This document shows, in pieces, positions 1 to 64,000 of a stretch of DNA of 64,000 bases. This DNA is from Halorubrum depositum (GTDB lineage: Archaea > Halobacteriota > Halobacteria > Halobacteriales > Haloferacaceae). The translations under genes and the position numbers were made by a program. The notes under the pieces were generated by a model, which was not told where the DNA came from, did not search any database, and saw nothing but the letters and a program-made list of their open reading frames with translations. The stretch spans positions 186,001-250,000 of the forward strand of contig NZ_VCNM01000001.1 in NCBI RefSeq assembly GCF_007671725.1, given 5' to 3'. The first letter of the stretch is position 1. Each line of letters starts with the position of its first letter.

Positions 1-844
1 GGGCGACCCACGCCGCGCCCGCGGCGAGCGCGGCCGCGACGCCGAGCGCGACGAGGTTAATGCGTGCCCAGCCCGCGGTGTACAACACGAGATCGCGACC
101 TAACAGCAGCGTCACGACGAGCGCGGCCATCGCGCCGGCGGCGAGCAGGCGGACCCTCCCGGCCGCGGAGGCGCTCACGTCCGCGTAGCCCGACCGGACC
201 GCCTCGGTGGCGAACGCGACCGTCGCGACGAGCCCGAGGTGGCCCGCGAGCCCGGTGACGTAGAAGCCGGCCTGCGCGCCCGGCGAGTAGGTGACGAACG
301 GGACCGCCCGCGAGAAGACCGCGCTGGCGACGATTCCGGCGAGGCCGACGGTCGCCGCGATCCGGAGGAGCCGCGCCGACCCCCGGCCGCCGCCCCAGAT
401 GGTCGCCAGCCCGAGCAGCGTGAAGATCGTCAGCGCGACGATCAGGTGGGCCGCGTGCGTCGAGACGGTGTAGCCGCCGGGGACGAGCCCGCCGACCGTG
501 ACGGTGATCGCGCCGACGGTGATCTGCAGCGGGAGGATCGCGACCGCGAGGGTGGCCGCGAGCCGCGTCCGGCGGTCGAAGCTCCCGAGCCACGTCCAGC
601 CCGCGGTCCCGATGATGAGGAACCCGGTCACCATCGCCCACGCGCGGTGGAACCACTCGATGAAGTCCGGGTTGATCGTCAGCGCGGGGATCAGCTGGTC
701 GGAGCAAAGCGGCCACTGGGCCTCGCAGGCCAGCCCGGAGCCGGTCGCCGCGGTGTAGACGCCGAGCGCGAACAGCGTCAGCGTCATCCCCGTCGTCGCC
801 GCCGCGTATCGCCTGAAGGTCAGCCACGCGGGCCGAAGACTCAT
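1..844 (-). CDS. ctaA: Heme A synthase, COX15/CtaA family (partial, 3' end outside window)
   Basis: Membrane enzyme that oxidises the C8 methyl of heme O to make heme A for terminal oxidases. The gene reads leftward from an ATG at 844 and runs off the window edge, so only about 281 residues are seen. Visible features are a run of hydrophobic segments, a Cys pair (C40 and C47, in SGLACEAQWPLC) as in many archaeal and Gram-positive CtaA proteins, and conserved histidines H66 (EWFHRAW) and H130/H133 (STHAAH), placed as the heme-ligand histidines of the family. The reading frame is open throughout. The opposite-strand open frames here are GC-driven shadows. Family assignment is firm; the missing C-terminus cannot be judged. 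Confidence 0.9.
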   Translation of the reverse strand, partial: MSLRPAWLTFRRYAAATTGMTLTLFALGVYTAATGSGLACEAQWPLCSDQLIPALTINPDFIEWFHRAWAMVTGFLIIGTAGWTWLGSFDRRTRLAATLAVAILPLQITVGAITVTVGGLVPGGYTVSTHAAHLIVALTIFTLLGLATIWGGGRGSARLLRIAATVGLAGIVASAVFSRAVPFVTYSPGAQAGFYVTGLAGHLGLVATVAFATEAVRSGYADVSASAAGRVRLLAAGAMAALVVTLLLGRDLVLYTAGWARINLVALGVAAALAAGAAWVA

Positions 845-1358
845 TAGCCGAGTTCGGGCGCGAGCGCACTTAGACCGTTCGGACGCTCCACACGAGCGGG
901 AACGAGACCGAACGAAGAGGACGGGTGTCACGACCGCCCGACTGCGCCGACTTCTTATAAACGAACGGCGCGGTGCCGTGCGGTGGCGCACGCCGTGAGC
1001 GGGCCGAAGGCCCGCGAACGACCGTGCGAGGGACGCGGTGAGCGCTCGAAGAGCGCGAACCGCGAGGCTGGGGTGGTGTGAGGTGCTGTGCGGAGCGGTG
1101 TGGGGTGGGACTCAAAGGGGCAGTCGCGACGACGAAGGCGGCCGAAGTAAGCACCGCAGCGAGTGAGCGGAGCGAACGAGCGAGGAGCGCACCGAGGCCC
1201 CCGAGTCGTCGCGACTGGGGCTTTGGAGGCGGTCACCACGCTGTCAACGAGTGGTTATAAGGAAGTGGCTGGACTCGGCGGCCGTCCGTCGAGCCGTCGC
1301 CAGCGACAGCTTATAAGCAACCGACGACACCGACAGAACCGCGGTCCCGATAAACGTC
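845..1358. other. Intergenic stretch of 514 bases carrying structured element A
   Basis: No credible gene is seen. The short open frames are rich in Arg and Pro in low-complexity frames. A TATA-like TTATAA lies at 955-960, about 25 bases before the start of the structured block (about 980). Two further TTATAA motifs sit after the block, at 1255-1260 and 1310-1315. The block itself is described in its own entry. Confidence 0.6.
980..1260 (+). repeat. Structured repeat element A (candidate non-coding RNA)
   Basis: Two adjacent hairpins have the same plan: outer stem, GA, inner stem, GAA loop, inner stem, GA, outer stem. Hairpin 1 spans 994-1020 (outer CGT/ACG, inner GCGGGCC/GGCCCGC). Hairpin 2 spans 1034-1064 (outer CGCGGT/ACCGCG, inner GCGCTC/GAGCGC). 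They are joined by a linker containing GTGCGAGGGA, and followed by GCGAGGCTGGGG. Further on, 1113-1133 pairs with 1205-1225 as a 21-base arm pair interrupted only by a symmetric GGG/GGG loop. A second copy, with different stem sequences but the same plan, lies at 15201-15336 on the other strand. The strand shown is the one on which the tandem GA pairs form. Confidence 0.7.
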
Positions 1359-1814
1359 CTATCCCGATAATTCGCGCTTCGCTCGCCGCGCCCGCTCGGA
1401 CATCTCCTCGTTGCCCTCGACGTCCGCGAGGGTCTCGACGGCCTCCAGGTTCCGCACCGCGTCGTCGAGGAACGAGAGCACGTCGCCGGTGTAGGCGTAC
1501 ACCATGTAGTCGTCCGTCATCACGTCCACGATCGCCTGCGGGCCGAGCCCCTCGGCGCGGAGCTCCAACACGTACCGCATGAACTTCTCCTCGGGACAGC
1601 CGCAGTAAGGGTTCGCCTGACAGTCGCAGTCGAGGAAGTCCTCGGCGAAGTCGAGGATCCGGTCGCGGGTCGTGGAGTCGAGCTTCGAGAGGCCGTCACC
1701 GGTGAACAGCATGTCGAGGGTCGCGCCGGCGAACGCGCCTTTCGGGACGTTCGTCTCCAGCTGGGAGGCGAGCTGCCGGTGGTTCTTCACGTAGATCTTG
1801 TCGGTGAACGCCAC
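1359..1814 (-). CDS. DUF5814 family protein
   Basis: A 151-residue acidic soluble protein of a family I recognise as haloarchaeal and uncharacterised. It starts at the ATG at 1814 and opens MAFTDKIYVKNHRQLASQLE. A Cys cluster (C63, C65, C71, C73) suggests a metal site, but this is inference. The C-terminal half is helical and highly charged, ending in Arg/Lys. It stands alone between element A and tRNA-His. No function can be assigned. Family name confidence is moderate; that it is a real gene is near certain from codon use and composition. Confidence 0.85.
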   Translation of the reverse strand: MAFTDKIYVKNHRQLASQLETNVPKGAFAGATLDMLFTGDGLSKLDSTTRDRILDFAEDFLDCDCQANPYCGCPEEKFMRYVLELRAEGLGPQAIVDVMTDDYMVYAYTGDVLSFLDDAVRNLEAVETLADVEGNEEMSERARRAKRELSG

Positions 1815-1976
1815 GGGTACCGCGAGATACGCCGGCTGGCAGTAAAAGCGGCGTGGTCGCTGTCGCCGTCCGCGGGACGTCCGTCCGAGACCGAGCGCGC
1901 CCGACCACCGCCCCGGGGCGAGTGCGGTCGATCGCCGAACGGCACCGGGTCACACGCCCGTCCGGGAGTCGTAACG

Positions 1977-1990
1977 GTTATTTATCAAAG
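1977..1990 (+). promoter_or_regulatory. Likely TATA region of tRNA-His
   Basis: An AT-rich motif (GTTATTTATCAAAG) in otherwise GC-rich DNA is centred about 25-30 bases before the first base of tRNA-His, the usual archaeal TATA spacing. Confidence 0.55.
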
Positions 1991-2010
1991 CGGGATAGAT
2001 ATCGACGCGT

Positions 2011-2084
2011 GTCCGGGTTAGGGTAGTGGACTATCCTTCAGCCTTGTGGAGGCTGAGACGCGGGTTCAATTCTCGCACCCGGAC
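2011..2084 (+). tRNA. tRNA-His (GTG)
   Basis: The sequence folds as a full cloverleaf: G-1, then acceptor TCCGGGT paired with ACCCGGA, a D arm, an anticodon stem CAGCC/GGCTG with loop TTGTGGA (anticodon GTG), and a T arm GCGGG-TTCAATT-CTCGC. The extra 5' G (2011) opposite C73 (2084) is the histidine identity element and is genome-encoded here. No intron and no encoded CCA are seen. Confidence 0.95.
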
Positions 2085-2120
2085 CTTCTTCGAAACGCCG
2101 CTATCTGAGCAGCCGCGCGG

Positions 2121-2855
2121 CTAGAACTCGATCTCCGCCCCGTCCTCCGGCACCAGCACGCCATCTGTCTCCGAGCGGAGCTCCTCGCGCGAGAGCAGGC
2201 AGTGGTTGATCGACTCCATGTGGACCACGGCGACCGCGGCGTCGGTCGCCTCGCGGACGGCGGCGACGTCCTCGACACCCATCGTGATCGGCTCCCCGTG
2301 GTTGAACCGCGCCGCGCCGCCGTTGAGGACGACCGCGTCGGGGTCGAACCGCGCGAGGGTCTCCGCGACCGGCTCGTACCACACCGTGTCGCCGGCGACG
2401 TACAGCGTCTCGTCGCCCGCGAGGACGAACCCGGAGACCGGGCCCATCTTCTCGGCCAGCTCCCCGTGACCGTGTCGACCGGGCGTCCGGTAGAGGTCGA
2501 CGCCAGCGAACGACGCCGCGTCCTCGACGGGGCGCACGTCGGTGAACCCCTCCTCGACGAACGCGTCGGCCTCCTCCGGCTGGCAGAACAGGGGGACGCC
2601 CGGGTCGAGCGCCTCTTTCGCCGCGTCGTCGAAGTGGTCGGGGTGGCGGTGGGTGACGATCACCGCGTCGTGCGAGAGATCGACGTCGGGCATCGGCACG
2701 AGCGGGTTGTTCCGGTCGTTGGGTGTGTCGTCGATCGGGGGGAGCGCGCCTTGCGACGCGAACAGCGGATCGACGAGAAAGGTCGTCCCGCCGACGGTCG
2801 CGAGGACCGTGGCGTTGCGAGCGAGGGTGACGCTGACGTCGGGGTTCGTTGCCAT
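2121..2855 (-). CDS. MBL-fold metal-dependent hydrolase (UlaG-like)
   Basis: A 244-residue protein of the metallo-beta-lactamase superfamily, of the short type related to UlaG. The zinc motif HxHxDH is at residues 69-74 (HRHPDHFD), after the strand FLVDPLF that often precedes it. A later AGDTVWY motif supplies the bridging Asp, and a C-terminal MESINHC segment may give the last His ligand. The start ATG is at 2855. It is co-directional with the sensor kinase upstream (81-base gap). The substrate is unknown; such proteins are often promiscuous esterases or lactonases. Confidence 0.85.
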   Translation of the reverse strand: MATNPDVSVTLARNATVLATVGGTTFLVDPLFASQGALPPIDDTPNDRNNPLVPMPDVDLSHDAVIVTHRHPDHFDDAAKEALDPGVPLFCQPEEADAFVEEGFTDVRPVEDAASFAGVDLYRTPGRHGHGELAEKMGPVSGFVLAGDETLYVAGDTVWYEPVAETLARFDPDAVVLNGGAARFNHGEPITMGVEDVAAVREATDAAVAVVHMESINHCLLSREELRSETDGVLVPEDGAEIEF

Positions 2856-2936
2856 GGACGTCCCTTCGGCGGGCGCGCGGTTGTGGCTTGCGCCGGGGCC
2901 GGCGCCGTCGACCGATCGGCGCCCCGGTCGGTGTGC

Positions 2937-4664
2937 TCACTCGGGTGACGGCGGCGGACGCACCGACTCCGCGGATTCCGCCGGTCGGCCGTCGCCCTCG
3001 CCCTCGCCCTCGCCGTCGGCTCTCGGAAGCTCGACGACGAAGGCGGCGCCGCGCGGCTCGTTGTCCTCGACCCAGACGTCGCCGCCGAACTGCTCGGTCA
3101 GGACGGACACGAGGTAGAGCCCGATTCCCGACCCGGTGCTGTCGATGCCCTTCCTGCCTTTACCGAAGAGCTCCGGGCGAAGCTCGGCCGGGACGCCGGG
3201 GCCGTCGTCGGCGATTCGGAACCGAACGCGGTCCGGCGTGACCTCGCTCTCGACGGTCACCGTCGGCGTCTCGGTGTCGTTGTGCTGGACGGCGTTGTTC
3301 AGGAGGTTCCGGAACACCGAGGCCAGCATCCCGTTGGCGCGGACGGTGACGGACGGGAGCTCGCCGACGACCCGGAACGTCGCCTCGGGGTACGAGTCGC
3401 GCGCCGCCCGGAGCTCGCCTTCGAGCAGCTCTGCGGGATCGATCGGCTTCGTCTCGGGAGCGACGTCGTCCGCGAGCGAGTCGACGAAGTCGCGGGCGAG
3501 CTCCGTGAGCTCGATGACGTGCTCCGACTTCCGCAGCACGCGTTCGAGCGCGTCGCGCCCGTCGTCGTCGACGTGGTCCCGAAGCGTCTCGGCCCACCCG
3601 TGGACCACCGCCATGTCGTTGCGGATGTCGTGGCGCACCACGCGGTTCAGCGCCTCGAGCTGTTCGGTTCGCTCCTCGAGGCGGAGCCGATACGTCTCGC
3701 GACCGGTCACGTCGTCCACCGTGAGCAGCTCGCCGCTCGTCGCCCCGCCGGACGTGAACGCGTTCCGGGAGACCTGGTAGAAGCGCTGCCTCTCGCCGGA
3801 GCCGACGCGGATCACGTCGTCCTCGCCTCGGTCGACCGCCAGATGCGGCAGGACCGCGTCGAACGGCTCGCCGACCGCGTCGCGAAGCTCCGGGAACAGG
3901 AGCCGAGCGGCGCGGTTGAAGTCGCGGACGCGACCGGTCTGATCCAGGAAGACCGCGGCGGCGTCGCTCTCGGCGGCGAACTGGATCGTCTGGAACCGTC
4001 GGAAGTAGACGAACAGCGTGCCGAGCGCGAACAGCGCCACGCCCGGCGGCTCGTACATCAGCGGGAGGAGCCGCGGGGACGAGGCCCCGAAGACGGTGCC
4101 GACCGTCGGGATTGCGGTGGCCGCGACGAGCGCGATCAGCGGCCGGCTGTCGGTGCCCGTGTAGAAGAACTGTTCGAGTAGCATGAAGAAGCCGACGGCG
4201 ATGACGGCGTACGAGAGCCCGAGCACCGCCCAGTAGAGGAGCTCGTGCCGGATGGCCAGGTGCGGAAACGGTTCGGTCGTCCACGCCGTCGAGAAGTAGA
4301 GCCCGTGGACCGGGTTCGTGAACTTCAGGAGGGCCGTCGCGGCGAACACGGCGGCCGCCGCCCGCCGGTAGGGGGCGTGTCGCGGCGACCGGCCGGTGTA
4401 GGCGGCACAGAAGTAGAGCCACGCGGCGACCGCGAACAGCGCGAACACGAACCCGACGATGTAGAACCCGACCTTCGCCGCCTCGCCGGGGGCGACGAGG
4501 TACCCGACGTAGCCGCCCGCCCAGAGCGTCACGGCGAGCAGCAGAGCGACGAACCCCTCGCGCGTCTCGGGGTGGCGAATCTGCAGCGCACGGGGAACCG
4601 CCGCGACGCACGCGAGCGCCGAGGCCGAGAAGACGGAGACGTGAGCGAGCAAGACCGGGTCCAT
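2937..4664 (-). CDS. Sensor histidine kinase with N-terminal 7TM domain and PAS
   Basis: A 575-residue membrane kinase. Residues 1-220 hold about seven hydrophobic helices of the histidine-kinase N-terminal 7TM type. Residues about 230-330 form a PAS-like domain. The phospho-acceptor is H345 in VVRHDIRND, the haloarchaeal H-box, followed by an ATPase domain with N box (NLLNNAVQHND), G1 (DDGPGV) and G2 (GSGIGLYL). The C-terminus is a low-complexity Glu/Gly tail (GEGEGEGDG). No response regulator is adjacent, as is common in haloarchaea. It lies 60 bases downstream of the Ca/Na exchanger in the same direction; a functional link is possible but unproven. Confidence 0.9.
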   Translation of the reverse strand: MDPVLLAHVSVFSASALACVAAVPRALQIRHPETREGFVALLLAVTLWAGGYVGYLVAPGEAAKVGFYIVGFVFALFAVAAWLYFCAAYTGRSPRHAPYRRAAAAVFAATALLKFTNPVHGLYFSTAWTTEPFPHLAIRHELLYWAVLGLSYAVIAVGFFMLLEQFFYTGTDSRPLIALVAATAIPTVGTVFGASSPRLLPLMYEPPGVALFALGTLFVYFRRFQTIQFAAESDAAAVFLDQTGRVRDFNRAARLLFPELRDAVGEPFDAVLPHLAVDRGEDDVIRVGSGERQRFYQVSRNAFTSGGATSGELLTVDDVTGRETYRLRLEERTEQLEALNRVVRHDIRNDMAVVHGWAETLRDHVDDDGRDALERVLRKSEHVIELTELARDFVDSLADDVAPETKPIDPAELLEGELRAARDSYPEATFRVVGELPSVTVRANGMLASVFRNLLNNAVQHNDTETPTVTVESEVTPDRVRFRIADDGPGVPAELRPELFGKGRKGIDSTGSGIGLYLVSVLTEQFGGDVWVEDNEPRGAAFVVELPRADGEGEGEGDGRPAESAESVRPPPSPE

Positions 4665-4724
4665 GTGTCGAACGTGGCGTACCTCGGCGCGGCGTCCGAT
4701 AACGGTTCGGATGTCGCCGCTTAC

Positions 4725-5705
4725 CTATCCGAAGATCCGCAGGAGTCCGAGCGTCCACCGCGCCAGTTCGGAGCAGACGAAGAGGACGCCCTCGGACCGG
4801 GAGAGCCGCCGCCCGGACCACAGCGCCGCGACCATCAGCACCGTGAGGACCGTCAGCCAGAGCAGCGTCTCGATCGCCGCACCCCCGACCGCGAGCGGGC
4901 GGATCAGCGCCGCGATCCCCAGGATGCCGAGCACGTTGAACACGTTGCTGCCGACGACGTTGCCCACCGACATCCCCACGTGGCCCTGTCGCATGGCGAC
5001 GAGCGAGACGGCGAGCTCCGGCGTCGACGTGCCCGCCGCGACGATCGTCCCGCCGATGGCCCAGTCCGAGACGCCGACGCCCCGCGCCAGCGACGACGCG
5101 GCCTCGACCATGAAGTGCCCGCTGACGAGCACGAGGGCCAGCCCGCCGAGGAGCAGCAGCGCGTCTCGGGCGCGGTGCGAGAGCCGCGTCGGGACCGCGC
5201 CGGTGAGCCGGGAGTCCGTGTACTCGGTCTCGATCGAGTGCGCCGTGCTCTCGTCCCGGATCAGGTACAGCGTGTACGCGGCGAACGCCCCGACGAGGAG
5301 GGCGCCCTCGACCGCGGTGACGGTCCGGTCGAACAGGACGGCGACCCCGGCCAGCGTCGAGCACACCAGCGCGACCCCGTCGCGGTGGACGAGCGACCGC
5401 TCGACCGGGATCACCCGCAGCAGCGACACCGCGCCGAGGATAAAGGCGAGGTTGTAGGCGTTCGAGCCGACGACGTTGCCGACGCCGATCTCGCCGAGCC
5501 CCGCCAGCGCGGCGTCGACCGTCACGACCAGCTCCGGCGTCGACGTGCCCATCGCGACGATCGTCAGCCCGGTCGTGAGCTCGCTCACGCCGAAGCGCCG
5601 CGCGATCCGCACCGCCGAGTCGACGAGCGCGCGGGCGCCGATCCAGAGGCCGACGACGGTGACTCCGCCGATCGCCAACTGACCGATCGCCGATCCCAGG
5701 GCCAT
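4725..5705 (-). CDS. Calcium/sodium antiporter, CaCA family
   Basis: A 326-residue membrane exchanger of the YrbG/CaCA type. The two inverted alpha repeats are plain: GLTIVAMGTSTPELV at about 46-60 and GTIVAAGTSTPELAV at about 219-233, each with the ion-binding GTSTPE core, and each followed by a GNVVGSN motif. About ten hydrophobic helices can be drawn around a short charged central loop (residues 150-180). The ATG at 5705 is preferred over an upstream in-frame codon because the protein then begins with its first helix, as in relatives. Ion preference cannot be read from sequence. Confidence 0.92.
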   Translation of the reverse strand: MALGSAIGQLAIGGVTVVGLWIGARALVDSAVRIARRFGVSELTTGLTIVAMGTSTPELVVTVDAALAGLGEIGVGNVVGSNAYNLAFILGAVSLLRVIPVERSLVHRDGVALVCSTLAGVAVLFDRTVTAVEGALLVGAFAAYTLYLIRDESTAHSIETEYTDSRLTGAVPTRLSHRARDALLLLGGLALVLVSGHFMVEAASSLARGVGVSDWAIGGTIVAAGTSTPELAVSLVAMRQGHVGMSVGNVVGSNVFNVLGILGIAALIRPLAVGGAAIETLLWLTVLTVLMVAALWSGRRLSRSEGVLFVCSELARWTLGLLRIFG

Positions 5706-5840
5706 ATGAGCGACACGTCTCGCGAGGCGGTAATAAAATCCGTCCACGGAGCCGCGCGCTCTCGGACCGGCCCCGTTTCCCACCCTGTACTTATCCGTCG
5801 GCCGGTCGTCACGTCATCGCATGTACGGACGTGAGACTCC

Positions 5841-6473
5841 GTGAGGCGCCGAGACCTGGTCCGAGCGGGAGTCGCGGCCGGCGCGGCCGGTCTCGCGGGG
5901 TGTGCGAGGGACGGCGACGAACCGGCGTTTACCGAGGGGTTCGAGGACGGCATCGGCGACTGGGAGGCCGGCGCCGCGATCGGCCCCGAAGTGGACCTCG
6001 AGGACTTCGCGTGGGAGGTCGGCGTCTCCGAGGAGGCGGCGGCCGCCGGCGAGCGCTCGCTCCGGATCTGGAACCAGGGCGACTACGACGACGGCGTCAC
6101 GTGGGCCGTCCACCCGGTCCCGATCGACTCCAGCGAGTCGTATCGGATCGAGGTGAGCGGGCGGTTCTGGAGCGAGTCGGAGTCGTTCAACACGATCCGA
6201 CACGCGCTGATGCGGCTGGCCCCGGAGCCGCCGGAGAGGGAGGAGGACTTCCCGCAGCCCGGGCTCAACACCACGGACCTCGGCGAGACTCCGTACGGCG
6301 GGCTCCGCGACGCGCTGTGGCTCGCCGACGGCTGGCGCGACTACTCATTCGAGTGGACGACGCCGGAGCTGTCGACGGACACGCTCCACCTCGCCGTCGG
6401 CACGGCCGTGATCTGGGAGGCGGACGCGACTCACTACGTCGACGACCTCTCGGTGCGCGTCGAGGCCCGATGA
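5841..6473 (+). CDS. Tat-exported lipoprotein, function unknown
   Basis: A 210-residue protein beginning at a GTG. The N-terminus MRRRDLVRAGVAAGAAGLAGC has a twin-Arg motif and a lipobox (LAGC, Cys21), so a Tat-exported, lipid-anchored haloarchaeal protein is expected. The mature part is acidic and rich in beta-type sequence (FEDGIGDWEAG near its start, DDLSVRVEAR at the end), similar in style to jelly-roll carbohydrate-binding domains; that is inference. Its stop overlaps the start of the next gene (ATGA), so the two are probably co-transcribed and may act together at the membrane. Confidence 0.8.
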   Translation: MRRRDLVRAGVAAGAAGLAGCARDGDEPAFTEGFEDGIGDWEAGAAIGPEVDLEDFAWEVGVSEEAAAAGERSLRIWNQGDYDDGVTWAVHPVPIDSSESYRIEVSGRFWSESESFNTIRHALMRLAPEPPEREEDFPQPGLNTTDLGETPYGGLRDALWLADGWRDYSFEWTTPELSTDTLHLAVGTAVIWEADATHYVDDLSVRVEAR

Positions 6474-7549
6474 CCCGCGGGACCGATGGCGCGGACGACG
6501 CGCCGGACGATAGCACCGGCGACGACACCGCCGACACGATGCGCGGGCGGGCCGGCGAGAGCCGGGTGAAGCTCTGGCTGCTGCTTCGGGCGGACCGGCT
6601 CGTCGTCGCGGGGGTCCTGACGGCCCTCGTCTTCGTCGCGTCGGTCGCGGTCGCCGCGGGGGTCTCGCCCTCGCTCGCGGAGAAGGTCGGGGCGAAGGAC
6701 CCGATCGAGACGCTGTTCTCGGCGATGATCACGGCGATCGTCACCGGGGCGACGCTGGTCGTCACGATCGGCCAGCTCGTGCTCACGCAGGAGAACGGGC
6801 CGCTCGGCGATCAGCGGGAGCGAATGGACGGCACGCTCGCGGTCCGGGACTCCGTCGCGGACCTGACCGGTTCGCCGGCCCCGACCGACCCGGCCGCGTT
6901 CCTCGACGCGCTCCTCGGCGCCGCGTCGGAGCGCGCCGACGCCCTCCGCGAGTCGGTTCGCGACCGCGGCGCGGACGGGTCCGGTGAGGCCGACCGCCCC
7001 GACGAGTCCGCCCTCGGGGAGGACGTCGACGAACTGGCGTCGACCGTCGTCGGGGAAACCGAGGCCGTTCGCGAGCGGCTCGACGGCGCTCGGTTCGGCT
7101 CCTTCGACGTGGTGTTCGCCGCCCTGGACTTCGCGTACGGCCGGGAGATCGGGCGGGTCGAACGGCTCGACGACGACCACGGCGAGGCGCTCACCGCCGA
7201 CGAGCACGACCTGCTCGGGGAGCTGAAGGAGTCGCTGTCGCTATTCGGCCCCGCCCGCGAGCACGTGAAGACGCTGTACTTCCAGTGGGCGCTGATCGAC
7301 CTCTCTCGGCTGATACTGTACGCCGCGGTGCCGGCGCTGGTCGTCGCGGGCGCCATGGTCGCGGTCGTCGACACCGGGACGTTCACGGGAAGCACGCTCG
7401 GGGTCGACCACCTCACGCTGGTCGTCGCGGGCGCGTTCGCCGTCACGCTGCTCCCGTTCTCCCTTTTCGTCTCCTACGTGCTCCGCGTCCTCACCCTCGC
7501 GAAGCGGACGCTCGCCATCGGGCCGCTGGTGCTGCGGGACTCGGAGTAG
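6470..7549 (+). CDS. Four-helix membrane protein, function unknown
   Basis: A 359-residue protein starting at the ATG that overlaps the lipoprotein stop codon. An acidic N-terminal tail (residues 1-35) leads to two hydrophobic helices at about 42-66 and 78-104, a long acidic soluble region (about 110-275) and two more helices at about 285-350 near the C-terminus. I do not recognise a named domain. The pairing with an exported lipoprotein suggests an envelope role, but nothing in the sequence gives a reaction. The upstream extension of the same frame is not used: it overlaps the lipoprotein and is compositionally unlike protein. Confidence 0.75.
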   Translation: MTRGTDGADDAPDDSTGDDTADTMRGRAGESRVKLWLLLRADRLVVAGVLTALVFVASVAVAAGVSPSLAEKVGAKDPIETLFSAMITAIVTGATLVVTIGQLVLTQENGPLGDQRERMDGTLAVRDSVADLTGSPAPTDPAAFLDALLGAASERADALRESVRDRGADGSGEADRPDESALGEDVDELASTVVGETEAVRERLDGARFGSFDVVFAALDFAYGREIGRVERLDDDHGEALTADEHDLLGELKESLSLFGPAREHVKTLYFQWALIDLSRLILYAAVPALVVAGAMVAVVDTGTFTGSTLGVDHLTLVVAGAFAVTLLPFSLFVSYVLRVLTLAKRTLAIGPLVLRDSE

Positions 7550-7988
7550 GCGAGCGCCGCCCTCCGGGCGTGAGAATGTCGCCCGCGAAACTACCGGGCG
7601 GGAATCCACTAACACACCCGGTGAGGGAGTACGCGGCCGTCACGTCGCGGCCGGACGGGCACCGTTCACCGGAGGAAGCGTTTGAACTCGAGAGCTCCGT
7701 CACACGGGAATCCTGATAACGGCTGAACGGGGCGACTGATTCGACCGCGTCGTTCCGACTACTCCGTGTCGGCAACTGAATCGCCGATCCAAGGTCGTCG
7801 ACGAGCGTCGCCCAACCCCTACTCCACACGCTGACTGCTCGACTGTGGTATCCGATTATTCCTGAAATAATGGCAAAAATATCCGAATATATTTGAACGT
7901 TTTTGGCAAATTAGGAAAATAATACAAAGATACCAACACTAATCCGTCTTGCATATAGAATTTGCATTGCCGAGGGAGACGAGAGAAA
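7550..7988. other. Intergenic stretch; GC-rich to AT-rich boundary of an island
   Basis: No gene is seen in these 439 bases. The left part holds GCCCG/CGGGC complementary arms (7581-7600) just after the upstream gene and a copy of ATGTCGCCCGC at 7576-7586 that recurs at 8728-8738. From about 7850 the composition becomes markedly AT-rich, ending in the promoter of the DUF7282 gene (TATA-like CATATAGAA at 7952-7960). Confidence 0.5.
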
Positions 7989-8534
7989 ATGACAAAATTC
8001 AATGCGTTTTCGCGACGGGACGTACTGGGAGGAATCGGCGGCCTGACGGTGGCGGGACTGGTGAGTGGTACCGACTTCGCTTCCCACGAGGAAGGGTCCG
8101 GAGAGAAAAACTTCGCAGAAATCGCTTTCAGCGACCAGCGGTCGGACGGAACCTCCGTGACGGTGGACCGGACCTACGTCGAACAGGACGGGTTCATCAC
8201 GATCCACACGTGGGATTTGGTTACCCAGCAGGACGGGGCCGGATCGCTGATCGGGGCGTCACGGCTGCTCGAAGCGGGGGAGAACGGCGAAGGGAAAGAG
8301 CATCTGGACGAGACCGTCGAACTGTTCGATGCTGACACCGGCGTGTTGCCGGAGGTCGCGGAGCAGGAGCGACTCACGGAGAGCCAGACGTTGATCGCGG
8401 TTCCCCACAGGGACATGGACCACAGTGAGAAGTTCGATTCGTCAGTCGACGTTCCGTTTTCGGAGGGGAGTCGGCTCCGGACCGACCTTCCTGCCGACGG
8501 CGCAGTCAACGACGTAGCCGACGTGAGCCTCTAG
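7989..8534 (+). CDS. Secreted DUF7282-domain protein (Tat signal)
   Basis: A 181-residue protein. The ATG at 7989 places a clear Tat signal at the start (FSRRDVLGGIGGLTVAGLV); an upstream in-frame TTG would only add a poor extension. The mature part begins about residue 30 and carries FSDQRSDGTSVTVDRTYV followed by GFITIHTWDL and SLIGASRLLEAGE, the pattern of the DUF7282 domain common in haloarchaeal surface proteins. It ends before any C-terminal anchor. It sits in an AT-rich island with less biased codon choice than its neighbours, which suggests later acquisition. No function is known. Confidence 0.8.
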   Translation: MTKFNAFSRRDVLGGIGGLTVAGLVSGTDFASHEEGSGEKNFAEIAFSDQRSDGTSVTVDRTYVEQDGFITIHTWDLVTQQDGAGSLIGASRLLEAGENGEGKEHLDETVELFDADTGVLPEVAEQERLTESQTLIAVPHRDMDHSEKFDSSVDVPFSEGSRLRTDLPADGAVNDVADVSL

Positions 8535-8963
8535 CGGTACGACACTGGTAGTCGCTACTCACGCCGCCGCCGACTAACCGTTCGTCAAGCATTTTTTGAG
8601 AGCGGTACGTCGTCGGTCGCCGAATTAGTCGAACTCGACCAATGATTCTTCGATAATTGGTCTCACCGATGGTCGGCTGTTCGAGATCCGATATATCAGT
8701 TATAGATAGCACTACTGCAAATCTGAGATGTCGCCCGCAACACTAACGACCGGTCTCATCTCCGGCGGCGTGCCGCGTCGACCGGGAAACCCTCGTGGCG
8801 GGCGGTCGCCTGCGCGGCGACGGGCGGGTCGCGTCAGCGACCGGATGTGACGCGCCTGGGTTCTCCGCGCTGTCATCGCTCCCATCGGGGAGTACTCGGG
8901 CGGGGACTGAGGGCGCGCAGTCGGACGTAGCCGACGGACCGATTTAAACGGTCCGCCCCGCGC
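8535..8963. other. Intergenic stretch with a hairpin-rich, GC-rich block
   Basis: The first part (to about 8725) is AT-rich and featureless. From about 8770 the DNA turns GC-rich and forms two perfect hairpins: GTCGCC/GGCGAC (8807-8823) and GGTCGC/GCGACC (8828-8843). These are enclosed by GGGAAACCC (8783-8791) and GGGTTCTCC (8857-8865), which can pair with one mismatch. An open frame without a start codon also crosses this block (ending near 8946), so it may instead be the eroded end of a coding or transposon sequence. Confidence 0.45.
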
Positions 8964-10643
8964 TCAGTCGTCCTGCTCGGCGCCGGCGACGACCACGCGA
9001 TCGCCGTCGTCTTCCTGCCGCTCCGAGACCGAGACCGGGTCGATCCCGCGGCGGGAGGCGTCGAACTCCGAGAGGCCGTACACGAGCCCAGCGAGCAGCA
9101 GGGCGCCGACCGGGAGCAGGACGAGCGGCGTCACGCGGGTGATTCCCCAGACGACGAGCAGGAGGGCGACCACGGCGGCGACGGTGACCGCGTAGTAGAT
9201 CTGCGTCCGGACGTGGTCGATCAGGTCGGCGCCGGTGAACGTCGCCGAGAGGACGGTCGTGTCGGAGATCGGGGAGCTGTGGTCGCCGAAGATGGCGCCC
9301 GAGAAGATGACGCCGACCATCGCCGCGACGAGCGTGTGGCCCGCCGCTCCGCCGCCGCTGATCTCCCACGCGATCGGGATCGCGATCGGGGTGACGATCC
9401 CCATCGTCCCCCACGAGGTGCCGGTCGAGAAGGCGATGACGCCGGCGACGACGAACACGAGAGCCGGCAGGAGCGCCGGCGAGACGGAGCCCACGGCGAC
9501 GTTCGCGACGTACTCCCCGGTTCCGAGGGCGTCGATCGCCCCGCCGATCCCCCAGGCGAGCACGAGAATGGAGGCCGCGGTGAGCATGATCCCGAAGCCG
9601 TCGATGGTGTACTCGGTCGCGTCGCCGAACCCGAAGATGTCGTAGACCCGCCCGAGGACGAAGCCGCTGGCGACCATCGCGAACGAGCCGATCATGAGCG
9701 CCACCTCGTAGGAGGCGTTGAGCGCGGCGTCCCACAGCCGCCCGCCGGCCGCGCCGAACTCGCCGGCGAGGAGGTCGCCGCCGAAGCCGACCGGAGAGAA
9801 CTCGCCGGACCACAGCGCGGTCCCGACCGTGACGGCGACGAGCACCCCCACGGGGACGAAGAAGTTGGCGAGCCGCGGCGTCGACGCCGGCGGTTCGCCG
9901 AGCTCGCCGGCGACGTCCTGCATCGGCACGGCCTCGTCGCGGGTCACCTTCCCGGAGGTCCACGAGCGATGCTCCGCGGTTAGCATCTCGCCGTAGTCCC
10001 GCCCGGAGCCGACGATCAGGAGGACCATCACGATCGCGAGGATCGCGTACATGTTGAACGGGATCGACGAGACGAACACCTCGAACGTGCCGGGACGGTT
10101 CGCCTCCGCGACCCCGGCGGACTCGTACCCCTCGGTGATGAGCGAGAGCTGGAACGCGACCCACGAGGAGATCCCCAGCGTCGCCACCGGCGCGGCGGTG
10201 GAGTCGACGATATACGAGAGCTTCTCGCGGGAGATCCGGAGGCGGTCGGAGACGTCCTTCATCGCCGAGCCGACGATCGCGGTGTTGGCGTAGTCGTCGA
10301 AGAAGAGGACGATTCCGAGCCCCCAGGCGACCAGCCCGGCCTGTCGCTGGGAGTCGAGGCGTTCGAGCGCCCAGTCGCGGACCGCGGCGGTGCCGCCGAG
10401 GTTCCACACCATGGCGACGCCGGAGCCGAGCAGCAGGGTGAACACGAGGATGGTCGCCTGGAACTCGTCGGAGACGGCCGCGACGATCCACTCGAACGTC
10501 TGGACGATCCCGAGCCCGCCGGTGACGATGACGGCCCCCGACCAGATGCCGAGGAACAGCGACAGCACCGCCTTGCGGGTGATCACCGCCAACACGATCG
10601 CGAGCAGCGGCGGGGCGACTGACAGCGCTCCGAAGTCGGTCAT
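8964..10643 (-). CDS. nhaC: Na+/H+ antiporter, NhaC family
   Basis: A 559-residue polytopic membrane protein with about twelve hydrophobic helices. Family signs include FDDYANTAIVGS at about 160-175, STGTSWGTMGIVTPIAIP in the second half and FGDHSSPISDTTVLSA, the conserved stretches of NhaC-type antiporters. The ATG at 10643 is chosen over a far upstream frame: the N-terminus then starts at the first helix, and a TATA-like GTATTTAATAC lies about 26 bases before it, fitting a leaderless transcript. Likely role is sodium extrusion in exchange for protons, suited to a halophile; substrate could also be an organic anion. Confidence 0.88.
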   Translation of the reverse strand: MTDFGALSVAPPLLAIVLAVITRKAVLSLFLGIWSGAVIVTGGLGIVQTFEWIVAAVSDEFQATILVFTLLLGSGVAMVWNLGGTAAVRDWALERLDSQRQAGLVAWGLGIVLFFDDYANTAIVGSAMKDVSDRLRISREKLSYIVDSTAAPVATLGISSWVAFQLSLITEGYESAGVAEANRPGTFEVFVSSIPFNMYAILAIVMVLLIVGSGRDYGEMLTAEHRSWTSGKVTRDEAVPMQDVAGELGEPPASTPRLANFFVPVGVLVAVTVGTALWSGEFSPVGFGGDLLAGEFGAAGGRLWDAALNASYEVALMIGSFAMVASGFVLGRVYDIFGFGDATEYTIDGFGIMLTAASILVLAWGIGGAIDALGTGEYVANVAVGSVSPALLPALVFVVAGVIAFSTGTSWGTMGIVTPIAIPIAWEISGGGAAGHTLVAAMVGVIFSGAIFGDHSSPISDTTVLSATFTGADLIDHVRTQIYYAVTVAAVVALLLVVWGITRVTPLVLLPVGALLLAGLVYGLSEFDASRRGIDPVSVSERQEDDGDRVVVAGAEQDD

Positions 10644-10664
10644 AACCGCCACCACTCGCGCGAG

Positions 10665-10676
10665 AGTATTTAATAC
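10665..10676 (-). promoter_or_regulatory. Likely TATA box of nhaC
   Basis: An AT-rich near-palindrome (GTATTTAATACC) lies about 26 bases before the nhaC start, the expected distance for a leaderless haloarchaeal promoter. Confidence 0.55.
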
Positions 10677-10899
10677 CACCTCGTGATCATAGACTGATAA
10701 ATCGACGAGAATATGTCCCGATCGCGAACTGATCGCGTGTCGATGACGGCTGCGGTGATCGTTCGTCGCTCGATTTCCGTTTCCGGATCCGGATTCGAGA
10801 TTTGCCGAATTGGGGTGTCGGCCGACGGTTCCCGCCCGCGACCGGCGGTATCGGCGCGTATCCGAACGCACTTACGTCCCTGCGACCGACCCACGCGCA

Positions 10900-11946
10900 A
10901 TGTCTGTACGAGTCGGCATCCTCGGCGCCACCGGCGCCGTGGGTCAGCGGTTCATCCAGTTGCTCGACGACCACCCGACGTTCGACCTCGCCGCCGTCAC
11001 CGCGAGCGCGGAGAGCGCCGGGAAATCGTACCGCGAGGCCGCCAAGTGGCGCGTGGACACGCCGATTCCCGAGGGCGTCGCGGAGATGGAAGTCGCGGAG
11101 ACGACGCCCGCGGGGATCGCGGACGACGACGTCGACCTCCTGTTCTCGTCGCTCCCCTCGGGCGTCGCCGCCGAGGTCGAGCCCGCCTTCTTAGAGGAGG
11201 GGTACGTCGTCTCCTCGAACTCCTCGAACGACCGCATGGCCGCGGACGTCCCGCTCACGATCCCCGAGATCAACCCCGGCCACCTCGACCTGATCGAGGT
11301 CCAGCGCGACGAGCGCGGCTGGGACGGCGCGCTCGTGAAGAACCCGAATTGCTCGACGATCACGATGGTGCCCACGCTCGCGGCGATCGACCGCTTCGGC
11401 GTCGAGAGCGTCCGCGTCTCCACCCTGCAGGCGGTCTCGGGCGCGGGCTACTCGGGCGTCACCTCGATGGAGATCATCGACAACGCCATCCCGCACATCG
11501 GCGGCGAAGAGGAGAAGATGGAGACGGAGTCGCGCAAGCTCCTCGGCGAGTTCGACGGCGCGGAAGTCCACCTCCACGGCGCCGACGTGGCGGCCTCCTG
11601 TAACCGGATCCCCACCCTCGACGGCCACCTGGAGAACGTCTTCGCTGAGTTCGCCGAGGACCCGTCCCCGGCCGACCTCCGCGAGGCGATGCGCTCGTTC
11701 GAGGGCGCCGGCGCGCTCCCGAGCTCGCCCGACCAGCTCATCAAGGTGTTCGGCGAGGACGAGCCGGAGCGCCCCCAGCCCCGCCTCGACCGCACGTACG
11801 CGGACGGGATGGGCATCGTCGCCGGCGGCGTCCAGTCGACGGACGCCGGCGCGAAGTACAACTGCCTCGCGCACAACACGATCCGCGGCGCGGCGGGCGC
11901 CTCGCTGTTGAACGGCGAGCTGCTCGTCGAGGAAGGGTACGTATAG
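10900..11946 (+). CDS. asd: Aspartate-semialdehyde dehydrogenase
   Basis: Catalyses reduction of aspartyl phosphate to aspartate semialdehyde with NADPH, the branch to lysine, threonine and methionine. The 348-residue length is normal for the archaeal/fungal type. The N-terminus has the dinucleotide motif GATGAVGQRF; the catalytic Cys is C151 in NPNCSTITM. The ATG at 10900 is preferred because the nucleotide-binding strand begins immediately and a TATA-like ACTTACG lies about 27 bases upstream. It is transcribed divergently from nhaC. No other lysine or threonine pathway gene is adjacent. Confidence 0.95.
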   Translation: MSVRVGILGATGAVGQRFIQLLDDHPTFDLAAVTASAESAGKSYREAAKWRVDTPIPEGVAEMEVAETTPAGIADDDVDLLFSSLPSGVAAEVEPAFLEEGYVVSSNSSNDRMAADVPLTIPEINPGHLDLIEVQRDERGWDGALVKNPNCSTITMVPTLAAIDRFGVESVRVSTLQAVSGAGYSGVTSMEIIDNAIPHIGGEEEKMETESRKLLGEFDGAEVHLHGADVAASCNRIPTLDGHLENVFAEFAEDPSPADLREAMRSFEGAGALPSSPDQLIKVFGEDEPERPQPRLDRTYADGMGIVAGGVQSTDAGAKYNCLAHNTIRGAAGASLLNGELLVEEGYV

Positions 11947-12003
11947 ACCGCCGCGGCGACGGTCGCGTCTCGATCCGGCGGCGCGTTCCCTCGGCTACGA
12001 CGC

Positions 12004-12375
12004 CTATTCTCGGTTGAGTTCGACTCGCGCGCCCCCGTCGAGCGACCGAAGCGGACTCGCGTCGTCGATCTCGGCGACTACGGTCACCGGACCGGCGGCG
12101 CGGGGGTCCCCGTCCGTGCTGGCGGGCGTCGGTCCCCAGAACAGGCAGAGCGCGTTCCCGCGGGGCCAGTAGGCGATCGCCCCGACCGGGACCGTCTCGC
12201 GCGCGTTTTCCGCCGGAACGTCGACCGGGACGTCGAAGTACAGCTCGTCGCCCCACCGCGCCGCGTCGCCCGCGAGCGGGAGCGCGCTCTCGATCGCGTC
12301 GGCGGTCTCCGGGGCGTCGTCCGTCCACGTCGCCGTCAGCTCGCGGTCGCCGACGCGGACCCGCAGGTCGCTCAT
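12004..12375 (-). CDS. Cyclophilin-like fold protein (TM1367-like)
   Basis: A 123-residue protein whose ATG overlaps the stop of the upstream fusion gene (ATGA), so they are very likely translated together. The sequence alternates short strands, with WGDELYFDVP, VGAIAYWPRGNALCLFWGP and VTVVAEID resembling the small cyclophilin-like barrel of the TM1367/DUF3830 kind. The peptidyl-prolyl isomerase active site is not recognisable, so no isomerase activity is claimed. A role linked to the beta-oxidation enzyme is possible from context only. Confidence 0.65.
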   Translation of the reverse strand: MSDLRVRVGDRELTATWTDDAPETADAIESALPLAGDAARWGDELYFDVPVDVPAENARETVPVGAIAYWPRGNALCLFWGPTPASTDGDPRAAGPVTVVAEIDDASPLRSLDGGARVELNRE

Positions 12376-14366
12376 TTTCCTTCGAACTCGGGCTCGCCGT
12401 CGCCCATGAACGCCGTGACGCCCTCCATGAGGTCGTCGGTGTTCATCACGTGGCCGAAGCCCATCGCCTCCACCTCGAGGCCGGCCTCGGCGTCGGTGCG
12501 GCCGGCGTGCATCGCGCGCTTCGTGTACTTCTGGGCGATCGGCGGCCCGGCCGCGAGCGACTCGGCCAGCTCGCGCCCGCGCTCGTCGAGCTCGTCGCCG
12601 GGGACGACCTCGTTGACGAAGCCGTACCCCGCCAGCGTCTCGGCGTCGTAGCGCTCGGCGGTGAAGATGATCTCCTTCGCGCGCCCCTCGCCGACGATCC
12701 GGGCGAGCCGCTGCGTGCCGCCCCATCCCGGGAGGAGCCCGAGGTCGTGCTCGGGCTGGCCGAGCTCCGAGCGCTCGGAGGCGACCCGCATGTCGGCCGC
12801 GGTCGCGAGCTCCATCCCGCCGCCGAGGCAGTAGCCGTCGATGGCGGCGACGACGGGCTTGTCGGAGTCCTCCAGCTTGCCGAACGTCTGCTGTCCCTCC
12901 CGCGAGAGCTCGACGGCGGTGATCGGGTCCGCGCCGCCGGCGGCCATGCTCTGTACGTCGGCGCCGGCGGAGAAGGCGCGGTCGCCGGCGCCGGACAGCA
13001 GGATCGCCCGCACGTCGTCGCTGGCGTCGAGTCGGTCGATCGCGTCGGCGAGCTCGTCGAGCAGCTCCCCGCTGATCGTGTTCATCCGGTGCGGGCGGTC
13101 GATCTCGACGTGGCCGACGCGGTCCGCGACGGAGACGTTGAGGGTGTCGTAGGCGGCGAAGGGGTCGCCCCCGTCCTCGGCGTCGCTTCCCTCGACGCCG
13201 TCCCCGCCGTGGAACCCGCCCGCCGTCGCGGCCTCCCGGAGGTACTCGGTCGCCTCGTAGCGTTCCTCCCCGGTCTCCTCGTGGAGGTCGTCGAGGACGT
13301 CGACGAGGGCGGCGAGCCCCTCGTTGTCCGCCAGCTTCGCCGGGCCGTCCGGGAACCCGGCGCCGAGCATCACGGCGCGGTCGATGGCGGGCGCGTCGGC
13401 GACGTCGTTGCCGATCAGCCCCGCGACCTCGTTGGCCATCACGGCGAGCAGCCGCTTCCGGACGTCCTCGTCGATCGCGTCCGTGGGAATCTGGACGCCG
13501 CCGTCCTCGTAGTCGTAGAACCCCTTGCCGGTCTTCTTGCCGAGCTCCTCCCCTTCGAACTTCTCGACGAGGAGCGGGCAGGGACGGTACGCCTCCCCGA
13601 GGGTCTCGTGCATGTACTCCAAAACGTGATATCCCACGTCGATGCCGACCTGGTCGGTGAGCTCGAACAGGCCCATCGGGAGCCCCACGTCGAACTTCGT
13701 CGTGGAGTCGACCGCCTCCATCGTGGCGTCGCCGGACTCGACGATCCACGCCGCCTCGTTCATCAGCGGGACCAAGATTCGGTTGACGATGAAGCCGGGG
13801 CTGTCCTTCCGGACGCGGACGGGGGTCTTCCCCATCTCCTCCGCGAGCCCCTCGATCAGTTCGAGGGTGTCCTCGGAGGTGTGTTTCCCGGAGATGACCT
13901 CGACGAGGTCCATCCGGACCGGCGGGTTGAAGAAGTGCATCCCGCAGAAGCGCTCGGGGCGGTCGGTCACCTCGGAGAGCTCGGTGATCGAGAGGCTGGA
14001 GGTGTTGGTGACGAAGACGGCCTCTTCGGGCGCGTACTCGACGACCTCGTCGTACACGTCCTTCTTGATCGACATCTTCTCGGGGACGACCTCGACCACC
14101 ACGTCGGCGTCGGCGAGCGAGGCCTCCAGGTCGACGAACGTCCGGACGCGGTCGAGCGCCGCCTCGGCCTCGTCGTCACCGATGCGGTCCTTCTCGGCGA
14201 GCTTGCCGAGCGACCACTCGATCTGGTCGTACCCGTCCTGGACGAGCTCCTCCTCGATGTCCCGCAGCGCCACGTCGTAGCCGGCGAGCGCGGCGACCTC
14301 CGCGATGCCGTGACCCATGTTCCCGGCGCCGAGGACCGTCACGTGCTGGACGTCTTCGAGCTGCAT
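12372..14366 (-). CDS. 3-hydroxyacyl-CoA dehydrogenase / enoyl-CoA hydratase fusion
   Basis: A 664-residue bifunctional enzyme. The N-terminal half (about 1-385) is the NAD-dependent dehydrogenase, with GAGNMGHGIAE at about 11-21 and NTSSLSITEL. The C-terminal part (about 410-664) is a crotonase-fold hydratase with AGDRAFSAGADVQSM, YCLGGGMELA and PEHDLGLLPGWGGTQRL, so both crotonase Glu positions appear present. The order dehydrogenase-then-hydratase is the reverse of bacterial FadB and matches the archaeal type. It may act in fatty-acid degradation or in crotonyl-CoA/3-hydroxybutyryl-CoA conversion. The ATG at 14366 is chosen because the nucleotide-binding strand follows directly. Confidence 0.93.
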   Translation of the reverse strand: MQLEDVQHVTVLGAGNMGHGIAEVAALAGYDVALRDIEEELVQDGYDQIEWSLGKLAEKDRIGDDEAEAALDRVRTFVDLEASLADADVVVEVVPEKMSIKKDVYDEVVEYAPEEAVFVTNTSSLSITELSEVTDRPERFCGMHFFNPPVRMDLVEVISGKHTSEDTLELIEGLAEEMGKTPVRVRKDSPGFIVNRILVPLMNEAAWIVESGDATMEAVDSTTKFDVGLPMGLFELTDQVGIDVGYHVLEYMHETLGEAYRPCPLLVEKFEGEELGKKTGKGFYDYEDGGVQIPTDAIDEDVRKRLLAVMANEVAGLIGNDVADAPAIDRAVMLGAGFPDGPAKLADNEGLAALVDVLDDLHEETGEERYEATEYLREAATAGGFHGGDGVEGSDAEDGGDPFAAYDTLNVSVADRVGHVEIDRPHRMNTISGELLDELADAIDRLDASDDVRAILLSGAGDRAFSAGADVQSMAAGGADPITAVELSREGQQTFGKLEDSDKPVVAAIDGYCLGGGMELATAADMRVASERSELGQPEHDLGLLPGWGGTQRLARIVGEGRAKEIIFTAERYDAETLAGYGFVNEVVPGDELDERGRELAESLAAGPPIAQKYTKRAMHAGRTDAEAGLEVEAMGFGHVMNTDDLMEGVTAFMGDGEPEFEGK

Positions 14367-14518
14367 ACGGCAAGGGTCGGAACCGCCATGGTTGAACGTT
14401 TCCATCTTCCAAACGGAAAACTCGCTGTAAGTTTATTAAGTGGGCGGCGAGCGGGCGCCGAGCGCGACCGCCGCCGCGACCGAAACGGTCGGGTGGCTCC
14501 GGCTCGAACGTGGGGGCG

Positions 14519-15115
14519 ATGGACGACCGAGTCGCGGCGACACTGCGCGAGGACCCGACGATGGCGGCGCTTATCGACCGGCACGGCCCGCTCGCGATCG
14601 ATCCCGCGGACGACGAGTTCGCGCGCCTCTGCACCTCGATCGTGAACCAGCAGCTCTCGACCGCCTCCGCGGCGGCCATCCACGAGCGCTTCGTGGACGT
14701 CCTCGGCGGCGACCCGACCCCGGACCGCGTGCTCGCGGCCGACGAGGCGGCCCTGCGCGAGGCCGGGCTGAGCGGGACGAAGGTCGAGTACCTGCGCGAG
14801 GCCGCCGGCGCGTTCCGCGACGGCGACCGCGACCTGACGCGCGAGGGGCTGGCGGGCGCGAGCGACGAGGCGGTCGTCGACGCGCTCACCGAGATCCGCG
14901 GCGTCGGCGAGTGGACCGCGCGGATGTACCTCATCTTCGCGCTCGGCCGCGAGGACGTGCTGCCGCTCGGCGACCTCGCTGTGCGGAAGGGGATCGAGCG
15001 GGTGTACAACGACGGCGCGGAGCTCTCGCGGGCGGAGATGCGCGAGATCGCCGAGACGTGGCGTCCCTATCGGAGCTACGGGACGCGGTACGTCTGGGCC
15101 GAGTACGAGTCGTGA
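14519..15115 (+). CDS. DNA-3-methyladenine glycosylase, AlkA-like HhH-GPD protein
   Basis: A 198-residue base-excision repair glycosylase lacking the N-terminal domain of E. coli AlkA. It contains the substrate-side motif SIVNQQLST (about 41-49), the helix-hairpin-helix region ALTEIRGVGEWTARMYLIF (about 124-142) and the catalytic Asp in LPLGDLAVRKG. The ATG at 14519 is taken; a GTG three codons upstream is also possible. It is transcribed away from the beta-oxidation gene. The likely job is removing alkylated purines. Confidence 0.9.
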   Translation: MDDRVAATLREDPTMAALIDRHGPLAIDPADDEFARLCTSIVNQQLSTASAAAIHERFVDVLGGDPTPDRVLAADEAALREAGLSGTKVEYLREAAGAFRDGDRDLTREGLAGASDEAVVDALTEIRGVGEWTARMYLIFALGREDVLPLGDLAVRKGIERVYNDGAELSRAEMREIAETWRPYRSYGTRYVWAEYES

Positions 15116-15200
15116 GTGGTTGCGTGCGAATTGGCGGTGAACACCTCTAACGCCCCAGCGGCGTGGGTATAAACGGTCGCCCGAGGATCGGCGGAGAACA

Positions 15201-15336
15201 CTCCCAAAGCCCCGCCCTACACCGCGATCGAACCTCGCGCCTCCCCAGCCTCGCCGCGGCCGCTGACGGCGGCCGCGGGCTCCCTCGCACGCGCTTCTCG
15301 CGCCTCTCGGGCGCTCGAAGGCGCGCGCCACCGCAG
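15201..15336 (-). repeat. Structured repeat element B (second, shorter copy)
   Basis: Read on the minus strand, this block has the same order as element A: hairpin 1 (15294-15320: CTTC, GA, GCGCC, loop, GGCGC, GA, GAAG), then GTGCGAGGGA, then hairpin 2 (arms 15254-15263 and 15269-15278, ten base pairs), then GCGAGGCTGGGG. It ends with GGGGCTTTGGGAG, matching the far end of element A, but the long stem present in A is absent. The stems differ in sequence from A yet pair perfectly. It begins about 30 bases after the stop of the RimK gene, in the same direction. Confidence 0.65.
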
Positions 15337-15366
15337 CTCTTCGTGAATCGTCGACGGCGCGTCGGC

Positions 15367-16722
15367 CTACTCCTCTTCTTCGAGGATCTCCCCGGCCTCG
15401 TCGCGCTCCGTCTCGTCGGTGTCGGCGCGCCGCCGGACGTCCACGCGGTAGTCGGTGAGGATGTCGCGGCCGAGGAGGAGCGGGTACTCCATGTGGCCGC
15501 GGTCCTCGACGCTGGCGGTGACGGTGTGCTGGTTCCCGCCGATGCCGATCACGAGGTCGACGACGGGGCGGGCCTTCCCGCCCTTCACGCTCCCCGACTT
15601 GACTCGGGTCATGCTCTTGATCGGGCCGGCGCCGATCTCGGCGGCGAGCTGCGTGTCGATGCTCGTCCGGGTCGCACCCGTGTCGGACTTCGCGAGCGCC
15701 TGCGTGGAGCCGGAGGTGCCGGTGACGACGACCTCCTCGATGTAGCCGATGTCGGGCTGTTCGGCCGTGTTCGGCTTGGGGGCCGGCGCGCAGGTGGGCC
15801 GCGAGTCGTCGAGGGTGGCGGCGATGCGCTCGACGTCGTCGTCGTCCACCTCGCCGTCGACCCGCTCGATCGCGAGCCTCGCGATGTGCGGCGCGGGGCT
15901 GGTGCCCGTCGCCTCGTAGAGTCCCTTGAAGCCGGCCGTCGGGTTCACCTCGAGGACGTACCAGCCGTCGAACCCCTCGACGAGGTCGACGCCGGCGTAG
16001 TCCAGGTCCATCACGTCGGCCGCGTACAGCGCGGTCTCGGCGGCCTCGTCGGGCATGTCGTCGGTCGCGTCCTCGACCGCGCCGCCGAGCGCGACGTTGG
16101 TGCGCCAGTCGCCCTCGGGCGCGTAGCGGTACATCGAGCCGACGATCTCGTCGCCGACGATGTAGACGCGCAGGTCGCGGTGTTTCTCGTCGTCGCGGTC
16201 GATCAGCTTCTGGAGGAACGCCTGCCGGTTGCCGACCTTCGGGTTCACGCGCTCGGTGAGGTCGACCTTCCACGTGCCGCCGCCGTGCGTGCCGATGGCC
16301 GTCTTGTAGACGCCGACCTCGCCGAAGCGCTCGCGCCCCTCGTTGAGCCGGTCGTTCGAGAGCGCGAGCAGCGCGTCGGGCACGCGGATGTTCCAGTCCG
16401 CGAGCGTCGCCGCCGTCGCGAACTTGTGGATCGACGCGAGCACGGCGTTCGGCTCGTTCAGCATCGGTCGGATGCGCTCGAACGTCGCCGCCAGCCCGAG
16501 CAGCTCCGCGGGCTGATCGGTGTTCGAGAGCAGCAGCCGGTTCGCGATGACGTCGACGCTGGGCTCCACCGAGACGTCGCCGTCGTCGACGCTGATCGCG
16601 GCGTTCTCCTCGCGGAGCCAGACGGGCTCGTGGCCGAGGTCCTCGACCGCGTTGCAGATCGCCTTCGTTTCCTTGCTGTTGTGTAACGACAGCACTCCCA
16701 CCCGGACCGTGTCCGAACTCAT
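15367..16722 (-). CDS. RimK-type ATP-grasp glutamate ligase fused to a retropepsin-like (RimB-type) domain
   Basis: A 451-residue fusion. Residues 1-300 form an ATP-grasp ligase of the RimK/LysX type, with GTHGGGTWK (about 144-152), FLQKLI, and metal/nucleotide motif YVLEVNPTAGFKG (about 255-267). Residues 325-440 form a domain like the ATP-dependent zinc-protease/RimB family, with a DTGA motif at 347-350 and LGRDIL near 423, the signatures of a retropepsin-like fold. RimK enzymes add glutamate to protein or small-molecule acceptors. The ATG at 16722 is supported by the ATP-grasp N-terminal domain starting there. It is divergent from an aspartoacylase-family gene. Confidence 0.88.
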   Translation of the reverse strand: MSSDTVRVGVLSLHNSKETKAICNAVEDLGHEPVWLREENAAISVDDGDVSVEPSVDVIANRLLLSNTDQPAELLGLAATFERIRPMLNEPNAVLASIHKFATAATLADWNIRVPDALLALSNDRLNEGRERFGEVGVYKTAIGTHGGGTWKVDLTERVNPKVGNRQAFLQKLIDRDDEKHRDLRVYIVGDEIVGSMYRYAPEGDWRTNVALGGAVEDATDDMPDEAAETALYAADVMDLDYAGVDLVEGFDGWYVLEVNPTAGFKGLYEATGTSPAPHIARLAIERVDGEVDDDDVERIAATLDDSRPTCAPAPKPNTAEQPDIGYIEEVVVTGTSGSTQALAKSDTGATRTSIDTQLAAEIGAGPIKSMTRVKSGSVKGGKARPVVDLVIGIGGNQHTVTASVEDRGHMEYPLLLGRDILTDYRVDVRRRADTDETERDEAGEILEEEE

Positions 16723-16821
16723 GGGCGCACCTGCGCGGGCCCGGGTAAAAGGTCGCCCGATCGGAGAGCGGTCTGACCGTCGACCGGTCGGGGAGGCGAC
16801 GGGTCTCGATCGCCGGGTCGT

Positions 16822-16833
16822 CATATATATACC
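16822..16833 (+). promoter_or_regulatory. TATA-like box in the divergent RimK/aspartoacylase region
   Basis: CATATATATACC stands out in GC-rich DNA about 26-34 bases before the ATG at 16856, matching a leaderless haloarchaeal promoter for the rightward gene. Confidence 0.6.
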
Positions 16834-16855
16834 ACCCCGCCCGCTCCCTCGTGAC

Positions 16856-17893
16856 ATGAGCGACGACCGGGTGTTCACGTACAACGGCGGCGCGGTGCCG
16901 CCGGGCGAGACGCAGAACATCCGCTACGGGATCAGCGAGACGTACCTCGGCGACCCGGTCCGGATCCCCGTGACGATCGTCAACGGCGAGCGCGACGGGC
17001 CGACGGTGTTCCTCACGGCGGCCGCGCACGGCGACGAGCTCAACGGGATCGAGGTGGTCCGCGAGGTCGCCCACGAGTGGGACCTCTCGTCGCTGTGCGG
17101 CACCCTCGTCTGCCTCCCCGTGCTCAACGTCCCCGGATTCATCGCGCAGCAGCGGTACCTCCCCGTCTACGACCGGGACCTCAACCGCTCGTTCCCCGGC
17201 GAGGCGGGCTCGACGAGCTCGAAGCGGATGGCGAACCAGATCTACTCCAACTTCATCGCGCCCTGCGACTTCGGGCTCGACTTCCACACCTCCACCCGGG
17301 GCCGGACCAACATGCTCCACGTCCGCGCGGACATGGCCGACGCCGGCGTCCACCGCCTCGCGATGGCGTTCGGCTCGAAGGTGATCATCGACAGCGACGG
17401 GCCGAGCGGCACCCTCCGCGGCGAGGCGACGGCCGACGGGACCCCGACAATCACGATCGAGATGGGCGAGGCCCACCGCTTCCAGCGCCCGCTCATCGAC
17501 GACGCGCTCGGCGGCGTGCGCTCCGTCTTCGCCGAGTACGGCCTGCTCGAAACGGACACGGTGCGCTGGCCCGGCTGGCGGACCATCGTCGCCGGCGCGG
17601 GCGAGAAGACGTGGCTCCGTGCCGACTCCGGCGGTATCGTCGACACCCACTACGAGAGCGGCTCGCTCGTCCGCGAGGGCGACCGGATCGCGACTATCAC
17701 CAACCCGTTCAAGGAGGACGCGGTCGGCATCGAGGCCCCCTTCACCGGGCTCCTCATCGGCCTTCTCGAAAATCCCGTCGTCTACCCCGGCAACCCCCTC
17801 TGTCACCTCGTCGAGATCGACGAGGCGGTCCGCCGCGCGATCGAGACCGGGGACGCGCCGACGCCGGTTGGGCAGCCGGAGTCGGCGGACTGA
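16856..17893 (+). CDS. Succinylglutamate desuccinylase/aspartoacylase family protein
   Basis: A 345-residue zinc-dependent deacylase of the M14-like AstE/AspA superfamily. The zinc motif is H58-x2-E61 in AAAHGDELNG; DLNRSFPG near 115 and the distal His in DFHTSTRG complete the expected site. The C-terminal third (about 255-330) is a barrel domain common to this family. The ATG at 16856 is supported by a TATA-like box about 30 bases upstream. Together with the divergent RimK fusion it resembles bacterial clusters where RimK, RimB and such a deacylase occur side by side, suggesting release or trimming of an amide-linked acyl group. Confidence 0.88.
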   Translation: MSDDRVFTYNGGAVPPGETQNIRYGISETYLGDPVRIPVTIVNGERDGPTVFLTAAAHGDELNGIEVVREVAHEWDLSSLCGTLVCLPVLNVPGFIAQQRYLPVYDRDLNRSFPGEAGSTSSKRMANQIYSNFIAPCDFGLDFHTSTRGRTNMLHVRADMADAGVHRLAMAFGSKVIIDSDGPSGTLRGEATADGTPTITIEMGEAHRFQRPLIDDALGGVRSVFAEYGLLETDTVRWPGWRTIVAGAGEKTWLRADSGGIVDTHYESGSLVREGDRIATITNPFKEDAVGIEAPFTGLLIGLLENPVVYPGNPLCHLVEIDEAVRRAIETGDAPTPVGQPESAD

Positions 17894-17981
17894 CCCGTCG
17901 GAACGGCGGATCCGCGGGAACGTTTTTGACGTCGACGAGCCAACGACGACGTGTCCGGACGCGGTCCGGACGGGTGATCGC

Positions 17982-18437
17982 ATGAGCGAGCTCAGTCTAT
18001 CGAGCCCGGCGTTCGGCGACGGCGAGCGCATCCCCGACGAGTACGGCTACGCGGAGCGGAACGTGAACCCGCCGCTGCGGATCGACGGCGTCCCCGACGA
18101 AGCGGGGGCGCTCGTGCTCATCGTCGACGACCCGGACGCCAAGGAGCCGGCGGGAGCGGTGTGGGACCACTGGCTGGTCTGGGATATCGACCCGGGGCGC
18201 GAGGCGATCCCCGAAGGCTGGTCCCCGACGGCGGCGACCGAGGGGCAGAACGACTTCGGCGAACACGGCTACGGCGGGCCGAACCCGCCGGACCGCGAGC
18301 ACGCCTACCGCTTCCGGCTGTACGCGGTCGAGGAGCCGATCGGCCTTCCGCCGTCGGCCGACAGGGAGGACCTCATCGACGCGATGACGGGACGGACCGT
18401 CGCCAAGGCCCGGATCGAGGGGACGTATCCGCCGTGA
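17982..18437 (+). CDS. YbhB/YbcL family protein (PEBP fold)
   Basis: A 151-residue phosphatidylethanolamine-binding-fold protein. It shows NVNPPLRIDGVP at about 30-41, the DDPDAKEPAGAVWDHWLVWDI core (about 50-70) with the ligand-site Asp and His, and YGGPNPPDREHAYRFRLYA, the standard C-terminal signature. The ATG at 17982 gives the normal family length. Function in archaea is unknown. Its last codons and stop are part of a 19-base direct repeat duplicated immediately downstream. Confidence 0.9.
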   Translation: MSELSLSSPAFGDGERIPDEYGYAERNVNPPLRIDGVPDEAGALVLIVDDPDAKEPAGAVWDHWLVWDIDPGREAIPEGWSPTAATEGQNDFGEHGYGGPNPPDREHAYRFRLYAVEEPIGLPPSADREDLIDAMTGRTVAKARIEGTYPP

Positions 18438-18461
18438 CAGGTGGGACGTATCCGCCGTGAC
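18420..18461. repeat. Short tandem duplication at the end of the YbhB gene
   Basis: GGGACGTATCCGCCGTGAC occurs at 18420-18438 and again at 18443-18461 with a 4-base spacer. The first copy encodes the last residues and stop of the gene; the second lies outside it. Confidence 0.8.
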
Positions 18462-18557
18462 GGGCGACGGCGGGCGTCGGGGCCGCAGCGACCTCGCGAC
18501 CGAGCCGTATGGCCCCGCGACCGAGCCTTATATTCCGCCGCGGGCGAACCACCGACC

Positions 18558-19406
18558 ATGACCGAGGACCTCGACACGCCGGTGTTGGACGACCACCTCC
18601 ACCTCGACCCCCGTCACGGGCGCGGGATCGACGCGGTCGAGGACTTCGTCCGGCTCGGCGGCACCCACCTGCTCGTGGTGAACAAGCCCTCGTGGCACCT
18701 CGGCGTCGAGCCCGACGAGCCGGCCGACTTCCGGCCCGTCTTCGAGGAGACGCTCGACGCGGTCGCGGCCGCGACCGACGTCCTCCCGGGCCGCGCGTGG
18801 CCCGTCCTCGGTGTCCATCCCGGTCTGATAAGCCGGCTGGTCGACGAGCGCGACTTCTCGCCCGCGGACGCCCGCGACCTGATGTGCGGCGGCCTGGAGG
18901 TCGCGAGCGAGTTCGTCGCCGACGGCCGGGCGCTCGCGCTGAAGTCCGGTCGCCCGCACTACGACGTGAGCGACGCGGTCTGGGACGCCTCGAACGCGGT
19001 CACTCGCCGCGCGTTCGAACTCGGCGCCGCGCTCGACTGCGCCGTTCAACTCCACACCGAGGCGAGCGAGGATCTCACCGACCTGGCCGCCGTCGCCGAG
19101 GAATCCGGGCTCGACCCGACGAACGTCGTGAAACACTACGCCGAGGGGCGCCTCGCGGGCCCGACCCCGAGCGTGATGAGCGAGAAGGACCGGCTCGTGC
19201 GCGCCGCCGAGTCGGGCGAGCCGTTCCTGATGGAGACCGACTTCGTCGACGACCCCGAGAAGCCGGGGATGGTGATGGGCCCGAAGACCGTCCCGCGCCG
19301 CGTCCGGTGGCTGCTGGAGGAGGGGTACGACGAGGCGGTCCGCACCGCGCATGTCGAGACGCCCAGAGCGGTCTACGGGATCGACACCGAGGCGACGCTG
19401 GAGTAG
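18558..19406 (+). CDS. TatD-related metal-dependent hydrolase
   Basis: A 282-residue amidohydrolase-fold protein. The N-terminal metal motif is HLHLD (DDHLHLDP, about 11-18), then VLGVHPGLI near 92, QLHTEA near 170, KHYAEG near 191 and ETDFVDD near 223, which follow the order of metal and active-site residues in TatD proteins. It differs from bacterial TatD nucleases in loop lengths, so a nuclease function should not be assumed. The ATG at 18558 is preceded by a TATA-like CTTATATTCC about 25 bases upstream. Confidence 0.85.
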   Translation: MTEDLDTPVLDDHLHLDPRHGRGIDAVEDFVRLGGTHLLVVNKPSWHLGVEPDEPADFRPVFEETLDAVAAATDVLPGRAWPVLGVHPGLISRLVDERDFSPADARDLMCGGLEVASEFVADGRALALKSGRPHYDVSDAVWDASNAVTRRAFELGAALDCAVQLHTEASEDLTDLAAVAEESGLDPTNVVKHYAEGRLAGPTPSVMSEKDRLVRAAESGEPFLMETDFVDDPEKPGMVMGPKTVPRRVRWLLEEGYDEAVRTAHVETPRAVYGIDTEATLE

Positions 19407-19614
19407 CGGCGCCGGCCGCATCGGTCGCGGCGCGGTCGCGGCGCGTCCGCAGAGCGCCGATCGCGTCGCGACCGCCCGACTGCGCTCCGACCGCGGCACG
19501 CGCGTTCGGCGCGCGTCCGACGATTCCGGAATCCCGCCGTCGAGCGGGTGAGACGCCCTCTCTCGCGGCGATCGATAGGAAAGGCATTTGAGTAGTCCGG
19601 GCGACGTACCGCAC

Positions 19615-20196
19615 ATGACCGACGACGACGCCGTCGAAACGTTCTATACCGACGACCGCTGGCAGAACTGGCTCGATCGCCTGCAGGAAGAGGACCTCGA
19701 CCCCGAGAACGAGGACTCGGCGCGGCTCCTGTTGAACCTCCAGGACGACGCGGCGATCGCCGTCGTGAAGGTGCTCGCGGCGCTCGACGAGGACCGCATC
19801 GACGAGGACCGCGCGGTCGAGGAGATCCGCGGCGTGCGCGACATCGTCCTCGCCGACGTCGACTTCGACGACGAGGACAAGGTGATGCTGATCGACGGCG
19901 TCCAGACCTCGCTCGTCCCCGTCTTCTACGCGGCCGAGGAGTACGTCGTCGGCGGCGTCGTCGAGGGCGACGTGACCGAGTTCGTGCGCGCGGCCGCCGA
20001 CGCCGAGGCCGAGGACGACCTCGACGCCGCGCTCGGCTACGTCGTCCAGGCCGGGACCCGCGTCATCGACGGCGAGACGCTCGACATCGACGTCGTCGAG
20101 GAGCTGGAGTACGGGCTCGTCTCCGAGTGGGTCAACGGGCTCGACTCCCTGCAGTCCGCGATCGAGGACCCGGAAGTCGTCGAGGAAGAGGACTGA
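19615..20196 (+). CDS. DUF2150 family protein
   Basis: A 193-residue, very acidic, all-helical protein of a haloarchaeal/euryarchaeal family with no known function. It contains the family-like stretch YTDDRWQNWLDRLQEED near its start, and LLLNLQDDAAIAVVKVLAALDEDRI, and ends in a run of Glu and Asp. The ATG at 19615 is preferred to an in-frame codon nine residues earlier because the family normally starts close to this point. It stands alone between TatD-like and DUF456 genes. Confidence 0.85.
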   Translation: MTDDDAVETFYTDDRWQNWLDRLQEEDLDPENEDSARLLLNLQDDAAIAVVKVLAALDEDRIDEDRAVEEIRGVRDIVLADVDFDDEDKVMLIDGVQTSLVPVFYAAEEYVVGGVVEGDVTEFVRAAADAEAEDDLDAALGYVVQAGTRVIDGETLDIDVVEELEYGLVSEWVNGLDSLQSAIEDPEVVEEED

Positions 20197-20262
20197 GCGC
20201 GACGCCGGACGCCGGCTCCGGCCGAGATGAACCGTTTTGAACCCGCGCGACGTTAGCGGGGT

Positions 20263-20745
20263 ATGGCGCTCTCCGGGGCCGAACTCGCGGTCGCGCTGCT
20301 CGTCGTCTGGACGGCCAGTTCGTTCGTCCCGCTCGTGCCGAGCGGCGTCCTCGCGGCGCTGACCGTCGTCGGCTACGCGTACACCACCGGCTTCGCCGAG
20401 CCGGGCTTCACCGTTTTGGTGGCGCTCGTGCTCGTCTCGCTGCTGGCCTCCGCGGTGGAGCTGGTATCGGGGATGGTCTCCGGACGGCTCGGCGGCGCGC
20501 CGACGCGGACCATCGCCGTCGGCACCGTGGTCGGCGTCGCGCTGCTGTTCGTGATGGGGCCGATCGGCCTCGTCGTCGGGCTGGGCGGCACCGTCTTCCT
20601 CGACAGCCTCCGCCAGGACCCCGGCGAGACGCGCGTCGCCGTCCGCCGGTCGGCTTACGCGGTGATCGGCGTCCTCGCCGGCCCGTTCGTACAGGCTGTC
20701 ATCCTGGCCGGCGTCACCGTGGCGTTCGCGCTCTCGGTGTTATAA
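20263..20745 (+). CDS. DUF456 family membrane protein
   Basis: A 160-residue integral membrane protein with about four hydrophobic helices. The pattern LVPSGVLAALTVVGYAYTTGF, the polar DSL(R) segment after a Gly-rich helix (GPIGLVVGLGGTVFLDSL) and the final helix fit DUF456. No function is known for this family. It converges with the DUF63 gene, whose stop is 66 bases away. Confidence 0.82.
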   Translation: MALSGAELAVALLVVWTASSFVPLVPSGVLAALTVVGYAYTTGFAEPGFTVLVALVLVSLLASAVELVSGMVSGRLGGAPTRTIAVGTVVGVALLFVMGPIGLVVGLGGTVFLDSLRQDPGETRVAVRRSAYAVIGVLAGPFVQAVILAGVTVAFALSVL

Positions 20746-20810
20746 GAGCGGTGCGGAACGGAGTCGCGGTTCCCGAGTCCGTCGCCCGGCGGTCTCGGGC
20801 CTCCGACCCC

Positions 20811-21626
20811 TCACCCGGCGACCGCGAACAGCAGGAGGTTGTGCGCGGCCGGCCCGAGGCCGACGGCGGCGACGAGGCCGAGGAGGAGGTACCCCTCCGG
20901 CGGGCGCTCCCGAACGTACTCGGCGAACAGCCAGACCACGGCGCTCGCGACCGCGAGCTTCACGAGCAGGAACACCCATCCCTCGCCGAGCACCGGGACC
21001 GGCGGGATCCACTCGAACTCCAAGAGGATCCGGGAGACCGGCGTGCGCTCGCCGAAGCCGAGCTGGGTCGTCCCCACCGCGGTCGACACGCCGTCGAGCG
21101 CGTGGCCGAACACCGCGAGCGCGCCAACTCCGCCGGTGACCGCGGTTTCGGGGCGCAGCCGCGTCAGACCGACCCAGACCGCGGCGGCGATCGGGACCGT
21201 CGCCGCGAGCGAGACGGTCGACCACTTGGCGCCGACGGGGGAGATTCCGGTCGCGAGCGCGGCCCCGACGACCGGGGCGAGGAGGAGCGCGCCGGCGCCG
21301 GCGAGGAGCGTCGGGACGCGTTCGGTCGGAGCGGACGCCAGCGCGAGCCACGACGCGCCCGCGAGCGCTCCCACCGTGAGGTAGACGGTCGGGGAGCCGG
21401 CGAGCGGCGCGAGCGCGGGCGGGAGCGCGTCGACGACGTACAGCACGTGGGCCGCGGAGCCGAGCGCCATCCACGGCGCGAGCGCGAGCACGTGGCGACC
21501 GGTGACCCGCGGCGGGCGCCGGCGGAGCGCGACGCCGACCGCGCCGGCGGCGAGCAGGACGGCGACGAGGTACGGGAGCGGCGGGAGAGTCGTTCCCGCG
21601 GGGAGGAACGGAATCGCGCCGGCCAT
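20811..21626 (-). CDS. DUF63 family membrane protein
   Basis: A 271-residue membrane protein with seven to eight hydrophobic helices. Motifs FGHALDGVSTAVGT at about 176-189 and GLGPAAHNLLL near the C-terminus are typical of archaeal DUF63 proteins. The function is unknown. The start ATG at 21626 shares one base with the stop codon of the universal stress protein upstream, so the two genes form a translationally coupled pair. Confidence 0.87.
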   Translation of the reverse strand: MAGAIPFLPAGTTLPPLPYLVAVLLAAGAVGVALRRRPPRVTGRHVLALAPWMALGSAAHVLYVVDALPPALAPLAGSPTVYLTVGALAGASWLALASAPTERVPTLLAGAGALLLAPVVGAALATGISPVGAKWSTVSLAATVPIAAAVWVGLTRLRPETAVTGGVGALAVFGHALDGVSTAVGTTQLGFGERTPVSRILLEFEWIPPVPVLGEGWVFLLVKLAVASAVVWLFAEYVRERPPEGYLLLGLVAAVGLGPAAHNLLLFAVAG

Positions 21627-22075
21627 CAGACTGACAGGACCGGCTGGCTCGCGTAGAGGAGGACGTACTCGGCGGCCTTCCCGAGCACCTCGCCCGGGTC
21701 GCCGGAGACGGGCTCGCGCGGGACGACGATGAAGTCGGACTCGATCTCCTCGGCCGTGTCGAGGACGACGCTGCCGGGATGGACCGTCTTCACCGTCGTC
21801 GAGAAGCCGTACGCCATGGAGTTGCTATGGGGGACCCCGGCGGCCTCCGCGCGCCGCGCGACGGAGTCCGTGAACGCCTCGGTGTCGTCGGCGACGTCGC
21901 TCTCGTCGACCGCGCCGCGGTCGATGGCGCGGACCACGTCCTCGTCCAGCACGTAGAGGGCGTGGACGCTCGCGCCGTACTCGGCGGCGACCGCGATCGC
22001 GTAGTCGACCGCCTCGTGGGACTCCTCGCTCCCGTCGACGGGAACGAGGACGAGGTCGATGTCGAGATCGGTCAT
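21626..22075 (-). CDS. Universal stress protein, UspA family
   Basis: A 149-residue single-domain UspA protein. The first strand ILVPVDGSEES (about 8-18) and the middle ALYVLDE region are plain, but the usual nucleotide loop GxxGx9G(S/T) is not obvious: the C-terminal part reads FIVVPREPVSGDPGEVLGKAAEYVLLYASQPVLSV. It may be a non-ATP-binding type. The ATG at 22075 is chosen over a longer frame as it gives the standard N-terminus. It is coupled to the DUF63 gene by a one-base overlap. Confidence 0.88.
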   Translation of the reverse strand: MTDLDIDLVLVPVDGSEESHEAVDYAIAVAAEYGASVHALYVLDEDVVRAIDRGAVDESDVADDTEAFTDSVARRAEAAGVPHSNSMAYGFSTTVKTVHPGSVVLDTAEEIESDFIVVPREPVSGDPGEVLGKAAEYVLLYASQPVLSV

Positions 22076-22183
22076 ACGCGAGACGTCGTCGGGGGAGTTC
22101 AAAAAGCCCGCCCCATGCGATCGGCGCGTCGGGGCCGTCGGCGGTCCCGTCACCGGGTCGGACCGTCGGCGGCGCCGGCTCGC

Positions 22184-23104
22184 TCAGAAGCCCGAGAGCT
22201 CGCGCTGCGGCGTCTCGCGCCGCTCCTCCGGAGGAACGTTCGTCGCGACGATCTCGTCGACCGCGTCGCGGTTGTCGGCGTCGCTGTTGATCGCGCGGGT
22301 CGCGTCCTCGATCTCGACGCGGAACCCCGCGTCGGCGTACGCCTCGTACATCACGCCGCTGTTGCTCACCACGAGCCGGACGCCCGCGTCGTCCAGTTCG
22401 CCCGCGACGTCGAGCAGCCGGCGCTGGTCCTCCCGGTCGAACCCCTCGGCGCTGTACTCGTTGAAGCTCGCGGTCGCGCTCATCGGCTCGTACGGCGGGT
22501 CGAAGTAGACGAGGTCGCCGGGCTCGGCGGCGTCGAGGACGTACGCGAAGTCGCCGTTGCGAATCGTCGCGTTCGCGAGCACGTCGCTCGCGCAGCGGAT
22601 CCGGTCGCGCTGGACCCAGTCCGGGTTCGCGTATCGACCGACAGGGACGTTGAAGCCGCCGTCGGCGTTCTCGCGGTAGAGGCCGTTGTAGCAGGTCCGG
22701 TTGAGGTACAGCAGGAGGGCGGCCTCCGCTGAGGGGTCGAACTCGCCCTCGTAGGGGCGCCGGTTGAACCGCGCGCGCTGCTGGTAGTAGTAGCTCTCCA
22801 CCTCGCGGCCGCGGGGCGTCTCCTCGTGGAACGGCAGCGACGGGTCCGGGTCGGCGTCCGGGTCGTCGAACGCCTCCAGCCGCTCGATCAGCGCCTCCGG
22901 CTCGTCGCGCACCCGCTCGTAGAAGTTGACCAGCCGCGGGTTCGCGTCGTTGACCGTCGCGTCCGCGGGCTCCAGATCGAAGAAGAGGGCGCCGCCGCCG
23001 AGGAACGGCTCGTGGTAGCGGCCGTAGGAGGCCGGGAACCGAGCGTACAGCTCGTCGAGCAGCTGGCGCTTGCCGCCGGCCCACTTCAGGATCGGCTCGG
23101 CCAT
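22184..23104 (-). CDS. DNA adenine methyltransferase, Dam-like (D12 class)
   Basis: A 306-residue N6-adenine methyltransferase. The SAM-binding motif is PILKWAGGKRQLL (residues 4-16) with FLGGGALFF near 34, and the catalytic motif DPPY is in LVYFDPPYEPM near 195. Motif order (SAM motif first) is the alpha/D12 class shared by Dam and DpnM enzymes, which often act on GATC; the recognition sequence cannot be read here. No restriction enzyme gene is next to it, so it looks like an orphan methyltransferase. Confidence 0.92.
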   Translation of the reverse strand: MAEPILKWAGGKRQLLDELYARFPASYGRYHEPFLGGGALFFDLEPADATVNDANPRLVNFYERVRDEPEALIERLEAFDDPDADPDPSLPFHEETPRGREVESYYYQQRARFNRRPYEGEFDPSAEAALLLYLNRTCYNGLYRENADGGFNVPVGRYANPDWVQRDRIRCASDVLANATIRNGDFAYVLDAAEPGDLVYFDPPYEPMSATASFNEYSAEGFDREDQRRLLDVAGELDDAGVRLVVSNSGVMYEAYADAGFRVEIEDATRAINSDADNRDAVDEIVATNVPPEERRETPQRELSGF

Positions 23105-23197
23105 GCGATGTCGGGACTCCCCCGCGGCGGCGTATAAACGTCTCGGGCTCGGTCGTCGTCCGACCGGACCCGGTCGTCCGCCGGGTCGCCGCCGGAG

Positions 23198-23500
23198 TCA
23201 GTCGTCGGCCGGCTCGCCGTCGGGGTTCGGGAGGTCGGCAACGTGGGCGGCGGCCTCCTCGAAGTTCGGTCCCGGCGCGATCGTTCCGGCCTCGCGGTCC
23301 CACTCGATGTACCCGGCCTCCTCTAACGCGGGGAGATGACTCTCGACGAGCTCGTCGGCGAGCTCGTCCGCCCGGCCGCGGACGCGGAGGTCCGCGACCG
23401 TCTCGACCGTTCCGTCGGCGAGCCCGGCGACCGTTCGCTGCGCCTGTGCCGCGTCGAGCACCGCCGGCCGTACAGAGGGGGAATCGTGTGTCGTTGACAT
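23198..23500 (-). CDS. Small winged-helix protein (DUF7344-like)
   Basis: A 100-residue protein. Residues about 15-80 fit a haloarchaeal winged-helix domain, with a helix pair, the segment ELVESHLPALEEAGYIEWDREAGTIAPGP matching recognition helix plus wing, and a short acidic tail. The start ATG is at 23500. It is likely a DNA-binding regulator. Its nearest neighbours (methyltransferase downstream, membrane protein upstream) do not define a target. Confidence 0.75.
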   Translation of the reverse strand: MSTTHDSPSVRPAVLDAAQAQRTVAGLADGTVETVADLRVRGRADELADELVESHLPALEEAGYIEWDREAGTIAPGPNFEEAAAHVADLPNPDGEPADD

Positions 23501-23614
23501 CGCTGTTCGTATCTCATGTTAACGCGTGACGAAATAAAAGTACGGGAGGTAAATCACTAAAGAAAGAAGACGTGCGGCGCCCGGATCGGGAAGTCGCGTC
23601 GGTCGGCCCCCCGC

Positions 23615-24019
23615 CTACCGCACCCGCAGGGTCCGGTGTAGCGTGTAGCCGGCGACCACGAGGAACACGAACGGGAGCCCCGTGAGCGGGTGTGCCAGCA
23701 GCGAACCGGCCGCGAGGACGAGGTACCCCTTGTCCGGTGGCGACCACGCGGTGCGACTCCGCATCGTCGCCAGTTCGGTCGCGAACGCGTAGAGGAAGCC
23801 GCCCGCGACGGGGAGCCACAGCGCCGCCGCCAGGAGCGTCCCGATCGACGTGCCCGCGACCGCGACGACCGAGCGGGGCAACCACGCGATCGCGGCCGCG
23901 TACTCCGGCTCGACGAGCGCGCGGGCGGCGATCGACGCCGGCAGGTACAGCGCCGCGACCGCGACCGTCGTCCAGAAGGGGACGTTCGACCGCGACGGCG
24001 AGGCCGGCGAGCGGACCAT
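23615..24019 (-). CDS. Small membrane protein, function unknown
   Basis: A 134-residue protein with about four hydrophobic stretches: roughly 15-33, 43-72, 87-103 and 108-126. The ATG at 24019 is chosen because the sequence above it in the same frame is Arg-rich and unlike protein. No known domain is recognised. It is divergent from another small membrane protein gene (24272), and a perfect inverted repeat lies between them. Confidence 0.65.
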   Translation of the reverse strand: MVRSPASPSRSNVPFWTTVAVAALYLPASIAARALVEPEYAAAIAWLPRSVVAVAGTSIGTLLAAALWLPVAGGFLYAFATELATMRSRTAWSPPDKGYLVLAAGSLLAHPLTGLPFVFLVVAGYTLHRTLRVR

Positions 24020-24138
24020 GCGAGACCGCGGGGACGGGGCGGGAGAAACCCTCCGATTCCGGACGCGGACCGGGCGTCGCCACCTCCCACGACCGGCCCT
24101 GCAGAGGAAACGTTCCAGTTTCGAGAGAGGTGTACGAC

Positions 24139-24163
24139 GGTGTAACATGGTACTCGTTACACC
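24139..24163. promoter_or_regulatory. Inverted repeat in a divergent intergenic region
   Basis: GGTGTAAC (24139-24146) and GTTACACC (24156-24163) are perfect complementary arms with a 9-base spacer. The spacing and location between two divergent genes suit a dimeric repressor site. The bound protein is unknown. Confidence 0.5.
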
Positions 24164-24271
24164 CCGTTAACAATCGTTTGAAACGCTCTGAGGGAGTGAT
24201 CCGTGGTAACGATACTCAGAAACCATACTCAATATGAAAGGTTTTTACTCCCGCGCGACGGAGGGGAAGAC

Positions 24272-24550
24272 ATGCAACCGATGAACGGCGGATACACGGC
24301 GCGCGCGGTCGCGGCCGGCTCCGACGGCTCGCCCGACGGGGGCCTCGTCGTCTCGCTCGCGTTTCTGGCACTGATCGCGCTCCCGCTGGTGGTGGCCTCC
24401 TTCCCGCTCGTCTCCGCGGGGCTGCTCGCCGGCGGCGTCGCCCTCGTCGCGCTGGGGCGCTCGCTCGCCCGCCACGTCGACCGCGGAACCGTCCGAGAGA
24501 TCAGCCTGCCGGGCCTCGGCACGGTCGAGTACCGCTTCACGCGGGGGTAG
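24272..24550 (+). CDS. Small membrane protein, function unknown
   Basis: A 92-residue protein with two hydrophobic helices (about 23-41 and 44-62) and a basic-to-neutral C-terminal tail ending in VEYRFTRG. The ATG at 24272 is preferred; AT-rich DNA with a TATA-like stretch (CAATATGAAAGG) precedes it. No named family is recognised. Confidence 0.65.
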   Translation: MQPMNGGYTARAVAAGSDGSPDGGLVVSLAFLALIALPLVVASFPLVSAGLLAGGVALVALGRSLARHVDRGTVREISLPGLGTVEYRFTRG

Positions 24551-24600
24551 GTCGTTCGGACGCCGGTTCGGCTTTTCTATAGCTTCCCTTCGAAGCGGCT

Positions 24601-25638
24601 CTACAGCCCGTGCACGACGCGTTCGCCCGCGTCGAGCCCGTTCGCGATGGCGGCGTGGAGCCGCCCCTCGCCGGCGACCCAGTCGCCGAGCAGATGGAGG
24701 TCCTCCCGCCGGGCGGAGTCGATCGGCCCGCGGTCGACGCCGCCCTCCGGGAGCGCGTAGCGCCACCCCTGGTGGTCGGTCCACGCCGGGTCGGCCAGCC
24801 GCTCGTCGCCGACGATCGCGGCGGCGTGCCCCGCGAGGTCGGCGACGTTCGCGGCCGGGTCGTCGTCGTAACGCTCGACCGACCACTCGTCGTTCGCCTG
24901 GACGACGAGCAGCGTCTCGCCGTCCGGGACGTGCCCCGCCTTGCACTCCTCGCGGGAGATCCAGCCGACCGCGTGCTCCTTGTCCGTGTTGACGAGCCCG
25001 TAGTAGGGCAGGTCGACCGCGAAGGGGTAACGGAGCACCGCGGTCCACACCGACCGGTACGCCACGTCGCCCACGGCGTCGACGAGCGCCCCGCGGATCG
25101 GCGACTCCCACTCGGCGTCCCGGAGGAGCTCGGCGGTCTGCGGCGCCGGCGGATTCAGGAGGAGGACGTCGAACGGTCCCCACGTCTCGCCGTCAGCGTC
25201 GTCGAGCTCCCACCGCTCGCCGGCCCGCCGGACGGTCTCGACGCGGGTCCGGCGGTGGACCGTCGCGTCGGTCCGCCCGAAGAGGCGCTTGGCGATCTGG
25301 GTGAGCCCGCGCCGGTAGCTCCACTTGTGCCCGTCGGCGTCGCGGCCGGGCGACACCGCGCCGTCGGCGTCGAAGGTGTACACCGGCTCGGTGACGTCGA
25401 CGAGCCCCTCGTCGTCGAGCGTCTCCGTGATCAGCTCGACGACGCGCTCGTCGTCGGACTTCAGGTAGTTCGCGCCGTAGTCGTACGTCAGCTCGTCGCG
25501 GCGACGGGTCGCCGCGCGGCCGCAGACCCCGCCGGACTTCTCGAGCACGGTCACGTCCGCCTCCGGCGCCGTCTCGTCGACGACGAACGCCGCGGCGGCC
25601 GCGCCCGCGCCGGCGCCGACGATGCCGATATCGGTCAT
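24601..25638 (-). CDS. FAD-dependent amine oxidase-like oxidoreductase
   Basis: A 345-residue flavoprotein of the renalase/amine oxidase type. It opens with the dinucleotide-binding motif IGIVGAGAGAAAAAFV, then EKSGGVCGRAATRR (a typical second FAD motif, near 33-46), then DYGANYL. Near the end, LHLLGDWVAGEGRLHAAIANGLDAG is the C-terminal FAD signature. The ATG at 25638 starts the first strand directly. The substrate is unknown; bacterial relatives include renalase-like and protoporphyrinogen-like enzymes. Confidence 0.85.
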   Translation of the reverse strand: MTDIGIVGAGAGAAAAAFVVDETAPEADVTVLEKSGGVCGRAATRRRDELTYDYGANYLKSDDERVVELITETLDDEGLVDVTEPVYTFDADGAVSPGRDADGHKWSYRRGLTQIAKRLFGRTDATVHRRTRVETVRRAGERWELDDADGETWGPFDVLLLNPPAPQTAELLRDAEWESPIRGALVDAVGDVAYRSVWTAVLRYPFAVDLPYYGLVNTDKEHAVGWISREECKAGHVPDGETLLVVQANDEWSVERYDDDPAANVADLAGHAAAIVGDERLADPAWTDHQGWRYALPEGGVDRGPIDSARREDLHLLGDWVAGEGRLHAAIANGLDAGERVVHGL

Positions 25639-25745
25639 AACAGTCGTACGGGACGCGGTCACTTAACCCGTCGTCTCGCGGAGCAGCGGGGGCGATACCA
25701 GGCGCCGAACCGATCGGGAATCGCCGAACCGATCAAAAGGTGCGG

Positions 25746-26327
25746 TCAGTCGTCGGCGCCGACGATCATCACGGGCGCGGCGGCGCCGCGCTGGACCCGG
25801 ACGGGAAGCGTCTCGGGGCGGACGAGCCGGTCGAGCCCGGTGCGGCGCGCGGAGCCGACGACGATCAGGTCGGCGTCGTGGGCGTCGGCGAAGTCGAGCA
25901 CCTCCTCGTGGGGAGCGCCGTAGCGGAACCGCTTCTCGACGTCGACGCCGAGCGCCTCGCCGCGGGCCGCGGCGTCCTCGACGAGCGCCTCGCCCGTGCG
26001 CTCGCGGCGCTCCACGACCACGTCCCAGTGCTCGCTGGTGTCGACGACGTACAGCGCGTCGACGGTCGCGCCGTGAGCGGCGGCGACGTCGAGTCCCGCG
26101 TCGACCGCGGCGCGGCCGGCCTCGTCGTCGCCCGTGACGACGAGCACGCGATCGAAGACGGAGGGGCTCCGCGCCGACCCGGTCGAGTCGGGTACGCTGC
26201 GCGTCGGATCGCTCGCGTCGTCTACCGCGTTCGGGACGGCGGTCTCGCTGGTGGCGGTCGGATCGGCGGTGCCGGCGGCGTCGACGTCGGTGGTCTCGAC
26301 GTGGGTGGTGTTGGTGTCGGCGGACAT
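25746..26327 (-). CDS. Universal stress protein with long N-terminal extension
   Basis: A 193-residue protein. Residues about 57-193 are one UspA domain, beginning FDRVLVVTGDDEAG and ending with VVGSARRTGLDRL near 165 and PVMIVGADD. The nucleotide-loop Gly pattern GSxRxTGLDRL...PxxVxR is partly kept. The first 56 residues are Thr/Ala/Asp-rich, low in complexity and probably disordered. The ATG at 26327 is the only good start; an internal start would lose no domain. It diverges from the lctP gene across a 510-base AT-rich region. Confidence 0.85.
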   Translation of the reverse strand: MSADTNTTHVETTDVDAAGTADPTATSETAVPNAVDDASDPTRSVPDSTGSARSPSVFDRVLVVTGDDEAGRAAVDAGLDVAAAHGATVDALYVVDTSEHWDVVVERRERTGEALVEDAAARGEALGVDVEKRFRYGAPHEEVLDFADAHDADLIVVGSARRTGLDRLVRPETLPVRVQRGAAAPVMIVGADD

Positions 26328-26837
26328 GTGTGGCTATTGCCGGAATCGCCCGTTCTCGGACGCCGGTCGTGTTCGGTATCACCTTCGAGCGGCCTCCTCT
26401 TAACAATTTTCGACAGTATAGACGATTATCATTATCTATCCGGTAGCGATTCGCAGAACGATCTGCGTTTCTAACGATCTATTCGGATTTCGTCCACAGA
26501 CGACCACAAAGCCGACACGCTCGACGACGGCCGCAGCGACCGAACCGATGGCGATACGGCGACACTATCCAAACCGCTACTCATTCGTTACGAAATATAG
26601 TTTTTAATTGCACGAATAATAGGTATTTTCACACTCCTTACTCGAGTCATGTCGTCACACGTGTATTATGAGTATGTTTTTACTATTCTAACGAAACCCG
26701 ATCGTGTCGTCGATATATGGTAGAGAAACACATCGTAGTGGAGGGAAGTACGGGGAGAAAGGCGACAGATGGAACCACACGCGACGGTCGGACGTTCGAG
26801 GGACGGTGCAACGGGGGCGCCTCTCGGGGGGTAGGCC
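26328..26837. other. AT-rich intergenic region upstream of lctP
   Basis: No gene is seen in these 510 bases. The middle part (about 26550-26720) is unusually AT-rich for this chromosome and contains several TATA-like runs (AAATATAGTTTTTAATTG at 26595-26612, TATTATGAG at 26663-26671) and a short palindrome ACACGTGT (26657-26664). A long regulatory region for lactate permease is the simplest reading. The leader before the GTG start would be about 120-220 bases. Confidence 0.5.
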
Positions 26838-28544
26838 GTGCTGCCAGTTAACCCGATCTACGCCGGGCTGGCGGCGCTGCCGCTGCTGTTGCTGCTGTTC
26901 ACGCTCGTGGTGTTGCGGTGGCGCGCCCACGAGGCGGCGTCGGTCGGGATGTTCTCGGCGGCCGCGGTCGCGCTGACCGCGTACGGGATGCCGGTCGAGG
27001 CGCTCTCGGTTGCGAGCGCGAAAGGGGTGTGGGACGCGGTGTTCGTCCTCTACGTGATCCTCCCGGCGCTGGTGTTCTACCACGTCATCGAGCGGGCGGA
27101 CGGCTTCGAGGCGCTGCGCACCCGGATCAAGTCGTTCACCGACAACGAGCTGTTCTTAGTACTCGCGTTCGGCTGGGTGTTCGTCTCGTTCATGCAGTCG
27201 ATCTCCGGGTTCGGGACGCCGATCGTCGTCGTCGCCCCGCTGCTGCTCGCGCTCGGCGTGAAGCCGGTGTACTCGGTCGCGATCCCCCTGATCGGCCACG
27301 CGTGGGCGAACACCTTCGGCACGCTCGGGGTGGCGTGGCTGGCGCTGGTGCAGGTCACGGAGATGCAGAGCGTCGCGGTCACGGCGCTCGCGCTCGCCGC
27401 CCTGCTGTGGATCCCGAACCTGATCGCCGGCTTCTCGATCGCCTGGATATACGGGCGGATGGACGCGGTGCGGTACGCCGCCCCGATGATCCTGATCGTT
27501 TCGCTAATCCACGGCGGCGGCCAGCTCGCCGCGGTGACCGTCATCCCGCCGGAGTTTGCGAACTTCTTCGCGGCGACGGTGGGGCTGCTCGCGCTCGGGC
27601 CGCTCGCGATGTGGGACCGGTACGCGGCCGCGACCGACGCGATCGAGAAGCGGCTCGTGATGACCGAGGACCTGAGCCCCGCCGCGAGCGCCGACGGAGA
27701 CGGGACCGGGGCGGTCGCCGACGGCGGCGTGGCGACGCCCGCCGACGCGGTCGGTCCCGACGACGACCTCATGAGCCTCCGGCTCGCGGCGTTACCGTTC
27801 GCCGTGCTCGCCGCAGTCGCGTTCGTCACCGCGGTCGTGACCCCGCTCGGCGACGCGCTCGGGAGCCTGCGAGTCGGTCTGAGCTTTCCCGAGATCGCGA
27901 CCGGGCTCGGCGTCGTGACCGAGGCGGCGGCGCCGTACTCGCCGTTCGCGCCGCTGTCGCACCCGGGGACCTTCCTGCTCGTGAGCGCGCTGGCCGCGTT
28001 CCTCGCGTACCGGCGCGGCGGCTACTACGAGAGCGCCGCGTCGCGCGTCGACGGGGAGCGCTCGGCGTTCACGCGGGCGGTCCTCGCGACCGCTATCCCG
28101 GCGTCGATCGCGGTGATCTCCTTCCTCGTCATGGCGAAGCTGATGGACCACAGCGGTCAGGTGCTCGTCCTCGCGGAAGGGACCGCGAGCGTCGCGACCC
28201 CGAACTCCTACGGGTTCCTCTCGCCGCTGATCGGCTCGCTCGGGGCGTTCATGACGTCGAGCAACACGGCGTCGAACATCCTGTTCGGGGGGCTCCAGCA
28301 GCAGACGGCGGCCCAGCTCGGCGGAATCTCGGAGGCGCTGATCCTCGGCGGGCAGAGCGCCGGCGGCGCCATCGGCAACGCGATCTCGCCGGGCAACGTC
28401 ATCCTCGGTACGACCGCGGCCGGGATCGTCGGCCGCGAGGGCGACGTCCTCCGGGTGACGATCCCGTGGGTCGCCGCCGTCGCCGCGCTGGTCGGGCTCG
28501 CCATCGTCCTGTTGAACGCCGCGGGGCTGCTGGGGGTGGCCTGA
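26838..28544 (+). CDS. lctP: L-lactate permease family transporter
   Basis: A 568-residue polytopic membrane protein starting at a GTG preceded by a GGGGGG purine tract. It carries LctP-family stretches: MQSISGFGTPIVVVAPLLLALGV near 118-140, LIGHAWANTFGTLGVAW, the GSLGAFMTSSNTASNILFGGLQQ motif in the second half, and GGAIGNAISPGNVILGT. Around thirteen helices are expected. It should take up lactate with protons or sodium. A 60-residue membrane protein gene follows after one base, so they are probably one transcript. Confidence 0.92.
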   Translation: MLPVNPIYAGLAALPLLLLLFTLVVLRWRAHEAASVGMFSAAAVALTAYGMPVEALSVASAKGVWDAVFVLYVILPALVFYHVIERADGFEALRTRIKSFTDNELFLVLAFGWVFVSFMQSISGFGTPIVVVAPLLLALGVKPVYSVAIPLIGHAWANTFGTLGVAWLALVQVTEMQSVAVTALALAALLWIPNLIAGFSIAWIYGRMDAVRYAAPMILIVSLIHGGGQLAAVTVIPPEFANFFAATVGLLALGPLAMWDRYAAATDAIEKRLVMTEDLSPAASADGDGTGAVADGGVATPADAVGPDDDLMSLRLAALPFAVLAAVAFVTAVVTPLGDALGSLRVGLSFPEIATGLGVVTEAAAPYSPFAPLSHPGTFLLVSALAAFLAYRRGGYYESAASRVDGERSAFTRAVLATAIPASIAVISFLVMAKLMDHSGQVLVLAEGTASVATPNSYGFLSPLIGSLGAFMTSSNTASNILFGGLQQQTAAQLGGISEALILGGQSAGGAIGNAISPGNVILGTTAAGIVGREGDVLRVTIPWVAAVAALVGLAIVLLNAAGLLGVA

Positions 28545-28545
28545 A

Positions 28546-28728
28546 ATGGACGTCCTCGACCGGTTCACGCTGGCGTTCGTCCTGATGGCGCTCTCGCTGC
28601 CCCTGATCAGCTACGGCGCGACCGCCGGGCTCGCGGCGCTCTGGGTGCTCGGCCTCGCGATGCTGGCGGCCGGAGGGCTGATCCCGCCGGCGGTCCGGTT
28701 CACCGCGGCGGATCCGGACGCGCTGTAA
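28546..28728 (+). CDS. 60-residue membrane protein linked to lctP
   Basis: A tiny protein with two hydrophobic helices (about 8-26 and 29-48) and a short acidic tail. Its ATG lies one base after the lactate permease stop, which argues for translational coupling. It may be an accessory subunit of the permease, by position only. No family is recognised. Confidence 0.7.
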   Translation: MDVLDRFTLAFVLMALSLPLISYGATAGLAALWVLGLAMLAAGGLIPPAVRFTAADPDAL

Positions 28729-28906
28729 AAACCCTCCCCTCTTCCGGGATCGAGGAGGCAAGAACGACCCCAACGACGCGTTTTAATCGATCAGTCCGAA
28801 CAGTACCGGTACGAACGCGAGCGGCGCGGCGAACCGGTCCCCGCGGCGCGATCCGAGGCACACGACATGACACCGAACACCACCACGCGGTCGACGGACG
28901 GCAACG

Positions 28907-30328
28907 ATGGGTGACGAGGACGGCGACGGCGGCGTCGCCGCCGACGAGGGGGATCCGGCCGACGCCGACCGGAGCGATCTCGTCGGCGACGGCGACCCCG
29001 CGCCGGACTCCGTCGGCGACGACCCCGCGGTCGACGAGTCGGACGGCGGGGTCGACTACGCCGGCCGGGCGTCGTCGATCCTCGGCTTCTCGCGGTGGTG
29101 GCAGATCGTCGCCGCCGCGGGGATGATGGCCGCCGTGAGCCCCTATCAGTACGTCTGGTCGTCGATCGAGCAGCCGCTCGCCCAGAGCCTCGACATCGCG
29201 CTGCCGGCGCTCGGCGCGGTGTTCTCCTTCTACGTCGTCTTCCAGTCGCTCTCGCAGTTCCCCGCCGGGAAGTGGCGCGACAGCCGCGGGCCCGGGGCGC
29301 TCACGTTCCTCGCAGCGCTTCTGGCCGGGGGCGGGTACATCGGGCTGGCGTACGCGACCGCCGTCTGGCAGCTCTACCTGCTGTACTCGCTCGGCGCGGT
29401 CGGCGTGGGGATCGTGTACACGGTCGCGGTGAACACCGCGGTCAAGTGGTTCCCCGACCGCACGGGGCTGACGACGGGTATCGGCACGATGGCGTTCGCG
29501 GGCGGGAGCGCCCTCGTGGTGCCGTACGTGCGCGCGAACGCGACCGTGGCGGCGTACGGCGACGTGCTCCGGAACGTCGGGGTCGGCATCCTTGTCGTCA
29601 CGCTCGTCGGCGCGTACCTCCTGCGGGACCCGCCGGACGACTGGCTGGGCTTAGAGGACCGCGAGGACGACGGGAACGACGACGGGCTCGCGGCCTCCCT
29701 CCGCGGGCGGGCGTACACGACTCGCGAGATGCTGTCGACGTGGCAGTTCTGGCTGCTGTACGCGATGTTCGTCGCGATGGCCGGCGCCGACCTGATCGTC
29801 ATCGCCAACGTCGTCCGCTTCGCCGAGCAGTTCGGGCTGGCGGCGGTCGTCGCGACCGCAGCGGCGACCCTGCTGCCCGTCGCCGCCGGCGTCTCGCGGA
29901 TGGTCCTCGGTGAGGCCTCGGACCGCTTCGACCGCAAGAAGGTGATGGCCGCCTCCTTCGTGCTCGCCGGGGTGTTCCGCCTCGCCCTGATCGCCGCCGG
30001 ACGCGCCGAGGCCGGGATCGCCTTCGTTGCGCTGGTGATGGCCGCGATGTTCTTCTCCTCGCCGCTGTTCGTCTACTTCCCGTCGGTGATCGCCGACTAC
30101 TACGGCGCGCGGAACTCCTCCGGCAACTACGCGGTCCTCTACACCGCGAAGGTCGGCGGCGGCGTCTTCGCCGGCACCGTCACCGGCTACCTCGTCGCCT
30201 CGTTCGGCTGGGTCCCGACGTTCGCGCTCGGCGGCGGCCTCGCGATCGCCGCGGGACTGGCGGCACTCGTCCTCCGCCCGCCGAGCGGTTCGGGAATGGA
30301 GACCGAGACGCCGACGGCGGCGGACTGA
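28907..30328 (+). CDS. MFS transporter, OFA (oxalate/formate antiporter) family
   Basis: A 473-residue transporter with a 48-residue acidic N-terminal tail before twelve hydrophobic helices. The helix 2-3 loop reads SQFPAGKWRDSRGPGAL, matching the OFA-type A motif, and the sixth-to-seventh loop is charged (EDREDDGNDDG). Motifs FSSPLFVYFPSVIADYYGARNSSGNY and GGGVFAGTVTGYLV near the C-terminus are characteristic of this family. It probably transports a small carboxylate. Its closeness to lctP suggests organic-acid uptake as a shared theme. Confidence 0.88.
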   Translation: MGDEDGDGGVAADEGDPADADRSDLVGDGDPAPDSVGDDPAVDESDGGVDYAGRASSILGFSRWWQIVAAAGMMAAVSPYQYVWSSIEQPLAQSLDIALPALGAVFSFYVVFQSLSQFPAGKWRDSRGPGALTFLAALLAGGGYIGLAYATAVWQLYLLYSLGAVGVGIVYTVAVNTAVKWFPDRTGLTTGIGTMAFAGGSALVVPYVRANATVAAYGDVLRNVGVGILVVTLVGAYLLRDPPDDWLGLEDREDDGNDDGLAASLRGRAYTTREMLSTWQFWLLYAMFVAMAGADLIVIANVVRFAEQFGLAAVVATAAATLLPVAAGVSRMVLGEASDRFDRKKVMAASFVLAGVFRLALIAAGRAEAGIAFVALVMAAMFFSSPLFVYFPSVIADYYGARNSSGNYAVLYTAKVGGGVFAGTVTGYLVASFGWVPTFALGGGLAIAAGLAALVLRPPSGSGMETETPTAAD

Positions 30329-30371
30329 CCTCCGCGGTCCGCGACCGCCTCCGTTCCGATCGGAGGCCGCA

Positions 30372-31202
30372 TCACCCGACCCGCGCGATGGCGCGCTCGG
30401 TCCGCCGCGTGAGGTCGTCGAGCCGGTCGCCGACCGATCCGACCGCCGCGAGGACGGGGTACGTCGCGTCGGTCGACTGATACAGGTACGTCGGGAGGTC
30501 GACGGCGTCGCCGTCGAGTCGGAGCCCGCGCTCGTGCTCCGCGAGCACGCGCTGGCGGCGCGCGGCGATCCGGTCGCAGTCCTCCACGAGGACGCCGGCG
30601 CGAGCGCGACTCGCGTCGAGCGCGCCGAAGTCGCCGTCCGGGACGACTGCGTCGAGCGACGCGATCTCTCGCCGGACCGCCGCGAGCCGCGAGCCGGCCC
30701 GGTCGATCGAGTCGGCCTCGACCCGCAGCCGCTCTCCAAGTCGGTCGCGCTCCTCGATCGCGCCGTCGATCGCGTCGAACAGGGCCCGCTCGTACTCGGG
30801 GTGATAGCCTGAGCCCCGGGTGAGCGCGTACGCCAGCTCCCGACCGAGCTCCGCCGCGACGCTGCGCTCGTAGGTGTCGTCGTACTCCTCCTCGTAGTGC
30901 GGCACCGACATCACCGTCTCCGCGTACGCGTCCCTGACCGCCGCGAGCCCCGACCCGGGCGGCGCGCCGCCGTCGCCGCCGGAGCCCGGTGCGCGGGTGA
31001 GGTCGGTGCGGTCCGTCGGACTCGGCCTCCCGGCCGATCCGACCGGCGCGACCGTCTCCGTCGGGATCGACTCTACCCGGGCCCTGAACGCCCGGAAGGC
31101 CTCGCGCTCGTCGACGGTGCGCCGTCGCTCGATCCGGAGCGCCTCCCGCGCGTCGTCGACGGGCGCTCGGGACCCGTCCGATCCGCCGGTAGTAGTTGGC
31201 AT
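30372..31202 (-). CDS. Helical coiled-coil protein, haloarchaeal (DUF7260-like)
   Basis: A 276-residue soluble protein made of long charged helices. The start AREALRIERRRTVDEREAFRAFRARV, the central YEEEYDDTYERSVAAELGRELA and the C-terminal DRIAARRQRVLAEHERGL fit a haloarchaeal family of unknown function that I associate with DUF7260. A flexible Gly/Pro-rich patch (residues about 73-86) separates the N-terminal helix from the rest. No catalytic motif is seen. The family name is a moderate-confidence recollection. Confidence 0.7.
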   Translation of the reverse strand: MPTTTGGSDGSRAPVDDAREALRIERRRTVDEREAFRAFRARVESIPTETVAPVGSAGRPSPTDRTDLTRAPGSGGDGGAPPGSGLAAVRDAYAETVMSVPHYEEEYDDTYERSVAAELGRELAYALTRGSGYHPEYERALFDAIDGAIEERDRLGERLRVEADSIDRAGSRLAAVRREIASLDAVVPDGDFGALDASRARAGVLVEDCDRIAARRQRVLAEHERGLRLDGDAVDLPTYLYQSTDATYPVLAAVGSVGDRLDDLTRRTERAIARVG

Positions 31203-31343
31203 ACCACATCCGTGACCGGTCGCCCTCGTAAACGCTTATATGAGGGGTATCGGTCGGTCCCGAGCGCTCAATAGCGCTCCCGAGCGGTCGGTCGAACCCC
31301 CTCCGACGATCCGGCTCGGGGAATCGGTCTCGGGCCGCCCTGT

Positions 31344-31700
31344 TCAGACGACGCCCCTCGCCAGCGACCCCAGCAGCGGGAGGCCGAACGCGGCGGCGAC
31401 GGTGACGTATATCACGGGGCGCATCTCGGGGAGCGAGGCGGCCGCGGGACCGAGCGAGACGGCGAACGCGGCGAGCGCGAGCGCGCCGGTCCCGAGAGCG
31501 TACGCGACCCCGCGGCGGAACGCGGGCGCGACGAGCGATGCGGCGACGCCGGCCGCGACGAGCCCGATCCAGTGTACCGACGCCAGCGCGAGGCCGAGGG
31601 CGACCGCGCCCGCGAAGGCGACGAGGCGGAGCCGAGGGTCCCCCCGAATCCGGGCGAGCGGCGACGGCGACCCGGCCGACTCGCCGAGGCCGTCGCTCAC
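31344..31700 (-). CDS. Small membrane protein, function unknown
   Basis: A 118-residue protein with four hydrophobic helices at about 25-41, 43-60, 67-84 and 96-115. The GTG start (31698-31700) overlaps the stop of the penicillin acylase gene (GTGA), so it is probably co-translated with it. No named domain is recognised. Confidence 0.65.
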   Translation of the reverse strand: MSDGLGESAGSPSPLARIRGDPRLRLVAFAGAVALGLALASVHWIGLVAAGVAASLVAPAFRRGVAYALGTGALALAAFAVSLGPAAASLPEMRPVIYVTVAAAFGLPLLGSLARGVV

Positions 31701-34168
31701 GACGACTCACCTCTGAACGAGACCGTCTCGCCGCCCTCGCCGTCGGGGGCGAGCGACATCGGCTTCTGGTCGTTCGCCAGCCAGGCGCGGAGCTGGTCGT
31801 CGTAGTGCTCGGAGAAGTAGTCGCCCGAGTTGCCGCCGGGGATCACCGCCGTGGCGTCCTCGCCGGGGCGGACCACCATCCGCCAACTCGACCCGACCGC
31901 GTCGTCGAACCGGTAGTTCATCACGGTCGCCGGCGAGCCGTCCGCGGGGAGCGTTTCGTAGTTCAGGAACGGGGCCTCGCCGCCGAGCGGGTGCGCGATC
32001 GCCGCCGTCGTGTTCCGGTCGCCGTACGTCGCCCACCCCGCCTCGTCTATCTCGTCGAGCGCCGCCGAAAGCGCGGCGGTCATCGCCTCCTCCCGCGAGC
32101 GGTCGGCGAACAGCGGGTCGTCGGGCGGCAGCGTCGCGAGCACCCAGTCGTTCGGGTAGTACGCCTCGCCGAGGTCGACGTCGTCGAAGGCCGGTTCGAA
32201 GACCAACTCCCGGAACCGGTCGAGCCACCGGTCGAAGAGCAGCGCGCCGCGGGAGTCGGCGGCCATCCGGCGGTCCCAGGCGTCGAGGGTCGCGACCGCC
32301 TCCCGGATGCGCTCGGAGGCGGCCGAGCCGCTCGCGTTCTCCGCTCCCTCCTCCTCGACCGCCGCCACGAGGTCCGGAACGAGCTGATCCGCCCGCCCGT
32401 CGCGCACGTCTCGCTGGAGTTCGCGGTGGAAGGCGGGGTCGATCGGGTCGCCGCCGGCGACCGCCGCGTCGAGGCGCTCGGCGATGCGCGCACCGCGGTA
32501 GGGGGGCGCGTAGTCGACCCCGACGTAGTGGGTCGGGTCGTCGGTCACGTGCTGGTTGGCCGTCGAGAGGACGTCGGGGTCGATCGCGTGCGGCTTCTCC
32601 TCGAAGGGGACGAACCCCGTCCACGAGGAGCGGCCGAACGGCTCGAACCCCTCCCACTCTCCCTCGCCCGCGGAGCCGTCGAACACGCGGTCGCCGGCGA
32701 CGACCTCGCCGTCGATCCGCCGGATCGGGAGCTGTCCGGTCGCATAGTACATGGTTCGACCGTCGGCGTCGGCGTACACGAGGTTCTGGGTGGGGAGGTC
32801 GAACTTCCGAATCGCCGCCAGCGCGTCGTCGAACCCGTCTGCGCGCCCCAGTTCGTCGATGGCGAGCGTCGTGCGCGTGGCGCTGTGGCCGGTCCACGCG
32901 ACGCCGACGTGCCGGCCCTCGCGCTCGATGAAGGGGCCGTGAACCGTCCGCCTGACCTCCAGCGTGCGGTCCTCGCCGCCGTCGACGGGGATCTCCCGCG
33001 TCTCGGTCTCGAACTCGCGCCACTCCCCCTCGTAGCGGTAGCGCTCGCCGGCCTCGTCGACCTCGTAGCGGTAGCAGTCGAGCACGTCGGCGCCGACGTT
33101 TGTGAACGACCACGTCGCGCGGTCGCTCGCGCCGGCGATGACGAAGGGGACGCCGGGGAACGTCGCGCCCCGGACGGAGCGCTCGGGCGTCTCGACGCGC
33201 TGCTCGTACCACAGCGGCGGGACCGTGAGCGAGAGGTGCGGGTCGTACGCCACGGTCGGCGTCCCGCTCGCGGTGTGCTCGCCGGCGACGACCCAGCTGT
33301 TCGACCCGACGCCCGTCGGTGACTCGAACCCGGAGAGCCAGTCGGTCAGCTCGGGGTCGATCGGCTCCGTGCGGTTCGCGGCGGCGCGGTCCCGCCATCC
33401 GGTCCGCCGGCGTTCCCGTCGGCCCGCCCCGCCGAGACGCTCCTCGTCTCCGTCGAGGATCGGCGCGTCGTGGTCCATCCGTCGCGGGAACAGCTCGGCG
33501 GCCCGCTCCTCGCCGAGCCGGTCCGCGACCAGCGCCCGGCGGAGCCCGGCGAAGCTCCCGGTGAGCGTCCACGAGATCTGCTTCTCCATCAGCAGCGTGT
33601 CGACGGGGGTCCACGGCGCCGGCTCGTAGCCGAGCAGCTCGAACTCGATCGGGAGCGTCTCGGCCTCCATCGCGGCGTTGACGCCCGCCGCGTACGCCTC
33701 GATCAGGGGACCGGCCGCCGTCTCGCTCACGAGGTCCCACGTCGCCTCGGCGGCCGCGGTAAAGCCCATCGCGACGTTGAACTCGTCGCTCTCGACGGTC
33801 GCCGCGCCGACGACCTCGGAGAGCCGCCCGCGCATGACCCGTCGCTGGAGGTCCATGGAGAACAGGCGGTGGAACGCCTGCAGGTAGCCGACCGCGAAGT
33901 ACGCCGCGGCCTCGTCGTCGGCCTCGACGTGGGGAACGCCGCGGTCGTCGACGCGGACGCTCGCGTCGCCGTGAGGGCTCTCGACGGTCTCGGAGAGCGA
34001 CCGGTCCGCCGCGTCCCACGCGTCGCCGGAGAGCGGCGCGAAGGTGTCGAGGAGGGCGGCGGCCTCGGAGCGCGCCAGCCCGGCGGTGCCGGCCGCGAGG
34101 GCCGCGGCGAGGAGGGCCCGGCGCGTCGTGTCGTTCGTCACCTCGCGACAGAGCCGCGGAGCCCTCAT
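31697..34168 (-). CDS. Penicillin acylase family N-terminal-nucleophile hydrolase, exported
   Basis: An 823-residue enzyme of the penicillin/acyl-homoserine-lactone acylase family. These are made as precursors and cut so that an internal Ser becomes the catalytic N-terminus; here that is the Ser in GVGSNSWVVAG. The alpha segment (GVPHVEADDEAAAYFAVGYLQAFHRLFSMDLQRR) precedes it and the beta segment follows. Near the N-terminus TRRALLAAALAAG is Tat-like. A GTG at 34141 would give a cleaner Tat signal (VTNDTTRR) than the ATG at 34168, and could be the real start. The substrate is unknown: an amide-linked acyl compound. Confidence 0.87.
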   Translation of the reverse strand: MRAPRLCREVTNDTTRRALLAAALAAGTAGLARSEAAALLDTFAPLSGDAWDAADRSLSETVESPHGDASVRVDDRGVPHVEADDEAAAYFAVGYLQAFHRLFSMDLQRRVMRGRLSEVVGAATVESDEFNVAMGFTAAAEATWDLVSETAAGPLIEAYAAGVNAAMEAETLPIEFELLGYEPAPWTPVDTLLMEKQISWTLTGSFAGLRRALVADRLGEERAAELFPRRMDHDAPILDGDEERLGGAGRRERRRTGWRDRAAANRTEPIDPELTDWLSGFESPTGVGSNSWVVAGEHTASGTPTVAYDPHLSLTVPPLWYEQRVETPERSVRGATFPGVPFVIAGASDRATWSFTNVGADVLDCYRYEVDEAGERYRYEGEWREFETETREIPVDGGEDRTLEVRRTVHGPFIEREGRHVGVAWTGHSATRTTLAIDELGRADGFDDALAAIRKFDLPTQNLVYADADGRTMYYATGQLPIRRIDGEVVAGDRVFDGSAGEGEWEGFEPFGRSSWTGFVPFEEKPHAIDPDVLSTANQHVTDDPTHYVGVDYAPPYRGARIAERLDAAVAGGDPIDPAFHRELQRDVRDGRADQLVPDLVAAVEEEGAENASGSAASERIREAVATLDAWDRRMAADSRGALLFDRWLDRFRELVFEPAFDDVDLGEAYYPNDWVLATLPPDDPLFADRSREEAMTAALSAALDEIDEAGWATYGDRNTTAAIAHPLGGEAPFLNYETLPADGSPATVMNYRFDDAVGSSWRMVVRPGEDATAVIPGGNSGDYFSEHYDDQLRAWLANDQKPMSLAPDGEGGETVSFRGESS

Positions 34169-34248
34169 GATTTTTCGGGTCGATGAGGACGGTCGGGTCG
34201 GTCCGCCGCGGGAAACGTACATCCCTCCGCCGGCCCAAGCGGGGATCG

Positions 34249-34992
34249 ATGGAAGTCGCGCTGATCACGGTGGGCGACGAACTGCTCTCGGGCGACACGG
34301 TGAACACGAACGCGAACTGGCTGGCGGGGGAGCTGAGCGACCGCGGCGTCGCCGTGGCCCGGATCCTCTCGCTCCCCGACGATCGGGCCGAAATCGCGGA
34401 GCACGTCCGCGAGTACGCCGCGGCGTTCGACGCCGTGATCGTCACCGGCGGGATCGGCAGCACGCCGGACGACGTGACGATGGAGGCGGTCGCGGACGCG
34501 TTCGACCGCGAGATGGTCGCCACCGACCTCACGCGCGAGTCGGTCGATCGCCGGCTGGCCGCGATCCGCGAGCGCGTCCCCGACCGCGAGTTCGACGTCG
34601 ACGCGGAGGCGGAGGCGGCGGTCCCCGAGGGGAGCCGCCCGCTCGTGACCGAGGCGGGGCTCGCCCCCGGCTGCGTGATCGAGGGCGTCTACGTCATGCC
34701 GGGCATTCCGGACGAGCTGAAGGCGACGTTCGCGACCGTCGCCGACGAGTTCGCCGGCGACCGGCGCTCGCGGTTCCTCTACACCGTGGAGCCCGAGTCG
34801 AACATCGTCCCCGCCCTGCGGGAGGCGATGGAGCGGTTCGACGTCGCCGTCGGCTGTTACCCCGACCGCGAGGCCGACCACAACCGCCTCAAGGTGACCG
34901 CGACCGACGACGACGCGCTCGAGGAGGCCGCGGCGTGGCTGCTGGCGAACGTGAACGCGAGCGAGACGCCGGTGCGACGGAACTGGGACTGA
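34249..34992 (+). CDS. CinA-like / molybdopterin-binding domain protein
   Basis: A 247-residue protein with only the MoCF-type domain of CinA: ALITVGDELLSGDTVNTNANWLAGEL at the start and IVTGGIGSTPDDVTMEAVADAF near 65-87, the fold shared with MogA/MoeA. The C-terminal nicotinamide-nucleotide amidase domain of full CinA is absent. The last 80 residues resemble the CinA linker domain. It could be an ADP-ribose or related nucleotide hydrolase, as for CinA N-terminal domains, or a molybdopterin enzyme; sequence alone does not decide. The ATG at 34249 starts the domain directly. Confidence 0.82.
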   Translation: MEVALITVGDELLSGDTVNTNANWLAGELSDRGVAVARILSLPDDRAEIAEHVREYAAAFDAVIVTGGIGSTPDDVTMEAVADAFDREMVATDLTRESVDRRLAAIRERVPDREFDVDAEAEAAVPEGSRPLVTEAGLAPGCVIEGVYVMPGIPDELKATFATVADEFAGDRRSRFLYTVEPESNIVPALREAMERFDVAVGCYPDREADHNRLKVTATDDDALEEAAAWLLANVNASETPVRRNWD

Positions 34993-35078
34993 GACCGGGC
35001 AGAGACGTCCTCGCGGTCGTGTGCGACGCGCGCCACCGCGGACGGACCTTGATGAGGGTGGCCGTCGTCGTCGGGGCC

Positions 35079-36545
35079 ATGCAGGAGTTCGACTTTCTCG
35101 TGATCGGGTCGGGGTCCGGACTGGACGTGGCGAACGCGATGGCCGGCCGGGGGAACTCGGTCGCGGTCGTCGAGGAGGGGCGGCTCGGCGGGACGTGTCT
35201 CAACCGCGGTTGCATCCCCTCGAAACAGCTCCTCTACCACGCCGACGTGATGGAGACGATCGAGGGCGCCAGCGCATTCGAGATCGACGCCGAAGTCAAC
35301 GGCGTCGACTTCGCGGAGATCGTCCGGAAGGTGAACGAGGACGTCTCGGAGAGCTCCGAGTCCATCCGTCGGGGGCTCTCCTCGTCGAACGCTCACGACC
35401 TGTTCGAGGGGACCGGGCGCTTCGTCGACGACCGCACGGTCGAGATCGTCGACGGCGACGACGCGGGCGCGACGCTGCGGGCCGACACCGCCCTCGTCGC
35501 CACCGGCACGCGCCCCTCGATCCCCCCGATAGACGGGATCGAGGACGTGGACTACCTCACGAGCACGGAGGCGCTCCGGCTGGAGACGCCGCCGGAGCAC
35601 CTCGTGATCGTCGGCGGCGGCTACATCGCGGCCGAACTCGGCCACTTCTTCGGGACGTTCGGCAGCGACGTGACGATCGTCGGCCGGCGCGAGCACCTGC
35701 TCCCGGAGGCGGACGCGGAGGTCGGCGAGGCCTTCACCGACCGCTACGCCGACCGGTTCGACGTGTACACGGGCTACGAGGCCGTCGCGGCCGACGAGAC
35801 GGACGGCGAGGTGACGATCGAGGCCCGGCCGTACCCCGAGGCCGACGCGGTCCGCGCGGGCGGCGAGACGGTCGGCGCGCCCGACGAGGCTGAGAACGTG
35901 ACGGTCTCGGGCGACGCGCTGCTCGTCGCCGCGGGCCGGCGCCCGAACACCGACGCGCTGAACCTCGACGCGACCGGCGTGGAGACGGACGAGGAGGGGT
36001 TCGTCGAGACCGACGAGTACCTCCGGACCGACGCCGACGGCGTGTGGGCGCTCGGCGACGTGGTCGGCGAGTACCTGCTGAAACACAGCGCGAACCACGA
36101 GGCGAAGGCCCTGATCCGGAACCTCCTCGGCGACGAGATGGATCCGGTCGACTACTCGGCGATGCCGTTCGCGGTGTTCGCGTCGCCGGAAGTCGCCGGT
36201 GTCGGTGCGCGCGAGCAGGACCTCCGGGCGACCGACGCGGAGTACGCCACCCGCACCTACGCGTACGACGAGACCGCCCGCGGGAGCGCGATGCACGCCG
36301 ACGGGTTCGTGAAGGTCCTCATCGACCTGGACGGGAACATCGAGGGGTGTCACATCGTCGGTCCCGAGGCGTCGAACCTGATCGAGGAGGTCGTCGTCGC
36401 GATGACGTCCGGCTCGGGGACCGTCGAAGACATCCGCGACGCGGTGCACGTCCACCCCGCGCTCTCCGAGGTCGTCGACCGGGCCTTCTCGGGGCAGTTC
36501 TCCAGGGGCGGCGGCCACGACCACCAGCACCACCGTCACGGATGA
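35079..36545 (+). CDS. Pyridine nucleotide-disulfide oxidoreductase (mycothione/bis-gamma-glutamylcystine reductase-like)
   Basis: A 488-residue FAD/NAD(P)H enzyme with a redox disulfide at C40 and C45 (GGTCLNRGCIPSK) and the catalytic His-Glu pair in HPALSEVVDRAF near the C-terminus. The first FAD motif is VIGSGSGLDVANAM, an unusual form (GSGSGLD instead of GxGxxGxxxA) that is seen in mycothione reductases. Haloarchaea use gamma-glutamylcysteine, so a role in reducing its disulfide is plausible but is inference; dihydrolipoamide dehydrogenase is the alternative. The C-terminus GGGHDHQHHRHG is a His-rich tail. The ATG at 35079 starts the first strand. Confidence 0.87.
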   Translation: MQEFDFLVIGSGSGLDVANAMAGRGNSVAVVEEGRLGGTCLNRGCIPSKQLLYHADVMETIEGASAFEIDAEVNGVDFAEIVRKVNEDVSESSESIRRGLSSSNAHDLFEGTGRFVDDRTVEIVDGDDAGATLRADTALVATGTRPSIPPIDGIEDVDYLTSTEALRLETPPEHLVIVGGGYIAAELGHFFGTFGSDVTIVGRREHLLPEADAEVGEAFTDRYADRFDVYTGYEAVAADETDGEVTIEARPYPEADAVRAGGETVGAPDEAENVTVSGDALLVAAGRRPNTDALNLDATGVETDEEGFVETDEYLRTDADGVWALGDVVGEYLLKHSANHEAKALIRNLLGDEMDPVDYSAMPFAVFASPEVAGVGAREQDLRATDAEYATRTYAYDETARGSAMHADGFVKVLIDLDGNIEGCHIVGPEASNLIEEVVVAMTSGSGTVEDIRDAVHVHPALSEVVDRAFSGQFSRGGGHDHQHHRHG

Positions 36546-36655
36546 GGGGCGGCGGCGGTCGCTCGCCTTCGAGTCGGCGCGCGATCCGTTGGTACGGTAT
36601 CGCATGCCGAATCGGCGTTCCGGACACACACCCGCGGGTGGGTTTTGTATGGGTA

Positions 36656-36669
36656 CCGTTTATAAACGG
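36656..36669. promoter_or_regulatory. Perfect palindrome CCGTTTATAAACGG before the DsrE-like gene
   Basis: A 14-base perfect palindrome ends 5 bases before the ATG at 36675. It contains TATAAA, but its distance from the start is too short for a leaderless TATA box, so it may be an operator or a site combining both roles. Confidence 0.5.
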
Positions 36670-36674
36670 ACACG

Positions 36675-37031
36675 ATGGCAAAAGCAGCAGTCGTGATTCT
36701 CGCCGGCAACGAATCGCACGCCGACTACGGTCGCCTCGCGAACGCGCTCGAGGCCGCGAAGGAGTTCGCCGAGAACGACGACGACGAGCTCGAGCTCATC
36801 TTCGACGGCGCCGGAACCCAGTGGATTCCTGAGCTGGAAGACGAGGAGAGCGACTACCACGAGCTCTACCAGGCGGTCCGCGACGACGCGGCGGTGTGTG
36901 ACTACTGTTCCGGCGCGTTCGGCGTCGAGGACGCCGTCTCCGACGCCGGCCTCGTCACGCTCGACGACCACGACGGCCACCCGAGCATTCGCTCGCTCGT
37001 CGACGACGACTACGAGATCATCACGTTCTGA
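36675..37031 (+). CDS. DsrE-family protein
   Basis: A 118-residue protein of the DsrE/DsrF fold, with the opening strand KAAVVILAGNESHADYGRLANALEAA and a central LIFDGAGTQWIPEL. Cysteines in AVCDYCSGAFGV (about 74-85) are placed where sulfur-carrier Cys residues occur in this family, so sulfur relay is possible. The specific function is unknown. A palindrome sits just upstream. Confidence 0.85.
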   Translation: MAKAAVVILAGNESHADYGRLANALEAAKEFAENDDDELELIFDGAGTQWIPELEDEESDYHELYQAVRDDAAVCDYCSGAFGVEDAVSDAGLVTLDDHDGHPSIRSLVDDDYEIITF

Positions 37032-37200
37032 GCGGCCGAGACCGGCTCGCTCCCTCGCGGACGATCACCGCTTTTTCGGGATCTTCCCCGACAGCGCCGC
37101 GTGGACGCGTCCGCGTTCGTCCGTCCGGACCGTCGTCTCGTCGCGGCGACGCGGCCGCGGAGGCGCGCTCGGGAGACCGGGTCGACGTCGCCGAAGGCGG

Positions 37201-39126
37201 TCACTCCGTCCGTTCCTCGTCCCCGTCGTCGCCGAGGTCGACGACCGCCTGTCGGCTGAGCGCGCGCTCGAGGAACGACCGGGGGAGCGACGCGATGTCT
37301 CCGGTCTGCACCCGCCAGAAGTTCGCGTACAGCCCGTCCGCCTCGAGCAGCCCCTCGTGCGTGCCGTCCTCGACTACCCGCCCGTCGTCGAGGACGAGAA
37401 TCCGGTCCGCGGTCCGGACGCTCGACAGGCGGTGCGCGATGACGAACGTCGTCCGATCGGCGGCGAACGCGACGAGTCGGTCCTGGATGAGCGCCTCCGT
37501 CTCCGTGTCCACCGCCGAGGTCGCCTCGTCTAACACCAGGATCTCGGGGTCCTTGAGCATCGTCCGCGCGAGCGCCAGCCGCTGACGCTGGCCGCCGGAG
37601 AGCTTCACCCCCCGTTCGCCAACCAGCGTGTCGTACCCGTCGGGTAAGTTCTCGATGAACTCGTGGGCCTGCGCCCGCCGGGCGGCGCGTTCGACGTCGT
37701 CGTCGCTCGCGTCGAAGGTGCCGTACCGGAGGTTCTCCGCGACCGTCCCGAAGAAGAGGAACGGCTCCTGGCTGACGTAGCCGATCGACCGTCGGAGACT
37801 CCGCAGCGTCACGTCGCGGACGTCCCGTCCGTCGATACGGACGGCGCCGTCGTCGACGTCGTACAGCCGCGGCAGCAGCTTCAAAAGCGTCGATTTGCCG
37901 GCGCCGGTCGGTCCGACCACCCCGACGGTCGTCCCGCCCTCGACCGCGAAGTCGACGTCTTCGAGCACGGCGTCTCCCGAGTAGGCGAATCGGACGTCGT
38001 CGTAGGTCACGGCTCCGTCGCCGACTTCCAGCGGGCTGGCGTCGGAACGGTCTCGGATCGCGGGGTCCCGGGAGAGCACGCCCTGGACCCGGCTCCCGGC
38101 GGCCTTGGCCCGCTCGTAGTCGTCGACGACGTCGCCCAGCCTGATGATCGGCCAGAGGAACTGCTGGGCGTAGATGACGAAGGTGACGAACGCGCCCGGG
38201 GTGAGCGCGCCCGTCAGGCCGAACGCCGGGCGACCGAGCACCCACAGTCCGCCGACGAGGAACGTGACCGCGAAGCCGACGCCGGAGATGACGTTCAGTC
38301 CCGGGAAGTACGTGATCCGGACCTTGATCGCCGAGAGGTTGGCGGTGAGGTACTGGTCGGAGGCCTCGGCCACCCGCTCGGCCTCGAACCGCTCGGCCCC
38401 CTCGCTCTTGATGACCTCGATGCCGCTGACGTTGTTCTCCAGCCGGGAGTTCAGGTCGCCGATCTCCTCGCGGATCGAGAGGTATCGCGGCTCGATCAGC
38501 CGGGTGAAAAGCAGCGTGAACGCTGCGAGGAGCGGGATCGGCAGCAGAGTCACCGCCGTCAGCGGAGGGTTCAGCCCGACGAGGATCACTCCGATGCCGA
38601 CGACGGTCGCGAGGATCCACAGCGTCGCGCTCAGTCCGTCCTCGAGGAACGTCTCGAGGGCGTTGACGTCGTTGTTGAGGACGCTCATCAGGTCGCCCGT
38701 CCGGTTGCCGGTGAAGTAGGCGAGCTCGAGGTCCTGGAGGCGCTCGTAGGCGTCGACGCGGAGGTCGCGCTGGACCCGCTGGGCGAAGACGCTCCACCCC
38801 CAGTCCTCGACCCACGAGGCGACCGCGCCGACGAGTGTCGCTCCCAAGAGGACCGCGATCGAGAAGTACAGCTGCCCGACGTCGGTGCCCGGCACGACCC
38901 CGTCCGGCACGAGCGGGAGCGCGTACGGACGCTCGGCGAGGAAGATCGCGTCGACGGCCAGTCCGATAACGAAGGCGGGGACGAGCCCGAACGCCCGACC
39001 GACGACGGTCGCGACGGCGCCGAGAACCGCGTACCGACGGCCGGTGCCGTACTCGACGTACAGTCGCCAGACGGGGTTCTCCGACCGCGAGCCGGGCGCG
39101 GCCGAGCGGTCGGGGTCCGTTTCCAT
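37201..39126 (-). CDS. ABC exporter, fused permease and ATPase (MsbA-like)
   Basis: A 641-residue half-transporter. Residues about 25-320 form six membrane helices of the type-I exporter fold, with the coupling region ENNVSGIEVIKSEGAERFE. The ATPase has Walker A GPTGAGKSTLL near 405, signature LSGGQRQRLALARTM near 505, Walker B ILVLDEATSAVD and the switch His in IAHRLSS. The C-terminal 40 residues are a variable tail. It should act as a homodimer. Substrate is unknown: lipids and drugs are common for this class. Confidence 0.92.
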   Translation of the reverse strand: METDPDRSAAPGSRSENPVWRLYVEYGTGRRYAVLGAVATVVGRAFGLVPAFVIGLAVDAIFLAERPYALPLVPDGVVPGTDVGQLYFSIAVLLGATLVGAVASWVEDWGWSVFAQRVQRDLRVDAYERLQDLELAYFTGNRTGDLMSVLNNDVNALETFLEDGLSATLWILATVVGIGVILVGLNPPLTAVTLLPIPLLAAFTLLFTRLIEPRYLSIREEIGDLNSRLENNVSGIEVIKSEGAERFEAERVAEASDQYLTANLSAIKVRITYFPGLNVISGVGFAVTFLVGGLWVLGRPAFGLTGALTPGAFVTFVIYAQQFLWPIIRLGDVVDDYERAKAAGSRVQGVLSRDPAIRDRSDASPLEVGDGAVTYDDVRFAYSGDAVLEDVDFAVEGGTTVGVVGPTGAGKSTLLKLLPRLYDVDDGAVRIDGRDVRDVTLRSLRRSIGYVSQEPFLFFGTVAENLRYGTFDASDDDVERAARRAQAHEFIENLPDGYDTLVGERGVKLSGGQRQRLALARTMLKDPEILVLDEATSAVDTETEALIQDRLVAFAADRTTFVIAHRLSSVRTADRILVLDDGRVVEDGTHEGLLEADGLYANFWRVQTGDIASLPRSFLERALSRQAVVDLGDDGDEERTE

Positions 39127-39275
39127 ACCTCTACACCCGTCCTTCGCGGGTTAAGAGCCTCCGGGTGGCGTCGTCCGACCCTCTCGCCCGCGACCCGCTC
39201 GCCCGCGACCCGCCGGTCGCTCGTTCGCGGTCGACTCGGCCGCGGAGGCGGAGCCGTCCCGGAGCGATCCGCCTT

Positions 39276-39995
39276 TTAAATGAACTCCGAGGGGTTCGGG
39301 CCGTTCGTGACGTGGACCTCGAACGGCTGCGTGCCGACGTCGTCCCGCTCGACCAGATGCCAGTACGTCTCGGCCAGCTCGTCGGGGTCGAGGAACGTCT
39401 CCGCCTCGCGGTCCGGATCGCGCTCGCGGGCACCGGGCGAGTCGATCTGGCCGTCGATGACGACGTGCGCGACGTGAACGCCCTCGCCGCCGAACTCCTG
39501 TGCGACGTCCATCGCCATCCCCCGGGCGGCGAACTTCGCGGCCGTGAACCCGATCGCGCCGCCGCGGCTCCGGACCGCCGAGGTCGCGCCGGTGAAGATC
39601 ACCGTGCCGCCCCCGGCCGCGAGCATGTCGTCGACGGCCTCCTGCGAGCAGACGAACGCGCCGCGGCCGTTGACCGCCCACGCCTCCTCGAACGCCTCGA
39701 CGCTCGTGTCCATGAGCCCGGTCCACGACGCGGCGCTCGCGTGGTTGACGAGGACGTCCACCGGTCCGAACGCCTCGCGCACCGCCTCGAAGCCGTCTCG
39801 GATCGCCTCCACGTCCGTCAGGTCCGTGGTGACCGCGAGCCCCTCTCCCGGGTCCGGGAGGTCGGCCGCGAGCCCCTCGATGTACTCCGTCGAGCGGGCG
39901 AACAAGGCCACCCGACAGCCCTCCGCAGCGAACTTCCGCGCGAGCGACTCCCCGAGCCCGGGGCCGACCCCGGCGACGACTGCCGTGCGAGTCAT
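39276..39995 (-). CDS. SDR-fold protein lacking the catalytic Tyr (SDR_c10-like)
   Basis: A 239-residue short-chain dehydrogenase-fold protein. The nucleotide motif is GVGPGLGESLA, a degenerate form of TGxxxGxG. The active-site YxxxK is replaced by F150-TAA-K154 (GFTAAKFAARG), with Ser139 and Lys154 kept. This combination fits the SDR_c10 subgroup. Classical dehydrogenase activity is unlikely without the Tyr; it may bind a nucleotide or another ligand. The start ATG is at 39995. It stands between an ABC transporter and a carotenoid oxygenase gene, all co-directional. Confidence 0.88.
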   Translation of the reverse strand: MTRTAVVAGVGPGLGESLARKFAAEGCRVALFARSTEYIEGLAADLPDPGEGLAVTTDLTDVEAIRDGFEAVREAFGPVDVLVNHASAASWTGLMDTSVEAFEEAWAVNGRGAFVCSQEAVDDMLAAGGGTVIFTGATSAVRSRGGAIGFTAAKFAARGMAMDVAQEFGGEGVHVAHVVIDGQIDSPGARERDPDREAETFLDPDELAETYWHLVERDDVGTQPFEVHVTNGPNPSEFI

Positions 39996-40063
39996 ACGCG
40001 CGCTACGGGCTGCCGGGTGAAAACGGTGGTCGCTCCGGCAGCGGGCGTCGCCGCGGTCCGACC

Positions 40064-41587
40064 TCACCCGCCCGGCGCCGCCCGGAGCTCCGGGAAGTAC
40101 CGGCCGTGGAAGTCGAAGGGGACCGCGTGCGACAGCGTCGCCCGGGCGCGCTCCGTGAACGTCTCGCCGTCGAGGACGAGCAGGCGCGACCGGTCGGCGT
40201 CGACGTCGAGCGCGACCGTCAGCACGACCCCGTCGTCCTCGCGCTCGCCGTCGGGCGCCGGCACGAATATCGGCTCGCCGAAGTAGTCGCCTCCCGCGTC
40301 GAACGTCTCCACTGTCCCCGTCTCGACGTCCAGCTTCAGGACCCGACGCGCCCACTCGGTGACCGGCGTGTCCATGCCCATCGCGTACACGTACCGATGC
40401 TCGCGACACCACCGCGCGGGCGACGCGGTCGGCAGCGCGCTACCGGCGTCGTACAGCGTCTCGCGGGAGACCGTCGCGTCGTCACGGTCTCCCTCGCCCG
40501 CGCCGCTGCCGTACCGGCCCGTCCCGGTCGCCGTCCCGAGGTCGACCGTGAATCGCTCGATCCGACCGGCGATGGCGCCCATCTCGCCGGCGCGGACGTT
40601 CTCCAGGTACAGCGAGTCGATCGCGGTCGCGTCCGGGACCGTCTCCAGGTCGAAGACGACCTCGCCCCCGCCGTCGCGCTCGAAGGCGTTGACGTGGTGG
40701 AAGCCGAAGGTCGGGTCCGCGACCGGCTCCGCGACGACGTCTCCCGTCGTCCGGTCGATCACGACGATCCGGGTCCCGCGCTCGGGCTCCCACTCGAACT
40801 GCTCGATGAACGGAGGTTGTCGCCCCGGCTTCAGGAACCGGCGCGGGTCGAGCCGGAGCGGGAACTCCGTCAACACGACGTACCGGGGCGTGAGCGCGAA
40901 GCTGTGCATGTACGCCGGGCGATCGGTCTCGACGCTACCGACGTGGCGCCGGTCCCCGTCGGCGGTCCACGCGGTGACGTGGTACCGGCTCGTCCGTCCG
41001 AACTCGGTGTCGACGGTGACGAGCGCGCCGGTCGCCGGGTCGCGCTTGAAGTGGGCACACGAGAGCTGGCCGCTCGGCGCGTCGCCGTCGCGGTCGGCGT
41101 ACCCCGTCGTTTCGAGCGTGTCCGGGTCGAACCGGACGCCCCGCGGCGACTCGGTCAGCGCGACGTACGCGTCGCCGACCCGCTCGGCGACGATGTTCGC
41201 GTTGTCGTACGGCTCGGCGAGGAACGTCGCCAGCCGCGAGCGGAGCGTCGTCTCGCCGGTGGCGAAGCCGCCCTCGAACTCGCCGCTCGTCGCCGCCTCG
41301 TACGCGTCCGTCCGGAGGAAGCGGTTGCGGTAGTGGACAGCGTCGGTGTCGCCGTCGCCGTCATCCCCGGTCACCGAATCGGCGGTGTCCTCTGGATCGA
41401 AGGTGAAGCGGTACACCATCGCCAACCCGTCGAACCAGTGGTCCACCTCGCTCCCGTCCGGGAACGAGAACGTTCCGGGACCGTTTCGGATCAGGCTCCC
41501 CCGGAGCCATGGCGGCAGGTCGCCGCGCATCGGTATCGACGCGGCCGTCTCCTCGCGGAGCGAGTGGAACCCGGCGTGCGAGTTCAT
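40064..41587 (-). CDS. Carotenoid cleavage oxygenase family protein
   Basis: A 507-residue seven-bladed propeller enzyme of the RPE65/apocarotenoid oxygenase family. The four Fe-binding histidines are visible in CAHFKRDP, MHSFALTP, FHHVNAFE and DFHGRYFPE, in the family order. It begins FHSLREETAASIPMRGDLPPWLRGSLIRNGPG, the standard start. The expected reaction is oxidative cleavage of a carotenoid double bond, perhaps related to retinal or bacterioruberin products; the substrate cannot be read from sequence. The ATG at 41587 is taken; a GTG three codons upstream is also possible. Confidence 0.9.
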   Translation of the reverse strand: MNSHAGFHSLREETAASIPMRGDLPPWLRGSLIRNGPGTFSFPDGSEVDHWFDGLAMVYRFTFDPEDTADSVTGDDGDGDTDAVHYRNRFLRTDAYEAATSGEFEGGFATGETTLRSRLATFLAEPYDNANIVAERVGDAYVALTESPRGVRFDPDTLETTGYADRDGDAPSGQLSCAHFKRDPATGALVTVDTEFGRTSRYHVTAWTADGDRRHVGSVETDRPAYMHSFALTPRYVVLTEFPLRLDPRRFLKPGRQPPFIEQFEWEPERGTRIVVIDRTTGDVVAEPVADPTFGFHHVNAFERDGGGEVVFDLETVPDATAIDSLYLENVRAGEMGAIAGRIERFTVDLGTATGTGRYGSGAGEGDRDDATVSRETLYDAGSALPTASPARWCREHRYVYAMGMDTPVTEWARRVLKLDVETGTVETFDAGGDYFGEPIFVPAPDGEREDDGVVLTVALDVDADRSRLLVLDGETFTERARATLSHAVPFDFHGRYFPELRAAPGG

Positions 41588-41667
41588 GACAGTCACCCGG
41601 GGCGCGGCGGGCTAAGGTCTGACGGCGACGCGAGGCGCGTCGGCCCGCCGACTGCAGCACGGACGAC

Positions 41668-42096
41668 TCACGCCGGGTCGGCGTCGACCACCGTCGAGAT
41701 CCGGGCGTTCTCCTTGATCCGGATCCCGGCGTCGCCGACGGACAGCGGGACACGCGGCAGTTCTGCGACGCGGAGCGTGGGATGGAACGCGCCCCGCTCC
41801 AGCAGCGCGTCCCGCGTCTGGACCGTGAACCGCAGGTCGTCGCCGGCGAACGACTCGTTGTGCTCGACGAGGTACGTGCCCGCGTCGAGCGACCACCACT
41901 CGTACTCGTCGTCGGGGTCGCGCTTCTCGCGCTCGCGCGGCTCGGTCGCGGCGGCCTCGAGCTCGCCGCCGCCGAAGTCGACGCGTCCCGGTCCGGTGAT
42001 CTCGTAGACCTCGGCGACGGTCAGGTCGACGCCGCTCCCCTCGGTCTGTGTCGGTTCGTGCACGAGTCCGTCGATGTGGGTCGCATACGGCGACAT
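41668..42096 (-). CDS. dCTP deaminase / dUTPase family protein
   Basis: A 142-residue protein of the dUTPase/dCTP deaminase fold, seen from GSGVDLTVAEVY near residue 21, DAGTYLVEHNE near 70, and FHPTLRVAELPRVPLSVGDAGIRIKENARI near 105-132. The usual dUTPase motifs and the Glu of dCTP deaminase are not clear, so which reaction it performs is uncertain. The order of strands and length fit the haloarchaeal group commonly named dCTP deaminase. Confidence 0.75.
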   Translation of the reverse strand: MSPYATHIDGLVHEPTQTEGSGVDLTVAEVYEITGPGRVDFGGGELEAAATEPREREKRDPDDEYEWWSLDAGTYLVEHNESFAGDDLRFTVQTRDALLERGAFHPTLRVAELPRVPLSVGDAGIRIKENARISTVVDADPA

Positions 42097-42195
42097 CGGT
42101 GAGTCCGTTGCCGCCGAGGCGACCTAAAGGCACGCGGCGCCTGTGAGCGACGGGGCGCCGCACGTGACCGGCGAGGCCGGCGCCGCGACCGCGTC

Positions 42196-43485
42196 TCAGT
42201 CGGCGATCCGGTTCGCCGGGTCCCCGGTTGCGGCCGCGCGACGCGACTGGACGACGAACAGCGTCGTGGCGAAGCCGATGAACGCGGCCGCGAGCAGGAA
42301 CCCGGTCTCCGTCGACGTGAAGTCCATCGTCGTCCCGACGATGACCGGGCCGAGGACCTGCCCGACCTTCCAGGAGATGGAGCGCAGCGACATGGCGCTC
42401 GCGACCGACTCGCGGCGCTCGCCCTTGTCGACGAACAGCGACATGCTCGCCGGCAGCCGGATCGAGTCGGCGACGCCGAGCAGCGAGTACGCGCCGAACA
42501 GCGCGAAGAAGGCGCCGCCGAGCGTCTGCGAGTCGTCGAGGTACGACACGGTCACCGGCGACACCGTCCCCTCGAAGTACGCCGCCAGCGGGACGGCCGC
42601 GGTGCCGACGCCGTACAGGAGGGCGCCCAGCGCGACGAACCCGTGGCGGCGGCCGTACCGGTCGGTGAGCCCGCCGACGAACCCCTGCGTGACCGCCTTC
42701 GTCGCCTTCCCGCCGGCCATGATCCAGCCGATGGCGAACGCCGAGATCCCGAACGAGGTCCGCGCGTAGATGGGGAGGAAGATGATCACGGCCATCTTGC
42801 CGACGCTGAACGTGAACCGGAACACGACCAGCGATCGGAGCATCGGGAGCGCGAGCAGCGACCGGAACGTCTCGATCCCGCCCGACTCCTCAGGGCTCTT
42901 CTGTCCGCCGGGATCGTCGCGGAGGAAGCGCCACACCAGCAGGAACGCCCCGAGCGTGATGAGCGAGAGGACCGCGTACGCCTCGGTGAACCCGTAGGCG
43001 TACAGGAGGTAGCCGCCGAAGAGGTCGCCCGCGAGCGACGAGACCGAGGCGAACTGGTTGTACGAGCCGAGCCAGAGCCCCTGGTCGTCGTCGGGGCTGA
43101 TCTCGCCGATGACCGTCGCGCCCGTGATCCACAGCAGGCTCGCCCCGAGCCCCTGCGCCATCCGGACCAGGATCACGTGGACCGGACTGTTCACGAAGAC
43201 GAAGCCGACGAAGACGGCGACGTTTAGCAGGAAGCCGGCGAGCAGATACCGCTTCGCGTTCCCCGTGTCGACCGCGCGGCCCAGCGGGAGCACGACGACC
43301 AACTGGACGAGAGCGAAGGAGGCTCCGAACAGCCCCTCGACGAACCCGGTGGTCCCGAACAGGTCCGCGTACAGCGCCAGCGCGATGAGGATCGTCGAGT
43401 ACGCCTGACTGCGCGCGAAGGCGGTGCCGGCCAGCGATCCGAACTCCGCGTCGCGCAGGAGCCGCACCGAATCTCCGAGGGCCAT
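42196..43485 (-). CDS. MFS transporter
   Basis: A 429-residue major facilitator protein with twelve hydrophobic helices and a central loop that is rich in charge (DDPGGQKSPEESGG). The helix 2-3 loop LGRAVDTGNAKRYLLAG and the helix 8-9 loop GGLTDRYGRRHGFVALG match the A-motif pattern of drug/proton antiporters. The start ATG is at 43485. The substrate is unknown; an efflux role is most likely. It lies co-directional with the dUTPase-like gene but 99 bases apart. Confidence 0.85.
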   Translation of the reverse strand: MALGDSVRLLRDAEFGSLAGTAFARSQAYSTILIALALYADLFGTTGFVEGLFGASFALVQLVVVLPLGRAVDTGNAKRYLLAGFLLNVAVFVGFVFVNSPVHVILVRMAQGLGASLLWITGATVIGEISPDDDQGLWLGSYNQFASVSSLAGDLFGGYLLYAYGFTEAYAVLSLITLGAFLLVWRFLRDDPGGQKSPEESGGIETFRSLLALPMLRSLVVFRFTFSVGKMAVIIFLPIYARTSFGISAFAIGWIMAGGKATKAVTQGFVGGLTDRYGRRHGFVALGALLYGVGTAAVPLAAYFEGTVSPVTVSYLDDSQTLGGAFFALFGAYSLLGVADSIRLPASMSLFVDKGERRESVASAMSLRSISWKVGQVLGPVIVGTTMDFTSTETGFLLAAAFIGFATTLFVVQSRRAAATGDPANRIAD

Positions 43486-43632
43486 GAATCGCGGTGGGCG
43501 GTGTAGCGGGTACGGGTATAAAAGGTCGAGAGACCCGGCGGCGGCTGCTGGATTCGGAGGCGGATTGGGCGCGTCAGCCGCGTCGACACCGAGCCGTCGC
43601 TCAACGCTCCTTCAGACGCAACAAGAAACCTG

Positions 43633-43709
43633 ATGGGTCGGGGCGGATTCGAACCTCGGTCGCTCCGTTCGCTGTCGCTCACTTCGCTCCCTGCTTCGAA
43701 TCCGCGGCA
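43633..43709 (-). repeat. tRNA 3'-half-like repeat near tRNA-Val
   Basis: The stretch beginning near 43633 (GGGTCGGGGCGGATTCGAACC) matches the 3' end of the adjacent tRNA-Val (minus strand) for about 16 uninterrupted bases, then diverges into a GAGCGA-type low-complexity segment, and ends near 43709 with TTCGAATCCGC, an inverted copy of the T-arm core. It cannot fold as a tRNA. It may be an attachment-site remnant or a decayed tRNA gene piece. Confidence 0.55.
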
Positions 43710-43765
43710 CCATCTCGTCGACGTGGACCGCTCGCTGTCGCTCGCGGTTGCGGCGTCGACAGAAA

Positions 43766-43840
43766 TGGGCTGGGGCGGATTCGAACCGCCGACCTGCTCC
43801 GTGTGAAGGAGCCGTCATAACCTGGCTAGACCACCAGCCC
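43766..43840 (-). tRNA. tRNA-Val (CAC)
   Basis: On the minus strand the sequence folds as a full cloverleaf: acceptor GGGCTGG with CCAGCCC and A73, a D arm, anticodon stem GCTCC/GGAGC with loop TTCACAC (anticodon CAC), a short variable loop and T stem GGCGG/CCGCC around TTCGAAT. No intron and no encoded CCA. A TATA-like CTTAAG lies about 30 bases upstream (43868-43873). Confidence 0.95.
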
Positions 43841-43923
43841 GCTCGTGTCGAGGTATCCGACCTCCGGACTTAAGGGTTACTTTGTCGCGAGGATTCATTC
43901 CCCGAGCGCCCCACGATCCGCCC

Positions 43924-44448
43924 ATGACCCACGAGCTCCGATTCCTCGAACGCGTGCGCCAAGGCGTCGCGAGCCTGCTGCACCTCCCGCTGTCGGCGTT
44001 CGGGCTGTACGCGGAACGGGAGACGCCCCGCGACCAGTACGCGCTCACGCTCCGCGAGCCGTACCCGCTCGTCGAGGCGCGGCTCCACCGGCTCGGCTTC
44101 GTCCGCAACCTCGTCTCCTCGCTGAAGTTCCGCGACTACGCGGCCCCGCCGGAGACGTCGGTCGCCAGCTGGGTGCGCTATCCCGACGGCGCGCTCGCGA
44201 GCGACGACCAGCTCCACCTCGCGCTGTTCGTCGGTCCCGACCGCTCGACGACCGACGTGTACGCCCACTGGGAGCCGTCGTGGATCCGCCACCCGATCCG
44301 CCACTACCGGGCGAACGACGTCGACGCCGAGAAGGGGGTCGAGCGCACCCGTGCGCTGTTCGAGCGGGAGGGGGTCGAGTACGCCGTGCGACCGGCGGAC
44401 GAGCGCCTCGCTGGGGCGATGGCGACCGCGGAGAACGGAGAGAGTTGA
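43924..44448 (+). CDS. Haloarchaeal protein of unknown function
   Basis: A 174-residue protein, probably soluble. It opens HELRFLERVRQGVASLLHLPLSAFGLYAERETPRDQYALTL and contains SLKFRDY, WVRYPDGALASDDQLHLALF and YAHWEPSWIRHPIRHYRANDVDAEKGV. The family is familiar among haloarchaea but I cannot name it. Composition and codon use are typical of real genes. The ATG at 43924 is preferred; upstream frame is Pro/Arg-rich and overlaps no other feature. Confidence 0.7.
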   Translation: MTHELRFLERVRQGVASLLHLPLSAFGLYAERETPRDQYALTLREPYPLVEARLHRLGFVRNLVSSLKFRDYAAPPETSVASWVRYPDGALASDDQLHLALFVGPDRSTTDVYAHWEPSWIRHPIRHYRANDVDAEKGVERTRALFEREGVEYAVRPADERLAGAMATAENGES

Positions 44449-44452
44449 GGCG

Positions 44453-44722
44453 TTACTCCTCGGCGGCGTCGTGGCCGCGGTACTCCTTCACGCGCGCTCG
44501 GGCCGAGGCGACGGCCTCGCGCACCTCGCCCTCCGCGCGCTCCTCCAGCTTCTTCAGGTCGTCCTGGAGCCGGTCCAGCCGCGAGGGCTCCGGCTCCTCC
44601 TCGGTGCCGACGAGCTCCTTCACGCGGGCCTCGACGGGCTCGATCTCCTCTTTCACGCCCGCCTTCGCGTGCTCCGCCGCTCGACCGAGGTAGTACCGTG
44701 CGTCTTCGAAGTGCTTGCTCAT
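44453..44722 (-). CDS. DUF7553-like small helical protein
   Basis: An 89-residue protein of charged helices. It opens SKHFEDARYYLGRAAEHAKAGV, followed by repeating Glu/Lys/Arg heptads, consistent with a short coiled coil. I associate this with DUF7553, a haloarchaeal family of unknown function. It converges with the preceding gene, 4 bases apart. Confidence 0.75.
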   Translation of the reverse strand: MSKHFEDARYYLGRAAEHAKAGVKEEIEPVEARVKELVGTEEEPEPSRLDRLQDDLKKLEERAEGEVREAVASARARVKEYRGHDAAEE

Positions 44723-44857
44723 ATCTGTCCTTTGGATGGCGACGGATATATTCTTTGTGGCCGCGGGGAGGCGACAGGATTGTGCGCCGACACTCGATCG
44801 CCGCTGCTCGCCGGTCCGTCTCGTCGTCGACGCGGCGGAGGACCGCCCGTGGACCCG

Positions 44858-45391
44858 TCAGTACGAGGGCGACTCCTCGGGCTCGCCGTCGCGCGCGTTC
44901 GCGACCCGGCCGAGCGTGAACAGCAGGTCGGAGAGGCGGTTGAGGTACGAGACCACCGTCTCGTTGATCGGCTCGGAGCGCGCGAGCTCGACGACCCGGC
45001 GCTCGGCGCGGCGCGTCACGGTCCGGGCGTGGTGGAGGCGCGCGCCCGACTCGCCGCCGCCGGGGAGGACGAACGACGTCAGCGGCTCCAGCTCCTCGTC
45101 GAAGGCGTCGATCCGGTCTTCGAGACGCTCGACCAGCTCGGACTCGACCTGCGGATCGTCGGGATCCGGGTCCGGGTTCGCGAGGTCCGCCTGCACCACG
45201 TGGAGGTGGTTCTGGACCGTCTCCAGCAGGTCGTCGAGGTCGTCGTGCCCGGTCGGGCGCACGGTCCCGATCAGCGCGTTCGCCTCGTCGACGGTCCCGT
45301 ACGCCTCGATCCGCGGGCTGGACTTCGACACGCGGCTCATGTCGCGGAGGTCGGTGTCGCCCTGGTCGCCGCGTCCGGTGTAGATGGTCAT
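44858..45391 (-). CDS. Cob(I)yrinic acid a,c-diamide adenosyltransferase, PduO type
   Basis: A 177-residue adenosyltransferase that makes the adenosyl form of cobalamin. It opens MTIYTGRGDQGDTDLRDMSRVSKSSPRIEAYGTVDEANALIG, the ATP-binding region of PduO-type enzymes, and has LHHARTVTRRAERRVV and the terminal SYLNRLSDLLFTLGR signature. The ATG overlaps the stop of the upstream glutaredoxin gene (ATGA). No other cobalamin gene is present in the window. Confidence 0.92.
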   Translation of the reverse strand: MTIYTGRGDQGDTDLRDMSRVSKSSPRIEAYGTVDEANALIGTVRPTGHDDLDDLLETVQNHLHVVQADLANPDPDPDDPQVESELVERLEDRIDAFDEELEPLTSFVLPGGGESGARLHHARTVTRRAERRVVELARSEPINETVVSYLNRLSDLLFTLGRVANARDGEPEESPSY

Positions 45392-45627
45392 GCGAGGGTC
45401 CGGTCGACGTACTCTACGATGTTCGCGCTCTCGGCCATCGTCACGCCGCGGTCCTCGTCGATCAGGACCGGGACGCCGCGCTGGCCGCTGACACGCTTCA
45501 CGTCGTCGCGGTCGGAGTGGAGCGCGTCGACCCACTCGGTCTCGTACTCGATTCCGGCGTCGTCGAGCGCGTCGGACACCTTCTCGCACCACGGACAGCC
45601 GTCGAGCGCGTAGAGTCGGATCGCCAT
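45388..45627 (-). CDS. Glutaredoxin-like protein
   Basis: A 79-residue thioredoxin-fold protein with active site CPWC at 11-14 (GCPWCEKV) and the cis-Pro in GVPVLIDED. Length is normal for a single-domain glutaredoxin/NrdH type. The ATG at 45627 is taken. It is upstream of, and overlaps, the cobalamin adenosyltransferase gene, so they are co-transcribed; a thiol-reduction link to cobalamin is speculative. Confidence 0.9.
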   Translation of the reverse strand: MAIRLYALDGCPWCEKVSDALDDAGIEYETEWVDALHSDRDDVKRVSGQRGVPVLIDEDRGVTMAESANIVEYVDRTLA

Positions 45628-45674
45628 ACCCGTTCGATCGGCGCGCGGCGGCAAGAAGGTACGGCCTCGGCGAC

Positions 45675-46073
45675 CTACAGCTCGTGGTACGACGCCATCC
45701 CCTCGCGGAACGCCGGCGGGACCGGCGCGGGTTCGCCGGAGTCGGGGTCGAGGCTGACGAGCGTCGCCTGGCCCTCGGCGACGACCGCGCCGTCGACCCG
45801 CAGCTCGTGCGTCATGGTCACGCTCGAGCGACCGATCTCGGCGACGTCGAGCTCGACCGCGACGGTCCCGTCCGTCAGCTCGACCGGCCGGCGGAAGTCC
45901 AGCGAGAGCGACGCCAACACCGTCGACACCCGCGAGAGGTCGGCGTCGAGGACGTCGCGGAAGTACTCCGTCCGGGCCTGTTCGACGTACGTCGCGTAGA
46001 CGGCGTTGTTGACGTGGCCCATCGCGTCGATGTCTCGGAAGCGGACGTCGATCTCGGTCGCGTAGGTGCTCAT
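45675..46073 (-). CDS. Acyl-CoA thioesterase, 4HBT family
   Basis: A 132-residue hotdog-fold protein. The N-terminal motif VRFRDIDAMGHVNNAVYATYVEQAR has the catalytic Asp and the characteristic GHVNN of the 4-hydroxybenzoyl-CoA thioesterase family. It should hydrolyse an acyl-CoA; the acyl chain is unknown. It begins at ATG 46073, 91 bases downstream of the phoU stop. Confidence 0.9.
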   Translation of the reverse strand: MSTYATEIDVRFRDIDAMGHVNNAVYATYVEQARTEYFRDVLDADLSRVSTVLASLSLDFRRPVELTDGTVAVELDVAEIGRSSVTMTHELRVDGAVVAEGQATLVSLDPDSGEPAPVPPAFREGMASYHEL

Positions 46074-46164
46074 GTCGGGTCGTCCGCGGGAGGCGGTATG
46101 TAGGCGTCGGGATCGGTCGGCGGCCGCGTCCGGCGTCGGTCGATGAAAACGGGGGGAGCCGTCG

Positions 46165-46839
46165 TCAGTACAGCAGCTCGTCGTCGTTCTCGATCATGTA
46201 CAGCGACCGGGCGGCGATGTTGACGGCGTGGTCGCCGACGCGTTCCAGGTCGCGGATCGTGAGGAGGAGCCGCGAGACGTTCCGCATCGTCCCCTCCACG
46301 TCCGCCTCCTCACGGAGCTCGTCGCGCTCGATGAGGTCGCGGACGACGAGTTCGCTCGCGGCCTCGCAGGCGGCGTCGAGTTCCTCGTCCGCCTCGGCGA
46401 CGGCGTAACACAGCTCCGGGTCCGACTCCGCGTACGCGTCCATCGCCTCGTCCAGCATCGCCAGCGTGTCGTCGCCGATGCGCTGGACGTCGACGTCGGG
46501 GAACACCTCGCGGTCCGCCCGCTTCGCGTACCCGCCGAGGTTCGTCGCCAGGTCCGCGATCCGCTCGAGGTCGGTGATGATCTTGAACGAGGCCGCGATG
46601 AACCGCAGGTCGCCCGCCACCGGCTGCTGGAGCGCGATGAGATCGGTGCACTGTCCCTCCAGTTCGAGGTACAGGTCGTTGATCTCGGCGTCGCCGGTGA
46701 TGACCTCTTCGCCCAGCTCGGCGTCCTGGGTCTCCAGGGCGTCGAGTCCCATCCGGAGCCGCTCCGCGACGAGTTCGCTCATGTAGAGCACGTCGTCGCG
46801 GAGCCCCTCCAGCTTCGACTGGTACTGTTCGCGTGGCAT
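46165..46839 (-). CDS. phoU: Phosphate-signalling protein PhoU
   Basis: A 224-residue all-helical protein with the two PhoU repeats. Repeat one: residues 1-110, with LITDLERIADLATNLG (metal-binding ExxxD-like). Repeat two: residues 115-220, with IRDLERVGDHAVNIA. These are the two metal-cluster motifs of PhoU. It normally restrains phosphate uptake by Pst and kinase signalling, but no pst genes are adjacent here. It may be a regulator at a distance. The start ATG is at 46839. Confidence 0.92.
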   Translation of the reverse strand: MPREQYQSKLEGLRDDVLYMSELVAERLRMGLDALETQDAELGEEVITGDAEINDLYLELEGQCTDLIALQQPVAGDLRFIAASFKIITDLERIADLATNLGGYAKRADREVFPDVDVQRIGDDTLAMLDEAMDAYAESDPELCYAVAEADEELDAACEAASELVVRDLIERDELREEADVEGTMRNVSRLLLTIRDLERVGDHAVNIAARSLYMIENDDELLY

Positions 46840-46970
46840 CGTGTTGGCGTATCCGCCTCACCGGACGTATAAAAACACGTCGGCGACCGAACGATCGGTT
46901 TCTCTCCCCCGCCGGCGTGCGACCGTCGCGATCGCGGTCGCATGCGCTCCCGCTCGGGAGTCGCGGTCGG

Positions 46971-48329
46971 CTACGACTCCGCGCCGATCGCGTCGTCGGC
47001 GGTGCGCCCCGGGAGGAACGTCCCGGTCTCGCGGCGGACGCCGACGAGCAGCGCCACGCCCGCGGCGAGCGGCATGACCGCGCACGCGGCGTAGATCGGC
47101 GCGAAGCCGACCGTCTCGATCAGCGGCAGCGACACCATCGGCCCGAGCCCGCCGCCGATGTCCCCGAACACGTTGTTCGTCCCGGAGGCCCGCCCCATCC
47201 GCTCGTCGGGGGTGAGGTCGGCCAGCAGCGCCATCATCGGGCCGCTCGTGCCGCCCTGTCCGGCGCCGATGAAGACGCAGGCGAGCGCGAGGTCGACGAC
47301 GGACCCCGACCGGGCGAGCAGCAGGAACCCGACGCACGAGACGACGAGGAAGGTCAACAGGATCGGCGTGCGCGACTCCCGGGTGTCCGATATCCGACCG
47401 CCGACGAGCATGAAGAAGGCGGCGGAGAGGACGGTGCCGGCCATGAACAGCCCGGAGGTCCCCTGCGGGGCGAGCCCGAACAGCGAGATGTCGTTCTCGC
47501 CGAGGAACAGCACGAGCGTGGAGAACAGCGCGCCGATGTACGCGAACAGGAGCCCGAAGTTGACCAGCCCGACCGTGAGCGCCGGGACCGCGGTGTCGAC
47601 GTCCCACGGCTTGATCGAGTCCCCCGAGCGGTCGCCCGTGACGTGCGTCTCCGGGACGTACCGGTGGGCGACGACGCTGGCGGTGAGCGCGAACGCGGCG
47701 GCGACGACGAAGGCGGCGGCGTTGCCGGCCAGCGACGAGACGATCCCGCCGAGCACGAGTCCGGCCGGGAACCCCATCGTGATGCCGCCGCGGACGACGC
47801 CCATGTTCGTCCCGCGCGACCCGCTGTCGGAGAGGTCGGCGGCGATGGTGTACGCGGTCGCGAACACCGCGGCGGAGCCGAATCCCCAGAGGACCCGTGC
47901 GAGGAGGAACCACGTCTCGGGCGCAACGACGACCGACAGCGGCGTGAACCACCACTCCGGACCGATCGCGACGGAGCCGACCGCGACCCGCGGCAGCGAC
48001 GCCGCGAGCGGACGGAGCGACTCGGCCGGCGGCATCGCGAGCGCGACGACGTACCCTAAGGTGGCGATCCCCTCGACTAAGAGCCCGTACACGAACGGCT
48101 TGCGCGTCCCGTACCTGTCGACGAGGGCCCCGGCCGGCGCGTTCGCGACGAGCCGCACCCAGCGGTTCGCCGAGAGGATGACGCCGACCATGAACGCCGA
48201 GATGCCGAGGACGGCGCCGAGGTTCGGGAGAATCGGGAAGACGACGCCGCCGCCGAACCCGACGAAGAACGTGCTGGCGATCACCGCGAGCAGCACGGTC
48301 GGCGGGCGGTCGAAGCCGAACCACCCCAT
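46971..48329 (-). CDS. MFS transporter, probable efflux pump
   Basis: A 452-residue MFS protein with twelve helices. The A motif appears as LVDRYGTRKPFVYG at about 64-77, and again as VGGRISDTRESRTPILL. The middle loop includes YVPETHVTGDRSGDSIKPW. The gene for a TetR repressor lies 75 bases upstream in the same direction, so this is very likely a regulated exporter of a hydrophobic compound. It starts at ATG 48329. Confidence 0.87.
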   Translation of the reverse strand: MGWFGFDRPPTVLLAVIASTFFVGFGGGVVFPILPNLGAVLGISAFMVGVILSANRWVRLVANAPAGALVDRYGTRKPFVYGLLVEGIATLGYVVALAMPPAESLRPLAASLPRVAVGSVAIGPEWWFTPLSVVVAPETWFLLARVLWGFGSAAVFATAYTIAADLSDSGSRGTNMGVVRGGITMGFPAGLVLGGIVSSLAGNAAAFVVAAAFALTASVVAHRYVPETHVTGDRSGDSIKPWDVDTAVPALTVGLVNFGLLFAYIGALFSTLVLFLGENDISLFGLAPQGTSGLFMAGTVLSAAFFMLVGGRISDTRESRTPILLTFLVVSCVGFLLLARSGSVVDLALACVFIGAGQGGTSGPMMALLADLTPDERMGRASGTNNVFGDIGGGLGPMVSLPLIETVGFAPIYAACAVMPLAAGVALLVGVRRETGTFLPGRTADDAIGAES

Positions 48330-48404
48330 CTCAGGGGCCCCGCGGGGAAGCCGAATCGCTCCCGCGTCGCGGCGAGTTCCGCCCGCACCGCGCCGCGACG
48401 GCGG

Positions 48405-49097
48405 TCATTCCCCCTCGTCCGCGCGGTTCATCTCGGCGATACCGTCTTCCAGCGAGGGGAGCGCCACGTCCTCGGCGAGCAGCGGCTCGACGATCCGCTG
48501 GAGGGTCGCCTCGGCGACTCGGCGGGTGTACGTCGGCTCGGGGAGGTCGTCGATGTCGACCGCGTCGTCGCCGTCACCGCCGGTGAGCGTGATCTGTCGG
48601 GTCCGCGCGCCGTCGAGGGTGGCGACGACGAGCGCCGCCGTCTCCCCGACGTCGACCTCGCGGAACGTTCCCGCTTCGATCCCCGACTCGAGGATGTCGG
48701 CGACCGTGCCGCGGAGCAGGCGGTCGCTCCTGACGAGCTGCTCGCGGATGCGCTCGTTGAACGGCCCCTGCGTCCGGAGTTCGAGGAGGGCGATGTGGAA
48801 CGCCTCGCGGTCGACGGCGTCGGCCTCGAAGACGAACCAGCCGACGAACCCCGCGAGCCGCTCGACCGGGGGGTCGTCGGCGTGGGCGCGGATCCGCGCC
48901 TCGGAGTCGGTGATGACGTAGTCGAGGAACGCGACGAGTAAGTCCTCCTTCGTGTCGTAGTGGTAGTGGAGCAGCGACTTGCTCTTCGAGCACTCGTCGG
49001 CGATGTCCTGCATCGTCACGTCGGCGTAGCCGTGGGCGCGGAGCGCGCGGTAGACCCCGTCCATGATCTCCTCGGCCGCGCTCGGCTGGTCGCTCAT
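48405..49097 (-). CDS. TetR/AcrR family transcriptional regulator
   Basis: A 230-residue repressor. The N-terminal helix-turn-helix reads EIMDGVYRALRAHGYADVTMQDIADECSKSKSLLHYHYDTKEDLLVAFLDYV, the standard TetR DNA-binding domain. The ligand domain is helical with an acidic C-terminus. An 18-base perfect palindrome lies immediately before the start codon, so it probably represses itself; the downstream MFS gene is likely in the same transcript. The inducer is unknown. Confidence 0.92.
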   Translation of the reverse strand: MSDQPSAAEEIMDGVYRALRAHGYADVTMQDIADECSKSKSLLHYHYDTKEDLLVAFLDYVITDSEARIRAHADDPPVERLAGFVGWFVFEADAVDREAFHIALLELRTQGPFNERIREQLVRSDRLLRGTVADILESGIEAGTFREVDVGETAALVVATLDGARTRQITLTGGDGDDAVDIDDLPEPTYTRRVAEATLQRIVEPLLAEDVALPSLEDGIAEMNRADEGE

Positions 49098-49115
49098 TGA
49101 CTGACCGGTCAGTCA
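49098..49115. promoter_or_regulatory. TetR operator palindrome
   Basis: TGACTGACCGGTCAGTCA is a perfect 18-base palindrome directly abutting the tetR start codon. A TATA-like TTTATCA (minus strand, 49121-49127) sits about 24-30 bases before the start, so the site covers the region where transcription would begin. Binding there would block the promoter. Confidence 0.8.
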
Positions 49116-49293
49116 GCAACTGATAAATCCCTAACGGTCGGGGTCCGAACGGCCGGTTCCCGGGGCGCGATCGACTCCCGTTCGAGGACCGCCGAACCGC
49201 GCTCGCAAAATGCCCGCGGTCCGCGAACGTGGCGGTCGCTCACGGGCGTAGAACGGTCGAAAAGCCGATACAACCTTGAAACGTCGCCGGCGG

Positions 49294-49488
49294 TTACAGA
49301 CGGGTGACGTTCGTGGCGCGCGGACCCTTGTCCGCCTCCTCGATGTCGAACTCGACTTCCTGACCTTCCTCGAGGTCCGGGCCGCCGACGTCCTCCATGT
49401 GGAAGAACACGTCCTCGTCCGCGTCGTCAGTCTCGATAAATCCGTAGCCGCCGGTGTCGTTGAAGAAGTCAACCTTCCCTTTCGCCAT
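49294..49488 (-). CDS. cspA: Cold-shock domain protein
   Basis: A 64-residue OB-fold protein with both nucleic-acid-binding motifs, GYGFIE (RNP1-like, 14-19) and DVFFH (26-30). It is the normal length and acidic, as in haloarchaea. It probably binds single-stranded RNA or DNA. A TATA-like TTTTATGTA (minus strand) lies about 24 bases before the start, supporting a leaderless transcript. Confidence 0.95.
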   Translation of the reverse strand: MAKGKVDFFNDTGGYGFIETDDADEDVFFHMEDVGGPDLEEGQEVEFDIEEADKGPRATNVTRL

Positions 49489-49641
49489 TGCGTCCGTAAG
49501 AGCGAGAGGAGTACATAAAAGGCTTCCGCGAACGAGGTCGCCGTGCTACTCGTGAGCACATCACGATACGGCGAGGGTCCGTCGGGGTCGATCCCGCCGT
49601 GTTAGAAACTACTATACGACCCCAGTGCGGAACCGTTAGAC

Positions 49642-50067
49642 ATGAGTCAGTCGTACAATCGAGGCCTCATCGAGGACTTCAGTCGGTGGCGGGAGTTCGA
49701 GGCGGGGATGTGGGCCTGGATCTTCCATAAGTTCACGGGATGGGTGCTCATCGGTTACCTGTTCACCCACATCGCCGTGTTGAGCACCGGAATCCCGGCT
49801 GCGGGCGCGGGCGAGGCCGCGATCATGGCCGGAGAGGACGTGTACACCCAGACGATCGTCAGCCTCGAGAGCCTGCTCTTAGTGCGGCTCCTCGAGGTCG
49901 GCCTGCTCGCGGTGGCCGTCTTCCACATGCTCAACGGCACCCGACTCCTCCTCGTCGACCTCGGCGTCGGCCTGGACGCACAGGACAAGAGCTTCTACGC
50001 GTCGCTGATCTTGACCGGAGCGATCACCGTCGCGTCGGTGCCGACGTTCATCGCGGGGGCGTTCTGA
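49642..50067 (+). CDS. sdhC: Succinate dehydrogenase, cytochrome b subunit
   Basis: A 141-residue membrane anchor, first gene of the sdhCDBA operon. It opens [18 protein letters not shown] and then has three helices (about 27-47, 77-101 and 112-137); the heme-b His in [20 protein letters not shown] and the later [10 protein letters not shown] supply candidate ligands. A TATA-like CTATACGACC lies about 25-30 bases before the ATG. The next gene starts 1 base after its stop. Confidence 0.9.
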
Positions 50068-50068
50068 G

Positions 50069-50440
50069 ATGGCGGAGCGCTACTCCTCGTTCAAGTCGGG
50101 CGGCCGGATGTGGCTGCTCCAGCGGATCACGGCGGCGTTCCTGCTCGTCGTGTTAGCCTTCCACTTCTTCCTGCTCCACTTCGTACACCACGCGGACGAG
50201 GTCTCGTTCCTCGCCAGCTCGGCGCGGATGGAGCAGATCAGCTACTACTCGCTGATGATCCTCTTCCTCGTGACCGCGACGTTCCACGGGGTCAACGGGG
50301 TGTACAACGCCCTCGTCAACCAGGGGCTCACCGGCACCAAACGCACCGTCATCAAGTGGACCCTCGTCGCCGCGAGCGCGGTCCTGATCGTTCAGGGCGT
50401 GCGCACCGCGAACGCGTGGGCGGGAATCGGACTCTACTGA
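50069..50440 (+). CDS. sdhD: Succinate dehydrogenase membrane anchor
   Basis: A 123-residue membrane protein, second gene of the operon. Three hydrophobic helices are seen (about 12-36, 51-76 and 90-110), with His residues in FHFFLLHFVHHADE and TFHGVNGVYNAL that may bind quinone or heme. It lies between sdhC and sdhB with no gaps of note (7 bases to sdhB). Assigned largely by its place and three-helix form. Confidence 0.88.
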   Translation: MAERYSSFKSGGRMWLLQRITAAFLLVVLAFHFFLLHFVHHADEVSFLASSARMEQISYYSLMILFLVTATFHGVNGVYNALVNQGLTGTKRTVIKWTLVAASAVLIVQGVRTANAWAGIGLY

Positions 50441-50447
50441 ACCGACC

Positions 50448-51338
50448 ATGAGCACACAGATACCCAAGCAGACCGAGGAATCGAGCGAGACCGAAGCGGA
50501 GGCCGAAGCCCCCTCCAAGGGCGACGAGCGGCGGACTGAGAAGCGCCGCCGGGCCGCGGAGGAGCGCGCCCGTCGGCAGGCCGAGGAGGCCGAGAAGGCG
50601 GCGGCCGACGAGGAGACGATCGAGCTGAAGGTGTTCCGGTACGACCCCGAGGTGGAGGGGAAACAGGAGCCCCGGTTCGACACGTTCCACGTCCCGTTCA
50701 CCAAGGGGATGACCGTCCTCGACGCGCTGATGTACTCGCGGGACAACTACGACTCCTCGCTCACGTTCCGCCACTCCTGTCGGCAGGCCGTCTGCGGCTC
50801 GGACGCCATGTTCGTCAACGGCGGCCAGAAGCTGGCGTGTAAGACGCAGATCGTCGACCTGCAGGAGCCGATCCGCGTCGAGCCGCTCCCGCACGCCGAG
50901 GTCGAGAAGGACCTCGTCGTCGACATGGAACACTTCTACGACCAGATGGAGGCCGTCGAGCCGTACTTCCAGACGAACGAGTACCCCGACGGCGAGCTGG
51001 AGGAGCAGCGCCAGACGCGGGAGAACCGCGAGAAGGTGAAGATGTCGACGCGCTGTATCTGGTGTGGCGCCTGCATGTCCTCGTGTAACATCGCCGCCGG
51101 CGACAACGAGTACCTCGGGCCCGCCGCGATCAACAAGGCGTACCGGTTCGCCATGGACGAGCGCGAGGGCGAGGACATCAAGCAGGAGCGGCTGGAGATC
51201 ATCGAGCAGGAGCACGGCGTCTGGCGGTGTCAGACCCAGTTCTCCTGTACCGAGGTGTGCCCGAAGGACATCCCCCTTACCGAGCACATCCAGGAGCTGA
51301 AGCGGGAAGCGGTCAAGAGCAACCTGAAGTTCTGGTAG
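50448..51338 (+). CDS. sdhB: Succinate dehydrogenase iron-sulfur subunit
   Basis: A 296-residue subunit with a long acidic/charged N-terminal extension (residues 1-56) before the ferredoxin domain. The 2Fe-2S site is CRQAVCGSDAM...C near 108-130; the C-terminal domain has CIWCGACMSSC near 203 and CTEVCPKDIPL near 267, the ligands for the 4Fe-4S and 3Fe-4S clusters. It relays electrons from SdhA flavin to quinone. sdhA follows after 52 bases. Confidence 0.95.
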   Translation: MSTQIPKQTEESSETEAEAEAPSKGDERRTEKRRRAAEERARRQAEEAEKAAADEETIELKVFRYDPEVEGKQEPRFDTFHVPFTKGMTVLDALMYSRDNYDSSLTFRHSCRQAVCGSDAMFVNGGQKLACKTQIVDLQEPIRVEPLPHAEVEKDLVVDMEHFYDQMEAVEPYFQTNEYPDGELEEQRQTRENREKVKMSTRCIWCGACMSSCNIAAGDNEYLGPAAINKAYRFAMDEREGEDIKQERLEIIEQEHGVWRCQTQFSCTEVCPKDIPLTEHIQELKREAVKSNLKFW

Positions 51339-51390
51339 CGGCGGGAGACACCCTCAAGGGACTACGGAACCAACGAAATACCATATCACA

Positions 51391-53220
51391 ATGCACGAAC
51401 ACGACGTCATCGTTGTCGGCGCCGGGGGGGCGGGACTCCGGGCGGCGATCGCGGCACAGGAAGCCGGGGCCGACGTGGCCATCGTCTCGAAACTCCACCC
51501 GGTCCGCTCGCACACGGGCGCGGCCGAAGGCGGAATCAACGCGGCGCTGCGCGACGCCGACTCCTGGCAGGACCACGCGTACGACACCATGAAGGGGTCG
51601 GACTACCTCGGCGACGCGCCGGCGGTCGAGGCCCTCTGTAAGGAGAGCCCGGAGGAGGTCATTCAACTGGAACACTGGGGGATGCCGTTCTCCCGCGAGG
51701 AGGACGGTCGCGTCTCGCAGCGCCCGTTCGGCGGGCTCTCCTTCCCCCGGACGACGTACGCCGGCGCCGAGACCGGCCACCAGATGCTCCATACGATGTA
51801 CGAGCAGGTGGTCAAACGCGGCGTCACGGTGTACGACGAGTGGCACGTGATGGACCTGGCAGTCACCGACGAGGAGGACCCGGCCGACCGCACCTGCCAC
51901 GGCGTCGTCGCCTACGACATCCAGAGCGGCGAGGTGAGCGGCTTCCGAGCCGACGACGGCGTCATCCTCGCGACGGGCGGGATGGGCCAGGTGTTCGACC
52001 ACACCACCAACGCGGTCGCGAACACCGGCGACGGCGTCGCGATGGCGTACCGCGCGGGCGTCCCGATGGAGGACATGGAGTTCATTCAGTTCCACCCGAC
52101 GACCCTGCCGTCGACGGGCGTCCTGATCTCCGAGGGCGTCCGCGGCGAGGGCGGCATCCTCTACAACAGCGAGGGCGAGCGCTTCATGTTCGAACACGGG
52201 TACGCGAACAACGACGGCGAGCTCGCCTCCCGCGACGTCGTCTCCCGCGCCGAGCTGACCGAGGTCAACGAGGGCCGCGGCATCGAGGACGAGTACGTCC
52301 ACCTCGACATGCGCCACCTCGGCGAGGAGCGCATCCTCGACCGGCTGGAGAACATCCTCCACCTCGCGGAGGACTTCGAGGGCGCGGACGGGCTCACGGA
52401 GCCGATGCCGGTCAAGCCCGGCCAGCACTACGCGATGGGCGGGATCGAGACGAACGAGTTCGGCGAGACCGTCATCGGTGGACTGTACGCCGCCGGCGAG
52501 TGCGCCTGCGCGTCGGTCCACGGCGCGAACCGCCTCGGCGGCAACGCGCTCCCGGAGCTCATCGTCTTCGGCAAGCGAGCCGGCCGCCACGCCGCCGGCG
52601 AGGACATGGGCGAGGCAGAGATCACGACCGGCAGGGACGGCGAGTGGGAGCCCGCGGAGTACGAGTTCGAGGTCGAGGTCGGCGAGACCGGCGGACAGGG
52701 CCCCGCCGCGGCCGACGGCGGCGCGGTGGCGTCCGACGCCGAGAGCGTGCTCGGTACCGCCGTCGAGCGCGCCGAGGGCTACGTCGAGGAGCTCCTCGCG
52801 CGCAAGGGCCGCAACCACGCGGAGATCCGCTCGCAGGTCCAGGAGACGATGACCGCCAACGTCAACGTGTTCCGCGAGGAGGGCCGGCTCGAGGAGACCC
52901 TCGGCGACCTTCACGAGGCGCGCGAGGCGTACAAGGACGTCGCCGTCTCCGACCCGTCGCGGACGTTCAACACCGACCTGATCCACACGATGGAGACGCG
53001 GAACATCCTCGACATCGCCGAGGCGCTCACGATGGGCGCGCTCGCGCGGAAGGAGTTCCGCGGCGCTCACTGGCGGAAGGAACACCAGGAGCGGAAGGAC
53101 GAGGAGTGGCTCAAACACACGCTCGTCTCGTGGAACGACGGCGAGCCCGAACTCTGGTACAAGCCGACGATCCTCGAGGGCGAGGACAAGACGTACGAGC
53201 CGAAGAGCCGGTCGTACTGA
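51391..53220 (+). CDS. sdhA: Succinate dehydrogenase flavoprotein subunit
   Basis: A 609-residue FAD subunit. The nucleotide motif is VIVVGAGGAGLRAAIAAQEAG at the start; the covalent-FAD His lies in SHTGAAEGGINAAL near 47, and the substrate-site Arg in HGANRLGGNALPELIVFG near 380. A Gly/Ala-rich insert (about 430-452, GETGGQGPAAADGG) before the helical domain is typical of haloarchaeal versions. It oxidises succinate to fumarate in the citric acid cycle. Last gene of the operon. Confidence 0.96.
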   Translation: MHEHDVIVVGAGGAGLRAAIAAQEAGADVAIVSKLHPVRSHTGAAEGGINAALRDADSWQDHAYDTMKGSDYLGDAPAVEALCKESPEEVIQLEHWGMPFSREEDGRVSQRPFGGLSFPRTTYAGAETGHQMLHTMYEQVVKRGVTVYDEWHVMDLAVTDEEDPADRTCHGVVAYDIQSGEVSGFRADDGVILATGGMGQVFDHTTNAVANTGDGVAMAYRAGVPMEDMEFIQFHPTTLPSTGVLISEGVRGEGGILYNSEGERFMFEHGYANNDGELASRDVVSRAELTEVNEGRGIEDEYVHLDMRHLGEERILDRLENILHLAEDFEGADGLTEPMPVKPGQHYAMGGIETNEFGETVIGGLYAAGECACASVHGANRLGGNALPELIVFGKRAGRHAAGEDMGEAEITTGRDGEWEPAEYEFEVEVGETGGQGPAAADGGAVASDAESVLGTAVERAEGYVEELLARKGRNHAEIRSQVQETMTANVNVFREEGRLEETLGDLHEAREAYKDVAVSDPSRTFNTDLIHTMETRNILDIAEALTMGALARKEFRGAHWRKEHQERKDEEWLKHTLVSWNDGEPELWYKPTILEGEDKTYEPKSRSY

Positions 53221-53513
53221 ACCGTCGGACGCGACGCGGTCGCTTCGATACCGTCCCTCCGTCGCGGTCACCTCGGCGCGACCGCTCCGATTCGGCCGCA
53301 TCGACACGATCGTCCCGGATCGTTCACGATTTCCTATCCGTCGTCGGTCGAAACGACCGGCGCGTTTCGGCACCGATGCCGACTACGCGTCGGTCCCGCG
53401 ATCACTGCGTTCCCGTTTTCGGGCGGTCTAAGCCGACTCAGGGCCTTTCCGGTGGTTTTCGACGATCGTTGAATAGGGGATTTATTATCGTCGAACTCGA
53501 CGCTTCGGACAAG
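53221..53513. other. Intergenic stretch between sdhA and a small regulator
   Basis: No gene is seen. The only notable motif is the AT-rich GATTTATTATCG (53479-53490) about 25-34 bases before the ATG at 53514, a likely TATA box of the next gene. Confidence 0.5.
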
Positions 53514-53732
53514 ATGATAGAGACACACACCGCGGCGCCGGCCCTGCCGCCGGAGCTGCAGTCGCCGCGCGCGAAGCTCGTGTACCTGTACCTGACGACG
53601 AACGGCGACGCGACCGTCTCGGAGATGGGCGACTCGCTCGGGATGAAGAAGATTTCGCTGTACAGCATCCTGAAGACCCTCAAGCGGGAGGGGATGGTGG
53701 ACTCCGACGGCGACACCTACGAACTGAACTGA
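53514..53732 (+). CDS. Small winged-helix DNA-binding protein (TrmB/MarR-like)
   Basis: A 72-residue protein that is mostly one winged-helix domain: QSPRAKLVYLYLTTNGDATVSEMGDSLGMKKISLYSILKTLKREGMVDSDGDTYEL, with the recognition helix around 43-55. Similar to small haloarchaeal TrmB-like proteins. It is preceded by a TATA-like box and follows the sdh operon, but whether it regulates the operon is not shown. Confidence 0.82.
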   Translation: MIETHTAAPALPPELQSPRAKLVYLYLTTNGDATVSEMGDSLGMKKISLYSILKTLKREGMVDSDGDTYELN

Positions 53733-53810
53733 TCCGGCCCGATCGCCGCTTCTCACCGACGCCCCGTGCCCCAGCGGAGCGTTTAGGGGCTCGCGGGACG
53801 CAGTGCGCCC

Positions 53811-54446
53811 GTGGACGCGAACCAACAGGAGCTCCGGAACCCGTTCGGGATGGACACGGCCTGCGAGAACTGCCCCGAGCTGTGCGACGCGCGGGAGCGC
53901 GTCGTCCACGGCTACGGCGACGTGGGCGCCGAGTTCCTCGTCGTCGGAACCGGGCCGACCGCGGCCGCCGAGGCGAACGGCGTGCCGTTCACGGGGTCCG
54001 GCAGCGGCGAACGCGTCCAGTCGATCTTCGCCGACCTCGGGTTCGTCCGGTCCGCGCCTGACGCAGCGGAGCCGGACGTCCAGAACGTCTTCTTCACGAG
54101 CCTGACGCGCTGCCGACACCCGGAGCGCGAGCCGACCGACCGCGAGGTCGACACCTGCGAGCCGTTCCTCAACGCGGAGATCCGGATGATAAACCCCCAG
54201 ATAATCGTCCCCGTCGGGGACCGACCGCTCCGCGAGCTCGCGGTCGAGTACACGACGCGGCGCCCGGACTCCTTCGACGTCGACGCCGAGCACGCGACGA
54301 CGATCCGCGGACGCGGCTTCGAGCTGGTGCCGATGAAGGAGCCGACCGAGATGACCGACGCCGAGGCCGACGCCTTCCGCGAGCACATGCGCGAGAGCGT
54401 GTTGAACCGGGACTACCGGCAGACCAAGGGGCGGCAGAGTCGCTGA
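53811..54446 (+). CDS. Uracil-DNA glycosylase family protein with Fe-S cluster
   Basis: A 211-residue DNA-repair enzyme of the thermophile-type Fe-S UDG group. Four Cys residues fit a 4Fe-4S pattern: C18-x2-C21 (CENCPELC) and C101-x14-C116 (RCRHPERE...DTC). The active-site loop GTGPTAAAEANGVPFTGSGSGER near 46-68 corresponds to GxGPG(E/A) plus PFVG...G of this family. It starts at a GTG at 53811; no better ATG lies upstream. It should remove uracil from DNA, possibly with divergent base choice. Confidence 0.87.
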   Translation: MDANQQELRNPFGMDTACENCPELCDARERVVHGYGDVGAEFLVVGTGPTAAAEANGVPFTGSGSGERVQSIFADLGFVRSAPDAAEPDVQNVFFTSLTRCRHPEREPTDREVDTCEPFLNAEIRMINPQIIVPVGDRPLRELAVEYTTRRPDSFDVDAEHATTIRGRGFELVPMKEPTEMTDAEADAFREHMRESVLNRDYRQTKGRQSR

Positions 54447-54524
54447 GAATCGAATCCGAATCGTCGCGACCCGCCGGTGTGGCGGTCCGCTCGCGCGACG
54501 GCCCGCCGGCGCCGCGACCCGCCG

Positions 54525-55700
54525 TCAGTCGTCGAGGTCGACGTCGTCGAGGATCCCCTCTGTCGCGTCCCGGCTGTCCGCGCCGAACGCGCAGTCGATG
54601 AGGATGTGCCCGCCGAGCGTCGACGGCGAGATCACTTGGTCTGCGCCGGCGCGCCGGAGCTTGTCCACGTTCTCCCGCTGGGTCACCGCCGCGACGATCC
54701 GCACGTCGGGGTTGAGCTGGCGGGCGGTGAGGATGGCGAGCGCGTCTCGCGCGTCGTCCTCGGTGGCGACGACGACCGCGCGGGCGCCGTCGAGGTTGAC
54801 CCGTTCGAGCGGCTCAACGTCGCTGGGGTCCGCGGTGTACACCGGAATCTCGCGGTCGGCGAGCCGCCGGGCGGCCGTCTCGTCGGGCGTCACCACGGCG
54901 TAGTCGACACCGTCGCGCTCGCTGAGTTCTTCGAGTATCGGTTCCGTCAGGTCCCCGTAGCCGAGCACGAGGACGTGGTCGTCGAGGAGGTCTATCTGTC
55001 TGTCTGTCATCTTTCCGAGCGCCTTGGAGAGCTGCGCCTCGATGGCGGGCGTGAGGAGGACCCCGAGCGCCACCGCGAACGCGGCGACGTTCATCACGAG
55101 CGAGGAGAGCACGAACAGCTGGGCGATGTCGGCGGACGCGCCGGCCTGCGGCGTCACGTCCCCGTAGCCGACCGTGGAGGCGGTGACGACGGTGAAGTAG
55201 AAGGCGTCGACGATCGTCTCCACCCCGTTGAACTGGTCGCGGAGCGCGTACGTGCCGACCGTCCCGTACGAGACCGCTGTCACGAGCGCAGCGCCCGCCG
55301 CGAGCTGCGTCGGTGACGGGGAGAAGCGCCGGTCGAACCGCCCGCGGTTGTAGACGAGCGGGGGCACCGACAGGACCGACAGCGCCACCAGCGGGAACGA
55401 GAGCACCGACGCCTGCATCAGTCCCTGAATCGCGGTCAGCGGCAGCAGGATCGCCGTGGAGTGCCAGCCCACCCGGTAGCCGTTCTTCAGCGCGAAGCCG
55501 CTCCCGAGCATCGCGAAGCCGGTGATCGTCCCGGTGAACCCGACCGTCTGACGGACGACGTCGGGGACGAGCGGGGCGAGCGGCCCGTCGACGCCGAGCC
55601 CGCCGATCTGGGCAAGCCCCGCGAGGATCGACAGGACCGCGACCGCGAACGTCAGGGCGATGGACGCCCGTACGGTCACCCAGTCGCGGGTCAGCTCCAT
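54525..55700 (-). CDS. Potassium channel with RCK (TrkA-N) domain
   Basis: A 391-residue channel. The N-terminal 115 residues hold about four hydrophobic helices; residues 135-225 form a two-helix pore with selectivity filter TVGYGD in VTASTVGYGDVTP. After the linker LSKALGKMTDRQ, residues 240-385 are an RCK/TrkA-N domain with VLVLGYGDLTEPILEEL, NAD-binding in form. It gates K+ flow in response to a bound ligand. A TATA-containing palindrome 17 bases above its start codon divides it from two RCK_C genes going the other way. Confidence 0.9.
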   Translation of the reverse strand: MELTRDWVTVRASIALTFAVAVLSILAGLAQIGGLGVDGPLAPLVPDVVRQTVGFTGTITGFAMLGSGFALKNGYRVGWHSTAILLPLTAIQGLMQASVLSFPLVALSVLSVPPLVYNRGRFDRRFSPSPTQLAAGAALVTAVSYGTVGTYALRDQFNGVETIVDAFYFTVVTASTVGYGDVTPQAGASADIAQLFVLSSLVMNVAAFAVALGVLLTPAIEAQLSKALGKMTDRQIDLLDDHVLVLGYGDLTEPILEELSERDGVDYAVVTPDETAARRLADREIPVYTADPSDVEPLERVNLDGARAVVVATEDDARDALAILTARQLNPDVRIVAAVTQRENVDKLRRAGADQVISPSTLGGHILIDCAFGADSRDATEGILDDVDLDD

Positions 55701-55716
55701 ACCGGCCCGTCGCCGA

Positions 55717-55731
55717 GGTTTAACTTAAACC
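55717..55731. promoter_or_regulatory. GGTTTAACTTAAACC palindrome in the channel promoter
   Basis: A 15-base perfect palindrome (central C unpaired) centred 24 bases before the channel ATG, so it includes the likely TATA element of the leftward promoter. A similar but unpaired GGGTTTAAG lies about 28 bases before the rightward gene at 55824. Confidence 0.6.
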
Positions 55732-55823
55732 CCGCGAGGGCGAAACGGTGTCGGCGTCGAGGGCGGCCGCGACGCGGTCCCCGCGCCGACAGGGGTTTAA
55801 GCGCACCGCCGAGTGTGGGGCGT

Positions 55824-57119
55824 ATGTCACTGCCCGTCGAGATCGTCTTCGGGATCTACCTCGGGATCATCACGGGGATCCTGCCCGCGCTGGTCTCTGG
55901 GGTGCTCGGTTTCGTGTTCAAGTACGTCACCGGGGTGACGATCCCCGGGCTCGGGGTCGTCGTCCTCGCGCTCGCGATCGCCGGCATCAACGGCGGCCTG
56001 CTCGCCCTCAACGACGAGACGATCCGCTCGTCGGAGCGCGCGCCGGCGATCCTCACGGCCATCGTCGTCATTCTGATGATCTCGCTGTACGCGCACGCCC
56101 AGGGGGACAAGCTCGGCGCCACCGTCCCCAAGCGGCTCTCGCTCCAGCAGCTCCGCGACCGGACCCTCTCGACGGACGTCGTCGAGCTCGTCGGCGGTCG
56201 GGGGCGAGTCACCGTCGACGTCGCCGGCGAGGTGAACGACATGGAGGGGTACCCGCCGCTGCCGGCCGAGACCCGCCGCGCGATCGTCGACGGCGAGTGG
56301 ACGTTCCCGGCCGACCTCCCGCTCGTCGAGCTGGAGGACCGGTTCGCGGAGCGGCTCCGGACCGAGCTCGACCTGGCCGACGTCGCCGTGCGGATCGACG
56401 AGCGCGCCAACGCGACGGTGGCCGCGGCGCCGCCGACCGGCGCGCTGTCGAAGCGGGTCCCGCAGGGGAAGCGCGCGGTGTCGGTTCCGGCGCTCGTCCC
56501 GACGGGTATCGCTCGCGGCGACGTCGTGCGCGTGCTCGCGTCCGACCTCAGCGTGGACGGGACCGTGCTGGCCGCCAGGACGAGCGGGAAGCCGGAGCCG
56601 GGCGCGTCGAAGTCGGCGACCGACCCGGGGGAAGCGGGAGGCGATCCGCTCGGGACCGAACGGACCGACGCCGAGCCGCGAGGGGACGGCGACCCTCGAA
56701 CCGACGGCGGCGAGGCGCCCGCGGCCCCGCCGGCCGCGAGCGCTCCGACGACGACCGGGGGGGAGGGACGGGTGACGGTCGCAGTCGACCGGTCGGAGGC
56801 GAGCGCGCTGCTGCGCGCGGGTCGGGGGCGCGTCCTCGTCCTCTCCCGCGGCACGCGCCGGGAGTACGAGCTCACGACGCTGCTGCGTCGCGCGGGGAAG
56901 CGGTTCCGCAAGGTGTCCGTCGTCCCCGGCGGCCCCCTCGACGGCCACACGATCGGCGAGGTGGGCGTCCGCGAGGCGTACGACGTCGCCGTCCTCGCGG
57001 CGCGTCACGACTCGTGGACGATCGCGCCGAGCGGCTCGCAGCCCCTCTCCGCCGAGGACGAGCTGTTCGTCGTGGGGAGCCGCGACGCCCTCAACCGGTT
57101 CGCGGAGGTCGCGCGATGA
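55824..57119 (+). CDS. Membrane protein with C-terminal RCK_C (TrkA-C) domain
   Basis: A 431-residue protein. Three hydrophobic helices lie at about 7-34, 36-56 and 70-88, then a soluble domain. The C-terminal part (about 315-431) contains two regulatory blocks, ending VVPGGPLDGHTIGEVGVREAYDVAVLAARHD and LFVVGSRDALNRFAEVAR, typical of RCK_C domains that bind ligands. A low-complexity acidic/Pro linker runs about 255-310. It is probably a K+ channel or transporter regulator. Its last four bases overlap the next gene (ATGA). Confidence 0.82.
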   Translation: MSLPVEIVFGIYLGIITGILPALVSGVLGFVFKYVTGVTIPGLGVVVLALAIAGINGGLLALNDETIRSSERAPAILTAIVVILMISLYAHAQGDKLGATVPKRLSLQQLRDRTLSTDVVELVGGRGRVTVDVAGEVNDMEGYPPLPAETRRAIVDGEWTFPADLPLVELEDRFAERLRTELDLADVAVRIDERANATVAAAPPTGALSKRVPQGKRAVSVPALVPTGIARGDVVRVLASDLSVDGTVLAARTSGKPEPGASKSATDPGEAGGDPLGTERTDAEPRGDGDPRTDGGEAPAAPPAASAPTTTGGEGRVTVAVDRSEASALLRAGRGRVLVLSRGTRREYELTTLLRRAGKRFRKVSVVPGGPLDGHTIGEVGVREAYDVAVLAARHDSWTIAPSGSQPLSAEDELFVVGSRDALNRFAEVAR

Positions 57120-58462
57120 TCGCGTCCGCAGTCGCCGTCGCGCCCCCCGTCGATGTCGGCTTCGCGCGGCCGCGGCAGGCGGCGGTCACGCTCGTCACGT
57201 TCGCGGTCCTCTCGATACTCGTCGCCGGCGCGGCGGCGCTGACGTACCGGTGGTACTTCCGCGACGAGATCCCCGAGGGGGTCACCGTCCTGCTCGGCGT
57301 CTCCGTCGTCGCGTTATACCTCAACACGACCTCGCTCGGCGCGATCGCCGCCGGCGAGAGCCCGTCGCTGCTCGAACCGGAGAGCGTCTTCTTCAACGTC
57401 GTCTCGCTCGGCGTCGCGGCGGTGTTCGCTCCGGGCGGGCGGTACGTCGGCGATCGGCTCGCGGTCGACGTGTTCGCGCTCTCGGGGGCCAGGCAGCTCG
57501 AGGGCGAGCTGAGCGGCATCGTCCGAGCGGTCGGGCGGTTCACTGCCGTCACGCTCCCGTCGGCCGAGGAGATCAAGGACATGGACACCTACGACCCGGT
57601 GTCGCCCGAGAAGAAGGCCGAGATGGCCGAGAAGACCCTGCTGTTCGCGCGGAAGCTCTCCGGCGAGGAGCTCCGCGAACGGCTCGTCGAGCGGGTGAAA
57701 AGCGACCACGGCGTCGGGTACGTCGACGTCGACGTCACGGACGACGGCGAGATCGAGTACTTCGCGGTCGGCTCGCGCGCGGCGGGGCTCGGCCCGACGC
57801 TCGCGCCGGGGTCGGCCGCGGTCGCCGTGGCCGCGGACCCGCCGAACAACGCGACCGCCGGCGACGCGGTCCAGCTCTGGCGGACCGACCCCGAACCGAA
57901 GCGGATCGCCACGGGCGAGCTCCGGGGCGTCGCCGGCGACGCGGCGACCGTCGCGCTCGACGAGTCCGACGCGGAGGGGCTCACGGAGGAGGAGTCCTAC
58001 CGGATCGTGACGCTCCCGTCCGAGCCGCAGGCCGACCGGGAGTTCGCCTCGCTGCTCCGGAACGCCGACGAGACGATGGCGGCGATCACGGTCGGCGCCG
58101 GCAGCGCCCTCGCCGGGAGCACCGTCGGCGACGTCGAGGTCGTCGTCGCCGCCGTCCGACCGGAGAACGGGTCGGTACAGCCGATCCCGCGGCGCGGGTA
58201 CGCCTTCGGCGCCGGCGACCTGGTGTACCTGGTCGGTCGGCCCGACGCCCTCCGTCGGTTCGAGGCCGACGCCGGCGGGGAGCGGGCGGATCCGTCGAGC
58301 GTCACGCCGACGGCCGGCTCCGCCTCCGGACGGGAGGGGGTCGAACCGTCCGAAGAAGCTCCCGAGACCGAACCGTCCGCGGGCGACACTGAGACCGAGC
58401 CGGACGACGGGGATCGGACCGACACCGAAAGCGAGGCCGGCGAGGGGACGCAACGCTCTTGA
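57116..58462 (+). CDS. Membrane protein with RCK_C domain, second of a pair
   Basis: A 448-residue protein. Three hydrophobic helices (about 22-46, 57-76 and 92-106) are followed by a soluble region and an RCK_C-like domain about 300-395, with GAGSALAGSTVGDVEVVVAAVRPENG and LVYLVGRPDALRRFEADAG. The last 50 residues are an acidic disordered tail. It overlaps the upstream gene by the ATGA pattern, and the two have the same domain order, so they may form one membrane complex. The ion or ligand is not shown. Confidence 0.82.
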   Translation: MIASAVAVAPPVDVGFARPRQAAVTLVTFAVLSILVAGAAALTYRWYFRDEIPEGVTVLLGVSVVALYLNTTSLGAIAAGESPSLLEPESVFFNVVSLGVAAVFAPGGRYVGDRLAVDVFALSGARQLEGELSGIVRAVGRFTAVTLPSAEEIKDMDTYDPVSPEKKAEMAEKTLLFARKLSGEELRERLVERVKSDHGVGYVDVDVTDDGEIEYFAVGSRAAGLGPTLAPGSAAVAVAADPPNNATAGDAVQLWRTDPEPKRIATGELRGVAGDAATVALDESDAEGLTEEESYRIVTLPSEPQADREFASLLRNADETMAAITVGAGSALAGSTVGDVEVVVAAVRPENGSVQPIPRRGYAFGAGDLVYLVGRPDALRRFEADAGGERADPSSVTPTAGSASGREGVEPSEEAPETEPSAGDTETEPDDGDRTDTESEAGEGTQRS

Positions 58463-58484
58463 GGCGTCCGTGCGGGGTTCGCGT

Positions 58485-58769
58485 ATGGAGTGGAAGCTGT
58501 TCGCGGACCTCGCGGAGACCGCCGGCGGCCGCAACGTCGAGGTCGAGGCGTCACCGGGCGACACGGTCGGCGACGCGCTCGACGCCCTGCTTGACGCGCA
58601 CCCCGCCCTCCGGGACCGCGTGCTCGAAGACGGAGCGGTGGCCGACCACATCAACGTCCTCCGGAACGGGCGGAGCGTCCGCCACGACGAGGGATTGGAG
58701 ACGACGCTGGAGGAGGGGGACGAGCTGGCGCTGTTCCCGCCGGTAAGCGGGGGCTCGGTCGGGCGATAG
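58485..58769 (+). CDS. samp1: SAMP1-type ubiquitin-like MoaD family protein
   Basis: A 94-residue beta-grasp protein that strongly resembles Haloferax SAMP1: it begins MEWKLFADLAE, has DHINVLRNG in the middle and ends with LALFPPVSGG. SAMPs are attached to proteins through their C-terminal diglycine after activation by an E1-like enzyme, and MoaD members carry sulfur for molybdopterin. Here four extra residues, SVGR (91-94), follow the diglycine. Without processing it could not be activated, so either a protease trims it or it acts differently. The ATG at 58485 is chosen. Confidence 0.9.
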   Translation: MEWKLFADLAETAGGRNVEVEASPGDTVGDALDALLDAHPALRDRVLEDGAVADHINVLRNGRSVRHDEGLETTLEEGDELALFPPVSGGSVGR

Positions 58770-58808
58770 ATCGGTCGTTTCAAACGGTCGCGCGTCGCAT
58801 CACTCGGC

Positions 58809-59900
58809 ATGAGCGACGGCGACGGACACGACGAGAGCGACGGGCATGACGGTGAGCACGGCGACGACCCGCACCGCGAGGAGTTCCACGAGAACCCGGT
58901 CGGACACACGCGCGCGACGGCCGACATGACGGTCGGCGAGCTGGTCGAGGGGTACGGCGACGCCGGGATCGGCGCGGCGTCGGTCAACGAGGCGGGCGAC
59001 GTGCTCGCGGAGATGTTCGCGAACGAGGACTGCACCGTCTTCCTCTCGCTGGCCGGGGCGATGGTCCCGGCGGGGATGCGTCGGATCGTCTCGGACCTCA
59101 TCCGCGACGGCTACGTCGACGCCCTCGTGACCACGGGCGCGAACCTCACCCACGACTCGATCGAGGCGATCGGCGGGAAACACCACCACGGGCGGACCCA
59201 CGACCCCGAGAAGAGCCTCCGCGAGCACGACGAGGGGCTCCGCGACGAGGGCGTCGACCGCATCTACAACGTCTACCTCCCGCAGGAGCACTTCGCCGCG
59301 TTCGAGGGCCACCTCCGCGAGGAGGTGTTCCCGGCGCTGGAGGCCGACCCGGACGCCGAGGGCGACGGGAGCGCCGGGTCGGGCGACGGCGCCGTCTCCA
59401 TCGCCGACCTCGCGCGCGAGCTCGGTCGCGCGAACGCCGCGGTCAACGAGCGCGACGACGTGGCCGAGGACCCCGGCGTCGCCGCCGCGGCCTACGAGTG
59501 CGACGTGCCGGTCTACTGCCCGGCGGTACAGGACTCGGTCCTGGGGCTCCAGGCGTGGATGTACGCGCAGACGGCCGACTTCACGCTCGACGCCTTAGCC
59601 GACATGACGGAACTGACCGACCTCGCGTTCGAGGCCGACGACGCCGGCTGCCTGCTCGTCGGCGGCGGCGTCCCGAAGAACTTCACCCTCCAGACGATGC
59701 TCGTCACGCCGCGCGCGTACGACTACGCGGTGCAGATCACGATGGACCCGGAGGCGACCGGCGGCCTCTCAGGCGCTACCCTCGAGGAGGCTCGGTCGTG
59801 GGGGAAGCTGGAGAAGGACGCGCGCAACGCCTCCGTCTACGGCGACGCGACCGTCATGCTGCCGATGCTGATCGCGGCCGCTCGCGAACGCGTGGAGTAG
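58809..59900 (+). CDS. dys: Deoxyhypusine synthase
   Basis: A 363-residue enzyme that transfers the aminobutyl group of spermidine to a lysine in the translation factor aIF5A. The catalytic Lys is in CLLVGGGVPKNFTLQT near 295, and NAD-binding stretches TTGANLTHDSIEAIGG and FLSLAGAMVPAGMRRI are present. The N-terminal 25 residues are Asp/His-rich. It is a single gene; aIF5A is not in the window. The ATG at 58809 gives normal length. Confidence 0.95.
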   Translation: MSDGDGHDESDGHDGEHGDDPHREEFHENPVGHTRATADMTVGELVEGYGDAGIGAASVNEAGDVLAEMFANEDCTVFLSLAGAMVPAGMRRIVSDLIRDGYVDALVTTGANLTHDSIEAIGGKHHHGRTHDPEKSLREHDEGLRDEGVDRIYNVYLPQEHFAAFEGHLREEVFPALEADPDAEGDGSAGSGDGAVSIADLARELGRANAAVNERDDVAEDPGVAAAAYECDVPVYCPAVQDSVLGLQAWMYAQTADFTLDALADMTELTDLAFEADDAGCLLVGGGVPKNFTLQTMLVTPRAYDYAVQITMDPEATGGLSGATLEEARSWGKLEKDARNASVYGDATVMLPMLIAAARERVE

Positions 59901-59913
59901 TCCAGATCACTCG

Positions 59914-59929
59914 TAATTACATGCAATTA
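59914..59929. promoter_or_regulatory. AT-rich near-palindrome before the ribbon-helix-helix gene
   Basis: TAATTACATGCAATTA is palindromic except for one base pair. It overlaps the likely promoter (TTAGATTTTT lies next to it) about 34-50 bases before the ATG at 59963. An RHH protein binding its own promoter here is the simple reading. Confidence 0.6.
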
Positions 59930-59962
59930 GATTTTTGTGCCGGGAGCTACTGGTCCGACGCA

Positions 59963-60163
59963 ATGAGCGACTACACCACCATCTCGCTGCGGAAGGAGTT
60001 CGTCGCGGACGTCGAGGAGTACATCGAAGACGAGCCGTTCGGCTCGGTGAAGGAGTTCGTGAAGCACGTCGTCGTCCAGGAGATGGAGTCGGACGACGAG
60101 ATCAGCGAGGCGGAGGCCCGCCGTATCGGCCAGCGGCTTCGGGACTTGGGGTACGTCGACTGA
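59963..60163 (+). CDS. Ribbon-helix-helix transcriptional regulator
   Basis: A 66-residue protein with the RHH pattern: strand TTISLRKEFVADVEEYIED then two helices SVKEFVKHVVVQEM and EISEAEARRIGQRLRDLGYVD. CopG-type proteins of this size bind DNA as dimers and often control their own operon. The ATG overlaps nothing upstream; its stop overlaps the start of the next small membrane gene (TGATG), so they form one unit. A near-palindrome lies in the promoter. Confidence 0.85.
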   Translation: MSDYTTISLRKEFVADVEEYIEDEPFGSVKEFVKHVVVQEMESDDEISEAEARRIGQRLRDLGYVD

Positions 60164-60375
60164 TGAGCGTCGCCGACGGCGCCCCGATCGACCTGCCCGA
60201 GCGCGTGGACAGGGCCGACGCGATCCTCGCCGGTATGCCGCTGCTGTTCGTCGGCGGGTACGGCGCCGCGGCGGCGGTGGTCGAGGGGTGGGTGGTCCCC
60301 GTCGCCACCGCCGCGCTGGCGTGCGCGCTGCTGATGCTCGACGGGCTGGTCCGGAACCCGCCGCGCGCTCGGTGA
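60163..60375 (+). CDS. Small two-helix membrane protein
   Basis: A 70-residue protein with two hydrophobic helices (about 24-40 and 44-62) ending in RNPPRAR. Its ATG overlaps the RHH regulator's stop. No family is recognised. RHH plus a small membrane protein is reminiscent of toxin-antitoxin pairs, but the second gene has no toxin-like motif, so this is only a resemblance. Confidence 0.6.
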   Translation: MSVADGAPIDLPERVDRADAILAGMPLLFVGGYGAAAAVVEGWVVPVATAALACALLMLDGLVRNPPRAR

Positions 60376-60397
60376 GAGGGACGGCGACGCCGGCGCG

Positions 60398-61435
60398 TCA
60401 GTCCTCCCGCTCCTCCAGTCCGACCGCCTCGGCCAGCAGCGCGTGCGACTCCAGCGCGTCGTCGTGGTCGGGGACCGCGTGCTGGATCATCACCTCGTCG
60501 ACGCCGACGCGGTCGGCGAGCTGCTCGAGCAGCCCGGCGATCGTCTCCGGACCCCCGGAGATCGACCGCGGCCACTCCCCGTCGTCGAGCGTCGCGGGCG
60601 TCGGCTCCGGAACCCCGCCGAGTTCGTCGATCGCCTCCGCGACGCTCGGCGTCGAGTCGCCGAGGTCTCCCCGTTGCATCCGCCGGAAGGTCGCCTCCGC
60701 GGGGGCGCGACGGCGTGCGGCGGCCGCGTCGCTCTCGGCAGCGACCGCGTTGACCGCGATCATCCCCGTCGGCTCGTCGGGGCCAATGGGGAGCGCGCCG
60801 GGCTCGAACGCGTCGCGGTAGGCCGCGAAGGCGCGCTCCGCGAACCCGGGGCGGATGAATCCGGCGAAGCAGTACCGGAGCCCGAGCTTGCCGGCGATCT
60901 CCCCGCTCGCCGGGCTCGACCCGAGCACCCACGGGACCGGGGGACCGTCCCCGGAGCGCGGGACGCCGAGGTCGGCGTACTCGTGCTCGTCCGGGTAGTC
61001 GTCGTAGAGGTGGCTCACGAGCGCGCGGATCCGCTCTGCGTGGTCCTCGTTCGGGTTCTCGACGCGGCGGCTCGTCCCGAGCGCGCGGTCGGCGGCCGGC
61101 GGACCGTTCGCCCGGCCGACGCCGACGTCGACCCGCCCCGGCGCGAGCCCGTCGAGCGTCCCGAACGCCTCGGCGACCTTGAACGGGCTGTAGCGGTTGA
61201 GCAGGACGGCCCCGCTGCCGATGCGGATGTCGTCGGTCGCGCCCGCCAGCCGGCCGAGGAGCACCTCCGGGGTCGTCCCCGCGAGGCGGTCGGTCCGGCC
61301 GTGGTGCTCGGCGACCCAGAAGCGCGAGTACCCCAGTCGCTCCGCCTGCTCGGCGGCCGCGACCGTGTTCGCGAAGGCGTCGGCGGCGGTCCCGTCTTCC
61401 GGGACCGGCGAGAGGTCGACGACGGAGAGGTCCAT
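60398..61435 (-). CDS. LLM-class flavin-dependent oxidoreductase
   Basis: A 345-residue TIM-barrel flavin monooxygenase of the bacterial luciferase-like group. It opens LSVVDLSPVPEDG, has RFWVAEHHG at about 38-46, IGSGAVLLNRYSPFKVAEAFGTLDGLAPGRVDVGVGR (the main FMN/substrate region) and PWVLGSSPASGEIAGKLGL. It most resembles the single-component LLM subgroup of unknown substrate. The start ATG is at 61435. It is convergent with the preceding small gene. Confidence 0.9.
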   Translation of the reverse strand: MDLSVVDLSPVPEDGTAADAFANTVAAAEQAERLGYSRFWVAEHHGRTDRLAGTTPEVLLGRLAGATDDIRIGSGAVLLNRYSPFKVAEAFGTLDGLAPGRVDVGVGRANGPPAADRALGTSRRVENPNEDHAERIRALVSHLYDDYPDEHEYADLGVPRSGDGPPVPWVLGSSPASGEIAGKLGLRYCFAGFIRPGFAERAFAAYRDAFEPGALPIGPDEPTGMIAVNAVAAESDAAAARRRAPAEATFRRMQRGDLGDSTPSVAEAIDELGGVPEPTPATLDDGEWPRSISGGPETIAGLLEQLADRVGVDEVMIQHAVPDHDDALESHALLAEAVGLEERED

Positions 61436-61463
61436 GCCCGGGCTCGGCGACCGCCGGTAGTAA

Positions 61464-61520
61464 GGGTTCGGCCGGCGGCGGAATCGTGGGGTTCAGCCGG
61501 CGGCGGAATCGTGGGGTTCG
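61464..61520. repeat. 25-base tandem repeat, two copies plus partial
   Basis: GGGTTCGGCCGGCGGCGGAA plus TCGTG (61464-61488) is repeated with one change (A for G) at 61489-61513, and a partial third copy GGGTTCG follows. It lies between the LLM gene start and the L37e gene. It looks like a simple slippage duplication. Confidence 0.8.
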
Positions 61521-61591
61521 AGGGGTCCGCCGCGACCGGACCCGACGCTACGGGAGTCGAGCGGAAACGAGAGATCGAGAAAGCGTCGTCG

Positions 61592-61768
61592 TCAGTGGTC
61601 GCCGGTCTTCGACTGCCACGCGTAGTCGCGGCGCTTCGCGGACTTGCCGAAGCCGCAGGAGGAGCAGCGCTCCTTCTTGACGTGGTAGGACTTCTCGCCG
61701 CAGCGGCGGCACTTCACGTGAACCGTCTTGTTCTTCTTCCCCTGAGAGGGCGTTCCGGAGCCGGTCAT
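61592..61768 (-). CDS. rpl37e: Large ribosomal subunit protein eL37
   Basis: A 58-residue ribosomal protein, too short for usual length cut-offs. It has the four-Cys zinc ribbon [10 protein letters not shown]...[10 protein letters not shown] and the start [19 protein letters not shown] typical of L37e. The ATG overlaps the stop codon of the LSm gene upstream (ATGA). The LSm-L37e pair is conserved in many archaea. Confidence 0.95.
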
Positions 61769-62007
61769 GCTTTGATGGTGACGACGTTATCGCCGCGTAT
61801 AATCGTTGTGTCTTCGATCGCGACGGCGAACTCGCCATCGAGGTCGCCGTCGACGCGGTCGTCAACGTCGGCCTCCGGTTCGATGACGACGTTCATGTGT
61901 TGGTCGTAGCCGGATAAGATTCCGTAGTAGGTCGTCCCGTCCTTCAGGTGTACCGTCACCGGCTCCTCGAGCGACGCTTCGAGCACGTCGAGGGGTCGTC
62001 CACTCAT
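61765..62007 (-). CDS. lsm: Sm-like archaeal protein (LSm)
   Basis: An 80-residue Sm-fold RNA-binding protein. Sm1 motif: [25 protein letters not shown]; Sm2 motif: [12 protein letters not shown] at the end. Such proteins form heptameric rings that bind U-rich RNA. The charged loop [12 protein letters not shown] between the motifs is typical of haloarchaea. It starts at ATG 62007 and is coupled with eL37 downstream. Confidence 0.95.
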
Positions 62008-62318
62008 TGTACGTATCGCCGCCCGTCGCGGTAATAAAAATACCGGGACACGAAGGGACCGGTTGGGTGAAAGTCCGTTCTCGCGCGGCGAGACGGTCTG
62101 GTACCGCCGTGTTACCGGTCGGCGCGGGCGCGACCGAACCCCGGTGTTTTTAACACGGGCTCCTGTATCTCGGGACACCACACTCCCGCGGGACACGGTG
62201 AGCCGACGTCGGCTCGGCCGTAGCGGGGCCTCAACGACGCGCGGTCGGACGAAGCGCTGACGGCTCCTTGCGGGGTTTCAGTGATGGACGCCGTTCAGGC
62301 GTTCGATATACACAAACC
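62008..62318. other. Leader and divergent promoter region of RNase J and LSm
   Basis: No gene is seen in these 311 bases. A TATA-like TTTTTAACACGGG (62147-62159) would place the rightward transcript start near 62177, giving a leader of about 140 bases. The leader contains a 16-base perfect palindrome GAGCCGACGTCGGCTC (62200-62215) that could form a hairpin. Confidence 0.5.
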
Positions 62319-63671
62319 ATGGAAATCGAAATTGCGACACTCGGCGGTTACGAAGAGGTCGGTCGACAGATGACGGCGGTCCGCGCGGGCGACGACATCG
62401 TCATCTTCGACATGGGCCTGAACCTCAGTAAGGTCCTCATCCACGACAACGTGGAGACCGAGAGCATGCACAGCCTCGACCTGATCGACATGGGCGCGAT
62501 CCCGGACGACCGCGTCATGAGCGAGCTGGAGGGCGACGTCCAGGCGATCGTCCCCACCCACGGCCACCTCGACCACATCGCGGGCATTCCGAAGCTCGCC
62601 CACCGGTACGACGCCCCGATCGTCGGCTCCCCGTACACGATCGAGCTGGTCAAACAGCAGATCGCCGACGAGGGGAAGTTCCAAGTCGACAACGACCTCG
62701 TGAAGATGAAGGCGGGCGGCACGATGGCGATCGGTGACTCCGAGCAGGTCGAGATGGAGTTCGTCAACGTCACCCACTCGATCATCGACGCGATCAACCC
62801 GGTCCTCCACACCCCCGAGGGTGCGATCGTCTACGGCCTCGACAAGCGCCTGGACCACACCCCCGTCATCGGCGACCCGATCGACATGGACCGGTTCCGC
62901 GAGATCGGCCGCCAGGACGAGGGCGTCCTCTGTTACATCGAGGACTGCACGAACGCCGGCCGGAAGGGCCGGACGCCCTCGGAGTCGTACGCGAAGAAGC
63001 ACGTCGAGGACACGCTGACATCGATGGAGGACTACTCGGGCGGGATCGTCGCCACGACGTTCTCCTCGCACATCGCCCGCGTGAAGACGCTCGTCGAGTA
63101 CGCCCGCGAGATCGGCCGCCAGCCGGTCCTCCTCGGCCGCTCGATGGAGAAGTACTCGGGCACCGCCGAGCGGCTCGACTTCGTCGACTTCCAGGGCGAC
63201 GTCGGCATGTACGGCCACCGGAAGTCCGTCGACCGCGCGTTCAAGCGGATCATGAAGGAGGGGAAGGGGAACTTCCTCCCCATCGTGACGGGTCACCAGG
63301 GCGAGCCGCGCGCGATGTTAACCCGCATGGGCCGCGGCGAGACCCCGTACGAAATCGACGACGGCGACAAGGTCGTCTTCAGCGCCAGCGTCATCCCGGA
63401 GCCCACCAACGAGGGCCAGCGCTACCAGTCGGAGCAGCTCCTCCGGATGCAGGGCGCGCGCCTCTACGACGACATCCACGTCTCCGGCCACCTCCGCGAG
63501 GAGGGCCACTACGAGATGCTGCAGGCGCTGCAGCCCCAGCACCTCATCCCGGCCCACCAGTCGCTGGAGGGGCGCTCGCCGTACGTGAACCTCGCCACCT
63601 CGCAGGGGTACAAGCTCGGACGTGACATCCACGTCACGCAGAACGGCAACGTCATCCAACTCGCCGAATGA
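62319..63671 (+). CDS. rnj: Ribonuclease J
   Basis: A 450-residue metallo-beta-lactamase/beta-CASP ribonuclease. The metal motif HGHLDH is at about 80-85 ([15 protein letters not shown]), and beta-CASP features follow: [27 protein letters not shown], and [17 protein letters not shown] with the late His. Archaeal RNase J degrades RNA from the 5' end. The ATG at 62319 gives the usual start [18 protein letters not shown]. It is followed by a polyprenyl synthase start that overlaps its stop (ATGA). Confidence 0.95.
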
Positions 63672-64000
63672 CGAGCGAGACGAAGGAGGCGCGGGTGCTG
63701 GACGCCATCCGCGAGCGGCGCGAACTGGTCAACGCCGCTATCGACGAAGAGCTGCCGGTACAGCACCCGGAGCGCCTCTACGAGGCGACGCGGTACATCC
63801 TGGAGGCGGGCGGGAAGCGGCTGCGCCCGACGGTGGCGACGCTCGCCGCGGAGGCCGTCGCTGGCGTCGAGCCGATGAGCGTCGACTTCCGCGAGTTCGC
63901 CGCCCTCGACGGGACCGAGGTGGACGTGATGCGCGCGGCGGTCGCCATCGAGGTGATCCAGTCGTTCACCCTGATCCACGACGACATCATGGACGAGGAC
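63668..64000 (+). CDS. idsA: Polyprenyl (geranylgeranyl/geranylfarnesyl) diphosphate synthase, partial
   Basis: The first 111 residues of an isoprenyl diphosphate synthase, cut by the window end. It shows [17 protein letters not shown] near 43-59 and the start of the first Asp-rich motif [12 protein letters not shown] at about 100-111, which binds magnesium and the allylic substrate. It supplies chains for archaeal ether lipids or quinones. Its ATG overlaps the RNase J stop, so the two are one transcript. Product length cannot be read from this piece. Confidence 0.93.

Follow-up and report, generated by a model that had tools for sequence, protein, structure and literature searches.

A truncated modular hairpin repeat in Halorubrum depositum, a probable member of a dispersed haloarchaeal repeat family

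BOX elements of Streptococcus pneumoniae are modular intergenic repeats with a variable number of subunits. Bacterial REP sequences, BIMEs and REPINs are built from units of 20-40 bp which carry a GTAG or CGTC tag and are often associated with a RAYT transposase (PMC3733652, PMC3116915). Dispersed hairpin repeats are well studied for bacteria but hardly for archaea, and the REP survey that covers archaea has no haloarchaea among its genomes. For Haloquadratum walsbyi, PATEs, MITEs and SMRs have been described as elements with defined ends and strain-specific insertions; PATEs have palindromes near their termini and may contain inserted small repeats, and homogeneous PATEs share over 90% identity (PMC3119063). 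Here we analyse a stretch of 64,000 nucleotides from Halorubrum depositum (the window), which contains two related hairpin elements, A and B. We consider it fairly probable that element B represents a truncated copy from a family of dispersed intergenic repeats in haloarchaea which are modular and structured, and that this family, mosaic in the manner of REP, BIME and BOX repeats, is reshuffled through ectopic gene conversion.

Element B (15201-15336, minus strand) consists of hairpin 1, the linker GAGGGA, hairpin 2 and a G-rich box, and every block named in the preliminary description was located on the minus strand in the order given there. Hairpin 1 (15287..15328) shows covariation in sets of 40 and 158 copies. 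It is composed of a 7-bp outer helix with one G-U pair (15328-15322 / 15293-15287), a bulged C (C15321), CTTC/GAAG (15320-15317 / 15297-15294), the tandem GA/GA step, the inner helix GCGCC/GGCGC (15314-15310 / 15304-15300) and a loop (15309-15305). From the sequence GTGCGAGGGA, which had been described as a linker, only GAGGGA (15281..15286), invariant according to copy comparison and the joined-pattern count given below, is unpaired, while GTGC is the 3'-strand end of the outer helix. Hairpin 2 (15253..15280) is a cassette of the GCCCGCGGCCGCC type with a 10-bp stem (15278-15269 / 15263-15254), and cassette comparison found this type again in other copies and species. The block GCGAGGCTGGGG covers 15254-15243, and the conserved G-rich box GAGGCTGGGGAGGCG, supported by the same two lines of evidence as the linker, covers 15238..15252. 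Comparison with full copies and with loci L042, L044 and L051 identified GGGGCTTTG (15205..15213) as a remnant of the 3' end of a third module, the rest of which is deleted. In the tail (15133..15173, also on the minus strand), a TTTATA block precedes a degenerate unit, GGGGCGTTAGAGGTGTTCACCG, which is present one to three times in other copies.

The upstream neighbour is an ATP-grasp/RimK-like ORF (15367..16920, minus strand), co-directional with element B and with orthologues of high identity in 27 of the 29 genomes of the genus. The downstream neighbour, a base-excision glycosylase-like ORF (14510..15115, plus strand), is convergent with the element and provides a synteny anchor. The RimK-like gene has a C-terminal protease-like stretch and lies head to head with a succinylglutamate desuccinylase/aspartoacylase-like gene (15367-17893).

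Element A (about 985-1224, plus strand) is the fuller copy. Its AT block TTATAA (955..960) lies upstream of hairpin 1, where other copies have an AT octamer. Copy comparison and a covariance model define hairpin 1, GAGGGA (1028-1033), a hairpin 2 that likewise contains a GA/GA step and the box GAGGCTGGGG (together 985..1073). In the third module (1110..1224), ACTCAAAGGGGC ... GGGGCTTT close a long stem which covaries among 117 distinct copies.

A complete copy has about 300 nt. It begins with an AT block (TTTATAA) 14-24 nt 5' of hairpin 1, and of 40 copies, 32 have the AT octamer in this position, whereas none of 40 controls does. Hairpin 1 has 7 bp, a bulged C, 4 bp, the tandem GA/GA step, about 6 bp and a loop, and is followed by GAGGGA. 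Hairpin 2 occurs in two forms, either as a long perfect stem or as two stems separated by GA/GA, and precedes the box GAGGYUGGGGAGGCGUGAGG (core GAGGYUGGGGAGG; GAGGCTGGGGAGG in element B). A GCGGUUGCGGU-rich spacer leads to the third module, made up of GGACUCAAAGGGGC, a long stem that may contain inner hairpins, and GGGGCUUUGGAGG (consensus GGACUSAAAGGGG ... GGGGCUUU), after which there are 0-3 tail units of about 66 nt with another TTTATAA. The conserved blocks of the family are GAGGGA, GAGGYTGGGGAGG and GGACTSAAAGGGG. The third module is entirely or mostly lost not only in element B but also at L042, L044 and L051.

At two loci (L166, L153) the tail units are repeated up to three times and are nearly identical within the locus, which suggests local tandem duplication. 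Arms and loops of several elements (L155, L166, L033, L160, L152 and others) contain smaller, nested double-hairpin inserts such as CGCCGGC..GCCGGCTGCCAGAGGGACC..GGTCCCTCGCTGG or GGTTCGAGAGAGC..GTCATCACGA..TCGAACGACA, the latter with four exact-pattern matches in the genome. A further common block resembling GGAAGTCGCAGCCCGCGCAGCGAA..GCGAGCAGGACTGTCTTCC (L127, L142, L152, L160) is found in Halorubrum and in other genera.

A search of the 3.18-Mb genome for the joined exact pattern GAGGGA-N14..44-GAGG[CT]TGGGG gives 56 matches, while the reversed-pattern control gives none; either block by itself is not a rare sequence once one or two mismatches are allowed. With a covariance model built from 40 copies, 72 copies were detected at a cut-off of E <= 0.001, two of which are located where contigs 2 and 3 abut and could be a single copy. 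The end of contig 2 and the start of contig 3 both have an element with an identical hairpin 2, and thus the repeat has probably broken the assembly, or the contigs overlap. Within the window, the model gave no credible match besides element B (81.8 bits, E 5e-13) and element A (54.9 bits, E 3e-8), and as both belong to its training set their scores are partly so by construction.

In 195 genomes of the order, exact matches to the core number 11 to 158 per Halorubrum genome, up to 100 in Halorussus and a few in each of several other haloarchaeal genera. In a scan of 84,980 species genomes, the matches listed are from Halorubrum contigs (one of them an uncultured archaeon), one Halorussus and one Halobellus. 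The signature of the third module alone was found in 80 of 146 genomes, which belong to 29 of the 56 haloarchaeal genera sampled, while controls gave almost no matches. Its smallest form has 37 nt (GGACTGAAAGGGGCCGGTCGCGCGACCGGGGGCTTTC; L171, about 1500); in this lone module a symmetric GGG/GGG internal loop lies between two helices, where a G-quadruplex contact might conceivably form in molar K+. At four Halorussus loci (L130, L132, L133, L138) two elements are arranged tail to tail, joined via inverted GTAGCTAGC-type sequences. Rfam gave no match for the window at the gathering threshold and no credible match for four element loci down to E 1, the miRNA family names obtained at the inverted repeat of L130 at that level being due to chance. 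A search of the open-access literature, exact motif strings included, found no description of the family. Viral carriage was rejected: the 12 pattern matches in IMG/VR are attributed to chance, because the covariance model gives one weak match (22.9 bits, E 0.025), and phage sequences did not match the element.

When folded alone, element B is unexceptional (z -1.57, with 16 of 200 shuffles equally good), and the support for its fold is comparative; the full copy at L020 folds far better than shuffles (z -5.38). In the alignment of 40 copies, 84.5% of the cells pair, compared to 73.0 +- 0.7 after shuffling, and 14 of 25 pairs have changed on both sides. The covariation score (0.296 versus 0.123 +- 0.009) was reached by none of 500 shuffles, which ignore relatedness among the copies, and the signal is destroyed when the partner is slid by one to three columns. 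Stems that differ and yet pair had been claimed from elements A and B, and this holds for the family: the further copies keep paired stems and a common core, the loss of which would have spoken against it. Among 158 distinct hairpin-1 sequences, 97.5% of the cells pair, compared to 83% with shuffled partners, and one pair occurs as CG, GC, AU, UA, UG and GU. G-U is found 69 times and A-C 12 times, where partner shuffling leads to an expectation of about 126 and 80; the stem of the third module varies similarly (117 distinct copies, G-U 45, A-C 16). This asymmetry points to the element's own G-rich strand as the one that would be folded, although a C-to-T mutation bias of the sense strand could contribute to the G-U excess. 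The GA/GA mismatch of hairpin 1 is kept in 81 of 90 parsed copies; a kink-turn was considered and rejected, since the GA/GA step comes without a 3-nt bulge. Covariation within hairpin types, the excess of G-U over A-C and the retained mismatch together favour selection on one folded strand, which may be RNA or single-stranded DNA.

The difference between elements A and B had been interpreted as compensatory change, but this is not the case. Whole hairpins have often been swapped at orthologous sites, and three of four such replacements examined are identical to other copies in the same genome. Hairpin 2 is represented by 72 distinct, nearly always paired cassettes in 90 copies. Seven species have the element, always in one orientation, in the spacer between the RimK-like and the glycosylase-like gene, with different hairpins in each. 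At seven other loci, for which up to five species were compared, the element is mostly kept while the hairpins differ; it is reversed in the orthologous L020 spacer, as seen in two species, and genome G011 has only a remnant at one compared locus and lacks the element at another (L165). Two close genomes, one from H. ezzemoulense and one from an uncultured Halorubrum, provided 14 measurable orthologous pairs. In 10 of these, core identity is 50-88% and that of the 320-nt flanks 92-99%; in the other 4 the core is conserved as well as the flank or better. At one locus (L327/L324) the core is 100% conserved and the flanks about 92%, which counts against our explanation. Four entirely replaced hairpin-2 cassettes of the second genome were compared with the other copies there; three have an identical counterpart, and the fourth has one that differs by no more than two edits.

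As these sequence comparisons show, hairpins are exchanged as whole cassettes while the fold is kept. Arms thus stay complementary without selection on each base, and as block exchange itself preserves complementarity, the comparison of A and B alone does not prove selection on RNA. Selection on a folded strand, be it RNA or single-stranded DNA, is favoured by the covariation within types, the G-U excess and the kept GA/GA step, but is not demonstrated by the difference between the two elements. Block exchange is most simply explained by ectopic gene conversion. Haloarchaea are polyploid and have efficient gene conversion, which suits such a process.

Non-autonomous transposable elements of the MITE, PATE or REP type, moved in trans, would be many, dispersed, intergenic and patchy among genera, as these copies are, and would be absent from some orthologous spacers, as at L165. 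The inverted pairs in Halorussus and the AT-rich TTTATAA on both borders, which resembles a target preference, would also fit; as a target-site duplication TTTATAA was rejected, being part of the repeated unit and not locus-specific. However, this genome has no recent near-identical copies (the best match is 88% over 103 nt), site and orientation are often common to several species, and in 41 copies with flanks, the borders of which are not exactly defined, neither terminal inverted repeats nor a clear target duplication was seen. The Y1 transposase (PF01797) is absent from four of eight Halorubrum genomes (this genome, G015, G018 and G043), all of them copy-rich (56-102 copies), which led us to reject a RAYT-type REP. 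We consider transposition in trans possible but rather doubtful.

We assign a similarly modest probability to a transcription terminator or mRNA 3'-end element. Neighbouring genes, called with a home-made gene scorer, are convergent for 14, tandem for 21 and divergent for 4 of 39 copies, while the 66 background gene pairs in the window are convergent in 10, tandem in 45 and divergent in 11 cases; the convergent enrichment has p 0.001 against all pairs and p 0.008 if the comparison is with spacers of 60 nt or longer. In agreement with a terminator, 35 of the 39 copies are downstream of at least one gene. However, copies do not keep a fixed orientation downstream of a gene: the tandem spacers split 11:10, and this, together with the reversal at the orthologous L020 spacer, is why we reject a strand-specific 3'-UTR element. 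Third-module copies of Halorussus also occur between divergent genes, and the T-run of the usual archaeal terminator was not noted beside the element. As 14 of 41 copies are preceded by a gene pointing away, read-through from an upstream gene is not the rule. Convergent placement fits a terminator or insulator and equally a repeat that is tolerated where no promoter is harmed. Orientation domains linked to replication were rejected; contig 1 is suggestive (p 0.035), the overall data are not (runs p 0.36), and copies in G018 look mixed.

It is unlikely, in our view, that each copy is a separate transcript of 100-300 nt, a multi-copy structured non-coding RNA with a fold that binds a protein or a partner RNA. 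Covariation as expected for a structured RNA, the G-U bias, the GA/GA motif and the folding of the full copy are in its favour, as is the frequent AT block, which is present with co-directional (22/27) as well as opposite (9/13) upstream genes. However, the AT block is about 19 nt upstream of hairpin 1 and, if a TATA box, would place the start within the outer helix of that hairpin, so that it fails to explain a transcript with the whole fold. Element B and several other copies lack the block, module content varies among copies, and Rfam has no match. Finally, paired arms that arise solely from template-switch repair of imperfect palindromes, without function, might be expected in GC-rich haloarchaeal genomes and would agree with long perfect hairpin-2 stems and cassette exchange, but are decidedly improbable, since such repair would erase the GA/GA mismatch and should not prefer G-U over A-C.

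We thus return to a modular repeat family shuffled by ectopic gene conversion. Copies would exchange hairpins by such conversion or by break repair; the boxes GAGGGA, GAGGYTGGGG, AAAGGGGC and GGGGCTTT would provide the homology, and the hairpins the sites prone to breakage. With less certainty, the G-rich strand may fold when single-stranded. The likeliest setting for this would be read-through RNA at the borders of genes, and converging transcripts could be stopped or insulated in this way; the family may owe part of its persistence to being a selfish or neutral repeat that such spacers tolerate. To act at gene borders as a folded RNA or single strand seems its most likely role. A much more far-reaching idea, to which we give little credence, is an order-wide haloarchaeal system of structured RNA or single-stranded DNA with interchangeable hairpin cassettes, in which fold and boxes would be selected while gene conversion rewrites the stems faster than the neighbouring genes change.

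Paired stem changes between copies can result from block exchange, and in repeat families covariation should therefore be taken only with caution to prove that an RNA is functional. The G-U bias and the conserved GA/GA step offer a direct test of whether the fold matters, and turnover quicker than that of the flanks makes ectopic gene conversion measurable in polyploid archaea.

With the BOX elements of Streptococcus pneumoniae the family shares its modular and intergenic nature; sequence, domain and fold differ, and exchange of hairpin cassettes is dominant in the Halorubrum family. Like the PATEs, MITEs and SMRs of Haloquadratum walsbyi, it is haloarchaeal, free of transposases and dispersed, and small inserts, here hairpins, nest within the element as they do in PATEs; unlike those elements, it is diverse, occupies sites common to several species and has no defined ends (PMC3119063). 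It resembles REP sequences, BIMEs and REPINs in its high-copy intergenic palindromic hairpins, its mosaic clusters and the presumed fold as RNA or single-stranded DNA (PMC3733652, PMC3116915). In contrast to REP and BIME repeats, the Halorubrum unit has about 300 nt and several distinct modules, and a tagged unit of 20-40 bp with GTAG or CGTC is absent. While a member of none of the families tested, it is closest in kind to the REP, BIME and BOX repeats.
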